DNA of 64,000 bases from Nonomuraea deserti (lineage in GTDB: Bacteria > Actinomycetota > Actinomycetes > Streptosporangiales > Streptosporangiaceae). A program made the translations under genes and the position numbers. Shown piece after piece: positions 1 to 64,000 of this stretch (positions within the stretch are counted from its first letter, which is position 1; every line of letters starts with the position of its first letter). Where the stretch lies: positions 62,001 to 126,000 of the forward strand of contig NZ_SMKO01000006.1 in NCBI RefSeq assembly GCF_004348685.1, given 5' to 3'. Below the pieces are notes generated by a model that searched no databases, was not told the DNA's origin, and saw only the letters and a list, made by a program, of their open reading frames with translations.

Positions 1-757
1 CGACGTCGCGCAGCTTGCCGTCCTTGTCGGGGTAGTAGCCGTGGCCGTGCGGGCCCTTGATGCCGCCGGGCGGTTTGACAGGCAGGTAGGTCTTGTCCAT
101 GTCGAGCTTGTCGAACAGGCGTCGTTCGAACTCCGCCGCCACGGTGTGCTTGGTGTACCTCTCGATGATCAGGCCGAGCAGGAAGTAGTTGGTGTTGGAG
201 TAGCTGAACTGGGCGCCCGGCTCTCCTGTCCGTTCCAGGTCGCTGGTCTGTTTCACCATCTCCAGCGGTGTGCGGTAGGTGGTGTCGCCGAAGATGTCCG
301 CGGCCGGCAGGTTGGGGATGCCGGAGGTGTGCTGGAGCATCTGCTGCAGGGTGATCTGGTCGGCCAGCTTGACCAGGTCCTGTTCGACGACCACGGGCAG
401 CAGCTCGCTCAGCTTGGTGTCCAGGGCGAACTTCTTCTCCTTGACCAGCTGGAGGATCACGGTGCCGGTCATCAGCTTGGTCTGGGAGCCGATCCGGTAG
501 CGGGCGGTGGGAGGGATCTTGCCGCCCTTGTCGTCCAGCAGGCGGGTGCCGCCGGTGCCCTGGTCGACCCGCTTGCCGTCGACGTAGACTGCGCCGATCG
601 CACCAACGACCTTGGAGCTGGCGGCCAGTTCGGTGAGCGCCTCCTGCACGTCACCGAACCGGGGGCGATCCGAGCCGGCGGCGGCGGGTGCGGTGACGCC
701 GAGCGTCAGCATCGCGCATGCCAGACCGGCCAGGCCGACTGCTTTCGTACGATTCAC
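1..757 (-). CDS. Secreted serine hydrolase, beta-lactamase/D-Ala-D-Ala carboxypeptidase family (3' end outside window)
   Basis: Starts at GTG 757, about 11 bases after an AGGAGG ribosome site, and runs off the left edge after 252 codons. Residues 1-27 form a Sec signal peptide (basic VNRTK, hydrophobic core, ending TAPAAA). The serine-nucleophile motif SxxK appears as SQTK in RIGSQTKLMTG, and the second active-site motif YxN appears as YSNTNY, in the expected order and spacing for the class C beta-lactamase/DD-peptidase fold. Family members hydrolyse D-Ala-D-Ala peptides, beta-lactams or esters outside the membrane; the substrate cannot be told here. The third motif (HxG or KTG) lies beyond the edge. 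It is on the same strand as the P450 but 340 bases away, so joint transcription is uncertain. Confidence 0.85.
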   Translation of the reverse strand, partial: MNRTKAVGLAGLACAMLTLGVTAPAAAGSDRPRFGDVQEALTELAASSKVVGAIGAVYVDGKRVDQGTGGTRLLDDKGGKIPPTARYRIGSQTKLMTGTVILQLVKEKKFALDTKLSELLPVVVEQDLVKLADQITLQQMLQHTSGIPNLPAADIFGDTTYRTPLEMVKQTSDLERTGEPGAQFSYSNTNYFLLGLIIERYTKHTVAAEFERRLFDKLDMDKTYLPVKPPGGIKGPHGHGYYPDKDGKLRDV

Positions 758-1098
758 GATGGAAATGTCCTCCTGTCCAGACGCGCAAGCATGGATGGCT
801 TGATCGCCTTCAGCGCGTGGTCCATGTGTAGTCCTGACAGGGTTTCCTCCGCGTTTCCGACCGGAGCGGTCAGCGATCCGGCGGCTTCGACGTCCGGGAT
901 CATGGCTGGGCGGGCGAAGGCGGGCGCGACCTCGCGGAGGAGCGGCGCGCCGGCTCCGTACGAGGGAATCGTGAAGACGTTGGTACATCGGCAGGTCGCC
1001 CGTCGGGGACTCCGCGTCCAGCGGCGCCAGGAGGGACGGCCCGGGTGCGGGCGCTGTGTGGACCGCCGAACGGCAGGCCGCAGCGCCCGGCGGCGCCA
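758..1098. other. Gap between serine hydrolase and P450, with a weak reading frame
   Basis: No recognised gene. On the minus strand one open frame runs through most of the gap. From the ATG at 903 it encodes about 49 residues and ends in a TGA that overlaps the GTG start of the serine hydrolase (GTGA). This could be a small coupled upstream gene or the tail of a decayed gene. Its sequence matches nothing I recognise. Confidence 0.35.
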
Positions 1099-2292
1099 CT
1101 ACCAGGTGACCGGGAGGGCGGCCACGCCGTAGATGGTGGCCCGCGGCCGCAGCGTGACCTCCCCGGCGGGTACGGCCAGCCGCAGTCCGGGGAAGCGGCG
1201 GAGCAGCGCCGGATAGGCCAGCCGCATCTCCAGCCGGGCCAGCTGCTGGCCCAGGCACTGGTGGATGCCGTGGCTGAAGCCCAGCTGCGCTCCTGCCTGG
1301 CGGGTGACGTCGAAGCGGTCGGGGTCGGGGAATCGGGTCTCGTCCCGGTTGACGGCCGGGATGGAGATCGTCACGGTCTCCCCTGCCTTGATCGTCCGCC
1401 CGGCGAGCGGCACGTCGGCCCTGGCGACCCGGATCGGGCCGATGTGGGTGATGCTGAGGTACCGCATCAGCTCCTCGACCGCGGTCTGCGCGACGCCGGG
1501 ATCGGTGCGTACCAGCTCCGCCTGTTCCGGGCGGCACAGCAGCAGGAACGCGCCCAGGCTCAGCATGTTCGCGGTCGTCTCATGCCCGGCGGTCAGCAGT
1601 AGCGCGGCCACGCCGGTGAGCTCGTCGTGGGCGAGTTCGCCCCCGGCGGCCAGCTCGCTGATCAGGTCTTCGCCGGGTTCCGCCCGCTTGCGCGCGACCA
1701 GCTCGGACAGGTAGGCCATCAACTCGGCGTGCGCGACGCCCCGCTGCTCGGCGGAGTTGTCGAGGTTCACCGCCCGCGCGGTGGTGTCCTGGAAATGCGC
1801 GCGATCGCCGTACGGCACGCCGAGCAGCTCGCAGATCACCAGCGACGGGACCGGCAGCGCGAACGCCTGGACCAGGTCGGCGGGAGCTCCCCCGCGGGCC
1901 ATCTCCTCGAGCTGACCGTCGATGATCTCCTGGATCCTGGGCTCCAACCGCCGCATCTTGCGCATGCTGAAGTGCCCGGTCAGCAGCCTGCGGAAGCGGG
2001 AGTGATCGGGATCGTCCATCGCGATGAAGAAGCCCGGCGGGATCACCCAGTCCGTCAGCCCTTCGGGCGGCATCAGCTCCTTGATCGGCGGCGCGCCGCC
2101 CCCGCCCTGCGTGCTGTTGCTGAAGCGCGGGTCGTCGAGCACCGCGCGTGCCTCGGTGTAGCCGGTGACCAGCCAGCCGGGCCGTCCGTCGGCGTAGGTC
2201 ATCGGGTGCAGCGCTCCTTGGAGCTCTTTCAGTACGGCGGGCGGCTCGAATGGGTCCGTCCGATCGAGCGGCAGCGTGTCGAGGATTTCCAT
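1099..2292 (-). CDS. Cytochrome P450
   Basis: 397 residues, the usual length for a soluble actinobacterial P450. Landmarks are present: the oxygen-binding I-helix motif AGHETT near residue 237, the ExxR motif (EELMR) near 272, and the haem-ligand loop FSHGIHQCLGQQLAR with Cys near 345. The enzyme would hydroxylate or epoxidise a small hydrophobic substrate in the cytoplasm using electrons from ferredoxin; no ferredoxin gene is adjacent. The ATG at 2292 gives a normal N-terminus (MEILDTLPLDRTDPF); an in-frame ATG at 2337 would add 15 unlikely residues. It is divergent from a TetR gene, 74 bases apart, so TetR repression is likely. The substrate is unknown. Confidence 0.93.
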   Translation of the reverse strand: MEILDTLPLDRTDPFEPPAVLKELQGALHPMTYADGRPGWLVTGYTEARAVLDDPRFSNSTQGGGGAPPIKELMPPEGLTDWVIPPGFFIAMDDPDHSRFRRLLTGHFSMRKMRRLEPRIQEIIDGQLEEMARGGAPADLVQAFALPVPSLVICELLGVPYGDRAHFQDTTARAVNLDNSAEQRGVAHAELMAYLSELVARKRAEPGEDLISELAAGGELAHDELTGVAALLLTAGHETTANMLSLGAFLLLCRPEQAELVRTDPGVAQTAVEELMRYLSITHIGPIRVARADVPLAGRTIKAGETVTISIPAVNRDETRFPDPDRFDVTRQAGAQLGFSHGIHQCLGQQLARLEMRLAYPALLRRFPGLRLAVPAGEVTLRPRATIYGVAALPVTW

Positions 2293-2311
2293 AATCCACA
2301 GGAAAGCGCAC

Positions 2312-2354
2312 AGACTGCGAATTTGCAACATGTGCATAAAAGCAGAGACTGCGA
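2312..2354. promoter_or_regulatory. Candidate TetR operator between P450 and TetR genes
   Basis: The 74-base spacer holds two direct copies of AGACTGCGA (2312-2320 and 2346-2354). Between them is a hyphenated inverted repeat, TGCA-ACATG-TGCA (2324-2336). Such symmetry midway between divergent starts fits a shared operator. Confidence 0.45.
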
Positions 2355-2366
2355 TAGGGTGGCGCC

Positions 2367-2975
2367 GTGGAAGGTCATCGCGAACGCAAGAAGATCCGCA
2401 CCCGCCGTGCGCTCCTGGAGGCCGCGGTGCGGCTGTTCAGCGAGCGGGGCTACGAACAGACGACCGTCGCCGAGATCGCCGCGGCGGCCGACGTGGCCCC
2501 CCGCACCTTCTTCGCGTACTTCGCGAGCAAGGAGGATGTGCTCTTCCTGCACGTCGAGGATCGCGAAAAGGACATGCTCGCCGTGATCGCGGGGCGGCAA
2601 CCGGGCGAGCCCTTGGGAGCTCTGCTGGGCCGGATGTTCGACGCGCTGGTGCGCAGTATGGCCGAGGACGATGAGCTGGACTTCGCGCTGTCACCGCTGC
2701 GGGCGCAGCTGATGTTCACCGAGCCCGCGCTGCGCGCACGCGGGCTGACGATCATGATGGAGGTGCAGCCCCGGGTGGCCAGGGCTCTGTGCGAGGTCTA
2801 TCCCGGGCTGGATCCCGTGTCGGCCGGGGCGGCGGTCGGGAGCTTCATGGGAGCGCTGGCCACCGCCGGCCTGGTCGCCCAGCAACAAGGCGCCTCCAAT
2901 CAGGACGTCCTGACCGCCGGACGACGCGGCATCCAGATCGCCGTCAACGGGCTGTCCAGCCTCGACGAGTCGTGA
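2367..2975 (+). CDS. TetR/AcrR-family transcriptional regulator
   Basis: 202 residues from GTG 2367. The N-terminal 60 residues form a TetR helix-turn-helix (TRRALLEAAVRLFSERGYEQTTVAEIAAAADVAPRTFFAYF), followed by an all-helical ligand-binding domain. It is divergent from the P450 gene, and the most economical reading is that it represses that gene and itself until a ligand binds. No ligand can be deduced. Confidence 0.9.
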   Translation: MEGHRERKKIRTRRALLEAAVRLFSERGYEQTTVAEIAAAADVAPRTFFAYFASKEDVLFLHVEDREKDMLAVIAGRQPGEPLGALLGRMFDALVRSMAEDDELDFALSPLRAQLMFTEPALRARGLTIMMEVQPRVARALCEVYPGLDPVSAGAAVGSFMGALATAGLVAQQQGASNQDVLTAGRRGIQIAVNGLSSLDES

Positions 2976-3060
2976 CACACGCCCCCGGCCACGCTCTCGC
3001 CCCGGACGACGTGGTGACCGGCCGGAGGGCAGCCGATCGATGCCGGCGGGCGCCGTCGGC

Positions 3061-3558
3061 TCAGCCGGGGCGCCCGGCTGCGCGGGTGTGCAGGGCCCGC
3101 ATCTCCTCGTCGAGAGGGGGCACCGGTCCTATGACCGGGATGCCGGGTGCGATCTCAGCGATCGGCAGGCTCCGCACGGGTGAGGCGGGGCGCCCGAGCG
3201 CCGCGCGCCACTCGGCGAGTTGTGCGGCGGAGTGGACGTAGACGATCCGGCCCAGCCCGACCCAGGCGTGCGCCGCCGAGCACATCGGGCAGTGTTCGCC
3301 CGACGTGTACACCGTGGCAGTCGATCGTTGCCGTGGCGTGAGGTTCGCCGCCGCCCACCGGGACAGGGCGAGCTCCGGGTGGGCGGTCGGGTCATCGGTG
3401 GTGGCCTCGCGGTTGCGTTGCTCGGCCAGGACGGCTCCGTCGGCGCCGGCGAGAACCGATCCGAACGGGTCGTCGCCCGACTCGAGGGCCTCGGTGGCGA
3501 GCTCGACGCAGCGGCGCAGATGCGTCAGGTCTGTGGGTGTGAGGTCATCGACGGACAT
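3061..3558 (-). CDS. Nucleoside/nucleobase deaminase (zinc CMP/dCMP family)
   Basis: 165 residues from ATG 3558, with GGAGG seven bases upstream. Zinc-site motifs are HPE (in TAHPELAL, replacing the common HAE) near residue 59 and CPMC (in SGEHCPMCSAAH) near residue 89. These place it among guanine/adenosine-type deaminases, which hydrolyse an amino group from a purine or related base in the cytoplasm. It lies 14 bases downstream of the phzF-like gene on the same strand, so the two are probably co-transcribed. Proline in the HPE motif is a common variant and the catalytic Glu is retained. Confidence 0.85.
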   Translation of the reverse strand: MSVDDLTPTDLTHLRRCVELATEALESGDDPFGSVLAGADGAVLAEQRNREATTDDPTAHPELALSRWAAANLTPRQRSTATVYTSGEHCPMCSAAHAWVGLGRIVYVHSAAQLAEWRAALGRPASPVRSLPIAEIAPGIPVIGPVPPLDEEMRALHTRAAGRPG

Positions 3559-3572
3559 GGTGGTCCTCCCGT

Positions 3573-4463
3573 TCACGCGAGCCTGAGTTCTCCGCGACCG
3601 GTGACGATCCCGGACCCGGAGATCCGCACCCGGTCGCCGTCGACCTCGAGCTGGATGCGGCTGGGCCGCCCGAGCTCGTGGCCCTGCTCGATGACGACCT
3701 GACCTCCGTCGACCTGTCGCGTACGAGTGAGCAGGGCGGCGAGCGGGCCCGCGGCCGTGCCGGTGGCCGGATCCTCGACGATGCCCACGGTGGGATTGAA
3801 GAACCGGCTGTAGGCGTCCGCCTTGGGCTCCCCGGGTGCGGTGGTGTAGACGTAGCAGCCTTCGGCGCCCGCCTCGGCCAGGATCGCGGCCAAGGCCCTG
3901 CTCTCGACGACGGTGCGGTCGACAGCCGCGCGGTCGACCAGCGGGACGAGCAAGTGGGCGACTCCCGTGGAGACGACCTGCGCCTGCCGATCGGGGGAAA
4001 GGTCCTCGGGCCTGAGTCCGAGCGTGGCAACGAGGCGACGTGCGTCCTCGATCACGGGTCCGAACACGGGCGCGGACTGCTCCATCACAATGCGGACGCC
4101 TTGCCCGGGCCGGCGGACCACCTCCACCGGCAGCACGTCCCCGCCGATTTCCTGCGTCAGCGTCCGTGACGGTTCGTCTCCGGTCAGCCCCTGATCGGCG
4201 AGCCACAGCCAGGCGCCGAGCGCGTTGTGGCCGGCGCCGTCGACCTCGGCGCCGATCGGGGTGAACGACCGCAGCCGCCACGCGGCACCCGGCCGGGTGG
4301 GCCGGAGCAGGAAGGTGGTCTCGGACTGGTTGAACTCGCGGGCGATGTCGCGCATCTGGTTCACGGTCAGGTCGTCCGCGTCGGGCACCAGCGCCAGCGG
4401 GTTGCCGGTCAGCGGACGCTCAGCGAAGACGTCGATGAAGAAGAAAGGTGTCGAAGTCGTCAT
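3573..4463 (-). CDS. PhzF-family isomerase/epimerase
   Basis: 296 residues, full length for the PhzF family (two similar alpha/beta halves). The N-terminus FFFIDVFAERPLTGNPLAL and the motif NQSETTFLL are typical; the Glu of SETTF is the expected catalytic acid/base. FTPIGAEVDGAGHNALGA and NPTVGIVEDPATGTAAGPLAA match the conserved family blocks. PhzF in phenazine synthesis isomerises dihydrohydroxyanthranilate, but most homologues are uncharacterised and no phenazine gene is nearby. ATG 4463 has no ribosome site but a TAGCGT element seven bases upstream, which suggests a leaderless mRNA. It is divergent from an Lrp/AsnC gene. Confidence 0.9.
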   Translation of the reverse strand: MTTSTPFFFIDVFAERPLTGNPLALVPDADDLTVNQMRDIAREFNQSETTFLLRPTRPGAAWRLRSFTPIGAEVDGAGHNALGAWLWLADQGLTGDEPSRTLTQEIGGDVLPVEVVRRPGQGVRIVMEQSAPVFGPVIEDARRLVATLGLRPEDLSPDRQAQVVSTGVAHLLVPLVDRAAVDRTVVESRALAAILAEAGAEGCYVYTTAPGEPKADAYSRFFNPTVGIVEDPATGTAAGPLAALLTRTRQVDGGQVVIEQGHELGRPSRIQLEVDGDRVRISGSGIVTGRGELRLA

Positions 4464-4476
4464 AGGGTCAACGCTA
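4464..4476 (-). promoter_or_regulatory. Leaderless -10 element of the phzF-like gene
   Basis: On the minus strand TAGCGT (4471-4476) is followed by seven bases and then the ATG, the geometry of a leaderless actinobacterial promoter. It lies in the divergent spacer with the Lrp gene. Confidence 0.5.
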
Positions 4477-4556
4477 GGGAGCCCGAATGGGGCTTAACAC
4501 GCCGAATCGATTGATTATGGGTGGCATCGGTGCAGAATTTGCGGGATCCTGCACAA

Positions 4557-5018
4557 ATGACGAACGCGCCGGACGCCAGGCCGCTGGATGACGTGGACCG
4601 TGCCCTGATCGCCGCCATCCAGACCGACGGTCGCGCGACCCTGGCCAGGCTCGCCGAGATCATCCAGCTCAGCGTCTCGGCCACGCGGATCCGGCTGCGC
4701 GCGTTGGAGGATCAGGGAGTCATCGGGGACTATCGCGCCCGCGTCGAACCCGAAGCCCTGGGCTACACCCTGCGCGCGATCGTCCGGATGAAGGTCCACG
4801 GTTCCCTGTACGACAAGGTCACGGCCATTCTGGCCGGCCAACCGCAGATCGTGCGCTGCCTGCGCGTCACGGGAGAGTCCTGCTACGTGATGGAGATCGT
4901 CGCCACCGGCATGAGCGACCTCGAGCAGATCACCTCCGAACTCGCCCGGGTCGGCTCCATCACCACGGACCTGGTCTACGAGATGGTCGTCGACCGCCCC
5001 GTCCCCCTGCGCACATGA
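4557..5018 (+). CDS. Lrp/AsnC-family transcriptional regulator
   Basis: About 153 residues from ATG 4557 (MTNAPDARPLDDVDRALIAAI); an in-frame GTG at 4521 would add 12 residues. Residues about 10-60 form the AsnC-type helix-turn-helix (ATLARLAEIIQLSVSATRIRLRALEDQGVI). The rest is the RAM ligand-binding and oligomerisation domain. These regulators sense amino acids or related metabolites. Being divergent from phzF and the deaminase, it probably controls them, which hints that the pair acts on an amino-acid-like compound. Neither start has a strong ribosome site. Confidence 0.88.
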   Translation: MTNAPDARPLDDVDRALIAAIQTDGRATLARLAEIIQLSVSATRIRLRALEDQGVIGDYRARVEPEALGYTLRAIVRMKVHGSLYDKVTAILAGQPQIVRCLRVTGESCYVMEIVATGMSDLEQITSELARVGSITTDLVYEMVVDRPVPLRT

Positions 5019-5254
5019 CGCCGGCGCCGGTGGCTCCCGGGTGCTCCGGCGTCGTACGGCCGAGCGGTCCCAGCGGGAGCGACTCCGCGACGCCACGTCG
5101 ATGAGGCCCGCCGGGCTGTGCATGCCCTGCGCCACCTCCCTGATCGCCGCCGCGGCGATCGCACGGGCCCGGCCCGCGGCCTGCTGCACGCCCTGACGCC
5201 GGCGGGCGGGTTGCACGATCACCTCACCCGTCCAAGAAGCTTGTCGCGTCTCCG
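5019..5254. other. Intergenic region without a recognisable gene
   Basis: GC-rich spacer between the Lrp gene and the operator of the ribbon-helix-helix operon. Reading frames exist on both strands but none has a recognisable start, ribosome site or family match. Confidence 0.5.
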
Positions 5255-5320
5255 TGACGCCATGGTGGCCACGCTTGACCGTTGCCATGGCGTCATAACG
5301 GTGTCATTATGACGCCATGG
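5255..5320 (+). promoter_or_regulatory. Palindromic operator over a leaderless promoter
   Basis: CCATGGCGTCATAA (5285-5298) and TTATGACGCCATGG (5307-5320) form a perfect 14-base inverted repeat around 8 bases. A further half-site, TGACGCCATGG, lies at 5255-5265. Within the repeat, TTGCCA (5282-5287), 17 bases, CATTAT (5305-5310) and six bases lead to the ATG at 5317, so the right arm contains the start codon of a leaderless gene. A protein bound here would block polymerase and cover the start. Confidence 0.8.
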
Positions 5321-5847
5321 ACCTTGCGCCGTATGTCGATCACCTCCGCCGCGAGCTCGCCATCGCTGCCGGGGCGGGCGGCGAGGAAGCACGCGCGCTG
5401 GCGGAACGTCTCGCCGCGACGCTCGAGTCGGCCACCCGGCTCGCGCTGTTGGAGGCTCTGTCAGCCGCCGCGGACGAGATCACCCAGGACCTCGCACCAG
5501 GCTCTGTCGAGGTGCGCCTGCGCGGGCGCGACCCCGCTTTCGTCGTGACGCCACCGCCGGGCGCCCGTTCGATCGAGGAGGGAGGCGAGATCGGGCAGGC
5601 CGAGGGGCCGTCCGCCCCGTTGCCACCCCCCGACGTCGATGACGGCGGTACGTCCCGGATCTCGCTCCGCGTCCCCGAGCACCTCAAACCGCGCATCGAG
5701 GAGGCGGCCGCCCGGGACGGGCTGTCGGTCAACGCCTGGCTGGTCCGGGCCGTTTCCGCCGCTCTCCATCCCGGTGACGCCGGTCGCCGCTCCGGCCGGC
5801 GCCCGGCTCAGCAGGCCGGCAACCGCTACAGCGGCTGGGTGCGCTGA
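5317..5847 (+). CDS. Ribbon-helix-helix (Arc/HicB-type) DNA-binding protein
   Basis: 176 residues. The first half is helical (LRRELAIAAGAGGEEARALAERL); a proline-rich linker follows; residues about 110-150 match a ribbon-helix-helix domain (RISLRVPEHLKPRIEEAAARDGLSVNAWLVRAV), the fold of Arc and of HicB-type antitoxins. No HicA-like toxin is beside it, so the antitoxin label would mislead here. It is the first gene of a four-gene operon and overlaps the DUF4097 gene by one base (TGATG). The palindrome over its start suggests autoregulation. Translation starts at the ATG inside the right palindrome arm. Confidence 0.85.
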   Translation: MDLAPYVDHLRRELAIAAGAGGEEARALAERLAATLESATRLALLEALSAAADEITQDLAPGSVEVRLRGRDPAFVVTPPPGARSIEEGGEIGQAEGPSAPLPPPDVDDGGTSRISLRVPEHLKPRIEEAAARDGLSVNAWLVRAVSAALHPGDAGRRSGRRPAQQAGNRYSGWVR

Positions 5848-6785
5848 TGACCATGCCAACTCACGACGAGGGGACCGCCGTGCCGACGTTCGACACCCCC
5901 GAACCCATCGCCGCCGTCATCGACATGGCGACCGCCACCATCCGGATCAACGCGAGTGACCGCGCCGACACCGTCGTCGACGTCCGCCCGAGCGACCGGC
6001 TCAACGACGCCGACGTGCGAGCCGCCGAGCACACCGAGGCCGAGTACGCCGACGGCCGGCTCCTCGTACGGACCGACAGGGAGTACGCCGGCTTGACCTC
6101 CGGCTGGGGCCTCTCGCTCGACAGACTCGTCGAGTCGCCCGCGAGCTGGGCACGTTCGCTGCTGCACGGCCCCGGCTCGGTCGACTTGACGATCGACCTG
6201 CCGGCCGGCTCCCGCCTCGACGCGAGGACGGCGGCGGCCGTCCTGTGCCGGGGACCGCTCGGCGAGGTGACGATCGCCACCTCCCACGGGGACATCCGGG
6301 TCGAGCAAGCCGGCCGGCTACGGCTGAAGAGCACCTACGGCGACATCTCGGTCACCCGCGCGACCGGGCACGCGGAGGTCACCACCACCCACGGCGGCAT
6401 CCACATCGGCGAGATCAACGGCACCGCCGCGGTCAAGACCTCCCACGGCGACGTCCGCCTCCGCGAGGTGACGGGCGAGCTGCGGCTGAACAGCGCCCAC
6501 GGCGACATGACCGTGGACCGCGCCCTGGCCGGCGTCGCTGTCAAGACCGCGTACGCCAGCGTGGAGATCGGCGAGGTGGTGTCCGGCTCGATCACCATGG
6601 AGACCACCGGCGGCGGCCTGGATCTCGGGATCCGGGACGGCACCGCCGCCTGGCTGGACGTGAGCTCCAGGTACGGCACCGTGGACGTCTCCCTCGACCC
6701 CAGCGACGTCCCCGCCGAGACGGACCAGGTCGTCGAGGTGCGGGCCCACACCACCCACGGCGACATCGTCATCCACCGTTCCTGA
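5847..6785 (+). CDS. DUF4097 beta-strand-repeat protein
   Basis: 312 residues with no signal peptide or membrane helix. From about residue 110 onward there are seven or so repeats built on a T/SxHGDIxV/I core (ATSHGDIRV, KSTYGDISV, TTTHGGIHI, KTSHGDVRL, NSAHGDMTV, TTHGDIVI), as expected of the right-handed parallel beta-helix of DUF4097/putative adhesins. Biochemical function is unknown for the family. It is translationally coupled to the ribbon-helix-helix gene and 14 bases ahead of the ABC ATPase, so it probably senses or scaffolds something connected to that exporter. Confidence 0.85.
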   Translation: MTMPTHDEGTAVPTFDTPEPIAAVIDMATATIRINASDRADTVVDVRPSDRLNDADVRAAEHTEAEYADGRLLVRTDREYAGLTSGWGLSLDRLVESPASWARSLLHGPGSVDLTIDLPAGSRLDARTAAAVLCRGPLGEVTIATSHGDIRVEQAGRLRLKSTYGDISVTRATGHAEVTTTHGGIHIGEINGTAAVKTSHGDVRLREVTGELRLNSAHGDMTVDRALAGVAVKTAYASVEIGEVVSGSITMETTGGGLDLGIRDGTAAWLDVSSRYGTVDVSLDPSDVPAETDQVVEVRAHTTHGDIVIHRS

Positions 6786-6799
6786 CAAAGGAGATCCCC

Positions 6800-7765
6800 A
6801 TGCCCGACGCGATCGTGGCCGAAGGACTGATCAAGAAGTACGGCGACGTGGCCGCCCTCGACGGGATGGACCTGACCGTTCCCGAGGGAACGGTGTTCGG
6901 GCTGCTCGGCCCGAACGGCGCCGGCAAGACCACCACCGTGCGAATCCTCACCACGCTGCTCAAGCCGGACGCGGGGCACGCCACGGTGGCCGGATTCGAC
7001 GTCGTCCGCGACGCGCCCCGGCTGCGCGCCCGCATCGGCGCCTCCGGCCAGTACGCCGCCGTCGACGACCACCTCACCGGCGCCGAGAACCTGGAGATGG
7101 TCGGCCGCCTCTACCACCTGGGCGCCAGGCAGAGCCGGCAGCGCGCCCGCGAGCTGCTGGAGCGCTTCGACCTGACGGACGCGGCCGAGCGCCCCGTGCA
7201 GGGCTACTCCGGCGGCATGCGACGCCGCCTCGACCTGGCCGGCGCCCTGGTCGCCAACCCGCCCGTGTTGTTCCTCGACGAGCCCACGACCGGTCTCGAC
7301 CCCCGGGCCAGGATCGCCCTGTGGGACGTCATCGCCGAGCTCGTCGCCGAGGGCACGACGGTCCTGCTCACCACCCAGTACCTGGAGGAGGCCGACCGGC
7401 TCGCCGATCGCATCGCGGTGGTCGACCACGGGCGCGTGATCGCGCTCGGCACCGCCGACGAGCTGAAGGACCAGGTCGGCGGCGACCGGATCCAGCTGTC
7501 GGTGACGGACGCGGCGAACCTGGAGAGCGCCGCCAGGACGCTGGCGCCGCTGGCCCTCGGGGACATGCAGATCGACTCCGCCGCCCTGCGGGTGACGATC
7601 CCGGTGACCGGCGGCGCGGCCGCACTGACCCAGGCGCTCGGCCACCTCGCCGCCGAGCGGATCACCGTACGCGATGCCGGCCTGCGCCGGCCGACCCTGG
7701 ACGACGTGTTCCTGAGCCTCACGGGACACCAGGCCGATGAGAAGACCAAGGAGACCGTGCGATGA
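6800..7765 (+). CDS. ABC transporter ATP-binding protein, DrrA-like
   Basis: 321 residues from ATG 6800 behind AAAGGAG. Walker A GPNGAGKTT (near residue 38), Q-loop region, signature YSGGMRRR (near 137), Walker B LFLDEPTTGLDPR and a switch H-loop region (LLTTQYLEEADRLAD) are intact. The approximately 80-residue C-terminal extension is typical of DrrA/CcmA-type drug or lipid exporters. It overlaps the permease gene by four bases (ATGA), and the pair should form a half-size export complex at the membrane. Substrate unknown; self-resistance or envelope-lipid export are the usual roles. Confidence 0.93.
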   Translation: MPDAIVAEGLIKKYGDVAALDGMDLTVPEGTVFGLLGPNGAGKTTTVRILTTLLKPDAGHATVAGFDVVRDAPRLRARIGASGQYAAVDDHLTGAENLEMVGRLYHLGARQSRQRARELLERFDLTDAAERPVQGYSGGMRRRLDLAGALVANPPVLFLDEPTTGLDPRARIALWDVIAELVAEGTTVLLTTQYLEEADRLADRIAVVDHGRVIALGTADELKDQVGGDRIQLSVTDAANLESAARTLAPLALGDMQIDSAALRVTIPVTGGAAALTQALGHLAAERITVRDAGLRRPTLDDVFLSLTGHQADEKTKETVR

Positions 7766-8565
7766 ACGCCCTGCAGCTTGCCGCCGCCGACGGCATGACG
7801 ATCGCCAAGCGCAACGCCCTGAAGATCCGCAGAGCCCCCGACCTGCTGGGCGGTGTGATCATCCTCCCCATCGTGTTCGTGCTGCTCTTCACCTACGTCT
7901 TCGGCAGCATGATCAGCCTGCCCGGCATGTCGTACGCGGAATACCTGCTCCCCGGCATCTTCGTCATGACGATCACCTCGAGCGCGCAGATCACCGGCTA
8001 CACCTTGACGCAGGACCTGCAGAAGGGCATCTTCGACCGGTTCAGGACACTGCCGATGTCGCCCTCGGCGGTGCTCACCGGCCAGACCATCAGCGATGTC
8101 ATCATGAACGTGACCAGCATCGTCACGATGGCGCTCGTCGGGCTGCTCGCCGGGTGGCGCATCCACAGCTCGCTCTTCGAGGCCGCCCTCGGGTTCCTGA
8201 TGCTGCTGCTGTTCGCGTACGCCTTCTCCTGGGTGACGGCCACGGTCGCGCTGGCCCTGCGCACGCCCGAGGTCTTCAACAACGTCGCCACCATCATGTC
8301 GCTCCCGCTGGTCTTCCTGTCCAACGCCTTCGTCGACAGCGCGCGACTGCCCGGGCCGCTGAAGCCGATCGCCGAATGGAACCCGGTCTCCACACTTGTC
8401 CAGGCCGCACGCGAGCTGTTCGGGAACACCAGTCCGGCCATCCCCGTGCCCAGTGCCTGGCCGCTGCAGCATGCGGTGCCGGTGTCGCTGCTGTGGTCGG
8501 TACTGCTCCTGGTCGTGTTCGTGCCTCTGGCCACGCGGCTGTACAAGAGGGCCGTCAGTCAATGA
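7762..8565 (+). CDS. ABC-2-type permease, DrrB-like
   Basis: 267 residues with about six membrane helices (PDLLGGVIILPIVFVLLFTYVFG, YLLPGIFVMTITS, IVTMALVGLLAGW, LGFLMLLLFAYAF, VATIMSLPLVFLS, LLWSVLLLVVFVPLA). The NPVSTLVQAARELF motif near the end is characteristic of ABC-2/DrrB permeases. It is the last gene of the operon beginning at 5317 and forms the membrane half of the exporter with the preceding ATPase. Confidence 0.92.
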   Translation: MNALQLAAADGMTIAKRNALKIRRAPDLLGGVIILPIVFVLLFTYVFGSMISLPGMSYAEYLLPGIFVMTITSSAQITGYTLTQDLQKGIFDRFRTLPMSPSAVLTGQTISDVIMNVTSIVTMALVGLLAGWRIHSSLFEAALGFLMLLLFAYAFSWVTATVALALRTPEVFNNVATIMSLPLVFLSNAFVDSARLPGPLKPIAEWNPVSTLVQAARELFGNTSPAIPVPSAWPLQHAVPVSLLWSVLLLVVFVPLATRLYKRAVSQ

Positions 8566-8923
8566 ACCACCCGGCGGTCTCCGGTGAGAAGCGTGACAGA
8601 GCGGTGGAGCCGATCCGGGCGTCAATGGCTCCGGGAACCGGGCCTACCGAGGGGTGGCCGGTGCTCCCGCACCCCTCGGTGCGTCCCGCTCAGAGCCTCC
8701 GCACGTCCACGGAAGTCGATCCATCTGTTGTCATCCAGTGAAATTTTCACCTGCGCCGGCAGCGCGGCGTGGGCTCCGTGGCGGCGAAACTCCAGGCGGG
8801 AAGGTGTTTCGCCGGCCACGCCCAGCTCAGCAAGGCCGGCCCGCCTTGACGCCGGGTGAACGGTCGGATGTACTGCCCGGCAACGTACTCACCGAGTAGC
8901 CGGTACAGCTCCGCAAGGTGGAA
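8566..8923. other. Intergenic region after the exporter operon
   Basis: No gene supported. A palindrome GTGAAA-T-TTTCAC sits at 8738-8750. Minus-strand frames of about 60 codons exist but have no ribosome site or family resemblance. Confidence 0.45.
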
Positions 8924-8937
8924 TGTTAACGATAACA
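8924..8937. promoter_or_regulatory. LacI-type operator before the GH127 gene
   Basis: TGTTA-ACGA-TAACA, a perfect five-base inverted repeat, lies 27 bases before the glycosidase start. It has the AT-rich TGTTAnnnnTAACA form of LacI/GalR-family operators that control sugar-hydrolase genes in actinomycetes. The regulator is not encoded in this window. Confidence 0.65.
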
Positions 8938-8964
8938 CAACGTCTGGAAGCCAAGGGGTCCCGC

Positions 8965-11691
8965 ATGTCCTTGAGCCGTCGTCAGCTCCTTCAGGCCGCG
9001 GGTGCGACCGTCGCGCTCACGGCCGCCGGCCAGGTGGCCGGCGCGTCCCCCGCCCTGGCCGCACTCCCCTGGGCCAGAGCCGACATCGGCGTGTCGGCCT
9101 ACGCGTTCGACCTCGGCCAGGTGCGGCTGACCTCCGGCCGCCTGCTGGACAACCAGAACCGCACGCTGAACTACCTGCGCTTCGTCGATGTCGACCGGCT
9201 GCTGTACGTCTTCCGGGCCAACCACCGCCTGTCCACGAACGGCGCGGCGGCCAACGGGGGCTGGGACGCGCCGGGCTTCCCGTTCCGGTCCCACATGCAG
9301 GGCCATTTCCTGACGGCGTGGGCGCAGGCCTACGCCGTGCTCGGCGACACCGCCTGCCGGGACAAGGCCGACCACATGGTCGCCGAACTGGCCAGATGCC
9401 AGGCCAACAACGGCGCCGCCGGATTCGGCGCCGGCTACCTGTCCGGCTTTCCCGAGGCGGACATCACCGCCGTGGAGAACCGCACCCTGACCAACGGCAA
9501 CGTGCCCTACTACGCCATCCACAAGACCCTCGCCGGCCTGCTGGACGTGTGGCGGCTGATCGGCAACACGCAGGCCCGCACCGTGCTCCTCGCCCTGGCC
9601 GGATGGGTGGACACCCGCACGTCGCGGCTCGGCTCAAGCCAGATGCAGGCCATGCTCGGCACCGAGTTCGGCGGCATGAACGCCGTGCTGACGGACCTGT
9701 ACCAGATGACCGGCGACTCCCGCTGGCTGACCACGGCCCAGCGGTTCGACCACGCCGCCGTGTTCGACCCGCTGGCCGCCAACCAGGACCGCCTCAACGG
9801 GTTGCACGCCAACACCCAGGTGCCCAAGTGGATCGGGGCGGCGCGAGAGTACAAGGCGACCGGCACCACCCGTTACCGCGACATCGCCGCCAACGCCTGG
9901 TCCATCACCGTCGGCACGCACACGTACGCGAACGGCTCCAACAGCCAGGCCGAGCACTTCCGCGCCCCCAACGCGATCGCCGCCCACCTGACCAGGGACA
10001 CCGGCGAGGCCTGCAACACCTACAACATGCTCAAGCTGACCCGGGAGTTGTGGCTGCCGTCACCGACCCGGGCCGACTACTTCGACTACTACGAGAACGC
10101 CCTGCTCAACCACCTGATCGGGCAGCAGGATCCGGCCGACGCACACGGGCACGTCACCTACTTCACTCCCCTCAACCCGGGCGGGCGGCGGGGCGTCGGC
10201 CCGGCCTGGGGCGGCGGCACCTGGAGCACGGACTACGACTCCTTCTGGTGTTGCCAGGGCACCGGGATCGAGACCAACACCAAGCTGATGGACTCGATCT
10301 ACTTCCACAACGGCACCACCCTGTTCGTGAACCTGTTCGCGCCCTCCACACTCGAATGGAGCCAGCGCGGCATCACGGTCGCCCAGACCACCTCCTACCC
10401 GGCCGGCGACACCACGTCGCTGCGGGTCACGGGCGATGTGAGCGGGTCGTGGACGATGCGCATCCGCATCCCGGCCTGGACCCAGGGCGCGACCATCAGC
10501 GTCAACGGCGTGCAGCAGAACATCGCCACCACGCCGGGCACCTACGCCGACCTCACCCGATCGTGGAATTCGGGCGACACCGTCACCGTGCGGCTGCCCA
10601 TGCGGGTCATCATGGAGCCCGCCAACGACGACCCGAACGTGCAGGCCGTCACCTACGGCCCAGTCGTGTTGTCGGGCGACTACGGCAACACCGGCCTGTC
10701 GTCGGCCCCGGCCCTGACCGTCTCCTCGATCGCCCGGGCCGGCACCTCCTCCCTGGCCTTCACCGCCACCGCCAACGGGGCGGCGGTGCGGCTGGGGCCG
10801 TTCTACGACGCCCACGACCACAACTACGTCGTCTACTGGGACACCGGCGGTCAGGGCGGCGCCGGCGAGGCCACCTTCCGGCTGCTCAACGCGGCCAGCG
10901 GGCTGGCCCTCGGCATCCAGGACATGTCCACCGCCGACGGCGGCCTGGCCCTGCAGTGGACCGACAACGGAACCGCCGACCACGACTGGATCCCGGTCGT
11001 CGACGGCGGTGCCCTGCGGCTCCGCAACGCGCACAGCGGCAAGGTCCTCGGCGTCGAGAACATGTCCACCGCCGACAACGCCCGGGTGCTCCAGTGGGGC
11101 GACACCGGCACCGCCGACCACCGCTGGACAATCACGGACGCCGGCGACGGCTCCGTCAAGATCCGCAACGTCCACAGCTCCAAGCTGCTCGGGATCCAGA
11201 ACGGCTCGACCGCCAACGGCGCCCAGGCCGTCCAGGACTCCGACAACGGAAGCGCGGACAACCAGTGGCGGTTCCTGCCCAACGGCGCGCGGCGCATCCA
11301 GAACGTGGGCACCGGGATGGTGCTCGGCGTCAGCGACATGTCCACGGCCGACGGCGCGCTCGTCATCCAGTGGGGCGACACCGGCACCGCCGACCACCTG
11401 TGGACGGCGATCGTCGACACCGGCGGCTACCTGCGGCTGCGTAACTCCAACAGCCAGAAGGTGCTGGGCGTGGAGAACATGGGCACCGCCTCGGGGTCGC
11501 GTGCCGTGCAGTGGGCCGACAACGGCACCGCCGACCACCGCTGGCGGCTGCGCTACGGGTCGGCGGCCGCCTTCCGGATCCAGTGCGCCAACGGCGGCCG
11601 GGTCCTCGGCCTCGCCGGCACCTCCCAGGGCGCGCGGGTCGTGCTCGCCGACGACAACGGCACGAACACCAACCTCTGGAGGTTCCTGTGA
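8965..11691 (+). CDS. Secreted GH127-type beta-L-arabinofuranosidase with C-terminal ricin-type lectin domains
   Basis: 908 residues from ATG 8965 (AAGGGG upstream). The N-terminus MSLSRRQLLQAAG is a twin-arginine export signal. Residues about 45-600 match the DUF1680/GH127 family; the zinc site seen in characterised GH127 enzymes (Glu-x-Cys and Cys-Cys) appears as GEAC in DTGEACNTYNML and FWCCQG. The Cys pair includes the expected nucleophile. The last 270 residues hold two ricin-B/RICIN-like modules with repeats such as GLALGIQDMSTADGGLALQW and KVLGVENMSTADNARVLQW, which bind carbohydrate. It probably releases L-arabinose from plant polymers or glycoproteins outside the cell. Control by a sugar-responsive LacI regulator is likely. 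Confidence 0.9.
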   Translation: MSLSRRQLLQAAGATVALTAAGQVAGASPALAALPWARADIGVSAYAFDLGQVRLTSGRLLDNQNRTLNYLRFVDVDRLLYVFRANHRLSTNGAAANGGWDAPGFPFRSHMQGHFLTAWAQAYAVLGDTACRDKADHMVAELARCQANNGAAGFGAGYLSGFPEADITAVENRTLTNGNVPYYAIHKTLAGLLDVWRLIGNTQARTVLLALAGWVDTRTSRLGSSQMQAMLGTEFGGMNAVLTDLYQMTGDSRWLTTAQRFDHAAVFDPLAANQDRLNGLHANTQVPKWIGAAREYKATGTTRYRDIAANAWSITVGTHTYANGSNSQAEHFRAPNAIAAHLTRDTGEACNTYNMLKLTRELWLPSPTRADYFDYYENALLNHLIGQQDPADAHGHVTYFTPLNPGGRRGVGPAWGGGTWSTDYDSFWCCQGTGIETNTKLMDSIYFHNGTTLFVNLFAPSTLEWSQRGITVAQTTSYPAGDTTSLRVTGDVSGSWTMRIRIPAWTQGATISVNGVQQNIATTPGTYADLTRSWNSGDTVTVRLPMRVIMEPANDDPNVQAVTYGPVVLSGDYGNTGLSSAPALTVSSIARAGTSSLAFTATANGAAVRLGPFYDAHDHNYVVYWDTGGQGGAGEATFRLLNAASGLALGIQDMSTADGGLALQWTDNGTADHDWIPVVDGGALRLRNAHSGKVLGVENMSTADNARVLQWGDTGTADHRWTITDAGDGSVKIRNVHSSKLLGIQNGSTANGAQAVQDSDNGSADNQWRFLPNGARRIQNVGTGMVLGVSDMSTADGALVIQWGDTGTADHLWTAIVDTGGYLRLRNSNSQKVLGVENMGTASGSRAVQWADNGTADHRWRLRYGSAAAFRIQCANGGRVLGLAGTSQGARVVLADDNGTNTNLWRFL

Positions 11692-11796
11692 GCCTCCCCG
11701 GGCGCGACCGGCAGCCTGGGGCACGAGGTCCAGGACACCCCACTGCAATGCCGGTTGCGCGCGCCGAGAGGGACGGCCGACGAGAACCGCGCGTAC

Positions 11797-12023
11797 CTAT
11801 TCGAGGGCTGCGGTATTCCCCGGCGGCGCAGCGTCTTCCCTTCGGACGGCCCGCATGATCTGCCCGGGGGTGCAGTAGCCGCACCGGAAGGCGTCCTGCT
11901 CGTTGAACGCCCGCTGCACCGGATGCAGCTCACCGTCGTCCGAGTTAGGCCCTCGAAGGTGCGCCGGGACCACCCCGGCAACGCCTCCCCCTCTTCATCG
12001 TGAGGAACCGGCTCGTCAGACAT
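11797..12023 (-). pseudogene. Remnant of a xanthine-dehydrogenase-family [2Fe-2S] subunit
   Basis: Starts with a good ribosome site (AAGGAG) and ATG 12023, encoding MSDEPVPHDEEG and a twin-arginine-like SRRTF, as in periplasmic Fe-S subunits of the YagT/PaoA type. The sequence then jumps in another frame to DDGELHPVQRAFNEQDAFR and CGYCTPGQI, which is the second [2Fe-2S] cluster region. The whole plant-ferredoxin-like first domain is missing. A stop at 11797 and the GH127 gene cut it off before the C-terminus. The FAD and molybdenum subunits that normally follow are absent. Deletion plus frameshift means it is not functional. Confidence 0.8.
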
Positions 12024-12130
12024 GGTTCTCCTTGGGAGAACAGCCGGCAAGGCCGGTCGCAGGGACCGAACATGATCGGCGCTGGGGCACTTCCCGACCC
12101 GTGAGGATGGGATCACCCGTCCGCTGTGGG

Positions 12131-12844
12131 TCATATGGGCTGTCCGATCGGCCGGATGGTCAGGGTGTTGAGGTCGACGCCCGCCGGTTGGTCGAGGGCG
12201 AAGCAGATGGCCTCGGCGACGTGCTGGGGAGGCATGGCGAAGGAGGGTGCGCTGTCGCCTGGCCAGAAGGGGGTGTCGATCATGCCGGGGTTGACGAGGG
12301 TGACGCCGATGCCACGGGTTGTGGCGTACATCCGCAGGTTCTCGGCGAGTCCGGTGACTGCCCACTTGGTGGCCGAGTAGAGGTTGGCGGGGCTGTTCTT
12401 CAGCCCGGCGACGCTGCCGATGAGCACCAGCCGCCCGCCGGTGGCCTCGAGGTGGGGCAGGGTGGCCTTGGCCAGCAGGGCGGGGCCGAGGACGTTGGTG
12501 AGGACCATGGGCGGCCACAGCGTCGGGTCGCCGTCGCTGAGGGTCGCGCCTGCGGTGCGCTGGTAGTCGCTGGAGACGAATCCGGCGTTGGCGACCGCGG
12601 CGTGCAGGGCGCCGAAGTGCTCCACGGTGCGGGTCACGGCGGATCGGGTGGCCGGCCAGTCGGCCGCGTCGGCGATGAGGCCGAGCAGCCGGTCGGGGTG
12701 GCCGGCCTCCTCGAGGAAGGCCTTGAGCCTGGTCTCGTTGCGGCCGGTGACGGCCACGCGGTGGCCGCGGTCGAGCAGCAACCGCGCGGTGTGGGCGCCG
12801 ATGCCGCTGGTCGCGCCGGTGATCAGTACGGTCTTGCTGGTCAT
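12131..12844 (-). CDS. Short-chain dehydrogenase/reductase (SDR)
   Basis: 237 residues. Classical SDR layout: cofactor motif TGATSGIG at residues 8-15, an NAG motif (VANAGF) near 87, catalytic Ser in LIGSVAGL near 144, and YSATK (Tyr/Lys pair) near 157. NAD(P)-dependent oxidation or reduction of an alcohol or ketone; substrate unknown. It overlaps the upstream membrane-protein gene by four bases (ATGA), so the two form an operon facing a TetR gene with matching operators. Confidence 0.9.
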   Translation of the reverse strand: MTSKTVLITGATSGIGAHTARLLLDRGHRVAVTGRNETRLKAFLEEAGHPDRLLGLIADAADWPATRSAVTRTVEHFGALHAAVANAGFVSSDYQRTAGATLSDGDPTLWPPMVLTNVLGPALLAKATLPHLEATGGRLVLIGSVAGLKNSPANLYSATKWAVTGLAENLRMYATTRGIGVTLVNPGMIDTPFWPGDSAPSFAMPPQHVAEAICFALDQPAGVDLNTLTIRPIGQPI

Positions 12845-13272
12845 GGTCGTGCTCCCAGGTGCTGGAGGTGATCGGTGGGGGTGTCTTTCCGCGTGCGGAC
12901 GAAACCGGCGTGCGTGGGTGGCGCGGGCTCGCTTAGGTGGTCCGCGTGCGTGCGTGATCCGGTATGCGTGGGTGGCGCGGGCTCGCTCAGGTGGTCCGCG
13001 TGCGTGCGTGATCCGGTATGCGTGGGTGGCGCGGGCTCGCTCAGGTGGTCCGCGTGCGTGCGTGATCCGGTATGCGCGGGTGGTGCGGGCTCGCCTACGT
13101 GGTCCGCGTACGTGGGTGATCTGGCGCGCGTGGGTGCGGCGGCGATGGCGGTCGCGGCCAGGCCCATGCGCCGGCGCAGTAGCGCCAGGGCCCCGGAGAA
13201 GGTGCGCGCGACGAGGATGCCGATCAGCAGGACGGTCACCAGGAACCTGCCGCGTCGCGTCGTCTGAGTCAT
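12841..13272 (-). CDS. Small membrane protein with four 18-residue repeats
   Basis: 143 residues from ATG 13272. A basic start (MTQTTRRGR) leads into one membrane helix (FLVTVLLIGILVARTFSGALAL). The remainder is hydrophilic and dominated by four copies of an 18-residue repeat, SRTHADHLSEPAPPTHTG, the first copy diverged. The tail is rich in His, Pro and acidic residues, so metal binding is conceivable but unproven. I recognise no family. It overlaps the SDR gene by ATGA, and its promoter carries an operator identical in form to that of the facing TetR gene. Confidence 0.7.
   Translation of the reverse strand: MTQTTRRGRFLVTVLLIGILVARTFSGALALLRRRMGLAATAIAAAPTRARSPTYADHVGEPAPPAHTGSRTHADHLSEPAPPTHTGSRTHADHLSEPAPPTHTGSRTHADHLSEPAPPTHAGFVRTRKDTPTDHLQHLGARP
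12912..13127. repeat. 54-base tandem repeat, four copies
   Basis: Four head-to-tail units of 54 bases lie at 12912, 12966, 13020 and 13074. The middle copies are nearly identical and the last has diverged. The period is a multiple of three, so the frame of the membrane-protein gene is kept and each unit adds 18 residues. Confidence 0.85.
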
Positions 13273-13281
13273 GGACAACTC

Positions 13282-13349
13282 CAACACTCGTGTTGCTGAT
13301 GCCGCGTCAACCCTAGCTCGACCCGGATCCAACTGCAACGTTGGTGTTG
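13282..13349. promoter_or_regulatory. Paired TetR operators
   Basis: CAACACTCGTGTTG (13282-13295, perfect arms CAACAC/GTGTTG) and CAACGTTGGTGTTG (13336-13349) share CAAC.....GTGTTG. The first sits before the membrane-protein/SDR operon and the second directly upstream of the TetR -10 element. Both promoters should therefore be repressed together. Confidence 0.75.
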
Positions 13350-13364
13350 GCTAGGATGGGCCGC

Positions 13365-14000
13365 ATGGCATGGGATGTTGAGGGAACGAAGCGTCGCATC
13401 TACGAGGCGGCGCTCTCCGAGTTCGCCGAGCACGGCCCCGACGGGACGACCGTCGACCGGATCGCGAAGCGTGCTCAGATCAACCGTGAACGCGTCTACA
13501 ACTACTACGGCGACAAGTCCAAGCTGTTCTCAGCGGTGATCCGCAGCGAGCTGGACAAGATCGCCGCCGCCGTACCGCTGGTCATCACCTGCGCTGCGGA
13601 CGTCGGCGAGTTCGCCGGCCGCACGTTCGACTACCAGCGGGCTCATCCCGACCTGGCGCGGCTGGTGTTGTGGGAAGGGCTGTCGGACACCGGCAGCGTC
13701 TCGGACGAGATCGTGCGCACCGAGCTCTACGCCGGCAAGGCCAAGGCCGTGGCAGCGGCACAACAGGCCGCGCTGATCGACGACACCCTCGACCCCGCCC
13801 ACCTGATCTTCCTGGTCATCGCCCTGTCGAGCTACTGGTCCGCGGCCCCGCAGATCGCCAGGATGTTGTCCGGCAGCGACGTCCGGGACAGCGCCGAAGC
13901 CGCCCACCGCCGTGCCGCCGTGGTCCACGCCGCCCGGCAGATCGCCGCGCCCCGCCGCGCAGGCACTCGCCACCCCGACGGCACCACCACGACCGGCTAG
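13365..14000 (+). CDS. TetR-family regulator
   Basis: 211 residues from ATG 13365. TAGGAT (13352-13357) plus seven bases precedes the ATG, so the mRNA is probably leaderless; an upstream ATG at 13356 overlaps that element. Residues 9-55 form the helix-turn-helix (KRRIYEAALSEFAEHGPDGTTVDRIAKRAQINRERVYNYYGDKSKLF). The C-terminal domain resembles the TetR_C_33-type group. Two matching operators in the divergent spacer indicate control of itself and of the facing SDR operon. Confidence 0.9.
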   Translation: MAWDVEGTKRRIYEAALSEFAEHGPDGTTVDRIAKRAQINRERVYNYYGDKSKLFSAVIRSELDKIAAAVPLVITCAADVGEFAGRTFDYQRAHPDLARLVLWEGLSDTGSVSDEIVRTELYAGKAKAVAAAQQAALIDDTLDPAHLIFLVIALSSYWSAAPQIARMLSGSDVRDSAEAAHRRAAVVHAARQIAAPRRAGTRHPDGTTTTG

Positions 14001-14037
14001 TCCCGACCAGCGAACCACCAGCGAGGAACGGACCGAC

Positions 14038-14354
14038 GTGACCGCATGGGAAACGCGATCGCGCCTTCCGCTTTTCGACAGCCTTGACGGTCGCGGCATG
14101 ATGGGCGGCGCGATCGAGGTTCAGGCCGGTCCGACCGCGCGCCTGGGGATCCCCGGTCCTGCCATGACGCGGCTGATCGATGCCGCGCAGAGTCCTATGA
14201 GCCCGGTCTCGCCGCCGCCGAGCCGGGGTTGACGCTGCGTGAGCTCCGGAAAGCGATGGCGCCGCACTTCCGCAAGATCGACGCGTGGAGCCCGCACACA
14301 CGGCGAAAGGACTTGGCGAGGTTTCCCCCAGTGATGACCACTCGTCTCCGGTGA
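14038..14354 (+). pseudogene. Degenerate open reading frame after TetR
   Basis: GTG 14038 has an upstream GAGGAA and opens a frame (VTAWETRSRLPLFDSLDGRG) that stops near 14230. From about 14196 an overlapping frame continues plausibly as SYEPGLAAAEPGLTLRELRK through HFRKIDAWSPHTRRKDLARF to a stop at 14354. The protein-like composition of both parts suggests one frameshifted gene. The middle (IEVQAGPTARLGIPGPAMTRL) faintly resembles the C-terminal domain of ketopantoate reductases. I do not claim a function. Confidence 0.4.
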
Positions 14355-14634
14355 CCTGGTCCCGTGTCGGCGACCGGCTCGGTCTTTTGACCGAGTGCGC
14401 CCACATTCTCTGCGACGCCTTCAGAACGTTACCGACGACACCCCCAAACCAGCAGGTCAGACGTTGTGCTGCCGGACCATGCCCATGCCGTTACCTATCT
14501 GAGATCTTCTCTTCTGTGCCTGTCTCGCCCCCTGTCCAGTCGAACGCCTGGCCGAGGCAGCAACAGAAAGGCTCGCTCATGCGGGGGAACACCGCCCGCC
14601 GTCCACGGCGAACCGAGATAAGGAGCACCACCTC

Positions 14635-14937
14635 GTGCGACACATCACCAGAGCGGCCCTCACCGCCCTCACCCTCACCGGCGCCTTCCTCTCAGCACCT
14701 CCAGCCACCGCCGCCGCGCCGGCGGGCAACGCCCCCTCGTGCGTGGCCGTCTGGCAGACCACGGGCTCCATCACCAAGAAGGGCTACGCCCGCAACGACT
14801 GCGATCACCGACTACGACTGAAGATCAAATGGGCGCGCGGCACCGACGGCGCCTGCCACACCGTCGACCCGGGACACACCATCTACTCCCAGGTCGCTCG
14901 AGGCCCTCGCACCTTCGACGGAGCCGACACCTGCTGA
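14635..14937 (+). CDS. Secreted protein of the alpha-amylase-inhibitor (tendamistat) type
   Basis: 100 residues from GTG 14635 with AAGGAG upstream. A Sec signal peptide ends near residue 27 (PPATAAA). The mature part begins APSCV and has four cysteines. The second-to-third Cys spacing of 18 residues equals tendamistat (Cys27-Cys45), and the third-to-fourth spacing is 26 against 28. The tendamistat start PSCV and a C-x2-V-x-PG stretch (CHTVDPG) also match. The amylase-binding Trp-Arg-Tyr triad is absent from the first loop, so it may inhibit another enzyme or none. It stands alone, followed by a strong hairpin. Confidence 0.7.
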   Translation: MRHITRAALTALTLTGAFLSAPPATAAAPAGNAPSCVAVWQTTGSITKKGYARNDCDHRLRLKIKWARGTDGACHTVDPGHTIYSQVARGPRTFDGADTC

Positions 14938-14955
14938 CCGCCACACACAGAATGG

Positions 14956-14992
14956 GGCCCGCCGCGCACCTCCGGAAGGCACGCGGCGGGCC
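14956..14992 (+). terminator. Hairpin after the amylase-inhibitor-like gene
   Basis: GGCCCGCCGCG (14956-14966) pairs perfectly with CGCGGCGGGCC (14982-14992) over a 15-base loop, 19 bases after the stop. There is no T-run, as is usual in actinobacteria. Confidence 0.7.
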
Positions 14993-14998
14993 ACCCGC

Positions 14999-15060
14999 AC
15001 GATTCGCACGATTCGCACGACCCGCAGACCCGCACGATTCCCACGACCCGCAGAACCCGC
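14999..15060. repeat. Short degenerate tandem repeat
   Basis: About six units of a 9-10-base motif alternating CACGATTCG and CACGACCCG lie just after the terminator hairpin. No coding role is visible. Confidence 0.55.
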
Positions 15061-15135
15061 AGGCCTCGGGGCGGATCGGCAAGGCCGCGCTCATGCGGAT
15101 GGGCACCGGGCGGCACGATCCCCTACCCGGGCTCC

Positions 15136-15510
15136 TCACGGAGGGCCGGAGCCGGTGCGGACGTTGCGCGTCCCGCGTTCCCGCCGCTCCGGCCCTCCGT
15201 GGGGGGCGACGATCACGTTGGGCAGCCTGAAGGGGGTTGCGCGGGCGCCAGTCGCGCTGTTTCGCGGGCTCCTCCTCCAGGTCGTCCAGTGCCGCGCCGG
15301 CGATCCATCCCTCGGTGAGCGCCTGGTGGAGCGCCGCGTCCTCCAGGATCGGGCCGCGACCGGTGTTGATGAGGATGGCGGTCGGCTTCATCCTGCGGAG
15401 CGTCGTACGGTCGAAGGTGTGGTGTGTCTCCGGGGTGAGCGGCGCCTGGATCACGAGGCAGTCGGCGCCTTCCACGAGCTGGTCGAAGGACACCGGCCGC
15501 ACCGCTTCGT
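15136..15510 (-). pseudogene. Remnant of a D-isomer-specific 2-hydroxyacid dehydrogenase
   Basis: On the minus strand 15510-15230 encodes FDQLVEGADCLVIQAPLTPE, THHTFDRTTLRRMKPTAILI and NTGRGPILEDAALHQALTEG, the NAD-binding half of a PGDH/2-hydroxyacid dehydrogenase. After NPL a frameshift near 15226 continues as RLPNVIVAPH, including the His expected late in the domain, to a stop at 15136. The first two-thirds of the protein, including its glycine-rich motif, is missing. The 3' end lies inside one arm of a 54-base inverted repeat. Confidence 0.8.
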
Positions 15511-15825
15511 GATCGCCGTGGCGGTGGGGCTGCCCGCGCTGGCGACCGCGGCGGCGCTGATCACCCGTACCAGGCCGGCGCTCGCCCGCCGGCCCCTGTG
15601 AACACCGGTCCCCGGCTGCTCGCCACCACCGGGGCGGCGTGGTCGGGGCCTCCGCCTTGACGTGATCAACGGTGTCGGCCCGGGGTGACGCGACCAACCG
15701 TCACCCCGGGCCGGTCCTTGCGCGGTCCACGGTTCCTTCCGTGCCGGGCGCTCCGGTGCGGCGGGCCGGTAGGAGGGCCGGAGCGGCGGGAACGCGGGAC
15801 GCGCAACGTCCGCACCGGCTCCGGC
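15145..15825. repeat. 681-base segment bounded by a perfect 54-base inverted repeat
   Basis: Bases 15145-15198 are the exact reverse complement of 15772-15825, 54 of 54 positions. The segment between holds the 2-hydroxyacid dehydrogenase remnant and no transposase. The left arm is also the 3' end of that remnant's reading frame, so the right arm may be a displaced copy of it. Possible origins are a small non-autonomous element or an inverted duplication left by rearrangement. Confidence 0.85.
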
Positions 15826-15915
15826 TCCGGCGCCGGTCACGCCGTCACGAACCGGCAACACCTCCGCCCTCTGGCGATCATCCCCCATTCAGTCTTCCTT
15901 AACATCCAACGTGGG

Positions 15916-15929
15916 ACGTAGGATGTCCT
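15916..15929 (+). promoter_or_regulatory. GntR operator before the sialidase gene
   Basis: ACGTAGGATGTCCT lies 32 bases before the sialidase start. It shares its left arm ACGTAGGA and the TCCT of its right arm with the perfect palindrome at 18567-18584 near the GntR gene. Confidence 0.65.
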
Positions 15930-15961
15930 CTCAAACTTCTGCTGCCAGGAAGGGCGAAGAC

Positions 15962-17872
15962 ATGCACGATGGTCATCCCCCGGAGAGCCGTGCCGGGCGA
16001 TCCCGGCGCCGCCGGGCGGGCGCCGTCATGGTGCTCGCGGGCTTACTCGTCGGCGTGCTGGGCGCGCCGGCGACCGCGGCGCCGACGGAGGCCCCCGAGA
16101 CCGGCGCGACCGCGCCGTTCGCGGACGAGCAGGTGCTCTACAAGCAGGGCGACTTCGGATACGCCTGCTTCCGGATCCCCGCCGTGGTGCGGGCCACGGA
16201 CGGCACGCTCCTGGCCTTCGCCGAGGGGCGGGTGCAGGACTGCGGCGACGACGAGGACATCGACCTCGTGCTGCGCCGTTCCGCCGACGGCGGGCGGACC
16301 TGGGGACCTTTGCAGGTGGTCTCGGAGGGGAACGGCACGACCCACGGCAACCCGGTGCCGATCGTCGACGAGCGTACGGGGCGGGTCGTCCTGGTGAGCA
16401 CGCACAACGGCGGGGAGCCGTGCCCCAACGGCTGTGACCGCGATCCCTGGGTGCAGGTCAGCGACGACCACGGCGCGACCTGGTCGGCCGCCAGGGAGAT
16501 GACCGAGGGCAAGCGTCCGGAGTGGAACTTCTGGTACGCCACCGGCCCGATGCACGGCATCCAGCTCGAGCACGGCCCGCACGCCGGCCGGCTGGTCGTC
16601 GGGGCGAGTTACGAGAGCTGGGACCGGGTCGGCGCGCACGCGTACGGCACGCACCTGCTCTACAGCGACGACAGCGGGGTGACCTGGAACATCGGAGCCG
16701 AGACGTCCTACGACGACGGCACGATGATCGCCCAGGAGGTCACCGTCGTCGAGCTCGACGACGGGCGGATCTACGCCTCCGCCCGCGAGCGCGGGACCGA
16801 CGAGGGCAGCCGGGCGTACGCGACCAGCAGCGACGGCGGCGAGACGTGGGACGCTCCGTTCCGCACCATGCCGGCCCTCGCGACGACCGACGTCCAGGCG
16901 TCGCTGCTGCGGTTCGGGGAGAAGCGCATCCTGTTCTCCTCGCCGATGCACCCGGGCGCCCGGGAGGCGATGGGGATCCGGTCGTCCTACGACGAGGGGG
17001 AGCACTTCGAGACCTGGGACGAGGGCAAGGTCTTCCACTGGGGGCCGTCGGCGTACTCGGACATGGTGCGGCTGGACGGCGACGAGGCGGCCCTGATGTA
17101 CGAGGCCGGCGACGTGTCGCCGTACGAGCAGATCCGGTTCGCGCGGTTCAACGAGGCGTACCTGGAGACGCCGGACGGCACTCCGCCCGGCATCCCCGGG
17201 CCCCCCGCGCCCGGCCCGACGACGCCGGACAGGTCGCCGCACCGCAACGAGGCCCATGTCCGCGGTGGCGCGCAGACCACCGACGGGCGCTTCGGCGACG
17301 GGCTGGCCCTGGACCGGGTGGACGACCGGGTGGAGGTGGCGTTCGACGACTCCATCGACCTCGGCGCGAAGGACTTCACGCTGACCTCCTGGATCCGCTA
17401 CTCGGAGACGGCCGGCGCGCACGCGATCTTCTGGTTCCACCGGGTGGACCGGGGCACCAACCCGCCGGCGCTGTGGCTGCGGGCCGAACCGGCCGGCAAC
17501 CGCATCCGGGCGGTCCTCGCCGTCGACCGGTTCGACGTGACCGTGCAGTCGCCGAGCGCGTACAACGACGGGCAGTGGCACTTCGTGGCGCTCCAGCGGG
17601 TGCGCGGCGAGCTCCGGCTCCTGGTGGACGGCGTACAGGTCTCGTCGGCGCCGGTGCCGGCCGGTTCGGTGACGCTCGGCAAGGAGTTCGGGCTCGACGG
17701 AATCCACGTCGGACAGCGGTTGGACGGTGCGGACCGCTTCCGCGGGACGCTGGACGAGGTACGCGTCTACCGCCGCGCCCTCACCGGCGCCGAGCTGGAC
17801 CTGATCCGGGAGCGGAACCTGCCGATCGGCGGCCGGCTCGGGCTGCGGCTGCCGTTCGACCACGTCGGCTGA
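15962..17872 (+). CDS. Secreted exo-alpha-sialidase (GH33) with LamG-like domain
   Basis: 636 residues from ATG 15962. A basic stretch (RSRRRR) and hydrophobic core form a signal peptide ending near residue 40 (PATAAP). The sialidase propeller begins with the Arg motif FRIP (residues 70-73) and carries four Asp boxes: SADGGRTWG, SDDHGATWS, SDDSGVTWN, SSDGGETWD. After a proline-rich linker near 425, the last 200 residues form a laminin-G/concanavalin-like domain (FTLTSWIRY, NDGQWHFVALQR, LDEVRVYRRAL) that probably binds glycan. It removes terminal sialic acid from glycoconjugates outside the cell. The GntR-type operator in its promoter links it to the lyase remnant and regulator downstream. 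Confidence 0.93.
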   Translation: MHDGHPPESRAGRSRRRRAGAVMVLAGLLVGVLGAPATAAPTEAPETGATAPFADEQVLYKQGDFGYACFRIPAVVRATDGTLLAFAEGRVQDCGDDEDIDLVLRRSADGGRTWGPLQVVSEGNGTTHGNPVPIVDERTGRVVLVSTHNGGEPCPNGCDRDPWVQVSDDHGATWSAAREMTEGKRPEWNFWYATGPMHGIQLEHGPHAGRLVVGASYESWDRVGAHAYGTHLLYSDDSGVTWNIGAETSYDDGTMIAQEVTVVELDDGRIYASARERGTDEGSRAYATSSDGGETWDAPFRTMPALATTDVQASLLRFGEKRILFSSPMHPGAREAMGIRSSYDEGEHFETWDEGKVFHWGPSAYSDMVRLDGDEAALMYEAGDVSPYEQIRFARFNEAYLETPDGTPPGIPGPPAPGPTTPDRSPHRNEAHVRGGAQTTDGRFGDGLALDRVDDRVEVAFDDSIDLGAKDFTLTSWIRYSETAGAHAIFWFHRVDRGTNPPALWLRAEPAGNRIRAVLAVDRFDVTVQSPSAYNDGQWHFVALQRVRGELRLLVDGVQVSSAPVPAGSVTLGKEFGLDGIHVGQRLDGADRFRGTLDEVRVYRRALTGAELDLIRERNLPIGGRLGLRLPFDHVG

Positions 17873-17888
17873 GAGAGACGAACCGCCC

Positions 17889-17926
17889 GGCGATGGCGCT
17901 CGCGGAGGCCCGCGGGCGTCATCGCC
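17889..17926. terminator. Hairpin between sialidase and lyase remnant
   Basis: GGCGATG (17889-17895) pairs with CATCGCC (17920-17926), with further GC pairing inside. It is placed between convergent genes, so it can serve both. Confidence 0.6.
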
Positions 17927-17955
17927 ACGCCTGACCATGGAGATGACGGGAGACG

Positions 17956-18542
17956 CTACGCCCCGGGGAAGAGCTCGGGCATTCGGGCGCGGGCCAGTGG
18001 CCTGAGCCGTTCGGCGAGCGAGGCGTCGACCGAGCCGTACGGCCACCGGACCCGGGTGCCGATGTCGGCCCAGTCGCCGAGGTTGGCCAGGAACTTGTCC
18101 AGCGCGGCGCCGGCGTACCCGCTGCGCTGGAGCGGCTGGACGTGCGCGGCGAGGAACTCGCCGATCCGGCGCTCCAGGTCGAGTGCGGCATCGGGTCGCG
18201 CGGCCATCATGCGCTGCCATGCCATGGCGCCGGCCGGGTTGAGCGCGGCGATGTTGGAGTAGGAGCCGGCGGCGCCGTGCCGCCGTCCGGGACGCGGGTC
18301 AGGAAGCGCAACACCTCGCCGCGCGACAGCGGCAGCCAGTCCGGCAGCGTCACCTGGATGGCTCGCCGACGGTGTGGAACTCGCCCGCGGTGCCGTGCGT
18401 GTAGAGGCCGTCGAGTCCCGCGGCGACGAGCGCGTCGAGCGCCGCCTCGAGGCCGCGCCCAGTCGATCGACTCGTCGTCCCGGATGGGCAGCAGGACCGT
18501 CGCCCAGGTGCCGCCAAGCGCTCCAGGCGTCAAGGCCTGCAC
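17956..18542 (-). pseudogene. Broken DHDPS/N-acetylneuraminate-lyase-family gene
   Basis: The start region reads MQALTPGALGGTWATVLLPI, and a single-base shift after DWAR is needed to reach LEAALDALVAAGLDGLYTHG TAGEFHT. The frame then jumps to IQVTLPDWLPLSRGEVLRFL, and again to GAAGSYSNIAALNPAGAMAW through to the C-terminus ELFPGA. Compared with the usual 300-residue lyase, about 60 and 85 residues are missing at the two junctions. The losses remove the YNPP tyrosine and the Schiff-base lysine. The order sialidase, lyase, GntR fits sialic-acid breakdown, so the scavenging pathway here has lost its lyase. Confidence 0.85.
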
Positions 18543-18566
18543 GGCGCCCCGCCGACCGTTCCGTAC

Positions 18567-18584
18567 ACGTAGGACATCCTACGT
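18567..18584. promoter_or_regulatory. GntR operator palindrome
   Basis: ACGTAGGA-CA-TCCTACGT is a perfect eight-base inverted repeat in the spacer between the lyase remnant and the divergent GntR gene. The same left arm recurs before the sialidase. Confidence 0.8.
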
Positions 18585-18723
18585 ATTGAATGAGAGGCGA
18601 ACAAGCGAGGGTCGTCCGGTGGCCCGTCCGTGTAGTCGGCGTAAAATCTCCTCCACCGCCTGGCTCTCGGGGACCGAGAGGTGGGATGTTCGGCACAAGG
18701 TCTTCGACGAGCCTGGAGGCAGC

Positions 18724-19413
18724 ATGCCTACGCGTGGCGGCGCGTCCCTTCAGGAGCGCATCGTCGCCCTGATCCACGAGCGCGGGCTGGCCCCCGGAGC
18801 GCCGATGCCGACCGAGGTGCAACTGATGGACCTGCTCGGGGCGAGCCGCAACAGCGTCCGCGAGGCCGTGCGGGCCCTGCGGGCGCTGGGCATCGTCGAG
18901 ATCCGGCACGGACATGGGACGTTCGTCGGGCACGCGTCGCTCGACGTGCTGACGCCGTCGCTCGCCTTCCAGGTGCGTTCGGGCCAGGGCGGCGGGATCC
19001 GCGCCCTGCACGATCTGGTCGAGGTGCGCGAGCTGCTCGAGACCGGGCTGATCGGCCAGGTGGCCCGGAGCACCAGCGCCGCCCGCCTCGCCGCGCTGGA
19101 CGCCCTGGTCAACGGCATGGATCGGGACCGCGAAGCCGATCGGGCGTTCCACGCGCTGCTCTACGAATCGTGCGGCAACGAGCTGGTGCTGCAGCTGATC
19201 GGCCTGTTCTGGGACGTCTACCACGAGGTCGAGCCGACACTCGGCCCGCCGGAGGAGCGGACCGCGGAGATCATCGTCAACCACCGCCGGATCGTGGCGG
19301 CGCTGCGCGCCCGGGACGCCGAGGCCGCCCGGGAGGCGATGCGGCTGCACTTCCGCGACGTCAAGGCGCGCATCGCGCGGGCGAAGGCCCGGCCGCTCCC
19401 CGCGCCGACCTGA
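18724..19413 (+). CDS. GntR-family regulator, FadR subfamily
   Basis: 229 residues from ATG 18724 with GGAGG upstream. Residues about 8-70 are the winged helix (LQERIVALIHERGLAPGAPMPTEVQLMDLLGASRNSVREAVRAL RALGIVEIRHGHGTFV). The C-terminal all-helical FCD domain includes ELLETGLIGQVA and the metal/ligand histidines of HRRIVAALRARD and MRLHF. Divergent from the lyase remnant and sharing an operator with the sialidase, it probably senses sialic acid or a breakdown product and represses the locus. A TAAAAT sequence in the upstream spacer may be its -10 element. Confidence 0.9.
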   Translation: MPTRGGASLQERIVALIHERGLAPGAPMPTEVQLMDLLGASRNSVREAVRALRALGIVEIRHGHGTFVGHASLDVLTPSLAFQVRSGQGGGIRALHDLVEVRELLETGLIGQVARSTSAARLAALDALVNGMDRDREADRAFHALLYESCGNELVLQLIGLFWDVYHEVEPTLGPPEERTAEIIVNHRRIVAALRARDAEAAREAMRLHFRDVKARIARAKARPLPAPT

Positions 19414-19448
19414 CCCGCGCCGACCCGATCCGCCCCGACCTGATCCGT

Positions 19449-19469
19449 CCCGACCCCATCCGGGTCGGG
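19449..19469. terminator. Terminator hairpin between convergent genes
   Basis: CCCGACC (19449-19455) pairs with GGTCGGG (19463-19469) over a short loop between the GntR stop and the permease stop. Upstream are repeated GATCCG/CCCGAC units. Confidence 0.65.
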
Positions 19470-19478
19470 CTGTCCTGG

Positions 19479-22058
19479 TCAGGGGTCGCCCACGCGGAGG
19501 GCGGCGTCGAAGTGGCGGCGGCTCATGGCGATGTGCGCGTACGCCCCGAGCACGGCGCACAGGCCCAGGCCGGCCACCAGCGCCACGGGCGTGAGCAGGC
19601 CCGGCGTGTGATCGGCGACGGGCAGGCCGCCGGCGAACGCGGACACGTCCACGCCCGGCCCGAGCGCGGCCGGCAGGCCCAGGCCCAGAGCCAGGCCCAC
19701 CGGCGCCGTGACGAGGACGACGGGCAGCAGCTCCAGCAGGGTCAGCCGCCGGGCCTGCTTGCCGGACAGCCCGAGCGTGCGCAGGAGCGACACCGCCCTG
19801 GCCCGCCCGGCCGCCCCGGCGACCAGCGACAGGACGATCGCGACCAGCGCGTACGCCCCCAGCGCCACCGTCACCACGACCATCGTCGTGCGTACCGTCC
19901 CGGTGAGCGGGTCGGCCTGGATGGCCGCCAGCGCCGCCTCCTGCGTCTCCACGGTGGCCGAGGGGACCAGCCGCGCCAGCTCGGCGGGCGAGGCGTCGCC
20001 CTTGATCAGCAGGGTGTTGGCCGCGGGCCAGGGCAGCACCTCCCGCGGCACGAGGAGGAACTGCCCGCTGGAGTAGAAACCGGGCACCGCGTCGATCACG
20101 CCCCGGGCGGTCAGCCGCACCGGCGACAGCCACATGATCTCGAAGGTGTCCCGGCCGCCCAGGGCGGGCGAGAGCAGCGCCGACGTGTCCCCGGACAGCG
20201 CGGGCAGGCTGATGGGCGCGCCCTCGTTGACCCGCCGCCACTGCGCGAGGTCCACGGCGACGGCGTACGGCCGCTCCCCGGTGGCCCCGATCTGCACCCG
20301 GCCCGTCAGCGCGAGCGCCACCTGCTCGACCCCGGGGGCCCGGCGTACCCGCTCGATGGCGTCGGGCGAGATGTCCGCGACAGACGTCAGCTTGATCGGC
20401 GCGCCCACCTTCTGCCAGGACGCCAGCCGCTGCGTGGTGGTGATCCCGTCGTGGACCACCGCGGCGAACACCGACAGGCTCAGTGCGGGCAGCAGGATCA
20501 GCACCGGCAGCGCGCCCGTGGACCGCCCTCTGGCCGCCCTGGTCAGCCCCAGGAACGGCACGGCCGCCCGCCCCCGCGCGGCCAGCCGGACGAGCAGCCC
20601 CAGCGGGTACGGGTAGCACCGCAAGGTGATCAGCGCGGCCGCGAGCGCCAGCGCGACCGGGATCACCAGCAGGAACGGATCCTGCTGCGCGGTGCCGGAC
20701 GGCCCTCGGGCCCGCAGCAGGTACGCCCCCGCCAGCGCGAGGACGACGACCAGCGCCTCCGCCGTCACCCGCCGCGCGGACGGCCGGGCGGTGACCAGAT
20801 CGGCACGGCGCTCCCCCAACGGCGTGCGATGCGCGAGCACCAGGCGTGCCACGGCGAAGGCCACGGCGGTGACGACCACGACCGCCGGTCCGAGGTGCAC
20901 GATCGGCGGCACGGGCCCCGGCAGGAGGAACGACAGGGCGTACCCGGCCAGGGCCGCGGGCCCCACCGTGAGCGCGGTCAGCGCGGCCCCGGCCGCCGCC
21001 AACTGCCGCAGCGAGGCGCCGCGCGCCCGCGCCAGGGCCAGCGTGCGCTCCATCCGGTCGGTCAGCAGCCGCACGCCCAGCGCGATCACGCCGAGCGCGA
21101 CCGCGAACAGGCCCCCGAGCACCAGGTACATGACGGTCCGCGCGGCGGACAGCGCGGTCAGGAAGCCGGCGATCAGCTGGGGCAGCCCGGTGACCAGGCG
21201 GTAGCTGACGGTGCCCGTGCCCTGGACGTCCACCTGCCGCCGGAACTCCGCGACCGCGGCTTCGACGCCCGGCACGTCGAGGGCGCTCGCGGCCCGCCCG
21301 TCGAGGGGAAGGACCCAGCGGTAGGCCAGGGTACGGGCCTTGTTGGTGAGCGCGCTCAGCCCGTCGTCCGACATCAGCGTCGTGGTGTGGAACTCCTCCG
21401 GCCCGTCCGCCGGCACGACCCTGGTGACGTGCAGGACATCGGCGTCGTGGCTCCAGGATCGGTCGGCCGGGTCCCTGGCCCTGAAGACGCCGACGATCCT
21501 CGCGGCGGTGTGGGCGCTCTCGCCGAGCATCCTGGTCTGGCCGACGCGCAGGCCCATCCGGTCCACGGCCTCCTCCACGACGCCCACCTCGATGACCGGG
21601 ATCGTCGCGCCCCGGTACCGCATGGTGGACGGCTTGCCGGGCGCGCGGCCCCGCACCCATTCCACGCGCCGGCCGGCGTCGGACAGCCAGCCGAGGTTGA
21701 CGAAGGTGCGGGTCCCGCTCGTCTCGTTGACGGGCGTACGGGAGGTCTTGGCGCTGATGTGGCCGCCGGGCCCGATCAGGGGCCGCAGCGCCGCCGGGAG
21801 GAGCCGGCGCCAGCGGGTGCCGCCGGCCTCGAACTCCGCGCGTGAATGCAGTTCCCCGGCGGGCAGGGCCGGGGCCGCGGTGACGGTCAGGTCGGTCCGC
21901 ACCGCCACGGTCGCGGCCAGCGACCGGCGCAGCGCCTCGTCGAACGACGCCTGCATCGTCCTGGGCAGCCCGGCGACGAGCAGGCAGGCGACCGCCGTCA
22001 GCACGACGAGCAGCGCCGACGTGCCCGCGTGCGCCCGGACGCCCAGGGGGATTCTCAC
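19479..22058 (-). CDS. Large FtsX-type ABC permease (second of a pair)
   Basis: 859 residues starting at GTG 22058, which overlaps the stop of the upstream permease (GTGA). One N-terminal helix (SALLVVLTAVACLLVAGL) is followed by a long extracytoplasmic region. A first FtsX-like block of helices then appears (MYLVLGGLFAVALGVIALGV ... AVVVVTAVAFAVARL ... LLVIPVALALAAALITL), then another extracytoplasmic part and a C-terminal block (MVVVTVALGAYALVAIVLSL ... LLELLPVVLVTAPVGLALG). The ABC family with this layout usually exports or shears envelope lipids or peptides, MacB-like. No ATPase gene adjoins the pair, which is unusual. Confidence 0.85.
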   Translation of the reverse strand: MRIPLGVRAHAGTSALLVVLTAVACLLVAGLPRTMQASFDEALRRSLAATVAVRTDLTVTAAPALPAGELHSRAEFEAGGTRWRRLLPAALRPLIGPGGHISAKTSRTPVNETSGTRTFVNLGWLSDAGRRVEWVRGRAPGKPSTMRYRGATIPVIEVGVVEEAVDRMGLRVGQTRMLGESAHTAARIVGVFRARDPADRSWSHDADVLHVTRVVPADGPEEFHTTTLMSDDGLSALTNKARTLAYRWVLPLDGRAASALDVPGVEAAVAEFRRQVDVQGTGTVSYRLVTGLPQLIAGFLTALSAARTVMYLVLGGLFAVALGVIALGVRLLTDRMERTLALARARGASLRQLAAAGAALTALTVGPAALAGYALSFLLPGPVPPIVHLGPAVVVVTAVAFAVARLVLAHRTPLGERRADLVTARPSARRVTAEALVVVLALAGAYLLRARGPSGTAQQDPFLLVIPVALALAAALITLRCYPYPLGLLVRLAARGRAAVPFLGLTRAARGRSTGALPVLILLPALSLSVFAAVVHDGITTTQRLASWQKVGAPIKLTSVADISPDAIERVRRAPGVEQVALALTGRVQIGATGERPYAVAVDLAQWRRVNEGAPISLPALSGDTSALLSPALGGRDTFEIMWLSPVRLTARGVIDAVPGFYSSGQFLLVPREVLPWPAANTLLIKGDASPAELARLVPSATVETQEAALAAIQADPLTGTVRTTMVVVTVALGAYALVAIVLSLVAGAAGRARAVSLLRTLGLSGKQARRLTLLELLPVVLVTAPVGLALGLGLPAALGPGVDVSAFAGGLPVADHTPGLLTPVALVAGLGLCAVLGAYAHIAMSRRHFDAALRVGDP

Positions 22059-25000
22059 CGCTCCTCCAAGGTCTGTCCCCGCCACATGCGCCGGGCCAGC
22101 CCGGCGACGATCGCGACCAGCACCGCCGTCACCAGGGCCAGCATCGCGGCGACGGCCGCCCACGGGATGTGGAACAGCACGCCGGGCGTGACCGCCGACG
22201 CCTGCCCGGTCAGGACGACGCGCGGGACCACCAGGTTCCCGACGACCACGGCGAGCGCGGTGCCGGCGGCGAGCGACAGCCCGATGACGAACGCCTGCTC
22301 CGTGGCCAGCATCCCGAGAACCTGGCGGGAGCCGGTGCCCAGCGCCCGCAGCACGGCGAACTCGGCCCGCCGCTCCCGCGCCGCGACCACGGCGTTCACC
22401 AGGAACCCGAGCACCGCGAACCCCAGCGCCGCGGCGAACCCCAGGGTCAGCGCGCCCTGCAGGGCGCCGGCCAGCGGATCGTCGCGCAGTTCGGCCGCCA
22501 GTTCCCGGCGGTCGACCGCGGTCACGTCCCATTGGGGGTTGCGGCGGAGGATCTCCCGCGCGGGAGCGGTGTCGGCGGCGGCGAGCCACCATTCGGTGGC
22601 GGGCCGGGACGGCTGCGCCGCGGCCAGCTCGTACGCCTGCAGCGTCTCCCAGTCGGCGAGCACGGCCTGCTGGTCCGGGGCGCTCGTGGGCATGCTCGCC
22701 ACGATGCCCACGACCTCGACCCGCACGACCCGGCCGGCGAGGCGGACCGTACCGCCCTGCCCGACGTCCAGCTTGAGCGTGGCGGCCAGGCCGGACGTGA
22801 GCACCACGGGCAGCGGCCCGGGCTCCCGCGGCGGCCCGAAGGCGATCACGCCCCGCGGGTGAGCGACGGCCCCGGCCACCGGCACGTCCCGGCCGTCCGC
22901 GCCCAGCCCGGTCAGCCTCAGGCCGGCCTGCTCGCCCGCGACGAGGCCGCGTACCGACAGCGGGTAGGTGATCGTGCCGGCGCGTCCGGCCAGCGGGGCC
23001 AGGTCGAGCGCGATCCGGTTGCCGCCCTCCCGCAGCTCGCCGAGCGGCAGGTCGAGCCACACGCCCAGCGCGTCGGACAGCACCAGCCGGGCCGGCACGG
23101 CGGCGCGTGACTCGACCCGCACGGTGAGCTCGCGCGGCCGTCCGGGCAGCTCCAGCCGGCCCGCCCGATCTCCCGCGAGGGCTGCGGACAGCTGCGCCAC
23201 CGTCCGCGCCGACAGGTCGGGGCGAAGGCGGAACAGCTCGCCGAGCCTGCCCGCGTCCAGGGCGAGAAGCAGCGCGCTCTCGCCGCCCGCCCCGGTCGCC
23301 GCCCGGAAGGCGGGGGAGGCTGCGGTGACGCCGGGCAGCGCCGTGAACGCCGTGCCGCGGCCGAGCGCCCCCAGCTCGGGCCCCTCGGACGGCCCCGACA
23401 GGCGCAGGTCGGCCGCCGCCCGGTGATCGGCCTGGTCGAGCTGGGAGGCCTGCCAGGTGGAGGTGGTGGCCATGGAGACGACGCCGATCGCGATCGCCAG
23501 GGTCAGCAGCAGGGCGGGGCCGGCGTACTTGAGCGGCCGCCTGCTGACCTGCCAGGTGCCCAGCGCGGGCGCGAGGGTGGGCCGGCGCGCGGTCAGCCGC
23601 TCGGCCAGCCGCGACGCGCGCGGCACCAGCCGCAGCCCCAGCAGGCCGCCCGCGAGCAGGGCCAGGGCCGGGCCGGAGATGATCAGCGGGTCGATGCCGA
23701 GCCCGCCCGCCGCCGTCGCGGTGACCGGCGCGCCGTAGCGCTGGAGCTGCCAGATCGCCAGCGCGGCCACCACCAGCAGCGCCAGGTCCGCGCCCGCCCC
23801 TTGGATCAGCCCGCGCCGGCCGCCGCGCCCGCGCGCCGACTGCTCCTCCACGTACGTGCGCCGCGCGCCCGCCACGGCCGGCAGCGCCAGCAGCACGGCC
23901 GCGGCCAGCGCCACCCCGAACGACACGAGGAACGTGCCCGCGTCCGCCTGCGGCGCCAGCCGCACTCCCGAGGCGCTGATCCAGGGCAGCAGGCCGATCA
24001 GTGCGAGCAGCGGCGGCCCGAGCAGCGGCGCCACGATCGCGCACGGGACCGCCACCAGCAGCGCCTCGCCGCCCGCCAGCACCGCCAGCCGCGCCGCGCC
24101 CGCGCCGCGCGAGCGCAGCAGCGCCACCTCCATGCGCCGGTGGTCGGCCAGCAGCCGCGCGGTCAGCATCAGCGCGTACGCGGCCAGCAGCAGCAGCTGC
24201 AGCACCGGGATCAGCACCGTGGAGCGGGCCACCAGGGACGCGGTGTCGAGCTGGGTGAGGAGATGGGGCAGGTCGCCGGCGGTCAGGCAGTTCGCGCAAC
24301 CGGCCGCCGACAGCCGCTCGCCCACCCGGCCGACGGCCTCGGCCAGCGGGCGCAGCCGCTCGGGCGTCAGCGCGCCGAGATCCGGCTCGGCCGCCCATAT
24401 GGCTCGCACGCCGGTGGCGAAGCGCGCGACGAACGTCTCCTGCGTCACCATCAGGGGCCCGTACGTGGTGTACTCGCCGCGCTCCACTCCCCTGCTCAGC
24501 AGCTCCTCACCGGCCCAGCGCTCACCCACGGGGTCGTCGAGCCGGAAGACGCCGACGACGCGGACCTGGACCGGGCGCCCGTCGAGCCGCGCCTTCGTGA
24601 CGAACTCCCCGCCGGGCTCGAACCCGGTGGCCGCGGCCGCCGGCTCCGAGATCGCCGCCTCGACGGCCTGCCCGCCGGTCCGCGGCCACCTGCCCGCGGC
24701 CAGCCGGGCGTGCCGGTCGAGCCCGTCGTGGCTGCCGAACCGCAGCAGCCCGGGCGTCTCCTCGCCGTCCTGGCCCGGCATGACGTACGAGTCGGAGCGC
24801 AGGCTGGTGGTGACGGCCGGTGGGGCTCCGTAGGCCGCGGCGAGCTCGTCGCGCACCGTCCGGTCGTACCGCGGGAAGGTCCTGGCGTTGACCTGGGCGC
24901 TGATCGTGGTGGTCGTCTGGCGGTACGAGGCCGTCTCCACCGCCCTGCGCACGCCCGCGCCGGCGACGGAGGAGGCGTACATCGTCAGCGCCACCAGCGT

Positions 25001-25087
25001 GGTGGTGGTCAGCAGGATCGAGCCGAACGCGGCCAGGAGGAGCAGCGGCTCGCCGAGCGCCCGCTTGACGACCAGCGGCCCCCGCAT
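22055..25087 (-). CDS. Large FtsX-type ABC permease (first of a pair)
   Basis: 1010 residues from ATG 25087 with AAGGAG seven to ten bases upstream. Membrane helix near residue 20 (LLLLAAFGSILLTTTTLVAL), a first periplasmic-type domain, a block of helices around residues 280-420, a linker rich in small residues, and a second extracytoplasmic domain. The final FtsX block near the C-terminus is LTLGFAAALGFAVLGFLVNA ... VLRALGTGSRQVLGMLATEQ. It probably pairs with the overlapping downstream permease to make one transporter. The ATPase must be encoded elsewhere. It has a bipartite two-FtsX-block layout like its partner. Confidence 0.87.
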   Translation of the reverse strand: MRGPLVVKRALGEPLLLLAAFGSILLTTTTLVALTMYASSVAGAGVRRAVETASYRQTTTTISAQVNARTFPRYDRTVRDELAAAYGAPPAVTTSLRSDSYVMPGQDGEETPGLLRFGSHDGLDRHARLAAGRWPRTGGQAVEAAISEPAAAATGFEPGGEFVTKARLDGRPVQVRVVGVFRLDDPVGERWAGEELLSRGVERGEYTTYGPLMVTQETFVARFATGVRAIWAAEPDLGALTPERLRPLAEAVGRVGERLSAAGCANCLTAGDLPHLLTQLDTASLVARSTVLIPVLQLLLLAAYALMLTARLLADHRRMEVALLRSRGAGAARLAVLAGGEALLVAVPCAIVAPLLGPPLLALIGLLPWISASGVRLAPQADAGTFLVSFGVALAAAVLLALPAVAGARRTYVEEQSARGRGGRRGLIQGAGADLALLVVAALAIWQLQRYGAPVTATAAGGLGIDPLIISGPALALLAGGLLGLRLVPRASRLAERLTARRPTLAPALGTWQVSRRPLKYAGPALLLTLAIAIGVVSMATTSTWQASQLDQADHRAAADLRLSGPSEGPELGALGRGTAFTALPGVTAASPAFRAATGAGGESALLLALDAGRLGELFRLRPDLSARTVAQLSAALAGDRAGRLELPGRPRELTVRVESRAAVPARLVLSDALGVWLDLPLGELREGGNRIALDLAPLAGRAGTITYPLSVRGLVAGEQAGLRLTGLGADGRDVPVAGAVAHPRGVIAFGPPREPGPLPVVLTSGLAATLKLDVGQGGTVRLAGRVVRVEVVGIVASMPTSAPDQQAVLADWETLQAYELAAAQPSRPATEWWLAAADTAPAREILRRNPQWDVTAVDRRELAAELRDDPLAGALQGALTLGFAAALGFAVLGFLVNAVVAARERRAEFAVLRALGTGSRQVLGMLATEQAFVIGLSLAAGTALAVVVGNLVVPRVVLTGQASAVTPGVLFHIPWAAVAAMLALVTAVLVAIVAGLARRMWRGQTLEER

Positions 25088-25256
25088 TTTCTCTCTCCTT
25101 CCCCGATGATTAGACCTTCGGGGCCCGGCTGTACGGGGGCAAGGGTGATAACACACCTGATACGCGCATGTGACCGTCCGAACGTCGGACGGCGCAGGAG
25201 CAGGGCCGCGGGGACAGCGGCGCCCGCCTGCCCCGGTCGCTCACAGGCGGAGGCGC

Positions 25257-25560
25257 TCAGCCGGGACCGTCCAGGAGGCGGTCACGGACCGCGGTGAGGA
25301 TCTCGTCCGACAGCTCGTCGTCTGCGCAGGCCCGCGACAACATCATCGCGCCGACGATGGTGGACAGCTCGACGAGCACGTCCTCCCGCTCCGCCCCGTC
25401 GAGCCGCCGCAGCGCGTCGATGAGGTCGCGCAGGCCGCCGGCGAACGCCCGGCGCAGCGGGTCGCCCGGCTCCGCGTGCGCGGCGTCCACCGCCAGCGTC
25501 GGGCAGGGACAGCCGAAGCCGGGGTGGTCGCGATGCGGGGCGGACAGGTAGTTCGCTGCT
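25257..25560 (-). pseudogene. C-terminal remnant of a TetR-family regulator
   Basis: The frame reads NYLSAPHRDHPGFGCPCPTL AVDAAHAEPGDPLRRAF and ends DEILTAVRDRLLDGPG. The YxSxxHRDxPGxGCPxxxL block is the start of a common TetR ligand-domain type. The helix-turn-helix half is missing: the sequence breaks near 25555 exactly where the oppositely oriented SDR remnant begins. Confidence 0.8.
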
Positions 25561-26087
25561 GAAGCGCGGCGCGGCGAAGGTCTACGTGACCGCGCGCAAG
25601 CCCGCCCCCAGCGACGACCCGCGCATCCTGCCCGTCCCCCTCGACGTCACCGACCCCGAGGCGGTCCCGGCTCTCGCCGCGCAGGCCCGGGACGTGAGCA
25701 TCGTCATCAACAACGCGGGCGCGCTGTTCCCGTCGCCGCTGCTGGAGGCGGACATGGCCGACGTGGTCGCGACGTTCGACACCAACGTGTTCAGCGCCCT
25801 GCGGGTGGCGCGCGGCTTCGCCCCGATCCTGGCGGCGAACGGCGGCGGCGCGCTGATCGACATGCACTCCATCCTGTCGTGGGGCGCCGGCGCGGCGGCC
25901 TACGGCGCCTCCAAGGCCGCGCTGTGGTCGATCACCAACTCGCTGCGCGTCGAGCTGGCACCGCAGGGCACGCAGGTCGTCGGCGTACATCTCGGCTCCG
26001 CCGACACCGACATGGTGCGACACGCGGCGGATGAAGGCGGCACTGTCCGGCCCGGTCGAAGGGCTCACCGTGGCCATCGGGCGTTGA
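25553..26087 (+). pseudogene. SDR lacking its cofactor-binding N-terminus
   Basis: The frame opens mid-protein (SLLKRGAAKVYVTARKP), without the TGxxxGIG motif or a start codon. It continues through DVTDP, NNAGALFP, the catalytic Ser region and YGASKAAL to VVGVHLGSADTDMV. Near 26025 a deletion with frameshift joins it to the final residues, MKAALSGPVEGLTVAIGR, in another frame. Both ends of the gene are therefore damaged. It was originally divergent from the TetR remnant. Confidence 0.82.
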
Positions 26088-26108
26088 CACCGGTCTAAGG
26101 AGAGAACC

Positions 26109-26551
26109 ATGCCGCTCTGGCACGTCTACCACCCCACCGGCGCCTATTCCGAGCAGCAGAAACGCACGTTCGCCGAGGACGCCACGGAGTTCTACGCCCG
26201 GGTCGGGCTGCCGAGGTTCTACGTCGTCACGCTCTTCCACGAGGTCCCGCGGGCGTCGTTCCTCATCGGAGGGCGGCCGGCGGATGACACCGTACGGGTC
26301 GTGATCGAGCACATCGCCCGCCACGCCGAGGATCCCGGCCTGCGCGCGCGCATGGGCGAGGCGCTGGGCCGGCTGCTCGCCCGGCACACGCTCGACCGCG
26401 GGCTGCACTGCGAGTTCCACGTCGACGAGACGCCACGGGACCTGTGGATGATCGACGGGCTGCGCCCGCCCCCACGAGCAGCGACGCGGAGGAGCTGTGG
26501 GCGCGCGAGAACCGGCCCGTGCCCTACGACGTCACGCCGAGCTCCCCGTAG
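26109..26551 (+). pseudogene. Frameshifted tautomerase-like protein
   Basis: ATG 26109 behind AAGGAGAG starts MPLWHVYHPTGAYSEQQKRT, the Pro-2 start of an oxalocrotonate-tautomerase-like family. RFYVVTLFHEVPRASFLIGG and EFHVDETPRDLWMIDGLRPP follow. Just after PPP the reading frame is lost in a C-rich run near 26472. The expected ending SDAEELWARENRPVPYD continues in another frame to a stop at 26551. Only about 25 residues are affected, so the truncated product could retain activity. A sequencing error in the C-run cannot be excluded. Confidence 0.75.
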
Positions 26552-26606
26552 CCGGCGACCTGACCGTACGCGCGCCACCGCGCGGTCGCGGGACCCGCTA
26601 CGGCCG

Positions 26607-27824
26607 TCAGGTCTGCTGGTCCGGCTCCGCCGTCACGAGGGCGAAGGTCGCGATCGCGCAGGCGACCAGGCAGATGACGCCGAGGCCGAGGAACCAGCCC
26701 GGATCGGCGAGGACGGTCACGCCCCCGCCGATGACCAGTGTGGAGCCGGCGAAGGCCATGAGCCGGCGGCGTCCGGCGCGGCGGGCGGCGGAAGGCGGTG
26801 AGGGAGGCCCCGTGTCGGTGAGGGCGCCGGGGTCCAGATCGCCCCGGAGGAAGAGCCGGAACAGCAGGACGAGCGAGGGAACCAGCACGATCGCGCCGCC
26901 GGCGACGGCGACGACGACGGCGAGCAGCGTCGATCGGCCGGCGGCGGCCTGCTCGACCGTGAGGCCGGGCAGGAAGCGCGGCCTCTGGGCCATGGCCCAG
27001 CCCGCGACGATCGCCGCGACGGCGACCGCTGCCGAGGCGCGGGCGGGGCCGAAGCGCTCGCGCCAGACGAGCAGCAGGGTCGCGATCCCGGCCACGCCGG
27101 AGACGGCGACCATCACGGCGCCGCCGTCTCTGGTCAGGCCGGCGAACAGCGGCGGGGCGTCGTAGCTGACGACGATGAGGCCGGCCAGCGCGAACGCGCC
27201 CGCGCATCCGCCCGACGCGAGGGCGCGGGCGCGGAAGTCGCGCTCCAGGCGTCTGGAACCGAACCGGCGCGCGTCGGCGGCGAGGTAGACGGCGGCGAGA
27301 TATCCGCCGGCGGCGACCGCGAACCCGCCGATGAGCAGCGAGGTGGGGTTCAGCCAGCTGGTGACGAGGTTCCCCGCGGCGTTGCCCACCGGGACGCGCC
27401 CGGAGGCGATCGCGCCCGCGACCGTGCCCAGCGCGAACGGCGTCAGGATCGAGGAGAGGGCGAACAGGTACTCGATCGGCCGCTCGCCGGCGGCGCCCTC
27501 CAGCTGACCGCGCAGCGCGTAGGAGGCGCCCCGGAGGATGATCCCGACCGCGGCGGCGAACAGCGGCACCGCCAGCGTGGACGTGATCGAGCCGAAGGCC
27601 ACGGGATATGCCGTCCAGCACACGACCAGCACGAAGATCAGCCAGACGTGGTTGGCCTCCCACACGGGTCCCATCGCGTGGCGCGCGTGGTGCCGGATCG
27701 CCTGGTGACCGGCTTCTCCCCGGCCGGCCAGCAGCGTCCAGAGCCCCGCGCCGAAGTCCGCGCCGGCCAGCACGGTGTAGGCGGCCAGACCGGCGAGGAT
27801 GAACACCATGGGGATCTCAGTCAT
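26607..27824 (-). CDS. cydB: Cytochrome bd oxidase subunit II
   Basis: 405 residues with eight to ten membrane helices. The N-terminus (MVFILAGLAAYTVLAGADFG) and GPVWEANHVWLIFVLVVCWT are hallmark CydB sequences; W-E-x-N-H is conserved in the family. It partners CydA in the quinol-oxidising, oxygen-reducing bd complex, which works at low oxygen. It overlaps cydA by eight bases. No cydDC assembly transporter genes follow, so these must lie elsewhere. Confidence 0.92.
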   Translation of the reverse strand: MTEIPMVFILAGLAAYTVLAGADFGAGLWTLLAGRGEAGHQAIRHHARHAMGPVWEANHVWLIFVLVVCWTAYPVAFGSITSTLAVPLFAAAVGIILRGASYALRGQLEGAAGERPIEYLFALSSILTPFALGTVAGAIASGRVPVGNAAGNLVTSWLNPTSLLIGGFAVAAGGYLAAVYLAADARRFGSRRLERDFRARALASGGCAGAFALAGLIVVSYDAPPLFAGLTRDGGAVMVAVSGVAGIATLLLVWRERFGPARASAAVAVAAIVAGWAMAQRPRFLPGLTVEQAAAGRSTLLAVVVAVAGGAIVLVPSLVLLFRLFLRGDLDPGALTDTGPPSPPSAARRAGRRRLMAFAGSTLVIGGGVTVLADPGWFLGLGVICLVACAIATFALVTAEPDQQT

Positions 27825-29169
27825 CGTGGCCCTCGATCGGCACGCGGCTGAAGCGGTGCAGCAGCCATGCGATGCCCCCGGCGAGTCCCAGGTAGACCAC
27901 GATCAGGGTGCCGTAGCCGATGGGTACCCCGGACGCGCCGGTGACAGCCTGGCTGGTTCGCATGATCCCGTACACGATCCAGGGCTGGCGCCCGACCTCG
28001 GTGGTGATCCACCCGCAGATGAGCGCGACGACCGACAGCGGGCCGGCCAGGACGACCGCGCGGAAGAACCAGGGCGAGCGGGGCAGCCGTTTGTGACGCA
28101 ACCGGACATAGAGGTAGATGCTGCTGAGCAGCGCGAGCAGCGTCCCGATGCCGACCATGCTCTGGAAGGCCAGGCGTACGACGTTGACCGGCGGCTGGTC
28201 CTCGACCGGCACCGTGTTGAGGCCCTGAACCGTCGCGTCCGGGTCGTGGAAGGCCAGCAGCGACAGCAGGCGCGGGATCGCGAAGCCGTAGACGACCTCC
28301 TGGCCGTCGTACCAGCCCAGCAGGTGCTCGGGCGCGCCGCGGGTGGTCTGCCCCAGCCCTTCCAGCGCGGCCAGCTTCACCGGCTGGTGCTGCGCGACCT
28401 CGCGCGCGGCCCAGTCACCGATGATCACCTGCAGCGGCGCGGCGACCGCCGCGGCCGACAGCGCGACCGTCAGGGCCGTGCGGCGGTATCGGTCCCGGCG
28501 GCCGCGCAGGAAGCCCCACGCGTACGGGGCGGCGACGAGAAAGCCCGCGACGATGAAGCCGGCGAAATACATGTGGACGAACTCGTGCCAGAAAAAGCCG
28601 TTGGCGAACAACGCCGACCACGGGTGCGCATCGACGGCGCGGCCGTCCTGCATCCTGAACCCGGCCGGGTGGTTCATCCAGCCGTTGACGGAGATCACGA
28701 ACAGTGACCCCAAGACCCCCGCGATCGCCACGGGGATGCCCGCCAGGAAGTGCGGGAGTGGCCGCAACCGGTCCCACCCGTACACGTAGATCGCGATGAA
28801 GATCGCCTCGGTGAAGAACGAGAAGCCCTCCAGCGTGAACCCCAGCCCGAACACGTCGCCGAAATCGGCCATGAAACCCGGCCACAGCAGCCCCAGCTCG
28901 AAGCTGAGGATCGTCCCGGTCACGACGCCGATGGCGAACAGCGCCAGCATCACCTTCGACCAGCGCCTGGCGAGCGTGCGGAAGAGCATGTCCCCCGTCC
29001 GCAGGTAACGCCACTCGCAGAACAGGACCATCGCGGGAAAGGCGATCCCGAAGCACACCAGCGGGATGTGCACGGCGAGCGACAGCGCCTGCATCTGCCG
29101 CGCCTCGAACAGATATTCCTGGTCGATCGATGCCAACGCGCCGCCGAGAGCCGTGATCGTCGCGCTCAT
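27817..29169 (-). CDS. cydA: Cytochrome bd oxidase subunit I
   Basis: 450 residues, nine or so helices. The first helix carries the haem-ligand His (LAVHIPLVCFGIAFPAMVLF). FELGLLWPGFM and LGFTLEGFSFFTEAIFIAIY contain the conserved acidic residues of the proton path. The His/Met region NGWMNHPAGFRM and the short Q-loop region are also recognisable. Quinol oxidase of the cytoplasmic membrane with high oxygen affinity. Its own start lacks a strong ribosome site; a 21-codon frame with a strong site ends in ATGA overlap at its start. Universal stress proteins and a Dos-like kinase fragment just upstream fit a low-oxygen regulon. Confidence 0.93.
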   Translation of the reverse strand: MSATITALGGALASIDQEYLFEARQMQALSLAVHIPLVCFGIAFPAMVLFCEWRYLRTGDMLFRTLARRWSKVMLALFAIGVVTGTILSFELGLLWPGFMADFGDVFGLGFTLEGFSFFTEAIFIAIYVYGWDRLRPLPHFLAGIPVAIAGVLGSLFVISVNGWMNHPAGFRMQDGRAVDAHPWSALFANGFFWHEFVHMYFAGFIVAGFLVAAPYAWGFLRGRRDRYRRTALTVALSAAAVAAPLQVIIGDWAAREVAQHQPVKLAALEGLGQTTRGAPEHLLGWYDGQEVVYGFAIPRLLSLLAFHDPDATVQGLNTVPVEDQPPVNVVRLAFQSMVGIGTLLALLSSIYLYVRLRHKRLPRSPWFFRAVVLAGPLSVVALICGWITTEVGRQPWIVYGIMRTSQAVTGASGVPIGYGTLIVVYLGLAGGIAWLLHRFSRVPIEGHDD

Positions 29170-29231
29170 GTCGTCTTACACCTCTGGCCGTGCCGACCGC
29201 GCGTACAACCGGGCAGCTGGGTCGGGTCCAT
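29166..29231 (-). CDS. Short upstream frame coupled to cydA
   Basis: ATG 29231 stands eight bases after GGAGG and opens a 21-codon frame, MDPTQLPGCTRGRHGQRCKT followed by T. Its TGA overlaps the cydA ATG (ATGA). The peptide is basic and has two cysteines in GCTRGRHGQRC. Because cydA has only a weak ribosome site, ribosomes finishing this frame probably load cydA. Whether the peptide itself has a role, for example in redox sensing, is speculation. The frame may also start at ATG 29249. Confidence 0.5.
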   Translation of the reverse strand: MDPTQLPGCTRGRHGQRCKTT

Positions 29232-29297
29232 GACGAAGACCTCCGGCATGGTGGAGGCGCCTGGGATCGACACTAAGCAGCCTTTCGTAACTCCCTG

Positions 29298-30158
29298 TCA
29301 GGCTCGCCGGGCTGCCGGCAGGGACCGCGCGTTCCGGGGGCGTACCACGGCGACCGGGCAGGTCACGTGGTGCAGCACCGCGTGGCTGACCGAGCCGAGC
29401 ACCGCGGAGGCGAAGCCGCCCAGGCCGCGCGAGCCCACCACCACCAGGTCCGCCGTCCCGCCCGACCGGATCAGGACGTCGGCCGGATGGCCGACGACCT
29501 GCTCGCCGACGATCCGGACATCCGGGTTCTTCTCCTGCCAGGGCGCCACGCGCTCGGCCGCCCTGCGGATATCCTGCTCGCGCGCGCTCTCGATGAGCAT
29601 GCCGTATCCGGCCGCCAACGGCGGGGCGATCGGCATCTGCCAGGCGAACACCACGTGCAACGGCAGGCCGCGGACGCGGGCCTGGTCGACGGCGTACTTC
29701 AGGGCGGCCTCGGAGCCGTCGGAGCCGTCGTCCCCGACGACCACCCGCCCGTACCTCACGACGGACGGCCCGCGGACGATCACGACCGGTCCGGTGGCGT
29801 GCCCGGCGACCCCCAGGCCGACCGAGCCGAGCACGAGCCCCGCGAACCCCCCGAGCCCCCTGCTGCCCAGCACCACGCTGTCCGCGGACGCCGACTCACC
29901 GATCAAGGCGTCGATCACGTTGCCGGGCAGCAGTTCCGTGGTCACCTCGACCTCTCGCGTCAGGCCCCGTGCCCGGTCGGCGGCCGCGGCCAGCGTCCCG
30001 GCACAGTGCCTCGTCCCCTCGTCCCCGTAACGCCATTGCTCGCACACGTGCACGATCCGCAGGCCCAGCCCTCTGCTCTGGGCGTCGGCGGCGGCCCATT
30101 CCACGGCCGCCCTCGCCGGTACGGACCCGTCCACGCCGACCACGATGTGCCTGGCCAT
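29298..30158 (-). CDS. Tandem-domain universal stress protein
   Basis: 286 residues from ATG 30158 with GGAGGAGG upstream. Two Usp domains: residues 1-145 (HIVVGVDGS ... GSRGLGGFAGLVLGSVGLGV) and 150-280 (VVVGDDGSDGS ... GSRGLGGFASAVLGSVSHAV). Both keep the ATP-binding G-x2-G-x9-G-(S/T) pattern. Such tandem proteins are induced by hypoxia and dormancy in actinobacteria. It lies between cydAB and a sensor-kinase fragment. Confidence 0.9.
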   Translation of the reverse strand: MARHIVVGVDGSVPARAAVEWAAADAQSRGLGLRIVHVCEQWRYGDEGTRHCAGTLAAAADRARGLTREVEVTTELLPGNVIDALIGESASADSVVLGSRGLGGFAGLVLGSVGLGVAGHATGPVVIVRGPSVVRYGRVVVGDDGSDGSEAALKYAVDQARVRGLPLHVVFAWQMPIAPPLAAGYGMLIESAREQDIRRAAERVAPWQEKNPDVRIVGEQVVGHPADVLIRSGGTADLVVVGSRGLGGFASAVLGSVSHAVLHHVTCPVAVVRPRNARSLPAARRA

Positions 30159-30300
30159 CACGCACCTCCTCCGCTTTCCTCCAGCCTCGCGCGGTGCCGG
30201 CACCCTGCGCAGGAGGCCGAGGTCCCGGACCGTCAGGGCCGTTGGTCCTTGCCCGGCCGCCCGCAGCGGGACCCGGTGCACAGGGCGACGCTCGCCTCGT

Positions 30301-30723
30301 GCCCATCGGCGGATGGCCCGGCGGGAAGCCGTACGACTCCGGGTGGTCGGAGATGCGGCGCAGCCGCAGCGGCCGCGCGTCCCTGATCAGCAAGCCGAGC
30401 AGGCCGAGACCGTGCGGCCGGTGCTCGATCCTCGCGATCTCCTCCTCGCTCAGTCCCACCGGGATGAACTGGATGAGCGTGCGCTTCTCCCCGACCACTC
30501 CCAACGCCCCGTAGCCGGCGTCGACCAACGTGGTCGCCGTCTCCACGATCCGCCGCAGCACGGTCTCCAGGTCCAGGTCGCTGCCCACGGACACGACTGC
30601 CTCGAGCAGGGCATGTACCCGATCGCGCGTGGCCGGCACGGCGTTCAGCCTCGTCTGCAGCTCGGCCAGCAGCTCATCGAGCCGCATCTGGGGCAGCAGC
30701 GGATGATGCTCGCTCTCCGACAT
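30301..30723 (-). pseudogene. N-terminal fragment of a DevS/DosS-like GAF sensor kinase
   Basis: From about 30723 the frame reads MRLDELLAELQTRLNAVPAT, then LLEAVVSVGSDLDLETVLRR and ATTLVDAGYGALGVVGE, the first GAF domain of DosS/DevS-type oxygen sensors. It proceeds to HGLGLLGLLIRDARPLRL and HPPMG. At that point (about 30305) the GAF domain should continue with FLGVPI, but the sequence becomes unrelated Arg/Pro-rich translation that runs into the universal stress gene. The second GAF domain and the kinase core are missing. No partner response regulator is adjacent. Confidence 0.8.
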
Positions 30724-30807
30724 ACCGCTCAGTTTCGCACCTGGACGGCACGTCGCCCATCGCGGGCCACAGGGTGGGCGCCGCGCCCACCGGCCGGCGG
30801 CCGGATG

Positions 30808-31122
30808 TCAGGCACGGACCACCGCCACCGGGCATCGGGCGTGGTGCAGGACGCCCCGGCTGACCGAGCCGAGCAGCATCGAGCCCAGGGTGCCGCGTCC
30901 GTGCGAGCCCACCACCAGCAGGTCCGCTCGTTCGGACGCGTCGGTGAGCGCGTCCACGGGATGCGTGGAGGGGACGTCCTCAATGATCTTCACCTGGGGA
31001 CGGCTCCCGGCGAAGGCTGCCAGCCGGTCGCGCGCGACCTGGTGCTGCGCCGTACGGACCTGGTCCATGTCGTAGACGATCGCCGGTGCGTAGACATGCA
31101 CCGGGAGCTTGTGGTCGTACAT
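30808..31122 (-). pseudogene. C-terminal half of a universal stress protein
   Basis: Open frame of 104 codons from ATG 31122 (MYDHKLPVHVYAPAIVYDMD) containing the complete ATP-binding tail GSHGRGTLGSMLLGSVSRGV. It lacks the N-terminal VVGVDGS strand that a Usp domain needs for nucleotide binding. No ribosome site is visible before the ATG. The preceding 80 bases up to the TetR gene do not supply the missing part. Confidence 0.65.
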
Positions 31123-31203
31123 CGGCCGACCGACGACCGGTCATCAAGGCGACGCCCCTGCGCGTGAAGCGGGTCTGCCGCCCCGGTCCTGGCTCCCATG
31201 GCC

Positions 31204-31758
31204 CTACGCGAGCACGGCGCGGCAGGCGGACACGATGAGCTCGTCGACGGACGACGGCGGCGATCGCCGGCCCAGCAGGTGGCGCCGGACCGCGCCATAG
31301 GGGACGTCGACCACGGCGAAGACCAGCCGTTCACGGTCGACGCCGGAGCGCGCGGCGAAATCGTTCAGCGCGGCCGCCACCCGGGCGTCGCACCGGTCCA
31401 GGGCGTGACCGAGCTCGGCAGGCCATCGCGCGGCCAGGTCCTCGCGACGGTGCAGGAGGAGCAGCGCCGCCTCGGCGGGATGCGCACGGCACCAGCGTGG
31501 GACGTGCAGCGCGGCCGCCTCGGCGTCTCCGGCCGCCAGGGCAGAGACGAACCCGTCCTGGAATCGTCGGACGGTACGCAGCCACAAGGTGGCGATCAGC
31601 AGATCCCGGGAGCCGAAACGGTGGTAGAGCGAGCCGGTCGGACCGTCGAGTCGAGCGGCGATGGCCGCCATCGTGGCGGCGCCCGGTCCGCTCCCGGCCA
31701 CGATGGCCAAGGCCGCATCCAGGATCTGATCCTGGCTGAACTTGGCCCGTCTTCCCAT
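31204..31758 (-). CDS. TetR-family regulator
   Basis: 184 residues from ATG 31758 behind AGGAGG. The helix-turn-helix is clear (QILDAALAIVAGSGPGAATMAAIAARLDGPTGSLYHRFGSRDLL). It is divergent from the SnoaL-like gene with 62 bases between starts. An operator-like stretch lies in that spacer, so it probably controls both genes. Confidence 0.88.
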   Translation of the reverse strand: MGRRAKFSQDQILDAALAIVAGSGPGAATMAAIAARLDGPTGSLYHRFGSRDLLIATLWLRTVRRFQDGFVSALAAGDAEAAALHVPRWCRAHPAEAALLLLHRREDLAARWPAELGHALDRCDARVAAALNDFAARSGVDRERLVFAVVDVPYGAVRRHLLGRRSPPSSVDELIVSACRAVLA

Positions 31759-31780
31759 GGGACGCGCCTCCTGATATTAG

Positions 31781-31805
31781 TTGACAGATTCTAGAATATG
31801 TTGAC
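31781..31805. promoter_or_regulatory. Operator-like region between TetR and SnoaL-like genes
   Basis: Two copies of TTGAC (31781 and 31801) are 20 bases apart and flank the 10-base palindrome ATTCTAGAAT (31788-31797). This AT-rich stretch stands out in very GC-rich surroundings. Confidence 0.5.
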
Positions 31806-31820
31806 TAGAAAAGGGATGGC

Positions 31821-32228
31821 ATGTCCACGACTTCCGCTGTGGTCCAGCGGTTCTATGCCGCCGCCCAGGCCGCCGACGGCGCCGCGATCTTGACACTGCT
31901 CCATCCGGACTTCCGGGCCCGGACCGCGCCGGGCATGCCCTGTGGCGCCGGGGGCGCGTTCCACGGGCCGAAGGAGGCTCTCGCTCACGTCTGGGGCGCG
32001 GTCTTCGCCGACTACGACACCGCGCCCTACGACGAGACCTGGCACGAGACCACCGAGGGGATCATCGTCGTCACCGGGCACTACCGGGGCACCGCCCGCG
32101 CCACCGGCCGCGCTCATGAAGCCGAGTTCGTCCATCTGTGGCAGGTCACCGACGGCCGCATCTCCTGGCTGCACCAGTACACCGACACCGCCCGCTGGCA
32201 CCAGGCGCTCGCTCCTGAGGCGGCGTGA
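31821..32228 (+). CDS. SnoaL-like/NTF2-fold protein
   Basis: 135 residues from ATG 31821 with AAGGGA upstream. The pattern VVQRFYAAAQAADGAAILTL LHPDFRA and the C-terminal FVHLWQVTDGRISWLHQYTD are typical of SnoaL-type NTF2-fold proteins, small alpha+beta barrels that act as cyclases, isomerases or ligand binders. The substrate cannot be told. It is a single-gene unit opposite a TetR gene. Confidence 0.85.
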   Translation: MSTTSAVVQRFYAAAQAADGAAILTLLHPDFRARTAPGMPCGAGGAFHGPKEALAHVWGAVFADYDTAPYDETWHETTEGIIVVTGHYRGTARATGRAHEAEFVHLWQVTDGRISWLHQYTDTARWHQALAPEAA

Positions 32229-32269
32229 AAGCCCGGGCATCGGGTGCGCGGCCGACCGGCGGGCTGTTC

Positions 32270-33985
32270 TCAGTGCGATTCGCGTGCAACGCGATCGCCG
32301 CTGGAACCGACGAGGAAGTCCAGGTCGGCGCCGGTGTTGGCCTGCTGAACGGTCTCGACGTAGAGGCGCTGCCAGCCGCGCGACGGGCGGGCGAAGGCGC
32401 TGACGGCGGCGGGGGCGGGCTCGCGCGCGGCCAGCTCGGCGTCGGGGACGTCGACGTCGAGCCGCCGGCTCGGGACGTCGAGGACGATCATGTCCCCGGT
32501 GCGGACCCGGGCCAGCGGCCCACCGGCGGCGGCCTCCGGCGCGACGTGCAGCACGACGGTGCCGTACGCGGTGCCGCTCATCCGGCCGTCGCAGATGCGC
32601 ACCATGTCGCGCACTCCCTTGGCGAGCAGCTTGGCAGGGAGCGGCATGTTCGACACCTCCGGCATGCCGGGGTAACCCTTGGGGCCGCAGCCTCGTAAGA
32701 CCAGCACCGAGTCCGCGGTCACGTCAAGGTCGGGGTCGTCGAGACGGGCGTGCAGGTCCTCGACGGAGTCGAACACGACCGCCGGGCCGCGATGGCGCAG
32801 CAGTTCCGGGGAGGCGGCGGCGGGTTTGACCACGGCGCCGTCGGGGGCGAGGTTGCCGTACAGGACGGCGATCCCGGCCTCCGCCTGGAGCGGCCGGTGG
32901 CGGGGGCGGATCACGTCGTGGTCGTGGATGCGGGCGTCGTCGAGGTGGTCGACCAGCGGGCGGCCGGTGACCGTGCTCGCCTGCGGATCGAGCAGGTCGC
33001 GGACCTCGGCCAGGACGGCGTGCAGGCCGCCGGCGCGGTGCAGGTCGTCCATCAGGTGGCGGCCCGCCGGTTGCAGATCGACGAGGAGCGGCACACCCGC
33101 CCCTGTGCGGTCGAAGTCGTCCTGGGTGAGCTCGACGCCGAGGCGTCCGGCGATGGCCAGCAGGTGCACGACGGCGTTGGTCGAGCCGCCGAGCGCGGCC
33201 AGGGCGACGATGGCGTTGAGGAACGAGCCGCGCGTCATGACGGTCGAGGGACGGCGTTCTGCGGCGGTCATCTCGACGATGAGGCGGCCCGTCTCGTGGG
33301 CGCCTTCGAGCAGGCGGCTGTCGGGGGCGGGGGTGCCGGCCAGGCCGGGCAGGGTCATGCCGAGAACTTCGGCGAGCAGCCCCATGGTGGAGGCCGTGCC
33401 CATCGTGTTGCAGTGGCCCTTGCTGCGGATCATGGAGGACTCCGACCGCTGGAACTCGGCCGCGCCCAGCGTGCCCGCCCGTACCTCCTCGCTGAGCTTC
33501 CACACGTCGGTGCCGCAGCCCAGCGGCACGCCGCGGAAGTGGCCGGTCAGCATCGGCCCGCCGGGCACGACGACGGCGGGCAGGTCCGCGGACGCGGCGG
33601 CCATCAGCAGCGCCGGGATGGTCTTGTCGCAGCCGCCGAGCAGCACCACGGCGTCGATCGGGTTGGCCCGCAGCATCTCCTCGATCGCCATCGCGGCCAT
33701 GTTGCGCCACAGCATGGCCGTGGGGCGGACCTGGGTCTCCCCCAGCGAGACCACCGGCAGGTTCAGGGGGACGCCGCCCGCCTCCCACACACCGCGTTTG
33801 ACGTGCTCGGCGACCTCGTCCAGGTGCATGTTGCAGGGGGTGAGGTCCGAGGCGGTGTTGGCGATCGCAATGTGCGGCCGGCCGTCGAAGGCGTGGGACG
33901 GCAGCCCGCGTCGCATCCAGGCCCGATGGATGTAGGCATTGCGATCGGCGCCGCCGTACCACTGACCGCTGCGGCTCGTCGCCAT
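32270..33985 (-). CDS. IlvD/Edd-family sugar-acid dehydratase
   Basis: 571 residues from ATG 33985. The three cysteines expected for the Fe-S cluster are in NTASDLTPCNMH, GGCDKTIPAL and RGCGPKGYPGMPE. GQWYGGADRNAYIHRAWMRR and SKGHCNTMGTASTMG match the arabonate/xylonate dehydratase branch better than biosynthetic IlvD. It should remove water from a sugar acid to give a 2-keto-3-deoxy acid. The divergent zinc dehydrogenase could supply that acid or its lactone. No aldolase is visible. Confidence 0.88.
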   Translation of the reverse strand: MATSRSGQWYGGADRNAYIHRAWMRRGLPSHAFDGRPHIAIANTASDLTPCNMHLDEVAEHVKRGVWEAGGVPLNLPVVSLGETQVRPTAMLWRNMAAMAIEEMLRANPIDAVVLLGGCDKTIPALLMAAASADLPAVVVPGGPMLTGHFRGVPLGCGTDVWKLSEEVRAGTLGAAEFQRSESSMIRSKGHCNTMGTASTMGLLAEVLGMTLPGLAGTPAPDSRLLEGAHETGRLIVEMTAAERRPSTVMTRGSFLNAIVALAALGGSTNAVVHLLAIAGRLGVELTQDDFDRTGAGVPLLVDLQPAGRHLMDDLHRAGGLHAVLAEVRDLLDPQASTVTGRPLVDHLDDARIHDHDVIRPRHRPLQAEAGIAVLYGNLAPDGAVVKPAAASPELLRHRGPAVVFDSVEDLHARLDDPDLDVTADSVLVLRGCGPKGYPGMPEVSNMPLPAKLLAKGVRDMVRICDGRMSGTAYGTVVLHVAPEAAAGGPLARVRTGDMIVLDVPSRRLDVDVPDAELAAREPAPAAVSAFARPSRGWQRLYVETVQQANTGADLDFLVGSSGDRVARESH

Positions 33986-34258
33986 GAGGACGGCCACTCC
34001 TTCCGGTTGCCGGCTGGGTCGAGAGGCGCTCCCTCCGCGCGTCACCGCTGGGGGAGCCTCCTATGAAGGCTAACTTTCCACCCTTTGCAACGATGGTCTA
34101 ATCTCCGGGACGTGGCCGGGTCGACGGACGGGCGAAAACCCCCAGGCTCCGATCGGGAGCCCGCGGCGCCGGCCGGGCCGGCCCGGCGGAAGCGGGTTGG
34201 AGGACATGGTGCGTACGCGGAACGGCGGCCGGCGCCGGCGGGATGCGAGGCCGGGCCA

Positions 34259-35272
34259 GTGCGCGCGCTGGTCCTGACCGGCCCGGGCAAGGCCGGGGTT
34301 CGCGAGGTCGAGCCGCCGGCCGCGGCACCCGGGGAAGTGATCGTCGACGTCGAGCGGGTCGGCGTGTGCGGGACGGACGTCGAGCTGTTCACCGGCGGGA
34401 TGAGCTACCTGCGCACCGGCCGTTCCTGGTACCCGTTACGTCCCGGCCACGAATGGTGCGGGCGCGTCAGCGCGGCCGGGCAGGGCGTGGACGGCGACTG
34501 GCTCGGCCGTCGGGTCACGGGCGACACCATGCTCGGTTGCGGGCGCTGCGAGCGCTGCCGCGACGGCCGCCACCACGTCTGCGCCGACTCGGCCGAGATC
34601 GGCATCAGCCGGGGCCGCCCGGGCGCGCTGGCCGAACAGCTCGCGGTCCCCGTCACGGCCCTGCATCACCTGCCGGACACCGTGGATCCCGCGCTCGGCG
34701 CGCTCGTCGAGCCAGGAGGCAACGCGCTCCGGGCCCTCCGCGCCGCCGTGCTCGGCCCCGGCGAGCGGCTGCTGGTCCTGGGCACGGGCACGATCGGCCT
34801 GCTCGTGGCGTTGTTCGCGCGCGCGGAGGGCATCGACGTGCACCTGATGGGCCGCGACCAGGACGCCCTGCGGCCGGCCCGGCAGCTCGGCTTCGACCAC
34901 GTCTGGACCCGCCCGTCGCTCCCGTCACTGCGCTGGGACGCCGTCGTCGACGCCTCCAACGCGGCCGGATCGCCCGGCCTCGCGGCGCAGCTCGTCGAAC
35001 CCGCGCGGCGGGTGGTCTACATCGGGCTGGCCGGCGCCCCGTCCACGATCGACACCCGCGAGCTGGTGCTCAAGGACGTCACCGCCGTCGGCATCCTGGG
35101 CGGTTCAGCCGGGCTGGAGGGGGCCATCGCCGCCTTTGCCCGCGGCTCGGTGGACGCCCGCCCGCTCGTGGCCGCCACGGTGGGCCTCGCCGGGACCGCC
35201 GAAGTCCTCGCCGGCCGCCGTCCCCCCGGCGCCGGCCCCGGCCCGAAGATCCACATCGACCCACGGCACTGA
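34259..35272 (+). CDS. Zinc-dependent alcohol dehydrogenase (MDR family)
   Basis: 337 residues from GTG 34259. Catalytic zinc ligands: Cys in GVCGTDVELF near 38 and HE in RPGHEWCG near 65. Structural zinc cysteines: GCGRCERCRDGRHHVC. The NAD-binding motif is GTGTIG. The layout is that of threonine/sorbitol/glucose dehydrogenase-type MDR enzymes. It faces the IlvD/Edd gene, so oxidation of a sugar is plausible. The start lacks a clear ribosome site. A better GGAGG-ATG at about 34206 opens a different short frame that ends just inside this gene, so the start is uncertain. Confidence 0.85.
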   Translation: MRALVLTGPGKAGVREVEPPAAAPGEVIVDVERVGVCGTDVELFTGGMSYLRTGRSWYPLRPGHEWCGRVSAAGQGVDGDWLGRRVTGDTMLGCGRCERCRDGRHHVCADSAEIGISRGRPGALAEQLAVPVTALHHLPDTVDPALGALVEPGGNALRALRAAVLGPGERLLVLGTGTIGLLVALFARAEGIDVHLMGRDQDALRPARQLGFDHVWTRPSLPSLRWDAVVDASNAAGSPGLAAQLVEPARRVVYIGLAGAPSTIDTRELVLKDVTAVGILGGSAGLEGAIAAFARGSVDARPLVAATVGLAGTAEVLAGRRPPGAGPGPKIHIDPRH

Positions 35273-35325
35273 ACCGGCCGCCCCGTCGGCACGCGGCCGG
35301 GTGGTCTCTGGCGTGTAGATCGTTT

Positions 35326-36488
35326 ATGACGTTGCTCGACGGCATCGTCTCGGGGTGCAGCTTCCCCGAGGTCGGCTTCGGCACGATCAACACGATCACC
35401 GACGCGCGCCTGCTCGACCACTACTCCCGCGAGGTCGCGCCCGACGCCTTCAGCCGCGAGCAGCAGCAGGCGGTCTCCGGCTTCGGGCGGTGGGAGAGCA
35501 TCGCGAACCTCACCCGGGGCGGCGGCTGGATCGACCCGCGGATCTTCTGCCCCGACCGGCTTCCCGCGTCGCTGCGCTACCACCCGGAGACCAACCCGAC
35601 CGGCGCCCGGTGCGACGTGTACGACCACACCGTGAACGTCTACGGCCGCGATCCGCAGACCGGGTTCGCCCGGCGGCCACTGGACAACACCGGCATCCAG
35701 TACGGGCTGGGCGCCCTTCGGGACAAGGCGATCACGGTCGAGCAGTTCCTCGACCTCAACGAGAGGATCGGCGGCTTCGACGCCGACGCGAACCATGTGC
35801 CGGAGCGGACGCGGGCCGACCTGTCCGCGACGCGCGCGGCGTCCCGGAGCGGGCGGCTGCTCAAGGCGGGCGCCGGCCTGGCGTGCATGCCGATGATCGA
35901 TTACCGCGCCTACACCGACGATGCGCCGGGTGGGGACATCCACATGCGCTTCCAGTCGTTCTCGACCCGGGAGCGGCTGCTGAAGGTGAACGGCACGTAC
36001 GGCAACCAGGTCATGCTCGTCGAGGACAACCGGTACGGCGGGTTCTCGCTGGACAGCCCCGTCATCCTGGACGCGCTGACGCAGATGGACCGGTGGCTCA
36101 CCGCGATCGCCGCCGACCGCCGGCCCGGCCGCCCCACCGACAGGGTGGTGCGGAACAAAACCGGGCGAGCTCACGGACGCCTGCTGGAGCCGTGACCCCG
36201 AACCCCGGAAGATCACGGAACGCCAGGTCGCGGGCAACGGCACGACTCCCTGCAACACGCTGTACCCGGTGTGGACCTCGCCGCGGCTCGTCGCGGGCAG
36301 CTCGATGGCGGGCGACATCGTCAAGTGCCGGCTGCGGCCGATCGACCCCGCCGAGTACGGGACGCCTCTGACGGAGACCCAGCTCGACCGGCTGCGGGAT
36401 CTTCCCCGGCGGCGCCTGCGACTGGACCGCACCCGGGGTCGGGCAGCAGGGCCTCGCGGGCACCTGGCAGTCGTTCGGCAGGCACTGA
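35326..36488 (+). pseudogene. Remnant of a DUF6351-family protein
   Basis: The frame begins near ATG 35326 with GCSFPEVGFGTINTITDARL, already in the middle of the family sequence. It continues with NPTGARCDVYDHTVNVYGRD and RRPLDNTGIQYGLGALRDKA, which are family hallmarks. An extra A near 36160 breaks the frame before PGELTDACWSRDPEPRKITE and CNTLYPVWTSPRLVAGSSMA. A second break near 36405 precedes FPGGACDWTAPGVGQQ and the last residues, SFGRH. The signal peptide and the whole N-terminal half are missing. Function of the intact family is unknown. Confidence 0.82.
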
Positions 36489-36562
36489 CGTGAGGTCAGG
36501 AGGCCGCTCCGGGCCGGCCACCCGGTCCCGAGCACCGGACGCCACGCCGTCGCGCTGACATG

Positions 36563-36605
36563 TGACATTCGTCAGGGTTCGGCGGGAAAGGCGGCTGGCT
36601 AGGGT
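36563..36605 (+). promoter_or_regulatory. Promoter and operator of the DesK-like kinase gene
   Basis: TGAC-ATTC-GTCA (36563-36574) lies just upstream of a possible -35 (TTCGGC) and the -10 TAGGGT (36600-36605). Seven bases later the ATG at 36613 begins, so the mRNA is probably leaderless. The operator centre is about 44 bases before the start, a position suited to activation. The same TGAC-N4-GTCA element occurs three times before 38410. Confidence 0.75.
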
Positions 36606-36612
36606 GGACCGC

Positions 36613-37695
36613 ATGAAGGCCCGCCTGTGGACCTCCGTCTATCTCGTCGTCCTGGTGTGGCCGGTGCCCGCGTTCCTGGCGTCCGCCCCTTCGGGCGTCA
36701 TGACCGGGCTGATGTGCGCAGGGGTGGCCTGCTTCGTGGTCCTCTACCTGCGGGTCGTGTGGACCGCGCTGGAGAGCCCGCACCGCAACGCCACCCCCTA
36801 CGCCCTGGTCCTGCTCTACCTGGTCGCGGCCGCGATGGTGCCCCTTCTCGGCGAGATGTGGGTGTTCGCTACGTCGTACTTCCTCATCACCGCGGCGGCC
36901 ACGGCACTGCCCGCACGGGCCCTGCCGGTGGTGGCCGGGGCGGTCGTCGGGGCCACCATGCTCGCCCTTCCTCTGCTCGGCAGGTCGCTGGCCGAGTTCT
37001 GGTGGATGCCGCTGCAGACCGTCGTGTTCGCCGCCGCCATGCGCGCATTCCTCCAGCTGAACGCCGCGAACAGGGCGCTGAGCGAGGCGAACGTCGAGGT
37101 CGAGCGGCTGGCCGTGGACAACGAACGCCTGCGCTTCGCCCGCGACATGCACGACCTGCTCGGGCACAGCCTGGCCGTGATGACGGTGAAGAGCCAGCTC
37201 GCGGGCAGGCTCGCCATCGCCGACCCGGAACGGGCCAGAGCCGAGATGCAGGAAGTCGAAGAGCTCTCCCGGCAGGCGTTGTCGGAAGTGCGCGAGGCGA
37301 TCGCGGGTTACCGGGAGCTGTCGCTGCCCGGGGAGCTCGACGGCGCACGCCGCGCGCTCGACACCGCGGGCGTCCGGCTGGAGGTGGCGGCGGACCCGCT
37401 CCCGACCGAGGTCGAGCCCGTTCTGGCCTGGGTGGTCCGGGAGGCCACGACGAACGTCGTCCGGCACAGCGGCGCCCGCCGTTGCCGCATCCGCCTCGGC
37501 GTCGAGGGCGGGCAGGCGTACGCGGAGGTGCTCGACGACGGCCGCGGACCCGCCGGAGCCGCGGGCGCCGGCGGCAACGGGCTGCGCGGCCTCGCCGAGC
37601 GCATCCACGTGGCGGGCGGCACTTTGCACGGCGCGGCAGCCGAGGGCGGCGGCTTCCTGCTGACCGCCCGCGTGCCCGTGGCGGACGTGACATGA
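36613..37695 (+). CDS. DesK-type sensor histidine kinase
   Basis: 360 residues from ATG 36613. Residues 1-140 form five or six membrane helices. A coiled-coil (LNAANRALSEANVEVERLAV DNERLRF) leads to the phosphoacceptor helix ARDMHDLLGHSLAVMTVKSQ (His near residue 180), a HisKA_3 type. The ATPase domain has the N box VREATTNVVRHS and the G boxes DDGRG and GNGLRGLAERI. The membrane-embedded sensor suggests detection of a lipid, membrane or hydrophobic-drug signal. It overlaps the response regulator by ATGA. Confidence 0.92.
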   Translation: MKARLWTSVYLVVLVWPVPAFLASAPSGVMTGLMCAGVACFVVLYLRVVWTALESPHRNATPYALVLLYLVAAAMVPLLGEMWVFATSYFLITAAATALPARALPVVAGAVVGATMLALPLLGRSLAEFWWMPLQTVVFAAAMRAFLQLNAANRALSEANVEVERLAVDNERLRFARDMHDLLGHSLAVMTVKSQLAGRLAIADPERARAEMQEVEELSRQALSEVREAIAGYRELSLPGELDGARRALDTAGVRLEVAADPLPTEVEPVLAWVVREATTNVVRHSGARRCRIRLGVEGGQAYAEVLDDGRGPAGAAGAGGNGLRGLAERIHVAGGTLHGAAAEGGGFLLTARVPVADVT

Positions 37696-38285
37696 TCCGC
37701 ATCCTGCTGGCCGACGATCAGCACCTCGTACGCGAGGCGCTGGCGGCGCTGCTCGGCCTGGAGCCCGACATCGAGGTCGTCGGCCAGGTCGGCCGGGGCG
37801 ACGAGGTCGCGGGCGCCGTCGCCCGGCTGCATCCGGACGTCGTGCTGCTCGACATCGAGATGCCGGGCCGCGACGGTCTCACCGCGGCGGCCGAGCTCAC
37901 CGGCGTACGCGTGATCATCCTGACCACCTTCGGCCGCCCCGGATACCTGCGGCGGGCCATGGACGCCGGCGTCGCCGGCTACGTGGTCAAGGACGCCAGG
38001 GCCGGGGAACTGGCCGACGCCGTCCGGCGGGTGCACGCCGGCGAGAGGGTGTTCGACCGCAAGCTCTCCGCCGCCAGCCTCTCCGCCGGCACGAACCCGC
38101 TCACCAGCCGCGAACGCGACGTGCTGCGCGCCGCCAACGAGGGCGGCACCGTCGCCGACATCGCCCGCCGCCTCTACCTGTCCGACGGCACCGTGCGCAA
38201 CTACCTGTCGTCGGCCATCGGCAAGCTCGGCGCCCGCAACCGGGCCGAGGCGGCGCGCGCCGCCGAGTCCAAGGGCTGGCTCTGA
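37692..38285 (+). CDS. NarL/LuxR-type response regulator
   Basis: 197 residues. The receiver domain has the acidic pair DD at 8-9, phospho-Asp in VVLLDIEMPG near 54 and Lys in YVVKDA near 104. Residues 135-197 form the LuxR-type helix-turn-helix (LTSRERDVLRAANEGGTVADIARRLYLSDGTVRNYLSSAI GKL). It is coupled to the kinase and is the best candidate to bind TGAC-N4-GTCA sites before the kinase and before 38410. Its last eight codons and stop are part of the first copy of the 39-base repeat. Confidence 0.92.
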   Translation: MIRILLADDQHLVREALAALLGLEPDIEVVGQVGRGDEVAGAVARLHPDVVLLDIEMPGRDGLTAAAELTGVRVIILTTFGRPGYLRRAMDAGVAGYVVKDARAGELADAVRRVHAGERVFDRKLSAASLSAGTNPLTSRERDVLRAANEGGTVADIARRLYLSDGTVRNYLSSAIGKLGARNRAEAARAAESKGWL

Positions 38286-38375
38286 CGAACGTCACCAGCC
38301 GCCGAGTCCACGGGCCGGCTCTGACGAACGTCACCAGCCGCCGAGTCCACGGGCCGGCTCTGACGAACGTCACTA
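38259..38375 (+). repeat. Three 39-base repeats carrying TGACGAACGTCA operators
   Basis: Units begin at 38259, 38298 and 38337. The first contains the end of the response-regulator gene (AESKGWL and stop). The other two repeat that coding sequence with two substitutions, now non-coding. Each unit contains the perfect palindrome TGACG-AA-CGTCA, at 38283-38294, 38322-38333 and 38361-38372. The last centre lies about 44 bases before the next gene, the same distance as at the kinase promoter. Confidence 0.85.
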
Positions 38376-38409
38376 CCGGCCACACCCCTGGCCTGGCGAG
38401 GCTGGGGGC

Positions 38410-39399
38410 ATGGGAAGACGTATCGCGCCCGCGCTCGGGCTCTTCTTGCTGTCGCCGCTGATCGGCGAGTTCCTGCTGGGCAACCTGCCCGTCACCATGC
38501 TGGTCGCGCTGATCACGCTGGCCCCGCTCTACGGGGGCGGGGCGCTGCTCGTCCGTGAGCTGGCCAGGCGCCGGGGCGCCGGCTGGCCGGGCATCGTCCT
38601 GCTCGCCGTCGCCTACGGTCTCGTGGAGGAGGGCCTGGTCACCCGTTCCCTCTTCAACCCCGGCTACGCCGGGATGGACCTCACCTCGTACGCGTGGATC
38701 CCCGGCGTGGAGGCGAGCGCCTGGTGGGCGAGCTTCGTGCTGGGCGGCGTGCACGCCGTGGGCAGCATCTGCGTCCCCATCGCGATCATGGAGGCCCTCG
38801 TACCGGCCAGGGCGACGGAGCCGTGGCTCCGCCTTCCCGGGCTGGTGACCGCCGGGCTCCTGTTCGTGTTCGGGGCGGTGGCCACCGCCCTGTTCGACCC
38901 GGCCGCGTACCAGCCCTCCATCGCCCAGGCCGCGGGGGTCGTCGTCCTGGCCGGGCTGCTGGTCCTCCTCGCGCTGCGCCGCCGCGGCCGGGTCAGCCGG
39001 GCTCCTGGGCGGGCTCCCGGGCCGTGGCCGGTGCTCGGTTTCTCCCTGGCTGCCGGGGCGGTGTTCTGGCTGGCGGCCATGGCTCTCGACACGCTCGGCG
39101 CGTGGCCCGTCGTGGCCGCCAACCTCACCGTGTACGCCGCGGTCTGCGCTCTGGTGACCCGCTGGTCCCGGCGGCCCGGGTGGGGGCCCGTCCAGACGTT
39201 CGCGCTGGCGGCCGGCGGCGTGCTCACCTACGCCTGGCACGGCTTTCCACAACCTCCCGCCATACCCGTGGAACCGGCGGTCGACCTGGCGGGGAACACC
39301 GTCTTCGCCCTGGCGGCCGTCGCGCTGCTCGCCGTGGCCGCGGCACGGCTGCGATCACCGCGGCTCGCACGCCGGGAGCGTGCCTCCGCAGCGGGGTGA
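38410..39399 (+). CDS. Polytopic membrane protein with an EE motif, CPBP-like
   Basis: 329 residues with eight or so hydrophobic helices and no signal peptide. YGLVEEGLVTRSLFNPGY in the third helix region places a glutamate pair in the membrane as in CPBP intramembrane proteases, but later CPBP motifs are not convincing. It is probably the target of the kinase/regulator pair, because three operators precede it. GAGGCT about six bases before the ATG may be a leaderless -10. Role unknown; envelope stress or resistance is an inference from the regulator type. Confidence 0.75.
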   Translation: MGRRIAPALGLFLLSPLIGEFLLGNLPVTMLVALITLAPLYGGGALLVRELARRRGAGWPGIVLLAVAYGLVEEGLVTRSLFNPGYAGMDLTSYAWIPGVEASAWWASFVLGGVHAVGSICVPIAIMEALVPARATEPWLRLPGLVTAGLLFVFGAVATALFDPAAYQPSIAQAAGVVVLAGLLVLLALRRRGRVSRAPGRAPGPWPVLGFSLAAGAVFWLAAMALDTLGAWPVVAANLTVYAAVCALVTRWSRRPGWGPVQTFALAAGGVLTYAWHGFPQPPAIPVEPAVDLAGNTVFALAAVALLAVAAARLRSPRLARRERASAAG

Positions 39400-39448
39400 C
39401 CCACCCCAGGCGGTGGAGGGAACTCCATGAATGCCCTGGTCCCATGGA

Positions 39449-39454
39449 TATAGT
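39449..39454 (+). promoter_or_regulatory. Leaderless -10 element of the PucR gene
   Basis: TATAGT is followed by six bases and then GTG 39461. No ribosome site is present, so this supports GTG 39461 over the ATG at 39431. Confidence 0.6.
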
Positions 39455-39460
39455 CACATC

Positions 39461-41020
39461 GTGTTCACCCTTCGTACCTTGGTGGATCGTTCGTCCCTCC
39501 ACCTCACCGTGCTGGTCACGGGCACGCCGGGCGCGATGGACGAGCCGGTCGCCTGGGTGCACAACACCGAGCTGCCCGACCCGTCCCCCTACGTGCGGGA
39601 GCGGGAGCTCGTCCTGACGAACGGTCTGTGGCTCGACCAGGTGTCTTCCGCGCGGTTCGTCAGGAGCGTCAAGGAGGCCAAGGGCAGCGGCATCGTCTTC
39701 GGACTGCGTGCCGAGCTGCCCGCCACGCCGCCGGACCTGGTCGAGGCCTGCCGGGAAGAGGAACTTCCGCTGCTGCAGATCTCCATCGAGGTGCCGTTCA
39801 CGGCGGTCTCCCAGGCCGTCGCCGACATACTGGCCGACGAGCGCAAGCAGGCGCTGGTCGGCATGGTACGCCGGGGCGACGCGCTGGCCACGGCCATCTC
39901 CCGGGGAGCCGGCGCCTCCGGCGTGCTCGACGTTCTGCGGCGTGACTACGACCTGCCCCTCGCGGTGGTCGACAGGATGGCCCGTTCGCTCGGGGCGGTC
40001 GGCGCCGACCTTGACGCGGACCAGCTGCACGCCGTCGCCACGGGGCTGACCAAGCATCCGCCGGCCCTGGAGGTGGACCTGGGCGACGCGGGGCGTGCGG
40101 CGCTCTTCCCTGTGGGCGCCGTCGGCGACATCGACGCCGCCCTCATCTGCCTGCGCCCCCTGCGCCGCCTCACCTCGGCCGAGCGGGAGGGGCTCGAACA
40201 GGCGGCCAGGTTCCTGAGCCTGGAGGTCGCCAAGCAGCAGGCCGTCCAGGCGATCGAGATGCGCTTCGCCAGCGAGCTCCTGGAGATGATCCTGTCAGGC
40301 GGCAGCCGGGCGGCCGAGGTCCCCGGCAGGCTGCGCGCCTTCGGCGTGGACCCGGGTGGCCCGCTGGCCGTGTGCGCCGTGGCGTTCGCGCAGCACGAAA
40401 CCGCGACGATGCACGGGCTCGCCGAGGTGATCGGCGAGTTCTTCGCCGCCGAAGGGGTGCCGGTGGTGGTCGCCGGCGGCACGCAGGACGTCGTCGCCGT
40501 ACTGCCGTGGCGCCATCCGGAACACGGGCTGCCGCCGTTCGCGCAGCGTCTGGTGCGTGGCGTCGAGCGGCGCTTCCCCGGCCTGCGCACGGTCGCGGGG
40601 CTGGGCGGCATCGCCTCGCACGCGACCGAGCTGCGGCCCGCGCTCCTGCAGTCCAGGGAGGCCTGCCGCGTGCTCCTGCGCACCCGCACCGGACCCCGCG
40701 TGCGGGCCTTCGCTGAACTCGGCACGCACCGGCTGCTCCTCGGGCTGCTCGACGCGGAGACGTCCCGCCAGTTCTCCGCCGGGCTCCTCGGGCCGCTGAA
40801 GGATCACGACGCGCGGCGGGGCGGCGACCTGGAGCTGACGCTGCGGACGTTCCTCGACCACGACGGGCAGTGGGCGGCGACGGCCACGGCACTGCACGTC
40901 CACGTGAACACCCTCCGCAACCGCCTGGCCAAGATCACCGAGCTCACCGGCAGGGACGTGGGACGCACCGAGGACCGGGTCGACCTGTTCCTGGCGCTGA
41001 CCATCGACGCGACGGACTGA
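39461..41020 (+). CDS. PucR-family transcriptional regulator
   Basis: 519 residues from GTG 39461. N-terminal PucR sensor domain (TLRTLVDRSSLHLTVLVTGT ... VAWVHNTELPDPSPYVRERE LVLTNG), a middle GGDEF-like domain, and a C-terminal helix-turn-helix (LRTFLDHDGQWAATATALHV HVNTLRNRLAKITELTGRD). Relatives activate purine, uracil or amine catabolism. It converges with an operon that contains a deacetylase/amidohydrolase and a DUF1989 protein, matching that theme. The two operons end two bases apart inside a palindrome. Confidence 0.9.
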   Translation: MFTLRTLVDRSSLHLTVLVTGTPGAMDEPVAWVHNTELPDPSPYVRERELVLTNGLWLDQVSSARFVRSVKEAKGSGIVFGLRAELPATPPDLVEACREEELPLLQISIEVPFTAVSQAVADILADERKQALVGMVRRGDALATAISRGAGASGVLDVLRRDYDLPLAVVDRMARSLGAVGADLDADQLHAVATGLTKHPPALEVDLGDAGRAALFPVGAVGDIDAALICLRPLRRLTSAEREGLEQAARFLSLEVAKQQAVQAIEMRFASELLEMILSGGSRAAEVPGRLRAFGVDPGGPLAVCAVAFAQHETATMHGLAEVIGEFFAAEGVPVVVAGGTQDVVAVLPWRHPEHGLPPFAQRLVRGVERRFPGLRTVAGLGGIASHATELRPALLQSREACRVLLRTRTGPRVRAFAELGTHRLLLGLLDAETSRQFSAGLLGPLKDHDARRGGDLELTLRTFLDHDGQWAATATALHVHVNTLRNRLAKITELTGRDVGRTEDRVDLFLALTIDATD

Positions 41021-41030
41021 GCTCAGTCCG
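41013..41030. terminator. Palindrome shared by two convergent stop codons
   Basis: CGGACTGAGCTCAGTCCG is a perfect 18-base palindrome. It contains the TGA of the PucR gene (41018-41020) and the reverse TGA of the deacetylase (41023-41025). It can fold as a hairpin in either transcript. Confidence 0.65.
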
Positions 41031-41973
41031 GGTAGACGTCCGGGGAGACCTCGGGCGGCCGGGGCCGGCGCACGGCCAGCCCGGCGTCCGCGGCGGCCGA
41101 CTCGGCGACGTCGCGGCAGCGGGCGAACGACACGTCGGCGCAGCTCCGCGCGTACTCCAGGAACCGCCGCAGCGCCAGGGCCCGCCCGGGCCGCCCCGAC
41201 AGGAACGGATGCACGCACAGGTTGAACAGGCCGCCATAGTGCCGCATCCCGTCCAGCTCGGCCTGCCACAGCTCCAGCACCTTCGCCGGGGACTCGATGA
41301 CCGAGCCGACGTGTGGAGCCGGCAGGAACGCGTACTGCTCCCAGTCGTCGAGCGACCAGTGGACGGGCAGCTCGACGATCTCGCCCGCCGGCGTCTCCAC
41401 CTTGTACGGCCTGTCGTCCCCCATGAGGGAGGAGTCGTAGCGCAGCCCGTGCTCCGCGACCAGGTCGCCGGTCTGCCAGGACGCCTCCCACAGGGCGGCT
41501 CGATGCCCTCGGATCTCGATGCCCTGGCGGTCGAAGACGGCCAGCGCCCGCTCGAAGTCGGCGCGCTCCTCCTCGGCCGTCATCGACGTGGACGGGCGAT
41601 GGCTGTAGGAGTGGTGTGCCACCTCATGGCCCCGCCCCGCGATCGACGGCGCCAGCCACGGGCGGTGCTCGGCCACCCAGCCGGGCACGAAGAACGTGGC
41701 CGGCACGGCCAGGTCGTCGAGGAGATCCAGGATGCGCGGCAGGCCGACATCGGGCCCGTACGCCTGATGGGACATCGTGCTCGCGTGGCCGGCGTAGCGG
41801 CGGCCCTGCGCCAGCACGGGCGTTTCGGCGTCCACGTCGAAGGTCAGCGTGACGACCGCGGCGGATCCGTCACGCCAGCCGCCTTCCTCGCCGCCGCGGG
41901 GCCCACCGTGAGCCCCGCCCGAGGCCGCGCTCAAGCGGTCGCCCCGGCCGCCGGACTCCGAGGGGGTGCTCAA
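41023..41973 (-). CDS. Polysaccharide-deacetylase-family hydrolase
   Basis: About 316 residues. The NodB-type zinc site is seen in TLTFDVDAE (Asp) and HEVAHHSYSHRP (two His). DSSLMGDDRPY and FNLCVHPFLSGRPGR match the branch that includes peptidoglycan deacetylases and PuuE-type allantoinases. The start is uncertain: the only plausible in-frame starts are TTG codons, one overlapping the ene-reductase stop (TTGA at 41973) and one 36 bases later in a duplicated copy of that stretch. It is last of three co-transcribed genes with an ene-reductase and a DUF1989 protein, so small-amide hydrolysis is as likely as polymer deacetylation. Confidence 0.8.
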   Translation of the reverse strand: MSTPSESGGRGDRLSAASGGAHGGPRGGEEGGWRDGSAAVVTLTFDVDAETPVLAQGRRYAGHASTMSHQAYGPDVGLPRILDLLDDLAVPATFFVPGWVAEHRPWLAPSIAGRGHEVAHHSYSHRPSTSMTAEEERADFERALAVFDRQGIEIRGHRAALWEASWQTGDLVAEHGLRYDSSLMGDDRPYKVETPAGEIVELPVHWSLDDWEQYAFLPAPHVGSVIESPAKVLELWQAELDGMRHYGGLFNLCVHPFLSGRPGRALALRRFLEYARSCADVSFARCRDVAESAAADAGLAVRRPRPPEVSPDVYPD

Positions 41974-43103
41974 GCGGTCGCCCCGGCCGCCGGTCGCCAC
42001 AGCCGGGCGTTGTTCAGCGTCGCCATCGGCTGGAGCATGAGGTGGTCGAAGTCCGCCGTGGGCAGCCCCTGGGCCAGGCGCCGCGGGAAGTCGGGGTTGG
42101 CGAGCGCGCCCCGGCCCAGGGCCAGCACGTCGGCGTGGCCGTCCGCCAGCACCGTGGCCGCCTGGTCGGTGTCGTGCATGCCGCCGTTCGCCAGCACCGG
42201 CAGCCCGGTCACCTTCCTGGCCAGGCCCGTGATCGTCATTCCACCGTCCAGGGTCGCCGTCTCCACCCAGTCGCGTCCTTCGCTGGCGATGTGCAGGTAG
42301 CTCGCGCCCGCCTCGGCGAGCGCCGCGAAGATGATCTCCGCGTCCCTGGTTCCGCCCGCCCATCGGTGGGTGTGATCGTTGACCTTGCCCTGGGACAACC
42401 GGATGCCCACGCAGAAGCGCGGGCCGACTTCCGCCCGGATGGCGGAGACGATCTCCGCTGCCAGTCGTACCCGGCGGGAGACGCTGCCACCGTACCGGTC
42501 GTCACGTGTGTTGGTGTAGTCGGTCAGGAACTGGTCGATCAGGTAGCCGTTGGCGCCGTGCACCTCGACACCGTCGAAGCCGGCCCGCTCCGCGCGGACG
42601 GCTGAGGCCACGAATCCCTGCACCGCCAGGTCGATGTCGTCCTGGCCCATCGCGCGGGGCGTGGCCCAGGGCCCGTGACCGCCGTATTCGGGCATCTTCT
42701 CGCCGCGCGGCGGCACCGCCGACGGCGCCACCGTGTCGTCACGGTAACGGTTGCCCTGCGACAGCGCGCCCGCGTGCATCAGCTGGAGCACGGAGGCCGC
42801 GCCGGCGGCGCGCACCCTTCCCGTGATCTCCCGCCAGCCGGCCTCGTGGTCGTCGCTGACCATGCCGGGCTGGTTGAGGTATCCCTGGCTGTGCAGGGTG
42901 TCGGTGTAGGTCCCCTCGGTCACGATGAGGGCGAACCCGCCGCGGGCGAACGCCGCGTAGTAGTCGGCCATCTCCTCCGTCGGCGTGCCGTCGGCGGCGG
43001 CCGACACCCTGGTCATGGGCGCGACCGCCAGCCGGTTGGCGAGGCTCAGCTCGCCGATCGTCTCGGGAAGCAGGGCAGGGTGCTGGACATCCTTCATTTT
43101 CAC
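41970..43103 (-). CDS. NADH:flavin oxidoreductase, Old Yellow Enzyme family
   Basis: 377 residues. FMN barrel landmarks: NRLAVAPMTRVSA, LMHAGALS, the substrate-binding VEVHGANGYLIDQFL, DDRYGGSVSRRVRL and PVLANGGMHD. It reduces activated C=C bonds or demethylates amines using NAD(P)H. It starts at GTG 43103 in GTGA overlap with the DUF1989 gene (an ATG two codons later is also possible). Co-transcription suggests reduction of an unsaturated nitrogen compound, but this is inference. Its 3' end is duplicated downstream. Confidence 0.9.
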   Translation of the reverse strand: MKMKDVQHPALLPETIGELSLANRLAVAPMTRVSAAADGTPTEEMADYYAAFARGGFALIVTEGTYTDTLHSQGYLNQPGMVSDDHEAGWREITGRVRAAGAASVLQLMHAGALSQGNRYRDDTVAPSAVPPRGEKMPEYGGHGPWATPRAMGQDDIDLAVQGFVASAVRAERAGFDGVEVHGANGYLIDQFLTDYTNTRDDRYGGSVSRRVRLAAEIVSAIRAEVGPRFCVGIRLSQGKVNDHTHRWAGGTRDAEIIFAALAEAGASYLHIASEGRDWVETATLDGGMTITGLARKVTGLPVLANGGMHDTDQAATVLADGHADVLALGRGALANPDFPRRLAQGLPTADFDHLMLQPMATLNNARLWRPAAGATA

Positions 43104-43714
43104 TCGCTCCTTGGCTCGTGTTCGTGGCCGCTGAGGAGATCGATCGCCAACGGCGTCGGCCCGTGGCCGTTGATCTCCACCAGGTCCTGAGGGCAGGCCG
43201 AGACGACGAAGACGCAGTCCACGGCCGCCTCGAACGTGATCGCGTCACCCGGGCGGCTGATCGCGCTCAACCAGCTCAGCCGGCCGTCGCCCGACACCGG
43301 GATCCTCATGAACAGGTTGACCGGCTGCGGAGTGCACGAACTCGCCAGGCCCAGCGAGGCCAGGCTCTGGCGCAGGTTGTCCGCGCACGAGGCATGGAAT
43401 CCGGACACACCCAGGGCCCGGTACCGCGCCGGGTCGCAGGCCGCGATGAGCATGTCGTGCCAGCCCGGGGAGGTGTCGTCCACCAGGGTGAGGATCGGCC
43501 TGCGCCGATCGGTCACGAACTGCTCGCCCACCGCCGGGAACAGGCGGCTGGTGACGGCCCGCGTGTGAGACGCGCTGAGATGCTCCGTCACGTCATCGGC
43601 GGCGAACGCGAACAGGTCACCCACCTGACCGCCTTCGAGGTCGGTGACGCGTACGCGCTGACCGGCGCTGACCTTGACCGCTCGCCCGTCAGCGGCGGGC
43701 ACGATGACTCGCAT
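43100..43714 (-). CDS. DUF1989 (urea-carboxylase-associated type) protein
   Basis: 204 residues from ATG 43714. VIVPAADGRAVKVSAGQRVR VTDLEGGQVGDLFAF and SHTRAVTSRLFP, then CADNLRQSL and PVNLFMRIPV, match DUF1989/UcaT-associated proteins, cupin-like enzymes found with urea carboxylase and guanidine or carboxyguanidine degradation. It is first in the three-gene operon and divergent from a TetR gene. It lacks the usual partner subunit and the urea carboxylase genes. Confidence 0.85.
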   Translation of the reverse strand: MRVIVPAADGRAVKVSAGQRVRVTDLEGGQVGDLFAFAADDVTEHLSASHTRAVTSRLFPAVGEQFVTDRRRPILTLVDDTSPGWHDMLIAACDPARYRALGVSGFHASCADNLRQSLASLGLASSCTPQPVNLFMRIPVSGDGRLSWLSAISRPGDAITFEAAVDCVFVVSACPQDLVEINGHGPTPLAIDLLSGHEHEPRSE

Positions 43715-43750
43715 GGCCACAGACAACCAGCCGGCACACCGCCCGCACCA

Positions 43751-43809
43751 TGGAGGTTCCCACCGCGTCCAACCCCGTCGATGGATGAACCTCCACCATT
43801 GAACCTCCC
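43751..43809. promoter_or_regulatory. Operators between DUF1989 operon and TetR gene
   Basis: ATGGAGGTTC (43751-43760) is the inverted form of GAACCTCCAC (43788-43797). A second direct copy, GAACCTCC, lies at 43802-43809. Three half-sites in one divergent spacer indicate TetR binding. Confidence 0.6.
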
Positions 43810-43911
43810 CCACCGGCGCCGGACGCTCTGACCAGCATGGGACGGACCCGCCCTGACCGGGCAGCCGGCGCACTACAGTGGAGCCGGATCCAGCGGGCGG
43901 GGAGCGATGCC

Positions 43912-44520
43912 ATGCAACGTGTGCTGACGCCGAAGGGGCAGGCCACCCGGGCGCGCATCATCGAGGGCGCCGCCGAGGTCGTCCGGGAGAAGGGCGTCAC
44001 CGACGTCACCCTGGACGACGTACGGTCGCGGACCGGCACGAGCAAGAGCCAGCTCTTCCACTACTTCCCCGAAGGCAAGGACGCCCTGTTGCTCGCGGTG
44101 GCGCAGTACGAGGCGGATCAGGTGCTGAAGGACCAGCAGCCGCACCTGGCCGGTCTCGACACCTGGGACGCCTGGTACCGCTGGCGGGACGCCCTCGTGG
44201 AGCGCTACGAGTCACAGGGCGACCAGTGCCCGCTGTATACGCTGTTCCTGCAGGTCGGACGTAACACGCCGGGCTCACGGGCGATCGTCGGCGAGTTGCT
44301 GAGACGCTGGCAGCAGAGCCTGGCCGGCGGGATCGGGGCGTTGCAGCGCAACGGCCTGCTCCCCCCGTCCGTCGACGTCGACGACAGCGCCGCCGCGCTG
44401 CTCGCCGCCATCCAGGGCGGTGTGTCGATCATGTTGTCCACCGGGGAGTCCCTCCATCTGCGTACCGCGCTCGACTGGTGGCTCACCCGGTTGCGGGCGG
44501 CGGCCCCCCTGGCCGATTGA
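43912..44520 (+). CDS. TetR-family regulator
   Basis: 202 residues from ATG 43912, GGGGAG upstream. Helix-turn-helix: ARIIEGAAEVVREKGVTDVT LDDVRSRTGTSKSQLFHYF. The C-terminal domain WDAWYRWRDALVERYESQGD QCPLYTLFLQVG is the TetR_C_6-like type often found beside ene-reductases or dehydrogenases. Probably controls the divergent DUF1989/ene-reductase/deacetylase operon. Confidence 0.88.
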   Translation: MQRVLTPKGQATRARIIEGAAEVVREKGVTDVTLDDVRSRTGTSKSQLFHYFPEGKDALLLAVAQYEADQVLKDQQPHLAGLDTWDAWYRWRDALVERYESQGDQCPLYTLFLQVGRNTPGSRAIVGELLRRWQQSLAGGIGALQRNGLLPPSVDVDDSAAALLAAIQGGVSIMLSTGESLHLRTALDWWLTRLRAAAPLAD

Positions 44521-44548
44521 CCCTCCGGCGCACGGCGAGGTCATCGGT

Positions 44549-45511
44549 TCATGGCAGGAGCAGCAGCTTCCCGACCGTGCGACGGGATTCGAGGTCCGCG
44601 TGGGCCCGCGCCGCGTCCGCGAGGGCGTGACGCCCTCCGATGATCGGCCTGAGCAGTCCTTCGCCGACGAAGTCGAACACCTCGGCCGTACGCGTGAGCA
44701 GCGCCGTCCGGGTGGGCACGTGATCGCGGACGAGCGGATGGGACAGCAGGACGCTGTTGGGCAGTTCCGTCGGAGTGAGCGAGGGGACGCCCATGAACGG
44801 GCCGTAGAAGGCGTGCACACCGTGCCGGCGCAGGGCCGACAACGACGATCGGAACGTCGGCGCTCCGCCGCCGTCGTACACCACGTGCGCGCCCTCGCCA
44901 CCGGTCAGGTCCCGCACCCGTTCCTCGAAGCCGCCGCCGCTGGAGACGATGACGTGGTCGGCCCCGGCCTCCTTCGCGACCGGCACCTTCTCCTCCCGCG
45001 AGACCAGGCCGATGACGATGCCGCCCCTCGCTCTGATCAGCTGGGTCAGGAGGAGCCCCACTCCCCCGGCGGCGGCGTGCACCACCGCCGTGTCACCCGG
45101 CCTGATCCGGTGGGTCTCGGTGGTGAGATGGTTCGCGGTGAGACCCTGCATCATCACCGCCGCCGCCGTCTCGTCATCCACGTTCTCCGGGACGCGCACC
45201 AGCGACTCCGCCGGGATGGCGAGTTGCTCCGCGTAGCTGCCCCGGTGGTAGTACCAGGCGACCCGGTCACCGGCGGTGAAGCCCTCCACGCCGTCGCCGA
45301 GGGCGGTGACGTACCCCATGCCCTCGACCCCCACGATCGCGGGAATGGTCCAGCCGGGAGCGGGCCCTGTCCGGACGCCGACGTCCATGTAGTTCACCCC
45401 GGCGACGCCGAGCCGGACGAGCACCTCTCCCGGCCGGGGCGCGGGATCGGGCAACTCGGTCCGGATCATGACCTCGGGACCGCCGTACTCGCTGATACGC
45501 ATGGCATGCAT
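44549..45511 (-). CDS. Quinone oxidoreductase-like NADPH reductase
   Basis: 320 residues from ATG 45511. MDR fold without zinc ligands. NYMDVGVRTG and the nucleotide motif HAAAGGVGLLLTQL are typical of quinone oxidoreductase (zeta-crystallin-like). It transfers hydride from NADPH to quinones or enones. It ends 28 bases from the convergent TetR gene and appears to be its own transcription unit. Confidence 0.9.
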   Translation of the reverse strand: MHAMRISEYGGPEVMIRTELPDPAPRPGEVLVRLGVAGVNYMDVGVRTGPAPGWTIPAIVGVEGMGYVTALGDGVEGFTAGDRVAWYYHRGSYAEQLAIPAESLVRVPENVDDETAAAVMMQGLTANHLTTETHRIRPGDTAVVHAAAGGVGLLLTQLIRARGGIVIGLVSREEKVPVAKEAGADHVIVSSGGGFEERVRDLTGGEGAHVVYDGGGAPTFRSSLSALRRHGVHAFYGPFMGVPSLTPTELPNSVLLSHPLVRDHVPTRTALLTRTAEVFDFVGEGLLRPIIGGRHALADAARAHADLESRRTVGKLLLLP

Positions 45512-45653
45512 GGGAAACCCTCGTCTCTCGTCGCCATGCGGCACGCCATCCGGCACCGCATCCCGGGACGATGACAAGGTAGTGAGCGGAAAATGGACCA
45601 GCAAGTCCAGAAGTCCTGCTCAACGCATGGGGGGCGCCCCCCGCACGAACGAA

Positions 45654-47303
45654 TCACCCGCCGGCGGGCCCGCCGCGCTCCACCAGCCGCCCGCCGGACA
45701 GCTCCAGCCAGCGGCCCACCTTGATCTCCGCGAGGAACCGCTCGTCGTGGCTGACCACCACGAAGGCCCCTTCGTACGCGCCGAGCGCGCTCTCCAACTG
45801 GCCGACGCTGACCAGATCGAGGTTGTTCGTGGGCTCGTCCAGCAGCAGGAGCTGGGGAGCGGCATCCGCGCACAACACGCAGGCCAGCGTGGCGCGCAGG
45901 CGTTCGCCGCCCGAGAGCACCCCGACCGGCAGGTGGGCGCGCGAGCCCCGGAACAGGAAACGGGCGAGCAGGTTCATCCGTTCCGCCTCCTGCATGCCGG
46001 AGGCGAACGCGGACAGGTTCTCGGCCACGGTGCGCTCGACGTCGAGCAGGTCGAGTCGCTGCGACAGGTAGGCGACCCGGCCGTCGGCCCGCCGGATGGT
46101 GCCGTCGTCCGGCTCCAGCTCACCGCTGATCATGCGGAGCAAGGTGGACTTGCCCGCGCCGTTGGGGCCGATCAGCGCGATGCGCTCGGGCCCGCGGATC
46201 TCCAGGTCGACGCCGGGCTCGGTGAACAAGCCGCGCGCCTGCAGGCGTTCGCCGAGGAAGACCGTGCGCCCCGCGGGCACGTTGGTCCCGGGTAGCTGCA
46301 GCGCGATCCGCTGGTCGTCACGGACGGCACGGCCCGCCTCTTCGAGCCGGGCCCTCGCGTCGCTGACGCGGGCGAGGTGTGTCTGGCCTGCCCGCCCGGC
46401 CGACTCCTGGGCGCCGCGCTTCATGTTCCCGGCGAAGATCCTCGGCAGGCCGGCGTTCTTGAGGTTGCGGGCGGCGTTGCCCGCCCGGCGGTCGGCCCGC
46501 TCGCGGGCCTGCTGCAGCTCCCGCTTCTCGCGCTTCAGCTCCTGCTCGGCGCTTCGCACGCTCCGCTCGGCGGCCTCCTGCTGCGTGCGCACCGCCTCCT
46601 CGTACGCCGTGAAGTTCCCGCCGTGGAAGCGCACCTCGCCCCGGTCCAGCTCGGCGATGCGGTCCATGCGGTCGAGCAGGGCCCGGTCGTGGCTGACCAC
46701 GAGCAGACAGCCGTTCCACTCCCCCAGCACGTCGTAGAGCCTGCGCCGCGCATCGAGGTCGAGGTTGTTCGTGGGCTCGTCCAGCAGCAGGACGTCCGGC
46801 CGCTTGAGGAACTGCGCGGCCAGGCCGAGCGACACCACCTGGCCGCCGCTCAAGGTGCGCAGGGACCGGTCGAACGCGAGGCCGCCGAGGCCGAGCCGGT
46901 CGAGCTGGGCCCGGGTGCGCTCCTCGATGTCCCAGTCGTTGCCGATGGTGGCGAAGTGCTCCTCGCTCGCGTCGCCCGACTCGATGGCGTCCAGCGCGGC
47001 GATGACAGGGGCGATGCCAAGCACCTCGGCCACGGTCGGATCGCCCGGCTCGGGCCCTGAGCGGGGCCCCGAGATGGTCAGCGTCTGCGGCAGGTAACCG
47101 AGCACGCCCTCGACGGACACGCCGCCGCCTTGGGGCCGGTGTTCGCCGGCGATCAGCTTGAGCAGCGTGCTCTTGCCCGCGCCGTTCGGGGCGACCAGGC
47201 CCGTACGGCCGGCGGCCACGGTGAAGGACAGGCCGGTGAAGACCGGGGTGTCGTCGGGCCAGGAGAAGGACAGGTCGGAGACGATGATGAACGCGTCGGA
47301 CAT
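45654..47303 (-). CDS. ABC-F ATPase, ribosome-protection type
   Basis: 549 residues from ATG 47303. Two ABC domains in one chain with no membrane part: Walker A APNGAGKST near 37 and GPNGAGKST near 360; signatures TLSGGQ and VLSGGE; Walker B LLLDEPTNNLDLD and LLLDEPTNNLDLV. The linker between them is long and charged (EAVRTQQEAAERSVRSAEQE LKREKRELQQ), as in ABC-F proteins that enter the ribosomal E site and dislodge antibiotics. Resistance to macrolide, lincosamide or pleuromutilin drugs is likely but not shown. A long leader precedes it. Confidence 0.88.
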   Translation of the reverse strand: MSDAFIIVSDLSFSWPDDTPVFTGLSFTVAAGRTGLVAPNGAGKSTLLKLIAGEHRPQGGGVSVEGVLGYLPQTLTISGPRSGPEPGDPTVAEVLGIAPVIAALDAIESGDASEEHFATIGNDWDIEERTRAQLDRLGLGGLAFDRSLRTLSGGQVVSLGLAAQFLKRPDVLLLDEPTNNLDLDARRRLYDVLGEWNGCLLVVSHDRALLDRMDRIAELDRGEVRFHGGNFTAYEEAVRTQQEAAERSVRSAEQELKREKRELQQARERADRRAGNAARNLKNAGLPRIFAGNMKRGAQESAGRAGQTHLARVSDARARLEEAGRAVRDDQRIALQLPGTNVPAGRTVFLGERLQARGLFTEPGVDLEIRGPERIALIGPNGAGKSTLLRMISGELEPDDGTIRRADGRVAYLSQRLDLLDVERTVAENLSAFASGMQEAERMNLLARFLFRGSRAHLPVGVLSGGERLRATLACVLCADAAPQLLLLDEPTNNLDLVSVGQLESALGAYEGAFVVVSHDERFLAEIKVGRWLELSGGRLVERGGPAGG

Positions 47304-47500
47304 GCGAGAGGACCTCGTAGGAGAACGCGGGGCGCGCCGAAGCCGCCCGGCAGAAGGGGACAGGGATTCGGGAACGACGACCGGGGCCACATCGGCGGCG
47401 GTCATAGCGCCTGCCGGGGCCCGTCACTCTCCGGTATCACCCGGAGATGTCGTCGTCACCTGCCACGTCTGGTCTCCTCGTCCGGTCACAAGTGCCCTAC
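47304..47500 (-). promoter_or_regulatory. Long leader of the ABC-F gene
   Basis: About 190 bases lie between a possible -10 (TATGGT on the minus strand near 47505) and ATG 47303. The leader contains the hairpin TCTCCGG-GTGATA-CCGGAGA (about 47431-47450) and an upstream GTG with CGGAGA before it. ABC-F resistance genes are often controlled by drug-stalled leader translation, so attenuation is possible. The rest of the 47304-47630 gap shows no gene. Confidence 0.45.
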
Positions 47501-47630
47501 ACCATAGCAGCCGCCGGAACCCACGCGCCGCCCTCCCTCCGGCGGCACCGCCAGGTGAGGACCGGCCGGGACCGGCACGCTCGAATGCCGCGGCATCGCC
47601 GACGACGAAGGATGGGCGGCCTGCGCGCGC

Positions 47631-48206
47631 TCAGGTTTCGGCACGGGCCAGGTCGCCGATCGCGGCGAACCCTTCGCGCTGCAGCTCGACCAGATCGCGG
47701 GTCTCGCCGGGGGCGATCCACCGGGTGAAGCCCGTCTTGAACACCAGAACGACCAGCTCACCGGCCAGGCAGGCGGTCACGTCGGCGACGCCGCGCGCGA
47801 CGAGCGCGGCGGTCACGGCGTGGGAGAGCTTCGCCAGCTTGAGCAGCTCGCGCTCGCGCAGCTGCTCGTTCGCCATGATGATCTCGTTCCTGGTGCGGGC
47901 GTAGTCCCGGCCCCGCTCGTCCTGCAGGGCCCGGCCCCCGGCATCGAGCGCCGCGACGAGCGGGCCGGCGGGCGGCGCCCCCGCCGGGGCGCCGGCGATC
48001 GCGTCGACGAAGACCTTCTCCAGCACGCTCTCCCCGGCGAACAGCACCTCGCGCTTGTCCGCGAAATGACGGAAGAACGTGCGCTCGGTCACCCCGGCCC
48101 GCACGGCGATCCCGGCCACGGTCGTCGCCTCGAAGCCGTCTTCGGCGAACAGCTCCATCGCCGCCCGTTGCAGACGCTCTGACGCCCCAGGTGCCCAACG
48201 TGCCAT
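47631..48206 (-). CDS. TetR-family regulator
   Basis: 191 residues from ATG 48206; TACGAT plus six bases precedes it, so the mRNA is probably leaderless. Helix-turn-helix: RLQRAAMELFAEDGFEATTV AGIAVRAGVTERTFFRHFAD. Divergent from an epimerase/dehydratase-like gene with two strong operators between them, so it represses both. Confidence 0.9.
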   Translation of the reverse strand: MARWAPGASERLQRAAMELFAEDGFEATTVAGIAVRAGVTERTFFRHFADKREVLFAGESVLEKVFVDAIAGAPAGAPPAGPLVAALDAGGRALQDERGRDYARTRNEIIMANEQLRERELLKLAKLSHAVTAALVARGVADVTACLAGELVVLVFKTGFTRWIAPGETRDLVELQREGFAAIGDLARAET

Positions 48207-48232
48207 GTCCGGATCGTAGCCGCAACGAAGGT

Positions 48233-48285
48233 GATGACAGAGGCTGACATCAGCGCTAGGCTCAGCGATGTCAGCGTCTGACATC
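48233..48285. promoter_or_regulatory. Two 19-base TetR operators
   Basis: GATGACAG-AGG-CTGACATC (48233-48251) and GATGTCAG-CGT-CTGACATC (48267-48285) share one design; the second is a perfect 8-3-8 inverted repeat. They lie between the TetR and epimerase starts. Confidence 0.85.
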
Positions 48286-48304
48286 ACTGGAAAGCGAGCA
48301 CACC

Positions 48305-49201
48305 ATGCACGTCTTCGTCACCGGCGCGTCCGGGTTCATCGGCCGCGCCGTCGTCGCCGAGCTCATCGCCGCCGGTCACGCCGTGACCGGCCTGGCCCGC
48401 TCCGACGCCTCGGCCTCCGTCGTCAAGGACCTCGGGGCGGACGTCCGCCGCGGCGACCTCGACGACCTCGACCAGATCCGCGAGGGCGCGGACGCGGCCG
48501 ACGGCGTGGTCCACCTCGCGAACAAGCACGACTGGACCCGCCCCGAGGTCTCCAACGGCGCCGAACGGGCCTCGGTGCGGGCCATCAGCGACACGCTCGC
48601 CGGGTCCGATCGCCCGTTCGTGCTCGCGAGCGGCCTCGCCATGCCCGGCCTCGGCCGTCCGGCGACAGAGCGGGATCCGAATCCGGCGGTCGGTCCCGAC
48701 TCACCGCGCGGCGGCGCCGAGAACCTCGCCCTGACCTACGCCGACCGTGGCGTACGCGTCGTCCCCGTCCGCTTCGCCCCAACCGTCCACGGCGAGGAGG
48801 ACCACGGCTTCATCTCCATCGTCGCGCGGGCCGCCCGGCGACGCGGAGCCTCCGCCTACCCCGGCGAGGGACGCAACCGCTGGCCCGCCGTCCACCGGTC
48901 CGACGCCGCCCGCCTGGTCCGGCTCGGGCTCGAGAACGCCCCCGCGGGCACGATCCTGCACGCCGCCGCCGAGGAAGGCGTGCCCGTCCGGCGGATCGCC
49001 GAAGCACTCGCCGACCGCCTCGGCGTGCCGGCGACGTCTGTCCCGGCGGAGCGGCTCGCCGACGAGATCCTGTTCGTCGGCCGGTTCCTGTCCGCCGACA
49101 TCCCCGCCACGAGCACGATCACGTGCGACCTGCTCGGCTGGCGGCCCACCGGCCCCACCCTCCTGGAGGACATCGCCGCAGGCCACTACGACCAGCCCTG
49201 A
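48305..49201 (+). CDS. NAD-dependent epimerase/dehydratase-like SDR
   Basis: 298 residues. Extended SDR: TGASGFIG at residues 6-13. The usual YxxxK is not obvious, so it may belong to the atypical, NmrA-like or reductase-type group. It contains the NAD(P)-binding fold (DLGADVRRGDLDDLDQIREG) and a C-terminal substrate domain. Probably a redox or sensor protein controlled by the divergent TetR regulator. Confidence 0.85.
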   Translation: MHVFVTGASGFIGRAVVAELIAAGHAVTGLARSDASASVVKDLGADVRRGDLDDLDQIREGADAADGVVHLANKHDWTRPEVSNGAERASVRAISDTLAGSDRPFVLASGLAMPGLGRPATERDPNPAVGPDSPRGGAENLALTYADRGVRVVPVRFAPTVHGEEDHGFISIVARAARRRGASAYPGEGRNRWPAVHRSDAARLVRLGLENAPAGTILHAAAEEGVPVRRIAEALADRLGVPATSVPAERLADEILFVGRFLSADIPATSTITCDLLGWRPTGPTLLEDIAAGHYDQP

Positions 49202-49244
49202 CCCCGCCGTCCCGCGTCTCCCACGCGAAGGAGGAGCCGCGCCG

Positions 49245-49628
49245 TCAGGTGTCGAAGCGGCGGCGGGCGCCCTCGATGTGACCGAGGTACCGGTGGGTCC
49301 AGCCGCAGATCAGGTCGACCGTTCCGCGCAGGGCTCGGCCCGGCTCGGTGAGGGTGTACTCGACCCGCGGCGGCACTGTGGGGTGCGCCTTTCGCTCGGC
49401 CAGGCCGTTGCGCTCCAGCATGCGCAGATTCTGGGTGAGCATCTTGTGGCTGATGCCCTCGACCTCGTTCCGCAGCTCGCTGAAGCGCAGGGTGCGCTCA
49501 CCGAGAGCCTCGATGATCAGCAACGCCCACTTGTTGGCGACATCCGAGAAGATCTCCCGTGCCAGGGAGTCGGCGCGCCTCAGGTCCACGTCGTCGCCGG
49601 ACGAGCCGTTGAACTGCTTGGTCACCAT
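49245..49628 (-). CDS. HxlR-family transcriptional regulator
   Basis: 127 residues. Winged-helix core DVANKWALLIIEALGERTLR FSELRNEVEGISHKMLTQNL RMLERNGL is characteristic of HxlR/MarR-like regulators responding to quinones, aldehydes or electrophiles. It lacks the conserved N-terminal Cys of the redox-sensing branch. Divergent from a RidA-like gene; direct repeats in the spacer fit its binding. Confidence 0.9.
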   Translation of the reverse strand: MVTKQFNGSSGDDVDLRRADSLAREIFSDVANKWALLIIEALGERTLRFSELRNEVEGISHKMLTQNLRMLERNGLAERKAHPTVPPRVEYTLTEPGRALRGTVDLICGWTHRYLGHIEGARRRFDT

Positions 49629-49630
49629 CA

Positions 49631-49700
49631 GGTTCCCCAGTCACTGAAAAGTGCGTTCTTCCACGTCAGCCGACACTCTCCTATGGTTCCCGGGTAACTG
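49631..49700. promoter_or_regulatory. Direct-repeat operators of HxlR
   Basis: GGTTCCCCAGTCACTG (49631-49646) and GGTTCCCGGGTAACTG (49685-49700) agree at 13 of 16 positions and have the same orientation. One is next to the HxlR start and one 70 bases before the RidA-like gene. Confidence 0.7.
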
Positions 49701-49769
49701 CAAGAGAGCACGGGGGTCCCGGTCCGGCGGATGCGGGCCCACGGGCACCCGGACAAGGGGGCGTACGAA

Positions 49770-50177
49770 ATGGCCATCACCCTGGTGAACCCCAGCGGAC
49801 TGCCCGAGATCGAGGTCTACCGGCAGGTGTCCGTCGCGTCGGGATCGCGGCTGGTCTTCATCGCCGGGCAGGTCGCCTGGGACGCCGAGGGGACCACGGT
49901 CGGCGCGGGCGACCTGACCGCGCAGGTCGAGCAGTGCTACCTCAACATCGCCACCGCCCTGGCCGAGGTCGGCGGTTCCTTCGACGACGTGGCGAAACTG
50001 ACCGTCCACGTCGTCGACTGGACTTCCGGCAAGATGCCCTCGCTCCTGGAGGGCATCTCGCGGGCGGCCGCGAAGCTGGGGGTCACCCCGGTCCCACCGG
50101 CCACCCTGCTGGGGGTCGCGGCGCTGGACGTACCCGACCATCTGGTCGAGATCGAAGCCATCGCGGTCCTCGACTGA
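49770..50177 (+). CDS. RidA/YjgF-family protein
   Basis: 135 residues from ATG 49770 with AAGGGGG upstream. SGSRLVFIAGQVAWDAEGTT, QCYLNIATALAEVGGSFDDV and the C-terminal PDHLVEIEAIAVLD match RidA proteins, trimeric deaminases of reactive enamines/imines or related binders. The facing HxlR regulator suggests induction by a reactive compound. Confidence 0.9.
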   Translation: MAITLVNPSGLPEIEVYRQVSVASGSRLVFIAGQVAWDAEGTTVGAGDLTAQVEQCYLNIATALAEVGGSFDDVAKLTVHVVDWTSGKMPSLLEGISRAAAKLGVTPVPPATLLGVAALDVPDHLVEIEAIAVLD

Positions 50178-50326
50178 GCCACCGACCGCCGATCGAAGGC
50201 TCCGAGGAGTTCCTGGCGGCTCACCAGGACATCCGGGGAAAATACACACCGTTATAGACCTTCGCCGAACGGTGACAGGGCGGGCCCGGACGATGAGTTT
50301 CCGCGCCGCCGCCGGTCACCACTGTC

Positions 50327-50983
50327 ATGACAACCTTCGCGCTCATCCATGGCGGCGGCGGCAGCGCCTTCGACTGGCACCTGCTCGAAGCCGAGCTCCG
50401 CGGCCGCGGGCATGACACGATCGCGGTGAACCTGCCCGTGTCCGATCCGCGGGCGGGGCTCTGGGACTACGCGGATGCCGTCGTCGAGGCGGTCGGCGAG
50501 CGCCGGCCCCTCGTGGTGGTGGCTCATTCGTGGGGCGGCTTCGTGGGCCCGCTCGTCTGCGCGCGTGCGGGAGCCGCGGCGCTCGTGCTGGTGACCGCCA
50601 TGATCCCGAGCCCCGGCGAGGCGCCGGACGACTGGTGGGAGCGCAGCGGCCGAGCCTCGTCAGACATCGACGACGACTACGAGCTCTACCTGCACGACGT
50701 TCCGCGCGAGCTGGCCGAGCGGGTGCTGGCCCACGACGGCGCGCTCGCGGAGACGATGAGCATGGAGCGGGCGTGCCGCGAGCCCTGGCCACTGGCCGCC
50801 TGGCCGGACGTTCCGACGCGATACCTGCTCTGCCGCGACGATCGGCTGTTCACCCCCGACTTCGTGCGCCGCCATGTCAAGGAGCGGCTCGGCATCACCC
50901 CGGACGAGATGCCCGGCAGCCACATGGTGATGTTGTCGCGCCCGGCCGAGCTGGCCGACTATCTGGTCCAGGTCCGGCCGTGA
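50327..50983 (+). CDS. Alpha/beta hydrolase
   Basis: 218 residues. Oxyanion-loop HGGGG near residue 8, nucleophile elbow AHSWGG near 67, Asp in LLCRDDRLF near 173 and catalytic His in MPGSHMVM near 203. Esterase-like or lactone-hydrolysing member of the family; no cap domain beyond a short helical insert. It stands alone between the RidA-like gene and a two-component system. Confidence 0.9.
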   Translation: MTTFALIHGGGGSAFDWHLLEAELRGRGHDTIAVNLPVSDPRAGLWDYADAVVEAVGERRPLVVVAHSWGGFVGPLVCARAGAAALVLVTAMIPSPGEAPDDWWERSGRASSDIDDDYELYLHDVPRELAERVLAHDGALAETMSMERACREPWPLAAWPDVPTRYLLCRDDRLFTPDFVRRHVKERLGITPDEMPGSHMVMLSRPAELADYLVQVRP

Positions 50984-51016
50984 GGCCGGAGACCCGGCCT
51001 CACGGGCGGATGCCCG

Positions 51017-51670
51017 TCAGGTGAGGCCCGCGTCGTGGGCGAGGAGCGCGATCTGGGTGCGGTTGCCCAGGTCGAGCTTGGTCAGGATGCTGGAGACGTG
51101 GGCCTTCACCGTCGTGATGCCCATGGCGAGGTCGGCGGCGATGTCGGCGTTCGTCCTGCCCCGGCCGATCGCCAGCGCCACCTCCTGCTCGCGCGGGGTG
51201 AGGGCGGCCAGCGCGGCGCGGGCCCGCTCGTACGCCCCGGCCTGGGCGACGGTGCGGTCCATCAACCGCCTGGTGATGCCCGGGGACAGGATCGGGTCAC
51301 CCGCCGCGACCCGCGTGATCGCCTCCACGATCTGCGGTGGCGAGGTGTCCTTGAGCAGGAACCCGGCGGCACCGGCGCGCAGCGCGTGCAGGACGTTCTC
51401 GTCGGTGTCGAACGTGGTCAGCACGATCACCTCGGGCGGCCGGGCGCGGGCACGCAGCCGGCGGGTCGCGGTGATGCCGTCCACGCGGGGCATGCGCAGA
51501 TCCATCAGGACGACGTCGGGGGCGTGGGCGTCGGTCGCGGCGATGGCCTCCTGGCCGTCGCCCGCCTCGGCGACGACGGTGATGCCGGCCGCGCCGTCGA
51601 GCATCATGGAAAGGCCGGCGCGGACCAGGGCGTCGTCGTCTACCAGGAGCACGCGGATCACGCCGGCCAT
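51017..51670 (-). CDS. NarL-family response regulator
   Basis: 217 residues. Receiver domain with DDD near 11-13, phospho-Asp in VVLMDLRMPR near 55 and Lys in FLLKDT near 105. Residues 155-215 form the LuxR helix-turn-helix (LTPREQEVALAIGRGRTNAD IAADLAMGITTVKAHVSSIL). It starts inside the end of the kinase gene (13-base overlap), so the two are coupled. Confidence 0.93.
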   Translation of the reverse strand: MAGVIRVLLVDDDALVRAGLSMMLDGAAGITVVAEAGDGQEAIAATDAHAPDVVLMDLRMPRVDGITATRRLRARARPPEVIVLTTFDTDENVLHALRAGAAGFLLKDTSPPQIVEAITRVAAGDPILSPGITRRLMDRTVAQAGAYERARAALAALTPREQEVALAIGRGRTNADIAADLAMGITTVKAHVSSILTKLDLGNRTQIALLAHDAGLT

Positions 51671-52788
51671 GGTAGCCGGGCCTGGAGCCGGAACTCTCCC
51701 CCGGTGCTCTGGTGGTCCAGCTGCCCGCCGGCCAGGCGTACCCGCTCGGTGAGCCCGACCAGGCCGAGCCCGCTGCCCGGCGCGAGGGGGGCCGCGTCCG
51801 CCGGGGGCAGCGGGTTGCGTATGTCGATCAGCAGGGGCGTGCCGGGGGCGCCGCGCAGCAGCACCTCGATCGGCTGGCCCGGGGCGTGTTTGCGGGCGTT
51901 GGTCAGCCCTTCCTGCACGACGCGGTACGCGGTCTGCGACGCGGCCGCCGGCAGGGCGGCGACGTCGGTGACCTCCTCGTGGAGCCGTACCGCCTGGTCG
52001 GCCCGCCGGGCGTCGGTGATCAGGCCGGGCAGGTCGGCCAGGTCCGGCCGGGGCCGCAGCTCGTCCGGCTGGTCGTCCTGCTCGCGGAGCAGGCCGATCA
52101 CCTGGCGCAGCTCCTCCAGCGCCTGGTGCACGCCGGCGCGGATCACCCCGGCGGCCCGGGCGAGCTGTTCAGGGGAGGAGTCGGGACGGAATTCCAGGGC
52201 CCCCGCGTGGGTGGCCACCAGGGAGAGGCGGTGGGCCAGCACGTCGTGCATGTCTCTGGCGAGCCGGCGGCGTTCGGCCATGCGGGCCTCGGCGATCCGC
52301 CTGCCCTGCTCGGCCTCGGCGCGGCGGGCGCGTTCGCGCAGGGACTCCAGCAGGGCGCGGCGGGAGCGGGCGAGCGCGCCCCAGCCGAGCAGCGCGCCGT
52401 AAGCGACGCAGATCAGCAGCAGCCACCAGCCGAAGGAGATGCCGGAGTTCGGCCGCCACAGCCCCTGGACCACGTGGGCCGCGATGCCCGCCCCCGTCAC
52501 CGCCGCCGCGACGGGGAACCGCCTGCGCTGGGCCACCTGCAGCGCCCCCATCGAAGCCGCGGGCGTGGCCACCGGGGAGAGCGTGGCCAGGAGGGTGGCC
52601 GCCAGCGCCCCGGAGGCCGGCCAGCGCAGCTGGGCGAGCGCGGCGGCCAGGCTCACCGCCGCGACCGCGAGGTCCAGCCCCCAGGTGGGCCGGCCCGCCA
52701 GGCTCCACAACGACACCGCGGTCAGCGCGCCCATCACGCTGAGCACGCCGGCGACCGCGACCAGGTGCGGGGGTCGAATCTCGTTCAC
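51658..52788 (-). CDS. Sensor histidine kinase (HisKA_3)
   Basis: 376 residues from GTG 52788; TAGCCT six bases upstream suggests a leaderless mRNA. Residues 1-150 form about five membrane helices. A charged helix (SRRALLESLRERARRAEAEQ) precedes the His motif LARDMHDVLAHRLSLVATHA. The ATPase domain has the N box VQEGLTNARKHA and G box GSGLGLVGLTERVRL. Paired with the overlapping response regulator; the signal is unknown. No candidate operator like that of the first two-component system was found. Confidence 0.92.
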   Translation of the reverse strand: MNEIRPPHLVAVAGVLSVMGALTAVSLWSLAGRPTWGLDLAVAAVSLAAALAQLRWPASGALAATLLATLSPVATPAASMGALQVAQRRRFPVAAAVTGAGIAAHVVQGLWRPNSGISFGWWLLLICVAYGALLGWGALARSRRALLESLRERARRAEAEQGRRIAEARMAERRRLARDMHDVLAHRLSLVATHAGALEFRPDSSPEQLARAAGVIRAGVHQALEELRQVIGLLREQDDQPDELRPRPDLADLPGLITDARRADQAVRLHEEVTDVAALPAAASQTAYRVVQEGLTNARKHAPGQPIEVLLRGAPGTPLLIDIRNPLPPADAAPLAPGSGLGLVGLTERVRLAGGQLDHQSTGGEFRLQARLPWPA

Positions 52789-52918
52789 CGGCCCAGGCTA
52801 ATCTCCGGTACGGCGGAGCCATCACCTACCAAAGTCGGACCCGTGCCCCACCGGTGAAGGAGATGGTGCGACCGCGCGCCCGATGTGGCGGACCGGGCCG
52901 GCGGGCGAGGCTGACGGC

Positions 52919-53296
52919 ATGAACATCTCCGTCAGAAGACTTCTGCTCACCGTGATCGGCGCCCCCGCGGCCGCCATGTCCGTCTGGGCCGTGGCGGTAC
53001 CGGTGGCAGGAACGGCGCTGACCGTGCGGACGGGCGCCGCCACGCAGCAGGTGGGGCCGGTGGCGATCGTGGTGGCGAGCATCGTGGCCGGGCTCGCCGG
53101 CTGGGGGCTGCTGGCCGTTCTCGAGCGGTTCGTGTCCCGGCCCGGCCGCGTATGGGCGATCGTCGCGCTGGCCGTGCTCGCCCTGTCCCTCTTCGGGCCG
53201 GTCGGCAGCGCCGTCGGTGCCGCGGCGACGCTGGTGCTGATCCTGTTGCACCTGGTCGTCGGCACCGTGCTCGTTCCGGGGCTGGCGCGGCGCTGA
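52919..53296 (+). CDS. Small four-helix membrane protein (DUF6069-like)
   Basis: 125 residues from ATG 52919. Four hydrophobic helices (LLLTVIGAPAAAMSVWAVAV, PVAIVVASIVAGLAGWGLLA VL, VWAIVALAVLALSLFGPVG, AATLVLILLHLVVGTVLVPG) with little loop sequence. This matches small actinobacterial membrane proteins of the DUF6069 type, whose role is unknown. It faces the kinase gene, which may hint at control by that system. GAGGCT six bases before the ATG could be a leaderless -10. Confidence 0.8.
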   Translation: MNISVRRLLLTVIGAPAAAMSVWAVAVPVAGTALTVRTGAATQQVGPVAIVVASIVAGLAGWGLLAVLERFVSRPGRVWAIVALAVLALSLFGPVGSAVGAAATLVLILLHLVVGTVLVPGLARR

Positions 53297-53388
53297 ACGC
53301 TCCCGCGGGTCCCGCCGGCGGAAAACGAGTTTCCGTCGCGCCGGCCACGGCCTACGCTCGACGGCACCAGGCACGAGGAGGTCCGGCG

Positions 53389-54411
53389 ATGAGCGGCGGG
53401 TTCGCATCGCCGGAGCCGCTGCCCGGCTACCTCTTCCGGCCCTGTGCGGGCGGCGACGACCACGGCGCGATGGCCGCCGTGCGGCGGGGCTGCGCGGCAC
53501 GGGATCGGATCGACGCGCGGTCGGTGGTCGAGGGACTCCCCACAGCAGCCGAGATCGCGGACTCCTGCGCGGCGCTGACCAGCGCGTCCGACAACCAGGT
53601 CCTGGTGGAGCACGACGGTGACGTCGTCGGCTATACGTCGATCACGTGGTGGGAGGAGCAGGACGGCACGTGGCTGTACCTGCACCGTGGCCACCTGCTG
53701 CCCGGCCACCGAGGCCGAGGCGTGGGCTCGGCCATGCTCGATTGGGCCGAGACCCGTATCCGCCGGCTCGTTCGAGAGCACGGCACCACGCGGACGGCCG
53801 TGTTCGGCGCCAACGCCACGGCTCATGAGCTCGAGGCGACGGCGTTGCTCCTCGACGCCGGGTACCGGCGTGTCTTCAGCCTGGTGGAGCTGGATCTGCC
53901 GGACCTGCGTCACCTGCCCGGCGGCAGGCGCGTGCCCGGTGGCATCCGGCTCGGCGCCGTCGGACCGGACAGCTTCCACGCGGCATGGCGGACCGTGGTC
54001 GACGCGTACGCGGATGCCGACTTCACCGAGAGGTGGACGTTCGAGGGCTTCCTCGCCACGGCCGACCCGGCCTGCTGGCGGGGCGCCTGGGCCGGGGACC
54101 GCATGGTCGGCGTCGCCCTGTGCTCCGTCCGCCGGCGGGACCAGGCAGCGGTGGGCGAAGTGGAGGAGCTGAGCGTCCGGGCCGGGTCGAGACGTCAGGG
54201 ACTCGGCCGGGCCCTGCTGCTGGACGGGTTGCGGTGCCTGCGGGAGCACGGAGCCGAGACCGCCCGGTTGTACACCGGCACGTCGAACCCGTACCGCTCG
54301 TACGACCTCTACGAGAGCGCGGGCTTCCGGCGCCAGACCGAGCACGTCCGCTATCGCAAGCCGATCGACCACCTGCCGGGGTCCGGACAGCCTCGCGAGG
54401 TTCGGCGATGA
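53389..54411 (+). CDS. Tandem-GNAT acetyltransferase
   Basis: 340 residues from ATG 53389, AGGAGG upstream. Two GNAT domains: the first has the acetyl-CoA motif HRGHLLPGHRGRGVGSAMLD near 100, the second VEELSVRAGSRRQGLGRALL near 260. A tandem layout is seen in mycothiol synthase and in many uncharacterised actinobacterial enzymes. Substrate not known. Seven bases separate it from the DUF1801 gene, so the two are co-transcribed. Confidence 0.88.
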   Translation: MSGGFASPEPLPGYLFRPCAGGDDHGAMAAVRRGCAARDRIDARSVVEGLPTAAEIADSCAALTSASDNQVLVEHDGDVVGYTSITWWEEQDGTWLYLHRGHLLPGHRGRGVGSAMLDWAETRIRRLVREHGTTRTAVFGANATAHELEATALLLDAGYRRVFSLVELDLPDLRHLPGGRRVPGGIRLGAVGPDSFHAAWRTVVDAYADADFTERWTFEGFLATADPACWRGAWAGDRMVGVALCSVRRRDQAAVGEVEELSVRAGSRRQGLGRALLLDGLRCLREHGAETARLYTGTSNPYRSYDLYESAGFRRQTEHVRYRKPIDHLPGSGQPREVRR

Positions 54412-54418
54412 TGGGACC

Positions 54419-54760
54419 ATGGACAACGCGGTTCGTGACTACATCGACGCGATCGACCCCGCGTACCGGCCGCTGTTCGACCGGCTGCACCGCCTGATCC
54501 TGGAGGTGTGTCCCGACGCCGCCGTGGTGCTGTCCTACAGGATGCCCACCTACCAGGTCGGGCGTCGCCGCCTCCACGTCGGCGTGTGGCGGCACGGCGT
54601 GTCCCTCTACGGCTGGGGCCAGGACCGCGTCACTGACTTCGTCGCCCGCCATCCGCAGCTCCAGACCAGCAAGGGAACCATCCGGATGCGTCCCGCCGAT
54701 GCCGCCGTCATCACCGACGACGAGCTCCGCGACCTGATCCGCGCCGCGCTGGACGTCTGA
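54419..54760 (+). CDS. DUF1801 (YdhG-type) protein
   Basis: 113 residues. AVRDYIDAIDPAYRPLFDRL HRLILEVCPDA, LSYRMPTYQVGRRRLHVGVW and SKGTIRM match the DUF1801 family, small iron-chaperone-like/YdhG proteins of unclear role. Downstream of the acetyltransferase, convergent with a secreted DUF2690 protein. Confidence 0.85.
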   Translation: MDNAVRDYIDAIDPAYRPLFDRLHRLILEVCPDAAVVLSYRMPTYQVGRRRLHVGVWRHGVSLYGWGQDRVTDFVARHPQLQTSKGTIRMRPADAAVITDDELRDLIRAALDV

Positions 54761-54767
54761 AGCCGCC

Positions 54768-55214
54768 TCAGCCGCAGGCCTTCCCCGTGGTGCCGCTGCC
54801 CTTGTTGGCGCGGCCGATCCCGTTCGTCACGCTGCCCGTGGCCTTGGCGCAGACGCCGCTGGGGGCGTAGACCATGTTGCCCCAGTGGTGGCCGCCGTTG
54901 CCGGCGCGGTAGGTGAACGACCTGCTCTTGGAGCTGGTGGAGACCGTGATCTGGCCGGTCGCGTGCTTGGACACCCTCGCCTCGCCCCAGTTGGTGCCGC
55001 AGCGGCGGGAGTAGTAGAGCCGGATCGTGCCCAGGCTGTCACCGACCTCGTTCTTCAGCGAGGCCTTCTTCCCGGTGTACACCTTGGAGGCGGCACACCC
55101 GCTCCTGTAGGGGTCCTTCCCGTCGTACGGGTGGGCGCTGGCCGGTCCCGCGGTCAGCAGGAGTGTCGAGATCGCCGTGACGGACACCGCAGCCGCTGCT
55201 ACGTGGAGCTTCAT
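54768..55214 (-). CDS. Secreted DUF2690 protein
   Basis: 148 residues from ATG 55214 with AAGGAG nine bases upstream. Signal peptide to residue 27 (AGPASAHPYDG). The mature part has four cysteines (GCAAS, RRCGTN, GVCAK, KACG) and the block GTIRLYYSRRCGTNWGEARV, typical of DUF2690. No enzyme motif is visible. It is 87 bases downstream of another small secreted protein, and they may be co-transcribed. Confidence 0.85.
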   Translation of the reverse strand: MKLHVAAAAVSVTAISTLLLTAGPASAHPYDGKDPYRSGCAASKVYTGKKASLKNEVGDSLGTIRLYYSRRCGTNWGEARVSKHATGQITVSTSSKSRSFTYRAGNGGHHWGNMVYAPSGVCAKATGSVTNGIGRANKGSGTTGKACG

Positions 55215-55301
55215 GTCGGATCGACTCCTTATGGTGAGGCGGGCGTGGGATCGCCCGAGGTTCTTGTGGTGGTGGTTCGCCGGGATGGCGGCGCCCGGGG
55301 A

Positions 55302-55679
55302 TCAGCAGTCCTTGCTGATGTTGGTGAGGTTCTCGGCCAGGCCCTTGCGGAACTTCTTCTTGCCCTTGGTCCCGCCGTTCGTGGCGAGGCACTCCGTCCT
55401 CGTCCCTGCGGGGCCTTTGAAGTGCAGCTTGGCGTACACCCGGTGGGAGCAGTGGTTGTTGAAGTAGACCGTCGTGGAGGAGTTGCCGTTCGTCCAGGAG
55501 TAGTTGGTCTTCTTCCCGCTGGGCTTGATGCAGGCGGTGCTGTCCCGCTGGGCGGCCACGGCCGTCGCGGTGGTGACCGTCCCCGCCGTCCCCGCCGTGG
55601 CGGCCGTGGCGGGTGCGGACAGCAGCGCCAGTGCGGCGCCGCAACCCGCCAGGACCGGGGTCAGCTTCTTGCCATTCAA
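55302..55679 (-). CDS. Small secreted four-cysteine protein
   Basis: 125 residues from TTG 55679, with AAAGGA eight bases upstream; no in-frame ATG or GTG gives a better start. Signal peptide to about residue 27 (LLSAPATAAT). The mature protein is basic and has four cysteines: STAC, NHC, TEC and KDC. NHCSHRVYAKLHF-x5-GT...C resembles NDCDHRLRLKIKW-x3-GT...C of the amylase-inhibitor-like protein at 14635, with similar spacings, so both may share that beta-sandwich. It lacks the Trp-Arg-Tyr triad too. Confidence 0.65.
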   Translation of the reverse strand: MNGKKLTPVLAGCGAALALLSAPATAATAGTAGTVTTATAVAAQRDSTACIKPSGKKTNYSWTNGNSSTTVYFNNHCSHRVYAKLHFKGPAGTRTECLATNGGTKGKKKFRKGLAENLTNISKDC

Positions 55680-56158
55680 TTTCTCGTCCTTTCTCTCCAC
55701 GCGAAAACGAACATTGACGGAATCGCTTTCGGCCAGTACGGCGCAGCACGGAAACAGGCGCCGGGCCGGGCGAAGGGGGGAGTGGTTCCGACTATGCCGG
55801 GTACGGTCGGGCGGCGGCAACCGGCATTCGTCTGAGAATTGTCCAAACATTGTCCAGCCGCCGGCTTGGACAATGGAATGGCAGCTCGGCGCTCTGCTGT
55901 TCATGCCGGTGGCGCGCCAGGAAAACAGCCGGCTCCGCCGCGGGCATCGGACAATAGCCGCTTGCCGGTGACGGTGGAGAACGCGTTACTCGCGTTTATT
56001 CACTTCGGCACGGCACGCGTCGGCACAGGCGACGCCGGCCCGCGGATGCTGTTGGTCGCGTCCTTCGTCATCGATGACCTCTCAGGAGAGGATCGGGTTG
56101 GGTCCGGCGGGCAGGACGAGCGTCTGCTCGCGCGCCGGCGTCGGGCGCGGGCCGGTGT
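55680..56158. other. Long intergenic region with repeated TTGTCCA motif
   Basis: No gene supported. Four copies of an eight-base motif occur: ATTGTCCA at 55838-55845 and 55849-55856, its inverse TGGACAAT at 55867-55874, and a partial inverse GGACAAT at 55949-55955. This probably includes the promoter and operators of the small secreted protein. Confidence 0.55.
55838..55874. promoter_or_regulatory. Cluster of ATTGTCCA sites
   Basis: Two direct and one inverted copy of ATTGTCCA lie within 37 bases, about 160 bases upstream of the secreted-protein start. The middle and last copies form an inverted repeat around 10 bases. Confidence 0.6.
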
Positions 56159-57070
56159 TCATCGACGAGTGAGCGGGATCTCGGACCCGACGCGGGTCAG
56201 CTTCTCGGGGTTGCGGACGTAGTAGAGGCCGGTGATGCGGGCCTCGTCCTCGAGGCCGTCCTCGACGCTGATCGCCAGCACGCCGTCGAGTTCGCCGTCC
56301 AGTCGCAGGACGATTGCCGGGTTGCCGTTGACCACGGTCGGAGCGGTGGTGATCGTGCCTTTGTACCTGCCGATACCGCCGACGATCAGGCGGCCCACCT
56401 TCCGGGCGCCGATGACCGGCTGCAACGCGGCCTGCTTGACCCCGCCGCCGTCGGCCACCAGGACGACCTCAGGGGCGAGCACGTCGAGCAGGCCCTGCAG
56501 GTCCCCGGTCTCGACCGCACGCTGGAACGACTCCAGAGCCGCCCGGGTCTTGCTCGCAGACACCGCCTCGCGCGGGCGCCGGGCGCTGACGTGCCGGCGC
56601 GCGCGGTGGGCGATCTGGCGGACGGCCGCGGGGCTCTTGCCGACGGCGGCCGCGATCTCGTCGTAGCCGACGTCGAAGACCTCGCGCAGGACGAAGACGG
56701 CGCGCTCGGTGGGTGACAGCGTGTCGAGGACGAGCATGAGCGCCATCGACACGCTCTCGGCGAGCTCGGCGTCGTCGGCCACGTCCGGCGCGGTGAGCAG
56801 CGGTTCTGGCAGCCAGGGACCGACGTAGGCCTCCTTGCGGCGCGTCATCGTGCGCAGCCGGTTGAGCGACTGCCGGGTCGTGATCTTGACCAGGTAGGCG
56901 CGCTGGTCGCGCACCTGACCGAGGTCGGCTCTCATCCACCGCAACCAGGTCTCCTGGAGGACGTCCTCGGCGTCCGCCGCCGACCCGAGCATCTCGTAGG
57001 CGACGGTGAAGAGCAGATTGCGATGGGCGACGAAGGCCTCGGTCGCCGGATCAGTGGTGTGGTCGCTCAT
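56159..57070 (-). CDS. ECF41-type sigma factor with SnoaL-like C-terminus
   Basis: 303 residues. Sigma-2 region RNLLFTVAYEMLGSAADAED VLQETWLRWM, sigma-4 region DTLSPTERAVFVLREVFDVG YDEIAAAVGKSPAAVRQIAH RA, then a 100-residue SnoaL-like domain. That domain contains DGGGV (the ECF41 DGGGK motif, Lys shifted by one) and NPEKL (NPDKL motif), which define ECF41/SigJ proteins and regulate activity in cis instead of an anti-sigma factor. ECF41 genes usually sit next to their oxidoreductase target; here an NDH-2-like gene is immediately upstream. Confidence 0.92.
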   Translation of the reverse strand: MSDHTTDPATEAFVAHRNLLFTVAYEMLGSAADAEDVLQETWLRWMRADLGQVRDQRAYLVKITTRQSLNRLRTMTRRKEAYVGPWLPEPLLTAPDVADDAELAESVSMALMLVLDTLSPTERAVFVLREVFDVGYDEIAAAVGKSPAAVRQIAHRARRHVSARRPREAVSASKTRAALESFQRAVETGDLQGLLDVLAPEVVLVADGGGVKQAALQPVIGARKVGRLIVGGIGRYKGTITTAPTVVNGNPAIVLRLDGELDGVLAISVEDGLEDEARITGLYYVRNPEKLTRVGSEIPLTRR

Positions 57071-57184
57071 GCCTCGACTCCTCTCCGTCGTGGCACGCGT
57101 TCGCGTGTGTCACCACGGTATGGTCCTCTCGCCGGTAGCCGGCCGGCCGCCCCGGCGGCCGGACGGGATCGCGAGCGGGACCGT

Positions 57185-58378
57185 TCAGCGGGTGGCCAGC
57201 GCATCGCCGTGCCTGGCCTGGAGCACCTGCCCGCGCTTGGTGTCCTTGGCCCAGCCCGGGAAGTTCAGCGAACCGGGCTTGCGTGCCTGGTGCGCGAGCT
57301 GCCAGAGGATGCCCTTGCAGATGGACTCCTTGATCATCGCGCCGGGGCGGCCGCCGATGTGGAGGCCCATCGCGACGTCGTCCCTGTGGGCGAGCTGCAT
57401 GATGCCGGCCCTGCGCCCCAGGCTGATGCACTGCGAGACGAGCGCCATGGCCAGGGGCGCGGGAGACCCGCCCGCGATCCGGCTGAGCACCGTGTCGGCG
57501 GCGTGCGGGCCCAGCTGGACCGCGGCCTGGCAGCTCATCCGGAACGGCAGGTCCGACGGCGCCGCCGCGTCGCCGGCCGCGACGATGCGCGCGTCGTCCA
57601 CGCTGGTCAACGTCTCGTCCGTACGCAGCCGGCCCAGGGCGTCGGTGCTCAGCCCGCTGCGGACGGCCAGGTCGGGCACGCCGAAGCCGGCCGTCCAGAT
57701 GGTCACGTCGCTCGGCAGTTCGCGGCCGTCGCCGAGCCGCACGGCGTCAATGGTCACGGCCGTCACCGTCGTGCCGGGGCCGTCGAGCACGGTGACGCCG
57801 AGCTTGGCCAGCTGCCTGGCGACGGAACGCCGCCCCCGCGGGTGCAGGTAGGGGCCGAGCACCCCGCCGCACACCAGGGTCACGGCGCGGCCGGCCTCCG
57901 CCAGCTCGGCGGCGGTCTCGATGCCCGTCGGACCGGCTCCCACAACGGTGACCGCGGCCGTGGCGGGCGCGGCGCCGAGGTGCTCCCGCAGCCGCCGCGC
58001 CTCCTCCAGAGTGGCGATCGAGTAGGCGAACTCGGCCGCTCCCGGCACATCCGGATCGGCGCTGCCGCTGCCCACCGCGTAGATCAGGTAGTCGTAACCG
58101 GCCGTGTCGCCGCTCGCCAGCATCACGCGGCGCCCGGCCGCGTCGATCCGGGTCACGGTGTCGATCACCAGCCCGACGCTCCCGGCCAGAACGTCCCGGT
58201 AGTCGGCGACCGCGCCATGGGACCCGCCCACCAGCTGGTGCAGGCGGATCCGCTCGACGAAGCTCGGACGCGGGTTGACCAGGGTCACCGTCACGTCGTC
58301 GCGCTGCGTGAGTCGATTGGCGGCCAGGACGCCGGCGTATCCGCCGCCGATCACGACGACCTGGGCGTTCTCGCTCAT
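57185..58378 (-). CDS. NADH-dehydrogenase-like FAD oxidoreductase
   Basis: 397 residues from ATG 58378 behind GAGGGAGG. FAD motif VVIGGGYAGVLAANRL at residues 8-23, NAD motif VVGAGPTGIETAAELAE near 155, and the second FAD contact DARIVAAGDAAAPS near 280. This is the pyridine-nucleotide-disulfide/NDH-2 fold without redox cysteines. Likely target of the downstream ECF41 sigma factor: a GGTCACA-N16-TGTC element upstream approximates the ECF41 promoter TGTCACA/CGTC. Confidence 0.9.
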   Translation of the reverse strand: MSENAQVVVIGGGYAGVLAANRLTQRDDVTVTLVNPRPSFVERIRLHQLVGGSHGAVADYRDVLAGSVGLVIDTVTRIDAAGRRVMLASGDTAGYDYLIYAVGSGSADPDVPGAAEFAYSIATLEEARRLREHLGAAPATAAVTVVGAGPTGIETAAELAEAGRAVTLVCGGVLGPYLHPRGRRSVARQLAKLGVTVLDGPGTTVTAVTIDAVRLGDGRELPSDVTIWTAGFGVPDLAVRSGLSTDALGRLRTDETLTSVDDARIVAAGDAAAPSDLPFRMSCQAAVQLGPHAADTVLSRIAGGSPAPLAMALVSQCISLGRRAGIMQLAHRDDVAMGLHIGGRPGAMIKESICKGILWQLAHQARKPGSLNFPGWAKDTKRGQVLQARHGDALATR

Positions 58379-58510
58379 GGTGCCTCCCTCATGCCAGTGG
58401 TGTTCGGCATAGGACACCGCCGGCGCCGGCGTTGTGACCTTGGTGTGAGACAGATCACTCCCTGGAAACGAGGCGGCTCGGGGACGTCGCGGCATCTCCG
58501 CCGGTGCTCG

Positions 58511-58879
58511 TCATGCGGTCGCCAGCAGCACGATCGTGGTCGCGCTGGTGAGCAGTGCCAGCAGTACGGGGGCCGCCGCGTGGGACCGGTGCTGCCGGCG
58601 GGAGAAGTCCCTGGCGCGCAGGTGGTAGCCGATGGCCCCCAACAGGAGCAGGGTGAGGCCGCTCGCCGCCGCGACGGCGAGCGGCCGGGCCCATGTGCCC
58701 GCGACGAGCCCGAGGGAGCCGGCGATCTCCAGCAGCCCGATCGACCGGGTCATGGCCGGGCCCACGCCGAGGCGCAGCATGTTGGCGCTGACCTGGGGGC
58801 GTAGCAGGGTCTTCTGGATGCCGGCGAGGAGGAAGACGAGAGCGACCAGCGCGCTCAGGATGATCGCCGTGACGGACAT
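58511..58879 (-). CDS. DoxX-family membrane protein
   Basis: 122 residues with four membrane helices. Residues AIILSALVALVFLLAGIQKT and the MTRSIGLLEIAGSLGLVAGT WARP block match DoxX/MmpS-like small membrane proteins linked to thiol and redox stress. It is divergent from a TetR gene and carries a site of the GAACGTTC family, so it belongs to that regulon. Confidence 0.88.
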   Translation of the reverse strand: MSVTAIILSALVALVFLLAGIQKTLLRPQVSANMLRLGVGPAMTRSIGLLEIAGSLGLVAGTWARPLAVAAASGLTLLLLGAIGYHLRARDFSRRQHRSHAAAPVLLALLTSATTIVLLATA

Positions 58880-58902
58880 GGGATGCCTCTCTCATAGAAA
58901 AC

Positions 58903-58956
58903 GAACGTTCTTTCACTATGGTGAGAGCGATCGAGTTGTCAAGGACGAATGTTCGT
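58903..58956. promoter_or_regulatory. TetR operators between DoxX and TetR genes
   Basis: ACGAACGTTCTTT (58901-58913) and ACGAATGTTCGT (58945-58956) share the core ACGAA-(C/T)-GTTC. One is near each start. Related sites recur at 59597 and 59641. Confidence 0.8.
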
Positions 58957-58972
58957 TCTACCTTGAGGTTCC

Positions 58973-59590
58973 ATGGCCCGCATGCCCAAAGAACACCTGG
59001 AGGCCCGGCGCCGCCAGATCCTCGACGCCGCCCGGCAGTGCTTCATCCGCAACGGCTTTCACGCCACGTCCATGCAGGACATCCTGGCCGAGGCCGACCT
59101 GTCGGCGGGCGCCGTCTACCGGTACTTCAAGAGCAAGGACGACATCATCGCGGCGACCGCCTCCGAGGCCCTCGCCGAGTTGGCCGCGGCGTTCGAGGCG
59201 GACGAGTCGGCCGCACCGCCCGGCCTGGACGACATCGTCGACGTCGTGCTGCAGGTGGACCGCCCGCCGCTGTCCGGCTCGCGGGAGTCCGCGCAGTTCC
59301 TCGTCCAGGTGTGGGCCGAGGCGCTGCGCTCACCGCTGCTGCGCACGAAGCTCCAGACCGTCATGGAGGAGGCCCGGCGGGTGGTCGGAGGGCTGGTGGC
59401 GCGCCATCAGCGGCATGGGCTGCTCTCCGGCGACGTCCCGGCCGAGCAGGTGGCGGAGGTCCTGATGGCGCTGGTGGACGGCTTCCTGGTGTCACGGGCG
59501 GTGTACGGCCACGACGGCCCCGCGGACTCGGCGGCCTTCCGCAACGGCCTGCGCGCCCTGATGTCGACGCCGGACCGGGCCGGCGGATAG
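58973..59590 (+). CDS. TetR-family regulator
   Basis: 205 residues from ATG 58973. Helix-turn-helix: RRRQILDAARQCFIRNGFHA TSMQDILAEADLSAGAVYRY F. The C-terminal domain is of the TetR_C_6 kind. Four related operators occur: one before the DoxX gene, one before its own start, and two before the FAD monooxygenase 77 bases downstream. It should control all three genes. Confidence 0.92.
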   Translation: MARMPKEHLEARRRQILDAARQCFIRNGFHATSMQDILAEADLSAGAVYRYFKSKDDIIAATASEALAELAAAFEADESAAPPGLDDIVDVVLQVDRPPLSGSRESAQFLVQVWAEALRSPLLRTKLQTVMEEARRVVGGLVARHQRHGLLSGDVPAEQVAEVLMALVDGFLVSRAVYGHDGPADSAAFRNGLRALMSTPDRAGG

Positions 59591-59596
59591 CGAAAG

Positions 59597-59652
59597 AACG
59601 TTCGCTCTTGACCGTTGGACACGCTTGTGCTGTCCTGAAAGAACGATCGTTC
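59597..59652 (+). promoter_or_regulatory. TetR operators before the FAD monooxygenase
   Basis: AAAGAACGTTCGCT (59593-59606) and the perfect 12-base palindrome GAACGATCGTTC (59641-59652). The second ends 15 bases before GTG 59668. Confidence 0.8.
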
Positions 59653-59667
59653 GTTTTTGGAGGAGCA

Positions 59668-61365
59668 GTGACCGTCGGAGAAGACGTCCTCATCGTCGGC
59701 GCGGGGCCGACCGGCCTGGTGCTGGCGATCGAGCTGGCCCGCAGAGGAGTGGTGCCTCGCGTCATCGACGCGGGAGCCGCGGACCACCGGGAGAGCCGGG
59801 CGGTGTCCATCGTGGCCCGGACCCTCGAAGTCCTCGACGACCTCGGGCTGGCCGAGGACGCCCTCGAACGCGGCATACCGCTGCACGCGCTGAACTTCTA
59901 CCAGGGCACCACGACGCTCGCCGAGATGGACGTCACGGCCGTGGACTCCCCGTTCCCTTACGACCTGTGCATCCCGCAGTGGCAGACGGTCAGCCTGCTG
60001 CGCGAACGTGTGGAGGAGCTCGGAGTCTCCATCGAATGGGGCACCCGCCTGCTGGACCACGAGGCGGGTGAACACCGCGTCACCGTGGACCTCCAGCACG
60101 CCGACGGCCGCCGCGAACGCTGCGCGACCAGGTGGTTGATCGGGGCGGACGGCGCGCACAGCACCGTCCGCGAGACGGCCGGCATCGGCAGGCAGCGGGC
60201 CGACCTGCAGCGCGCATTCATCCTGGGTGACGTCGCCGCCGACTGGCCGCTGACGCGCGACCGCTTCCACGTCTACTTCGCCCGATCGGGGCTGGTCGCG
60301 GTCTTCCCCATGGCGGGGGGCTACTGGCGGATCCTGGCCAACACGGCCGGCACGGCCAACACGGCCGGCACAACCACGGCCGGCACAACCAGCACGGGCG
60401 GCACCGCCGGATCGCCGCCGGCGGCACCCGGCCTCGACGACTTCAGCGCCCTGGTCGCCGACCGTACGCCGCTGGACTCGCGCCTGCGCGATCTGCAGTG
60501 GAGCTCGTCGTTCGTGGCCCGCGAGAGCCTGGCCGAGCGTCTGCGCGACGGCCGTGTCCTGCTCGTCGGAGACGCCGCGCACAACCACAGCCCGGTGGGC
60601 GGGCAGGGCATGAACACCGGCATGCAGGACGCGTACAACCTGGGCTGGAAACTCGCTCTCGTCGTCACCGGCGACGCCGCCGAGACCCTCCTGGACAGTT
60701 ACCACGCCGAACGCCGGCCCGTGGCCAGGGCCGTGGTCGACGCCACCTCGACCACGACCAAGGTCGTCACCGGCGGCACCCTGGTCGCCCGCAGAGCCAG
60801 ACGGCACGCGCTGCGGCTGCTCGGCCGGCTCAACCCCGTGCAACAGCGGTTGTCCAACGCCTTCGGCGAGCACCTGGTCCACTACCGCGACAGCCCTCTG
60901 GTCTTCCAGCGCTGGACCGAGTCCCCGGCCAGGGCCTGGAACGACCTCGCCGACGCAGGCCCGCAGCCGGGGGACGTGATGCGCGACGTCCACCTCGAAA
61001 GGCGCGACGGCCCGGTGGCGCTGCGGCACCTGCTGCGCGGACCGGGGCATCACCTGCTGCTGTTCGCCGCCGACACCACCGACCCCGCCACCCTGGCGGC
61101 CTGGCGATCGGCGGCGTGCGCGGCGATGGCCGGGCACGGTGAAGCCCACCTCATCACGCGCGGCCACCTGCCACCCGGCCTGGCCGGCGGCGTCGCCGCG
61201 GACCCGCGCAGCCAGGCGCACAACCGCTACGGCGTGCGCCGGCCGAGCCTTTACCTCATCCGCCCGGACAAGTACGTCGGCTACCGGGGTGACAGCGCCG
61301 ACCTCGCGGCCGTGGACGACTACTTCCTGGCCCTGACCGCCCCGCACGCCGTACGGACGGTTTGA
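59668..61365 (+). CDS. FAD-dependent aromatic monooxygenase
   Basis: 565 residues from GTG 59668, GGAGGAG upstream. FAD motifs: GAGPTG at 11-16 (LIVGAGPTGLVLAIELA), DG near residue 165 and GDAAHNHSPVGGQGMNTGMQ near 310. This is a phenol/polyketide hydroxylase of the PheA/MhpA family. Residues about 228-252 form a low-complexity insert of Thr, Ala and Gly (TAGTANTAGTTTAGTTSTGG) made of short DNA repeats. The C-terminal thioredoxin-like domain (LLFAADTTDPATLAAWRS) is present. The TetR ligand may be an aromatic substrate. Confidence 0.9.
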   Translation: MTVGEDVLIVGAGPTGLVLAIELARRGVVPRVIDAGAADHRESRAVSIVARTLEVLDDLGLAEDALERGIPLHALNFYQGTTTLAEMDVTAVDSPFPYDLCIPQWQTVSLLRERVEELGVSIEWGTRLLDHEAGEHRVTVDLQHADGRRERCATRWLIGADGAHSTVRETAGIGRQRADLQRAFILGDVAADWPLTRDRFHVYFARSGLVAVFPMAGGYWRILANTAGTANTAGTTTAGTTSTGGTAGSPPAAPGLDDFSALVADRTPLDSRLRDLQWSSSFVARESLAERLRDGRVLLVGDAAHNHSPVGGQGMNTGMQDAYNLGWKLALVVTGDAAETLLDSYHAERRPVARAVVDATSTTTKVVTGGTLVARRARRHALRLLGRLNPVQQRLSNAFGEHLVHYRDSPLVFQRWTESPARAWNDLADAGPQPGDVMRDVHLERRDGPVALRHLLRGPGHHLLLFAADTTDPATLAAWRSAACAAMAGHGEAHLITRGHLPPGLAGGVAADPRSQAHNRYGVRRPSLYLIRPDKYVGYRGDSADLAAVDDYFLALTAPHAVRTV

Positions 61366-61515
61366 TAGAACGGCGGGGATGTCCTGACGGCGGCGGCGTT
61401 CCCGCACCGGCGTTGACCGCCGTGGTGCCCGCCGCCTGGTTGCGCGCCGCGGGTGCGGGGACGGTCACGGGCGTCGCGCCCGAGAGCGAAGGCGCGCCTC
61501 GGCGAAACGACGTCA

Positions 61516-61547
61516 GGGGCGGGCGTCCTCCGGTGGGCGCCCGCCCC
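61516..61547. terminator. Strong terminator hairpin
   Basis: GGGGCGGGCG (61516-61525) pairs perfectly with CGCCCGCCCC (61538-61547) over 12 bases. It lies between the convergent monooxygenase and the binding-protein gene and serves the latter six bases after its stop. Confidence 0.75.
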
Positions 61548-61552
61548 GGCTG

Positions 61553-62947
61553 TCACTGCTCGACGTTGGCGTTGTACTTCTGGATGGGCGTCTGCAGCGT
61601 GGCGGCGGCGTTCTGCATCGCCTGCTCGGCCGGAGTCCGAGGCTCCTGCCCCGCCCCGGCGGGCACGGCCTGCTCGAGACCGACCTCGGCCGCCTTCCTG
61701 GCCTCGGGCATGACGCCGAGGAGGCAGCCCGACGTGGCCGCCGACGGCTGCTGGGCGCGCAGTTGCGTCACCGCGACCTGGAAGTTGGGGTTGTCGTTCG
61801 CCTTGGCCTGCGGGTTGACCGGCACGTAGCCGGTCGCCTCGTGCCACTTCGCCTGCTGCTCAGGCGTGTTGGAGAACTTCACGAACTCCCAGGCGGCCCG
61901 CTTCTCCGCGTCGGTGTGCCCGACCGCGTTGATCCACAGGGAGGCGCCGCCGATGATCGTGCCACCGCTGGAGGACTCGGACACCTTGGGGAACGGGGCG
62001 GTCTTCAGCTCGAACTTGCCCTTCGCGGCCTCGGTGTAGCCGCCGAGGGCGGAGGTCGACTCCAGGTGCAGGGCGATCGTCCCGGTCTTGAACGCGTTCT
62101 GGGCCTGGTCGGTCGGCCGGCCGGTGTTGGTGGCGTAGCCCTCCTTCACCAGGTCGCCCAGCCACTGGGCGAACTTGGGCCCGGCGCCGGTGCCGAAGTT
62201 CACCTTGGTGGCCAGGCCGTTCCTGCCGTTGCCGTTGTCGCAGTACTCGGCGTTGTCCTGGGCGGTCAGCTGCTCGACGAACCAGCCGTAGAGCGCGGCG
62301 TTGAAGCCGAACTGCGTGACCGTGCCGCCCTCCTTGACGGTGAGCTTCTTCGCCCACTCGCCGACCTCGTCGAGCGTGGCCGGCGGCTTGTCCGGGTCGA
62401 GCCCGGCCTTCTTCACGGCGTCCGCGTTCATGTAGAGCAGCGGCGCCGAGGAGTTGAACGGCATCGACCAGAGCTTGTTCTTGATCGTGTAGTAGCTGGC
62501 GATGTTGGGCTCGATGTTCGCGTTCTGGTCGAACTTGTCCAGCTCGATGAACTTGTACATCGGGACGACCTGCTGGGAGTCGTACATGAACCGCGAGCCG
62601 ATGTCGTAGATCTGGACCAGCGGGGGCGTGGCCTCCTGCTGTACGGCCTGCTTGTACGCGACGACCATCTGGTCGTAGTCGCCCTTGAAGACCGGCTTCA
62701 CGGTGATCTTGTCGTTCACCTTCTTGAAGTCGTCCACCATGGCCTTGATGGCGAGCTCGTTCTTCTCCTTCATCGAGTGCCAGAACTCGATCTCGATCGG
62801 TTCGGTGATCGCGTCGGCGCCGGGCGCCGTGGCGGCCTCGCCGCCCTCGCCCGAGCCCGCATCGCCACCGCAGCCCGTCAGAGCGAGGGAGAGCGCGGCC
62901 GTGACCACCAGCCCGTCGCGCGTACGCCTAAATCGGGGTCGTGCCAT
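61553..62947 (-). CDS. Sugar-binding lipoprotein of an ABC importer (UgpB-like)
   Basis: 464 residues from ATG 62947. Lipoprotein signal with lipobox LTGC (Cys near residue 26). IEIEFWHSMKEKNELAIKAM and VVPMYKFIELDKF, then FSNTPEQQAKWHEATGYVPV, place it with UgpB-type family-1 binding proteins. It captures an oligosaccharide or glycerophosphodiester outside the cell and passes it to the two permeases upstream. Last gene of the visible operon. Confidence 0.9.
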   Translation of the reverse strand: MARPRFRRTRDGLVVTAALSLALTGCGGDAGSGEGGEAATAPGADAITEPIEIEFWHSMKEKNELAIKAMVDDFKKVNDKITVKPVFKGDYDQMVVAYKQAVQQEATPPLVQIYDIGSRFMYDSQQVVPMYKFIELDKFDQNANIEPNIASYYTIKNKLWSMPFNSSAPLLYMNADAVKKAGLDPDKPPATLDEVGEWAKKLTVKEGGTVTQFGFNAALYGWFVEQLTAQDNAEYCDNGNGRNGLATKVNFGTGAGPKFAQWLGDLVKEGYATNTGRPTDQAQNAFKTGTIALHLESTSALGGYTEAAKGKFELKTAPFPKVSESSSGGTIIGGASLWINAVGHTDAEKRAAWEFVKFSNTPEQQAKWHEATGYVPVNPQAKANDNPNFQVAVTQLRAQQPSAATSGCLLGVMPEARKAAEVGLEQAVPAGAGQEPRTPAEQAMQNAAATLQTPIQKYNANVEQ

Positions 62948-62973
62948 CTGGGAACTCCGTTTCTTGTTCACGA

Positions 62974-63810
62974 TTACTTCACCGCGCCTGCGGTGAGGCC
63001 GCGGATGATGAAGCGCTGCCCGAAGATCACGAGCACGAGGGTGGGCAGCAGCGCGAGGGTGACCCCGGCCAGGATGAGCGTCGGGCTGGACGATTCGGCG
63101 TCGTTCAACATGGACACGCCGATCTGCAGCGTCTTGTACTGGTCGTCGTTGCCGAGGATCAACGGCCAGAAGTACTGGTTCCACGTGGTCATGAACACGT
63201 AGACGCCGACGGCGGCGATGGCCGGTTTCGACAGGGGGAGCAGGATCCGCCACAGGAACCGCAGATGGCCGCAGCCGTCCATCACCGCGGCGTCACGCAC
63301 CTCGATCGGGAACTGGAGGAACGACTGCCGCAGCAGGAACGTGCCGAAGGCGTGGGCGAGGAAGGGCAGCGTGAGCCCGAGGTAGGTGAGCGGCCCCTTG
63401 GTCAACCCCAGGTCCGAGATCAGCAGGTAGTTGGGCAGGATGATCGCTTCCCACGGCACCATGAGCGTCACCATGAACAGCGCGAACATCGCCGTCTTGG
63501 CCCACATCCGCAGGAACGCGAACGCGTAGGCGGCCAGGACGCTCGACAGGAGCTGGCAGAGGGTGACGATGCCGGTCTGGATCGCCGAGTTGAGGTACTG
63601 CCTGGCCAGCGGGATGGTGTCGAGCGCCGAAGAGTAGTTGCCGAGGTCGATCGCCGTCGGGAGGAGCTTCGGCGGATAGCTGGCCAGGTCGCTCGGCGTC
63701 ATGATGCCGCCGATGAACGCGTAGTAGAGCGGGAAGACCACCGGGAGCGCGCACACGATGAGCACGAGATAGACAACGATCTTGCTCGCGACCGAGGAGG
63801 AGGTGCTCAT
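62974..63810 (-). CDS. ABC sugar permease, UgpE/MalG type
   Basis: 278 residues from ATG 63810, in ATGA overlap with the upstream permease. Six membrane helices. The EAA loop near residue 180 (EVRDAAVMDGCGHLRFLWRI LLPLSKPAI) has the conserved EAA---G-----I-LP pattern. It pairs with the partial permease next to it. The ATPase is probably a shared MsiK-type protein encoded elsewhere, as is normal in actinobacteria. Confidence 0.92.
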   Translation of the reverse strand: MSTSSSVASKIVVYLVLIVCALPVVFPLYYAFIGGIMTPSDLASYPPKLLPTAIDLGNYSSALDTIPLARQYLNSAIQTGIVTLCQLLSSVLAAYAFAFLRMWAKTAMFALFMVTLMVPWEAIILPNYLLISDLGLTKGPLTYLGLTLPFLAHAFGTFLLRQSFLQFPIEVRDAAVMDGCGHLRFLWRILLPLSKPAIAAVGVYVFMTTWNQYFWPLILGNDDQYKTLQIGVSMLNDAESSSPTLILAGVTLALLPTLVLVIFGQRFIIRGLTAGAVK

Positions 63811-64000
63811 CGGTAGTGGACTCTCCTTTCCAGCACGCCGAACTGGATGCCGGTACACGCGAGGACGACCACCAGGAGCACGATCGCGGCGGCGCTGGCC
63901 GTGCCGAAGTCCGACGACCCGTAGCTGAAGGCCTTCTCGTAGATCCAGTAGACCAGCGTGGACGTCGCCCCGTCGGGGCCGCCCTTGGTGAGGATGTGGA
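63807..64000 (-). CDS. ABC sugar permease, UgpA/MalF type (5' part outside window)
   Basis: Only the last 63 codons are visible: HILTKGGPDGATSTLVYWIY, EKAFSYGSSDFGTASAAAIV and the final helix LLVVVLACTGIQF, then GVLERRVHYR and stop. TKGGP is the conserved motif of the MalF/UgpA C-terminus. The stop overlaps the next permease start (ATGA). Confidence 0.88.
   Translation of the reverse strand, partial: HILTKGGPDGATSTLVYWIYEKAFSYGSSDFGTASAAAIVLLVVVLACTGIQFGVLERRVHYR

What the first reader, a model, noticed from the sequence alone, without database searches (positions are those of the whole stretch)
5255..5320. Perfect 14-base palindrome covering promoter and start codon of a ribbon-helix-helix/DUF4097/ABC exporter operon
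CCATGGCGTCATAA and TTATGACGCCATGG are exact reverse complements around eight bases, with a third half-site 30 bases upstream. The right arm contains the start codon of what looks like a leaderless gene. A DNA-binding protein encoded as the first gene, a beta-helix DUF4097 protein and a DrrAB-like exporter form a compact unit whose signal and cargo are not known to me. This is the best candidate here for an undescribed sensing/export module.
Basis: partly seen in the sequence, partly recalled or inferred. Interest (0 to 1): 0.68.

Follow-up and report, generated by a model that had tools for sequence, protein, structure and literature searches.

The report
Self-regulating RHH repressor with stacked operators
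A small DNA-binding protein found across many actinobacteria appears to switch off its own gene, and the envelope-linked genes behind it, by stacking along a row of short sites placed one DNA turn apart over a promoter that starts exactly at the start codon; what releases it is unknown.

Summary
The palindrome is real and unmatched elsewhere in the genome, but it is not the functional unit. Alignment of 167 distinct homologues shows three tandem 8-bp, nearly self-complementary boxes (TGRYGYCA) at an 11-bp pitch. The boxes cover a conserved promoter whose predicted start is the ATG, without Shine-Dalgarno. The 14/14 symmetry occurs only in this window (1 of 167). The binder is very probably the first gene's own ribbon-helix-helix protein: of 140 variable protein columns, beta-strand residue 116 explains box composition best (R2 0.74), Thr/Ser favouring A and Asn favouring G at base 3 of the half-site. 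It aligns with DNA-facing positions of AmrZ and Arc. Relatedness weakens this link. The usual partner is a DUF4097 (toastrack) gene (132 of 141 loci); the DrrAB-like exporter is optional. The RHH-toastrack-ABC gene set is already noted in print (PMC11237479); nine searches of an open-access library turned up no description of the operator or specificity code. Signal and cargo remain unknown.

The parts
   Evidence: repeat; position -62 is one of the main peaks of perfect upstream boxes in 168 promoters (20 there; 21 at -51, 19 at -50)
5282..5287 (+). -35 element TTGCCA
5288..5295 (+). operator box 1, TGGCGTCA (in the left arm of the palindrome)
5305..5310 (+). -10 element CATTAT with TG before it; predicted transcript start 5317
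5310..5317 (+). operator box 3, TGACGCCA; its last A is the A of the start codon
5317..5847 (+). ribbon-helix-helix autoregulator P0001 (176 aa): predicted N-terminal helix-helix-hairpin (about 4-78), linker, RHH (about 111-150); predicted contact residues R114, S116, R118
5847..6785 (+). DUF4097/toastrack protein P0002, no membrane segment by hydropathy; start could be 5847 (ATG) or 5880 (GTG with GAGGGG upstream)
6800..7765 (+). DrrA-like ABC exporter ATPase, with AAGGAG upstream
7762..8565 (+). DrrB-like ABC-2 permease

Best explanation
P0001 is a dedicated autorepressor. RHH dimers each sit on one 8-bp, nearly self-complementary box (TGRYGYCA), inserting their two-stranded beta-ribbon into the major groove. 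Boxes about 11 bp apart place successive dimers on the same face of the helix, so they probably bind cooperatively as a short filament over the spacer, the -10 element and the start codon, with more dimers upstream of the -35. Bound protein excludes RNA polymerase from a leaderless promoter, silencing its own gene, the DUF4097/toastrack partner and, where present, the DrrAB-like exporter. A signal received by the N-terminal domain, or by the toastrack partner acting on it, releases the array. Shown by sequence: box array, phasing, promoter position, gene content, residue-base covariation. Inferred: binding, cooperativity, repression, derepression, and an envelope- or toxic-compound-linked signal.
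For: Architecture: at fixed places TGRYGYCA matches at >=7/8 in 127, 145 and 132 of 167 loci for boxes 1, 2 and 3; allowing a 1-bp shift, 155, 159 and 132; background rates just upstream (which include real upstream boxes, scored with the looser TGRYRYCA) are 5.4% fixed and 16.0% shifted. Phasing: of 157 perfect boxes (TGRYRYCA) between -100 and -38 in 168 promoters, 149 fall in five of eleven phases around box 1 and none in phases 4-7; peaks near -51, -62, -73, -84. Leaderless: ATG in 166 of 167, A at -11 with T at -7 in 153, SD-like tetramer in 1; the only promoter-like match in 5000-9000 puts +1 at 5317. Binder: half-site base 3 is A in 80% with Thr116, A in 64% with Ser116, G in 92% with Asn116 (150 loci); column 116 ranks first of 140 (R2 0.74, next 0.56); partial correlation given locus GC -0.83. 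Residue 116 aligns with AmrZ Val20 (Z 4.9, rmsd 3.9, 48 aligned) and Arc N11; passages of PMC3325190 put Lys18, Val20 and Arg22 of AmrZ in its DNA-binding sheet. Local control: own-genome two-box scan gives 7 rows against 6 for its control, 2 of the 7 being this operator. Of eight loci that truly lack DUF4097, four keep all three boxes at >=7/8 and the other four keep two.
Against: No binding, footprint or transcript data. Residue 116 is clustered by lineage: 7 parsimony changes, and independent contrasts give a much weaker link (r -0.22, t -2.78, 149 contrasts). One Streptomyces locus (L095) is the only comparator for 14 of the 19 Asn clades, and several tree nodes have no support. Box 3 fails 7/8 in 35 of 167 loci, many of them Actinomadura-type. 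Orphan loci L101, L111, L159 and L079 have lost a box each or nearly so. Activation instead of repression is not excluded by sequence. Foldseek gave no match at E <= 0.001.
Confidence: 0.77

Rival explanations
1. The boxes are bound by a different regulator, and the correlation with residue 116 is shared ancestry.
For: Residue 116 changes to or from Asn only about 7 times on the N-terminal-domain tree and contrasts are weak; other columns also correlate, e.g. 169 at R2 0.56.
Against: The best column of 140 is the aligned DNA-contact position; the correlation survives a GC control; at least two boxes stay with all eight regulator genes that lack DUF4097; the own genome shows no other array above control.
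Confidence: 0.11
2. P0001 bound to upstream boxes activates the promoter, and promoter-overlapping boxes limit expression (dual regulator, as AmrZ).
For: Upstream boxes near -51/-62/-73 are phased with the promoter; AmrZ is an RHH protein that both activates and represses (PMC3325190 abstract and passages).
Against: Boxes 1-3 overlap the -35/-10 region and start codon, a repressing position; upstream boxes vary more in place than boxes 1-2.
Confidence: 0.15
3. P0001 is an antitoxin of a HicAB-like toxin-antitoxin pair (the HicB Pfam label).
For: PF05534 HicB matches just above its cut-off (21.5 against 21 bits) and in 92 of 98 homologues at E up to 0.01.
Against: The match covers only profile positions 20-50, the RHH part. 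The N-terminal half is predicted helix-helix-hairpin. The usual neighbour is DUF4097.
Confidence: 0.05
4. One long palindrome, bound by one dimer pair or forming a cruciform, is the functional element.
For: 14/14 arms in the window.
Against: Only 1 of 167 loci has 14/14; arm matching is close to the swapped control (8.42 against 8.18); the 'loop' is itself a conserved box.
Confidence: 0.02

Closest known systems
RHH-Toastrack-ABC operon of Actinobacteria (PMC11237479, mSystems 2024; passages, section 27 read whole)
   Same: RHH transcription factor with Toastrack (DUF4097), ABC ATPase and permease in one operon; probably the same or an overlapping gene set.
   Different: Section 27 gives one sentence on the RHH variant, with no operator, promoter or residue-base code; its supplements were not seen. 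It calls the Toastrack of the parallel GntR-type operon membrane-anchored; here 1 of 133 homologous ORFs reaches a hydropathy of 1.6.
MetJ of E. coli
   Same: [quoted passage not shown] that MetJ is of the RHH class is recalled.
   Different: Here boxes are TGRYGYCA with a 3-bp spacer (11-bp pitch), recur upstream of the -35 and include the start codon. That MET boxes abut is recalled. SAM binding was not tested.
Arc, Mnt, AmrZ and AtaR/KacA-type RHH proteins
   Same: Sequence and structure match over about residues 110-159; same beta-strand contact pattern.
   Different: An extra N-terminal domain of about 80 residues, and an operator layout that I did not find described.
HicB (PF05534)
   Same: Marginal match to the C-terminal RHH.
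   Different: No match over the N-terminal half; the usual partner gene is DUF4097.
DrrAB drug exporters
   Same: ATPase above the TIGR01188 DrrA cut-off (368.5 against 312.45 bits); ABC-2 permease.
   Different: Permease below the DrrB cut-off (68.5 against 223.05); exporter genes missing from many sister loci.

Membership tests
Ribbon-helix-helix superfamily | beta-strand plus two helices, with sequence relation to solved RHH proteins | tested here: met
   profile hits to AtaR, Arc, Mnt, AmrZ over 105-155 (E 0.0018-0.05); model helices 121-134 and 138-150; RHH chains at Z 3.9-5.0, e.g. AmrZ Z 4.9, rmsd 3.9, 48 aligned. The strand itself is not assigned in the monomer model
Ribbon-helix-helix superfamily | binds DNA through alternating beta-strand residues | tested here: inconclusive
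   residue 116 covaries with base 3 of the half-site, weakly after correction for relatedness; no binding experiment
HicAB toxin-antitoxin | HicB-type N-terminal domain before the RHH | tested here: inconclusive
   HicB match confined to profile 20-50; predicted helix-helix-hairpin; not compared fold to fold with HicB
HicAB toxin-antitoxin | adjacent HicA toxin gene | tested here: inconclusive
   DUF4097 found downstream in 132 of 141 loci; no HicA match among the five window proteins scanned; other small ORFs were not scanned
DUF4097/Toastrack | PF13349 above gathering score | tested here: met
   61.2 against 22.9 bits over residues 24-309
LiaG | NF049997 above cut-off | tested here: not met
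   21.9 against 285 bits
DrrA ATPase | TIGR01188 above cut-off | tested here: met
   368.5 against 312.45 bits
DrrB permease | TIGR01247 above cut-off | tested here: not met
   68.5 against 223.05 bits; the wider PF01061 is met, 92.7 against 26.9
Leaderless gene | -10 element 6 bp before ATG and no Shine-Dalgarno | tested here: met
Leaderless gene | mapped 5' end at the start codon | not testable with these tools
   needs RNA data

The most novel reading that the evidence does not exclude
A class-wide one-component envelope-stress switch in Actinomycetes: an RHH filament, phased at one dimer per helical turn across a leaderless promoter, is dismantled by its co-transcribed cytosolic toastrack beta-helix, which acts as sensor and anti-repressor. 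The same array controls whichever exporter genes a lineage has appended, and a single beta-strand residue rewrites operator specificity.
Probability: 0.25. Interest if true: 0.68.

Novelty: new variant of a known kind. Interest (0 to 1): 0.52.

Why it matters
Relatives of this regulator were found in 121 of 394 sampled genomes of the class, yet Pfam gives the window's protein only a marginal HicB label and NCBIfam none above cut-off. The operator and its residue-base code make targets predictable and testable with one protein, one 60-bp probe and one residue swap. They also give a handle on what toastrack proteins do, which PMC11237479 treats as a proposal. For promoter biology it is a natural series of predicted leaderless promoters whose start codon is itself part of the operator.

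Tried and rejected
A single functional palindrome: rejected. A wider regulon in the own genome: the two-box scan gave 7 rows against 6 for the control, 2 of the 7 being this operator. Sequence search for the N-terminal domain in solved structures gave TAL-effector repeats and apolipoprotein A-IV or apolipoprotein A-IV alone, judged chance matches of helices. Fold comparison of the whole model gave SMC/Rad50-type coiled coils for about 1-83 at Z 5.0-5.5 (rmsd 4.2-5.8, 79-83 aligned), uninformative for long helices; the N-terminal domain was not folded alone, so no claim of a new fold is made. Foldseek alone gave nothing at E <= 0.001. The first structure model was poor (pLDDT 65); a deeper alignment gave 81. 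An RHH-DUF4097 stop/start overlap of TGATG form was seen in 30 of 132 loci and the true DUF4097 start is uncertain, so translational coupling is not claimed. Literature: nine searches of an open-access library; read were PMC11237479 (12 passages and section 27), PMC3325190 (12 passages) and PMC4239095 (2 passages); all other papers were seen only in search listings, and no supplements were seen.

Dropped rows and limits: 168 loci gave 167 distinct proteins (81 near, 86 further); closely related or re-sampled genomes remain among them. 17 of 167 with box 1 or box 2 below 6/8 were left out of the covariation tests; one search shows that several of these only have box 2 displaced by 1 bp. Searches used the looser box TGRYRYCA, and one search took box 1 as the best of three adjacent places. 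Operon content was scored for 141 loci; the 27 loci L119-L145 have short flanks and were not scored. One search kept the best 80 of 108 relatives. From the class search, 60 places were picked by hand for spread, not at random.

Full report
What was checked. The 14-base inverted repeat at 5285-5298 / 5307-5320 and the further copy at 5255-5265 are exactly as described. The repeat is unique in the window. In the 10.69-Mb own genome a shorter core with up to 3 mismatches finds this site and one 3-mismatch site, against 0 for the control. The genes are as described: an RHH protein (5317-5847), DUF4097 (5847-6785, PF13349 61.2 bits), a DrrA-like ATPase (6800-7765, TIGR01188 368.5 bits) and an ABC-2 permease (7762-8565).

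What the element is. Aligned on the start codon, the promoters show three 8-bp boxes TGRYGYCA at -29, -18 and -7, each nearly self-complementary and separated by 3 bp. In 29 of 167 loci box 1 lies one base further upstream. In the window the boxes are TGGCGTCA (5288-5295), CGGTGTCA (5299-5306) and TGACGCCA (5310-5317). At fixed places the boxes match at 7/8 or better in 127, 145 and 132 of 167 loci; with a 1-bp tolerance in 155, 159 and 132, and all three reach 6/8 in 150. Background rates in the region just upstream, which itself holds boxes, are 5.4% and 16.0% per place for 7/8 of the looser TGRYRYCA. The arms themselves are not conserved: mean 8.42 of 14 pairs against 8.18 when arms are swapped between loci, with 14 of 14 only in the window. 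In many Actinomadura-type loci box 3 is degenerate while boxes 1 and 2 stay.

Phasing. Perfect boxes (TGRYRYCA) further upstream are not scattered. Of 157 between -100 and -38 in 168 promoters, the counts by phase modulo 11 relative to box 1 are 0:54, 10:41, 9:26, 1:21, 2:7, 3:4, 8:4 and none in phases 4-7. Peaks lie near -51, -62, -73 and -84, and none start between -48 and -38, the turn before the -35. The window's upstream box starts at -62. Same-face spacing over several turns is what a stacked row of dimers would need; stacking itself is inference.

Promoter. The consensus scan finds one promoter-like site in 5000-9000, TTGCCA-17-CATTAT with TG before the -10, at 5282-5310, which puts +1 at 5317. 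Across 167 loci: ATG in 166 (GTG in 1), A at -11 with T at -7 in 153, TTG within -38 to -32 in 157, and a Shine-Dalgarno-like tetramer in 1. A leaderless start is thus strongly indicated but not mapped.

Who binds. Beta-strand residue 116 (R114-x-116-x-R118, both Arg invariant in the 98 sequences) tracks the third base of the half-site in 150 loci: Thr (55 loci) A 80%, Ser (51) A 64%, Asn (44) G 92%. Of 140 variable columns, 116 explains most of the box composition (R2 0.74, next 0.56 at 169). Locus GC does not explain it (group means 0.712, 0.707, 0.719; partial correlation -0.83). The structural alignment puts 112-159 on AmrZ 16-63 without gaps (Z 4.9, rmsd 3.9, 48 aligned), so 114/116/118 fall on Lys18/Val20/Arg22, the residues that passages of PMC3325190 place in its DNA-binding sheet. 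The profile alignment puts the same strand on Arc Q9-F10-N11-L12-R13 (that Arc N11 contacts bases is recalled). Against this, relatedness is strong: 7 parsimony changes of Asn, and independent contrasts give only r -0.22, t -2.78 on 149 contrasts. All 19 Asn clades are lower in A/T than their nearest non-Asn relatives, but 14 share one comparator, the Streptomyces locus L095, and several nodes have no support, so they are not 19 independent events. L095, with Ser among Asn relatives, scores 2 of 4 for A/T in boxes 1 and 2; of its 15 nearest Asn relatives listed, 12 score 0, two score 1 and one (L078) also scores 2. It is suggestive, no more.

What it controls. DUF4097 follows in 132 of 141 loci scored. 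DrrA and DrrB both follow in 60 of 76 near loci and 20 of 55 more distant loci with at least 4 kb of downstream sequence. Nine loci lack DUF4097; one of them (L151) only because its contig ends. Of the other eight, L044, L050, L052 and L096 keep all three boxes at 7/8 or better, and L079, L101, L111 and L159 keep two. The core is thus the regulator with its operator, then the toastrack partner, then an optional exporter. P0002 and its relatives lack membrane segments by hydropathy, with 1 of 133 ORFs at or above 1.6. The own genome holds no second array above control.

Regulator anatomy. With 98 sequences AlphaFold2 gives mean pLDDT 81: helices 4-19 and 23-59, hairpin 63-69/72-78, a low-confidence linker, then the RHH helices. 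The RHH strand is not assigned in this monomer model, which would be expected of a strand that pairs only in the dimer. Apart from RHH-type families, no Pfam family matches more than 2 of the 98 members. The N-terminal part is conserved at residues such as V64, R67, L68 and G70. It is the natural candidate for signal reception or partner docking, which is inference.

Mechanism proposed. RHH dimers, one per box and one per helical turn, cover the spacer, the -10 element and the start codon and recur upstream, repressing their own operon until a signal acting through the N-terminal domain or the toastrack partner releases them.

Relation to print. [quoted passage not shown] The gene set is therefore not new. 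I found no description of the operator array, its phasing, the leaderless geometry or the residue-116 code in nine searches of an open-access library that lacks most subscription papers. Tandem 8-bp boxes are known for MetJ, so the kind is known and this layout is a variant.

Verdict.

Noticed in passing
window 4521-5018 (+): An Lrp/AsnC-family regulator gene lies directly upstream on the same strand; its link to the operon was not tested.
   Followed up: no
window 8923-11691 (+): A 922-aa ORF downstream whose first codons read MSLSRRQLLQAA, which looks like a twin-arginine export signal.
   Followed up: no
L044, L050, L052, L096 at 5001: Copies of the regulator without DUF4097 or exporter keep all three operator boxes.
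   Followed up: partly
L111 5001 and about 9380: Two regulator paralogues about 4.4 kb apart; the first has lost box 2 but keeps boxes 1 and 3.
   Followed up: no
L174, L177, L179, L183, L188: Loci with strand RTTLR have boxes of type TGACACCA/TGGTGTCA, hinting that residue 115 or its context also affects the box centre (4 of the 5 entered the count).
   Followed up: partly
window residue 169 of P0001 (C-terminal tail): A tail position correlates second best with box type (R2 0.56); in A1 and A3 the tail ends in a conserved GWVR-type motif of unknown role.
   Followed up: no
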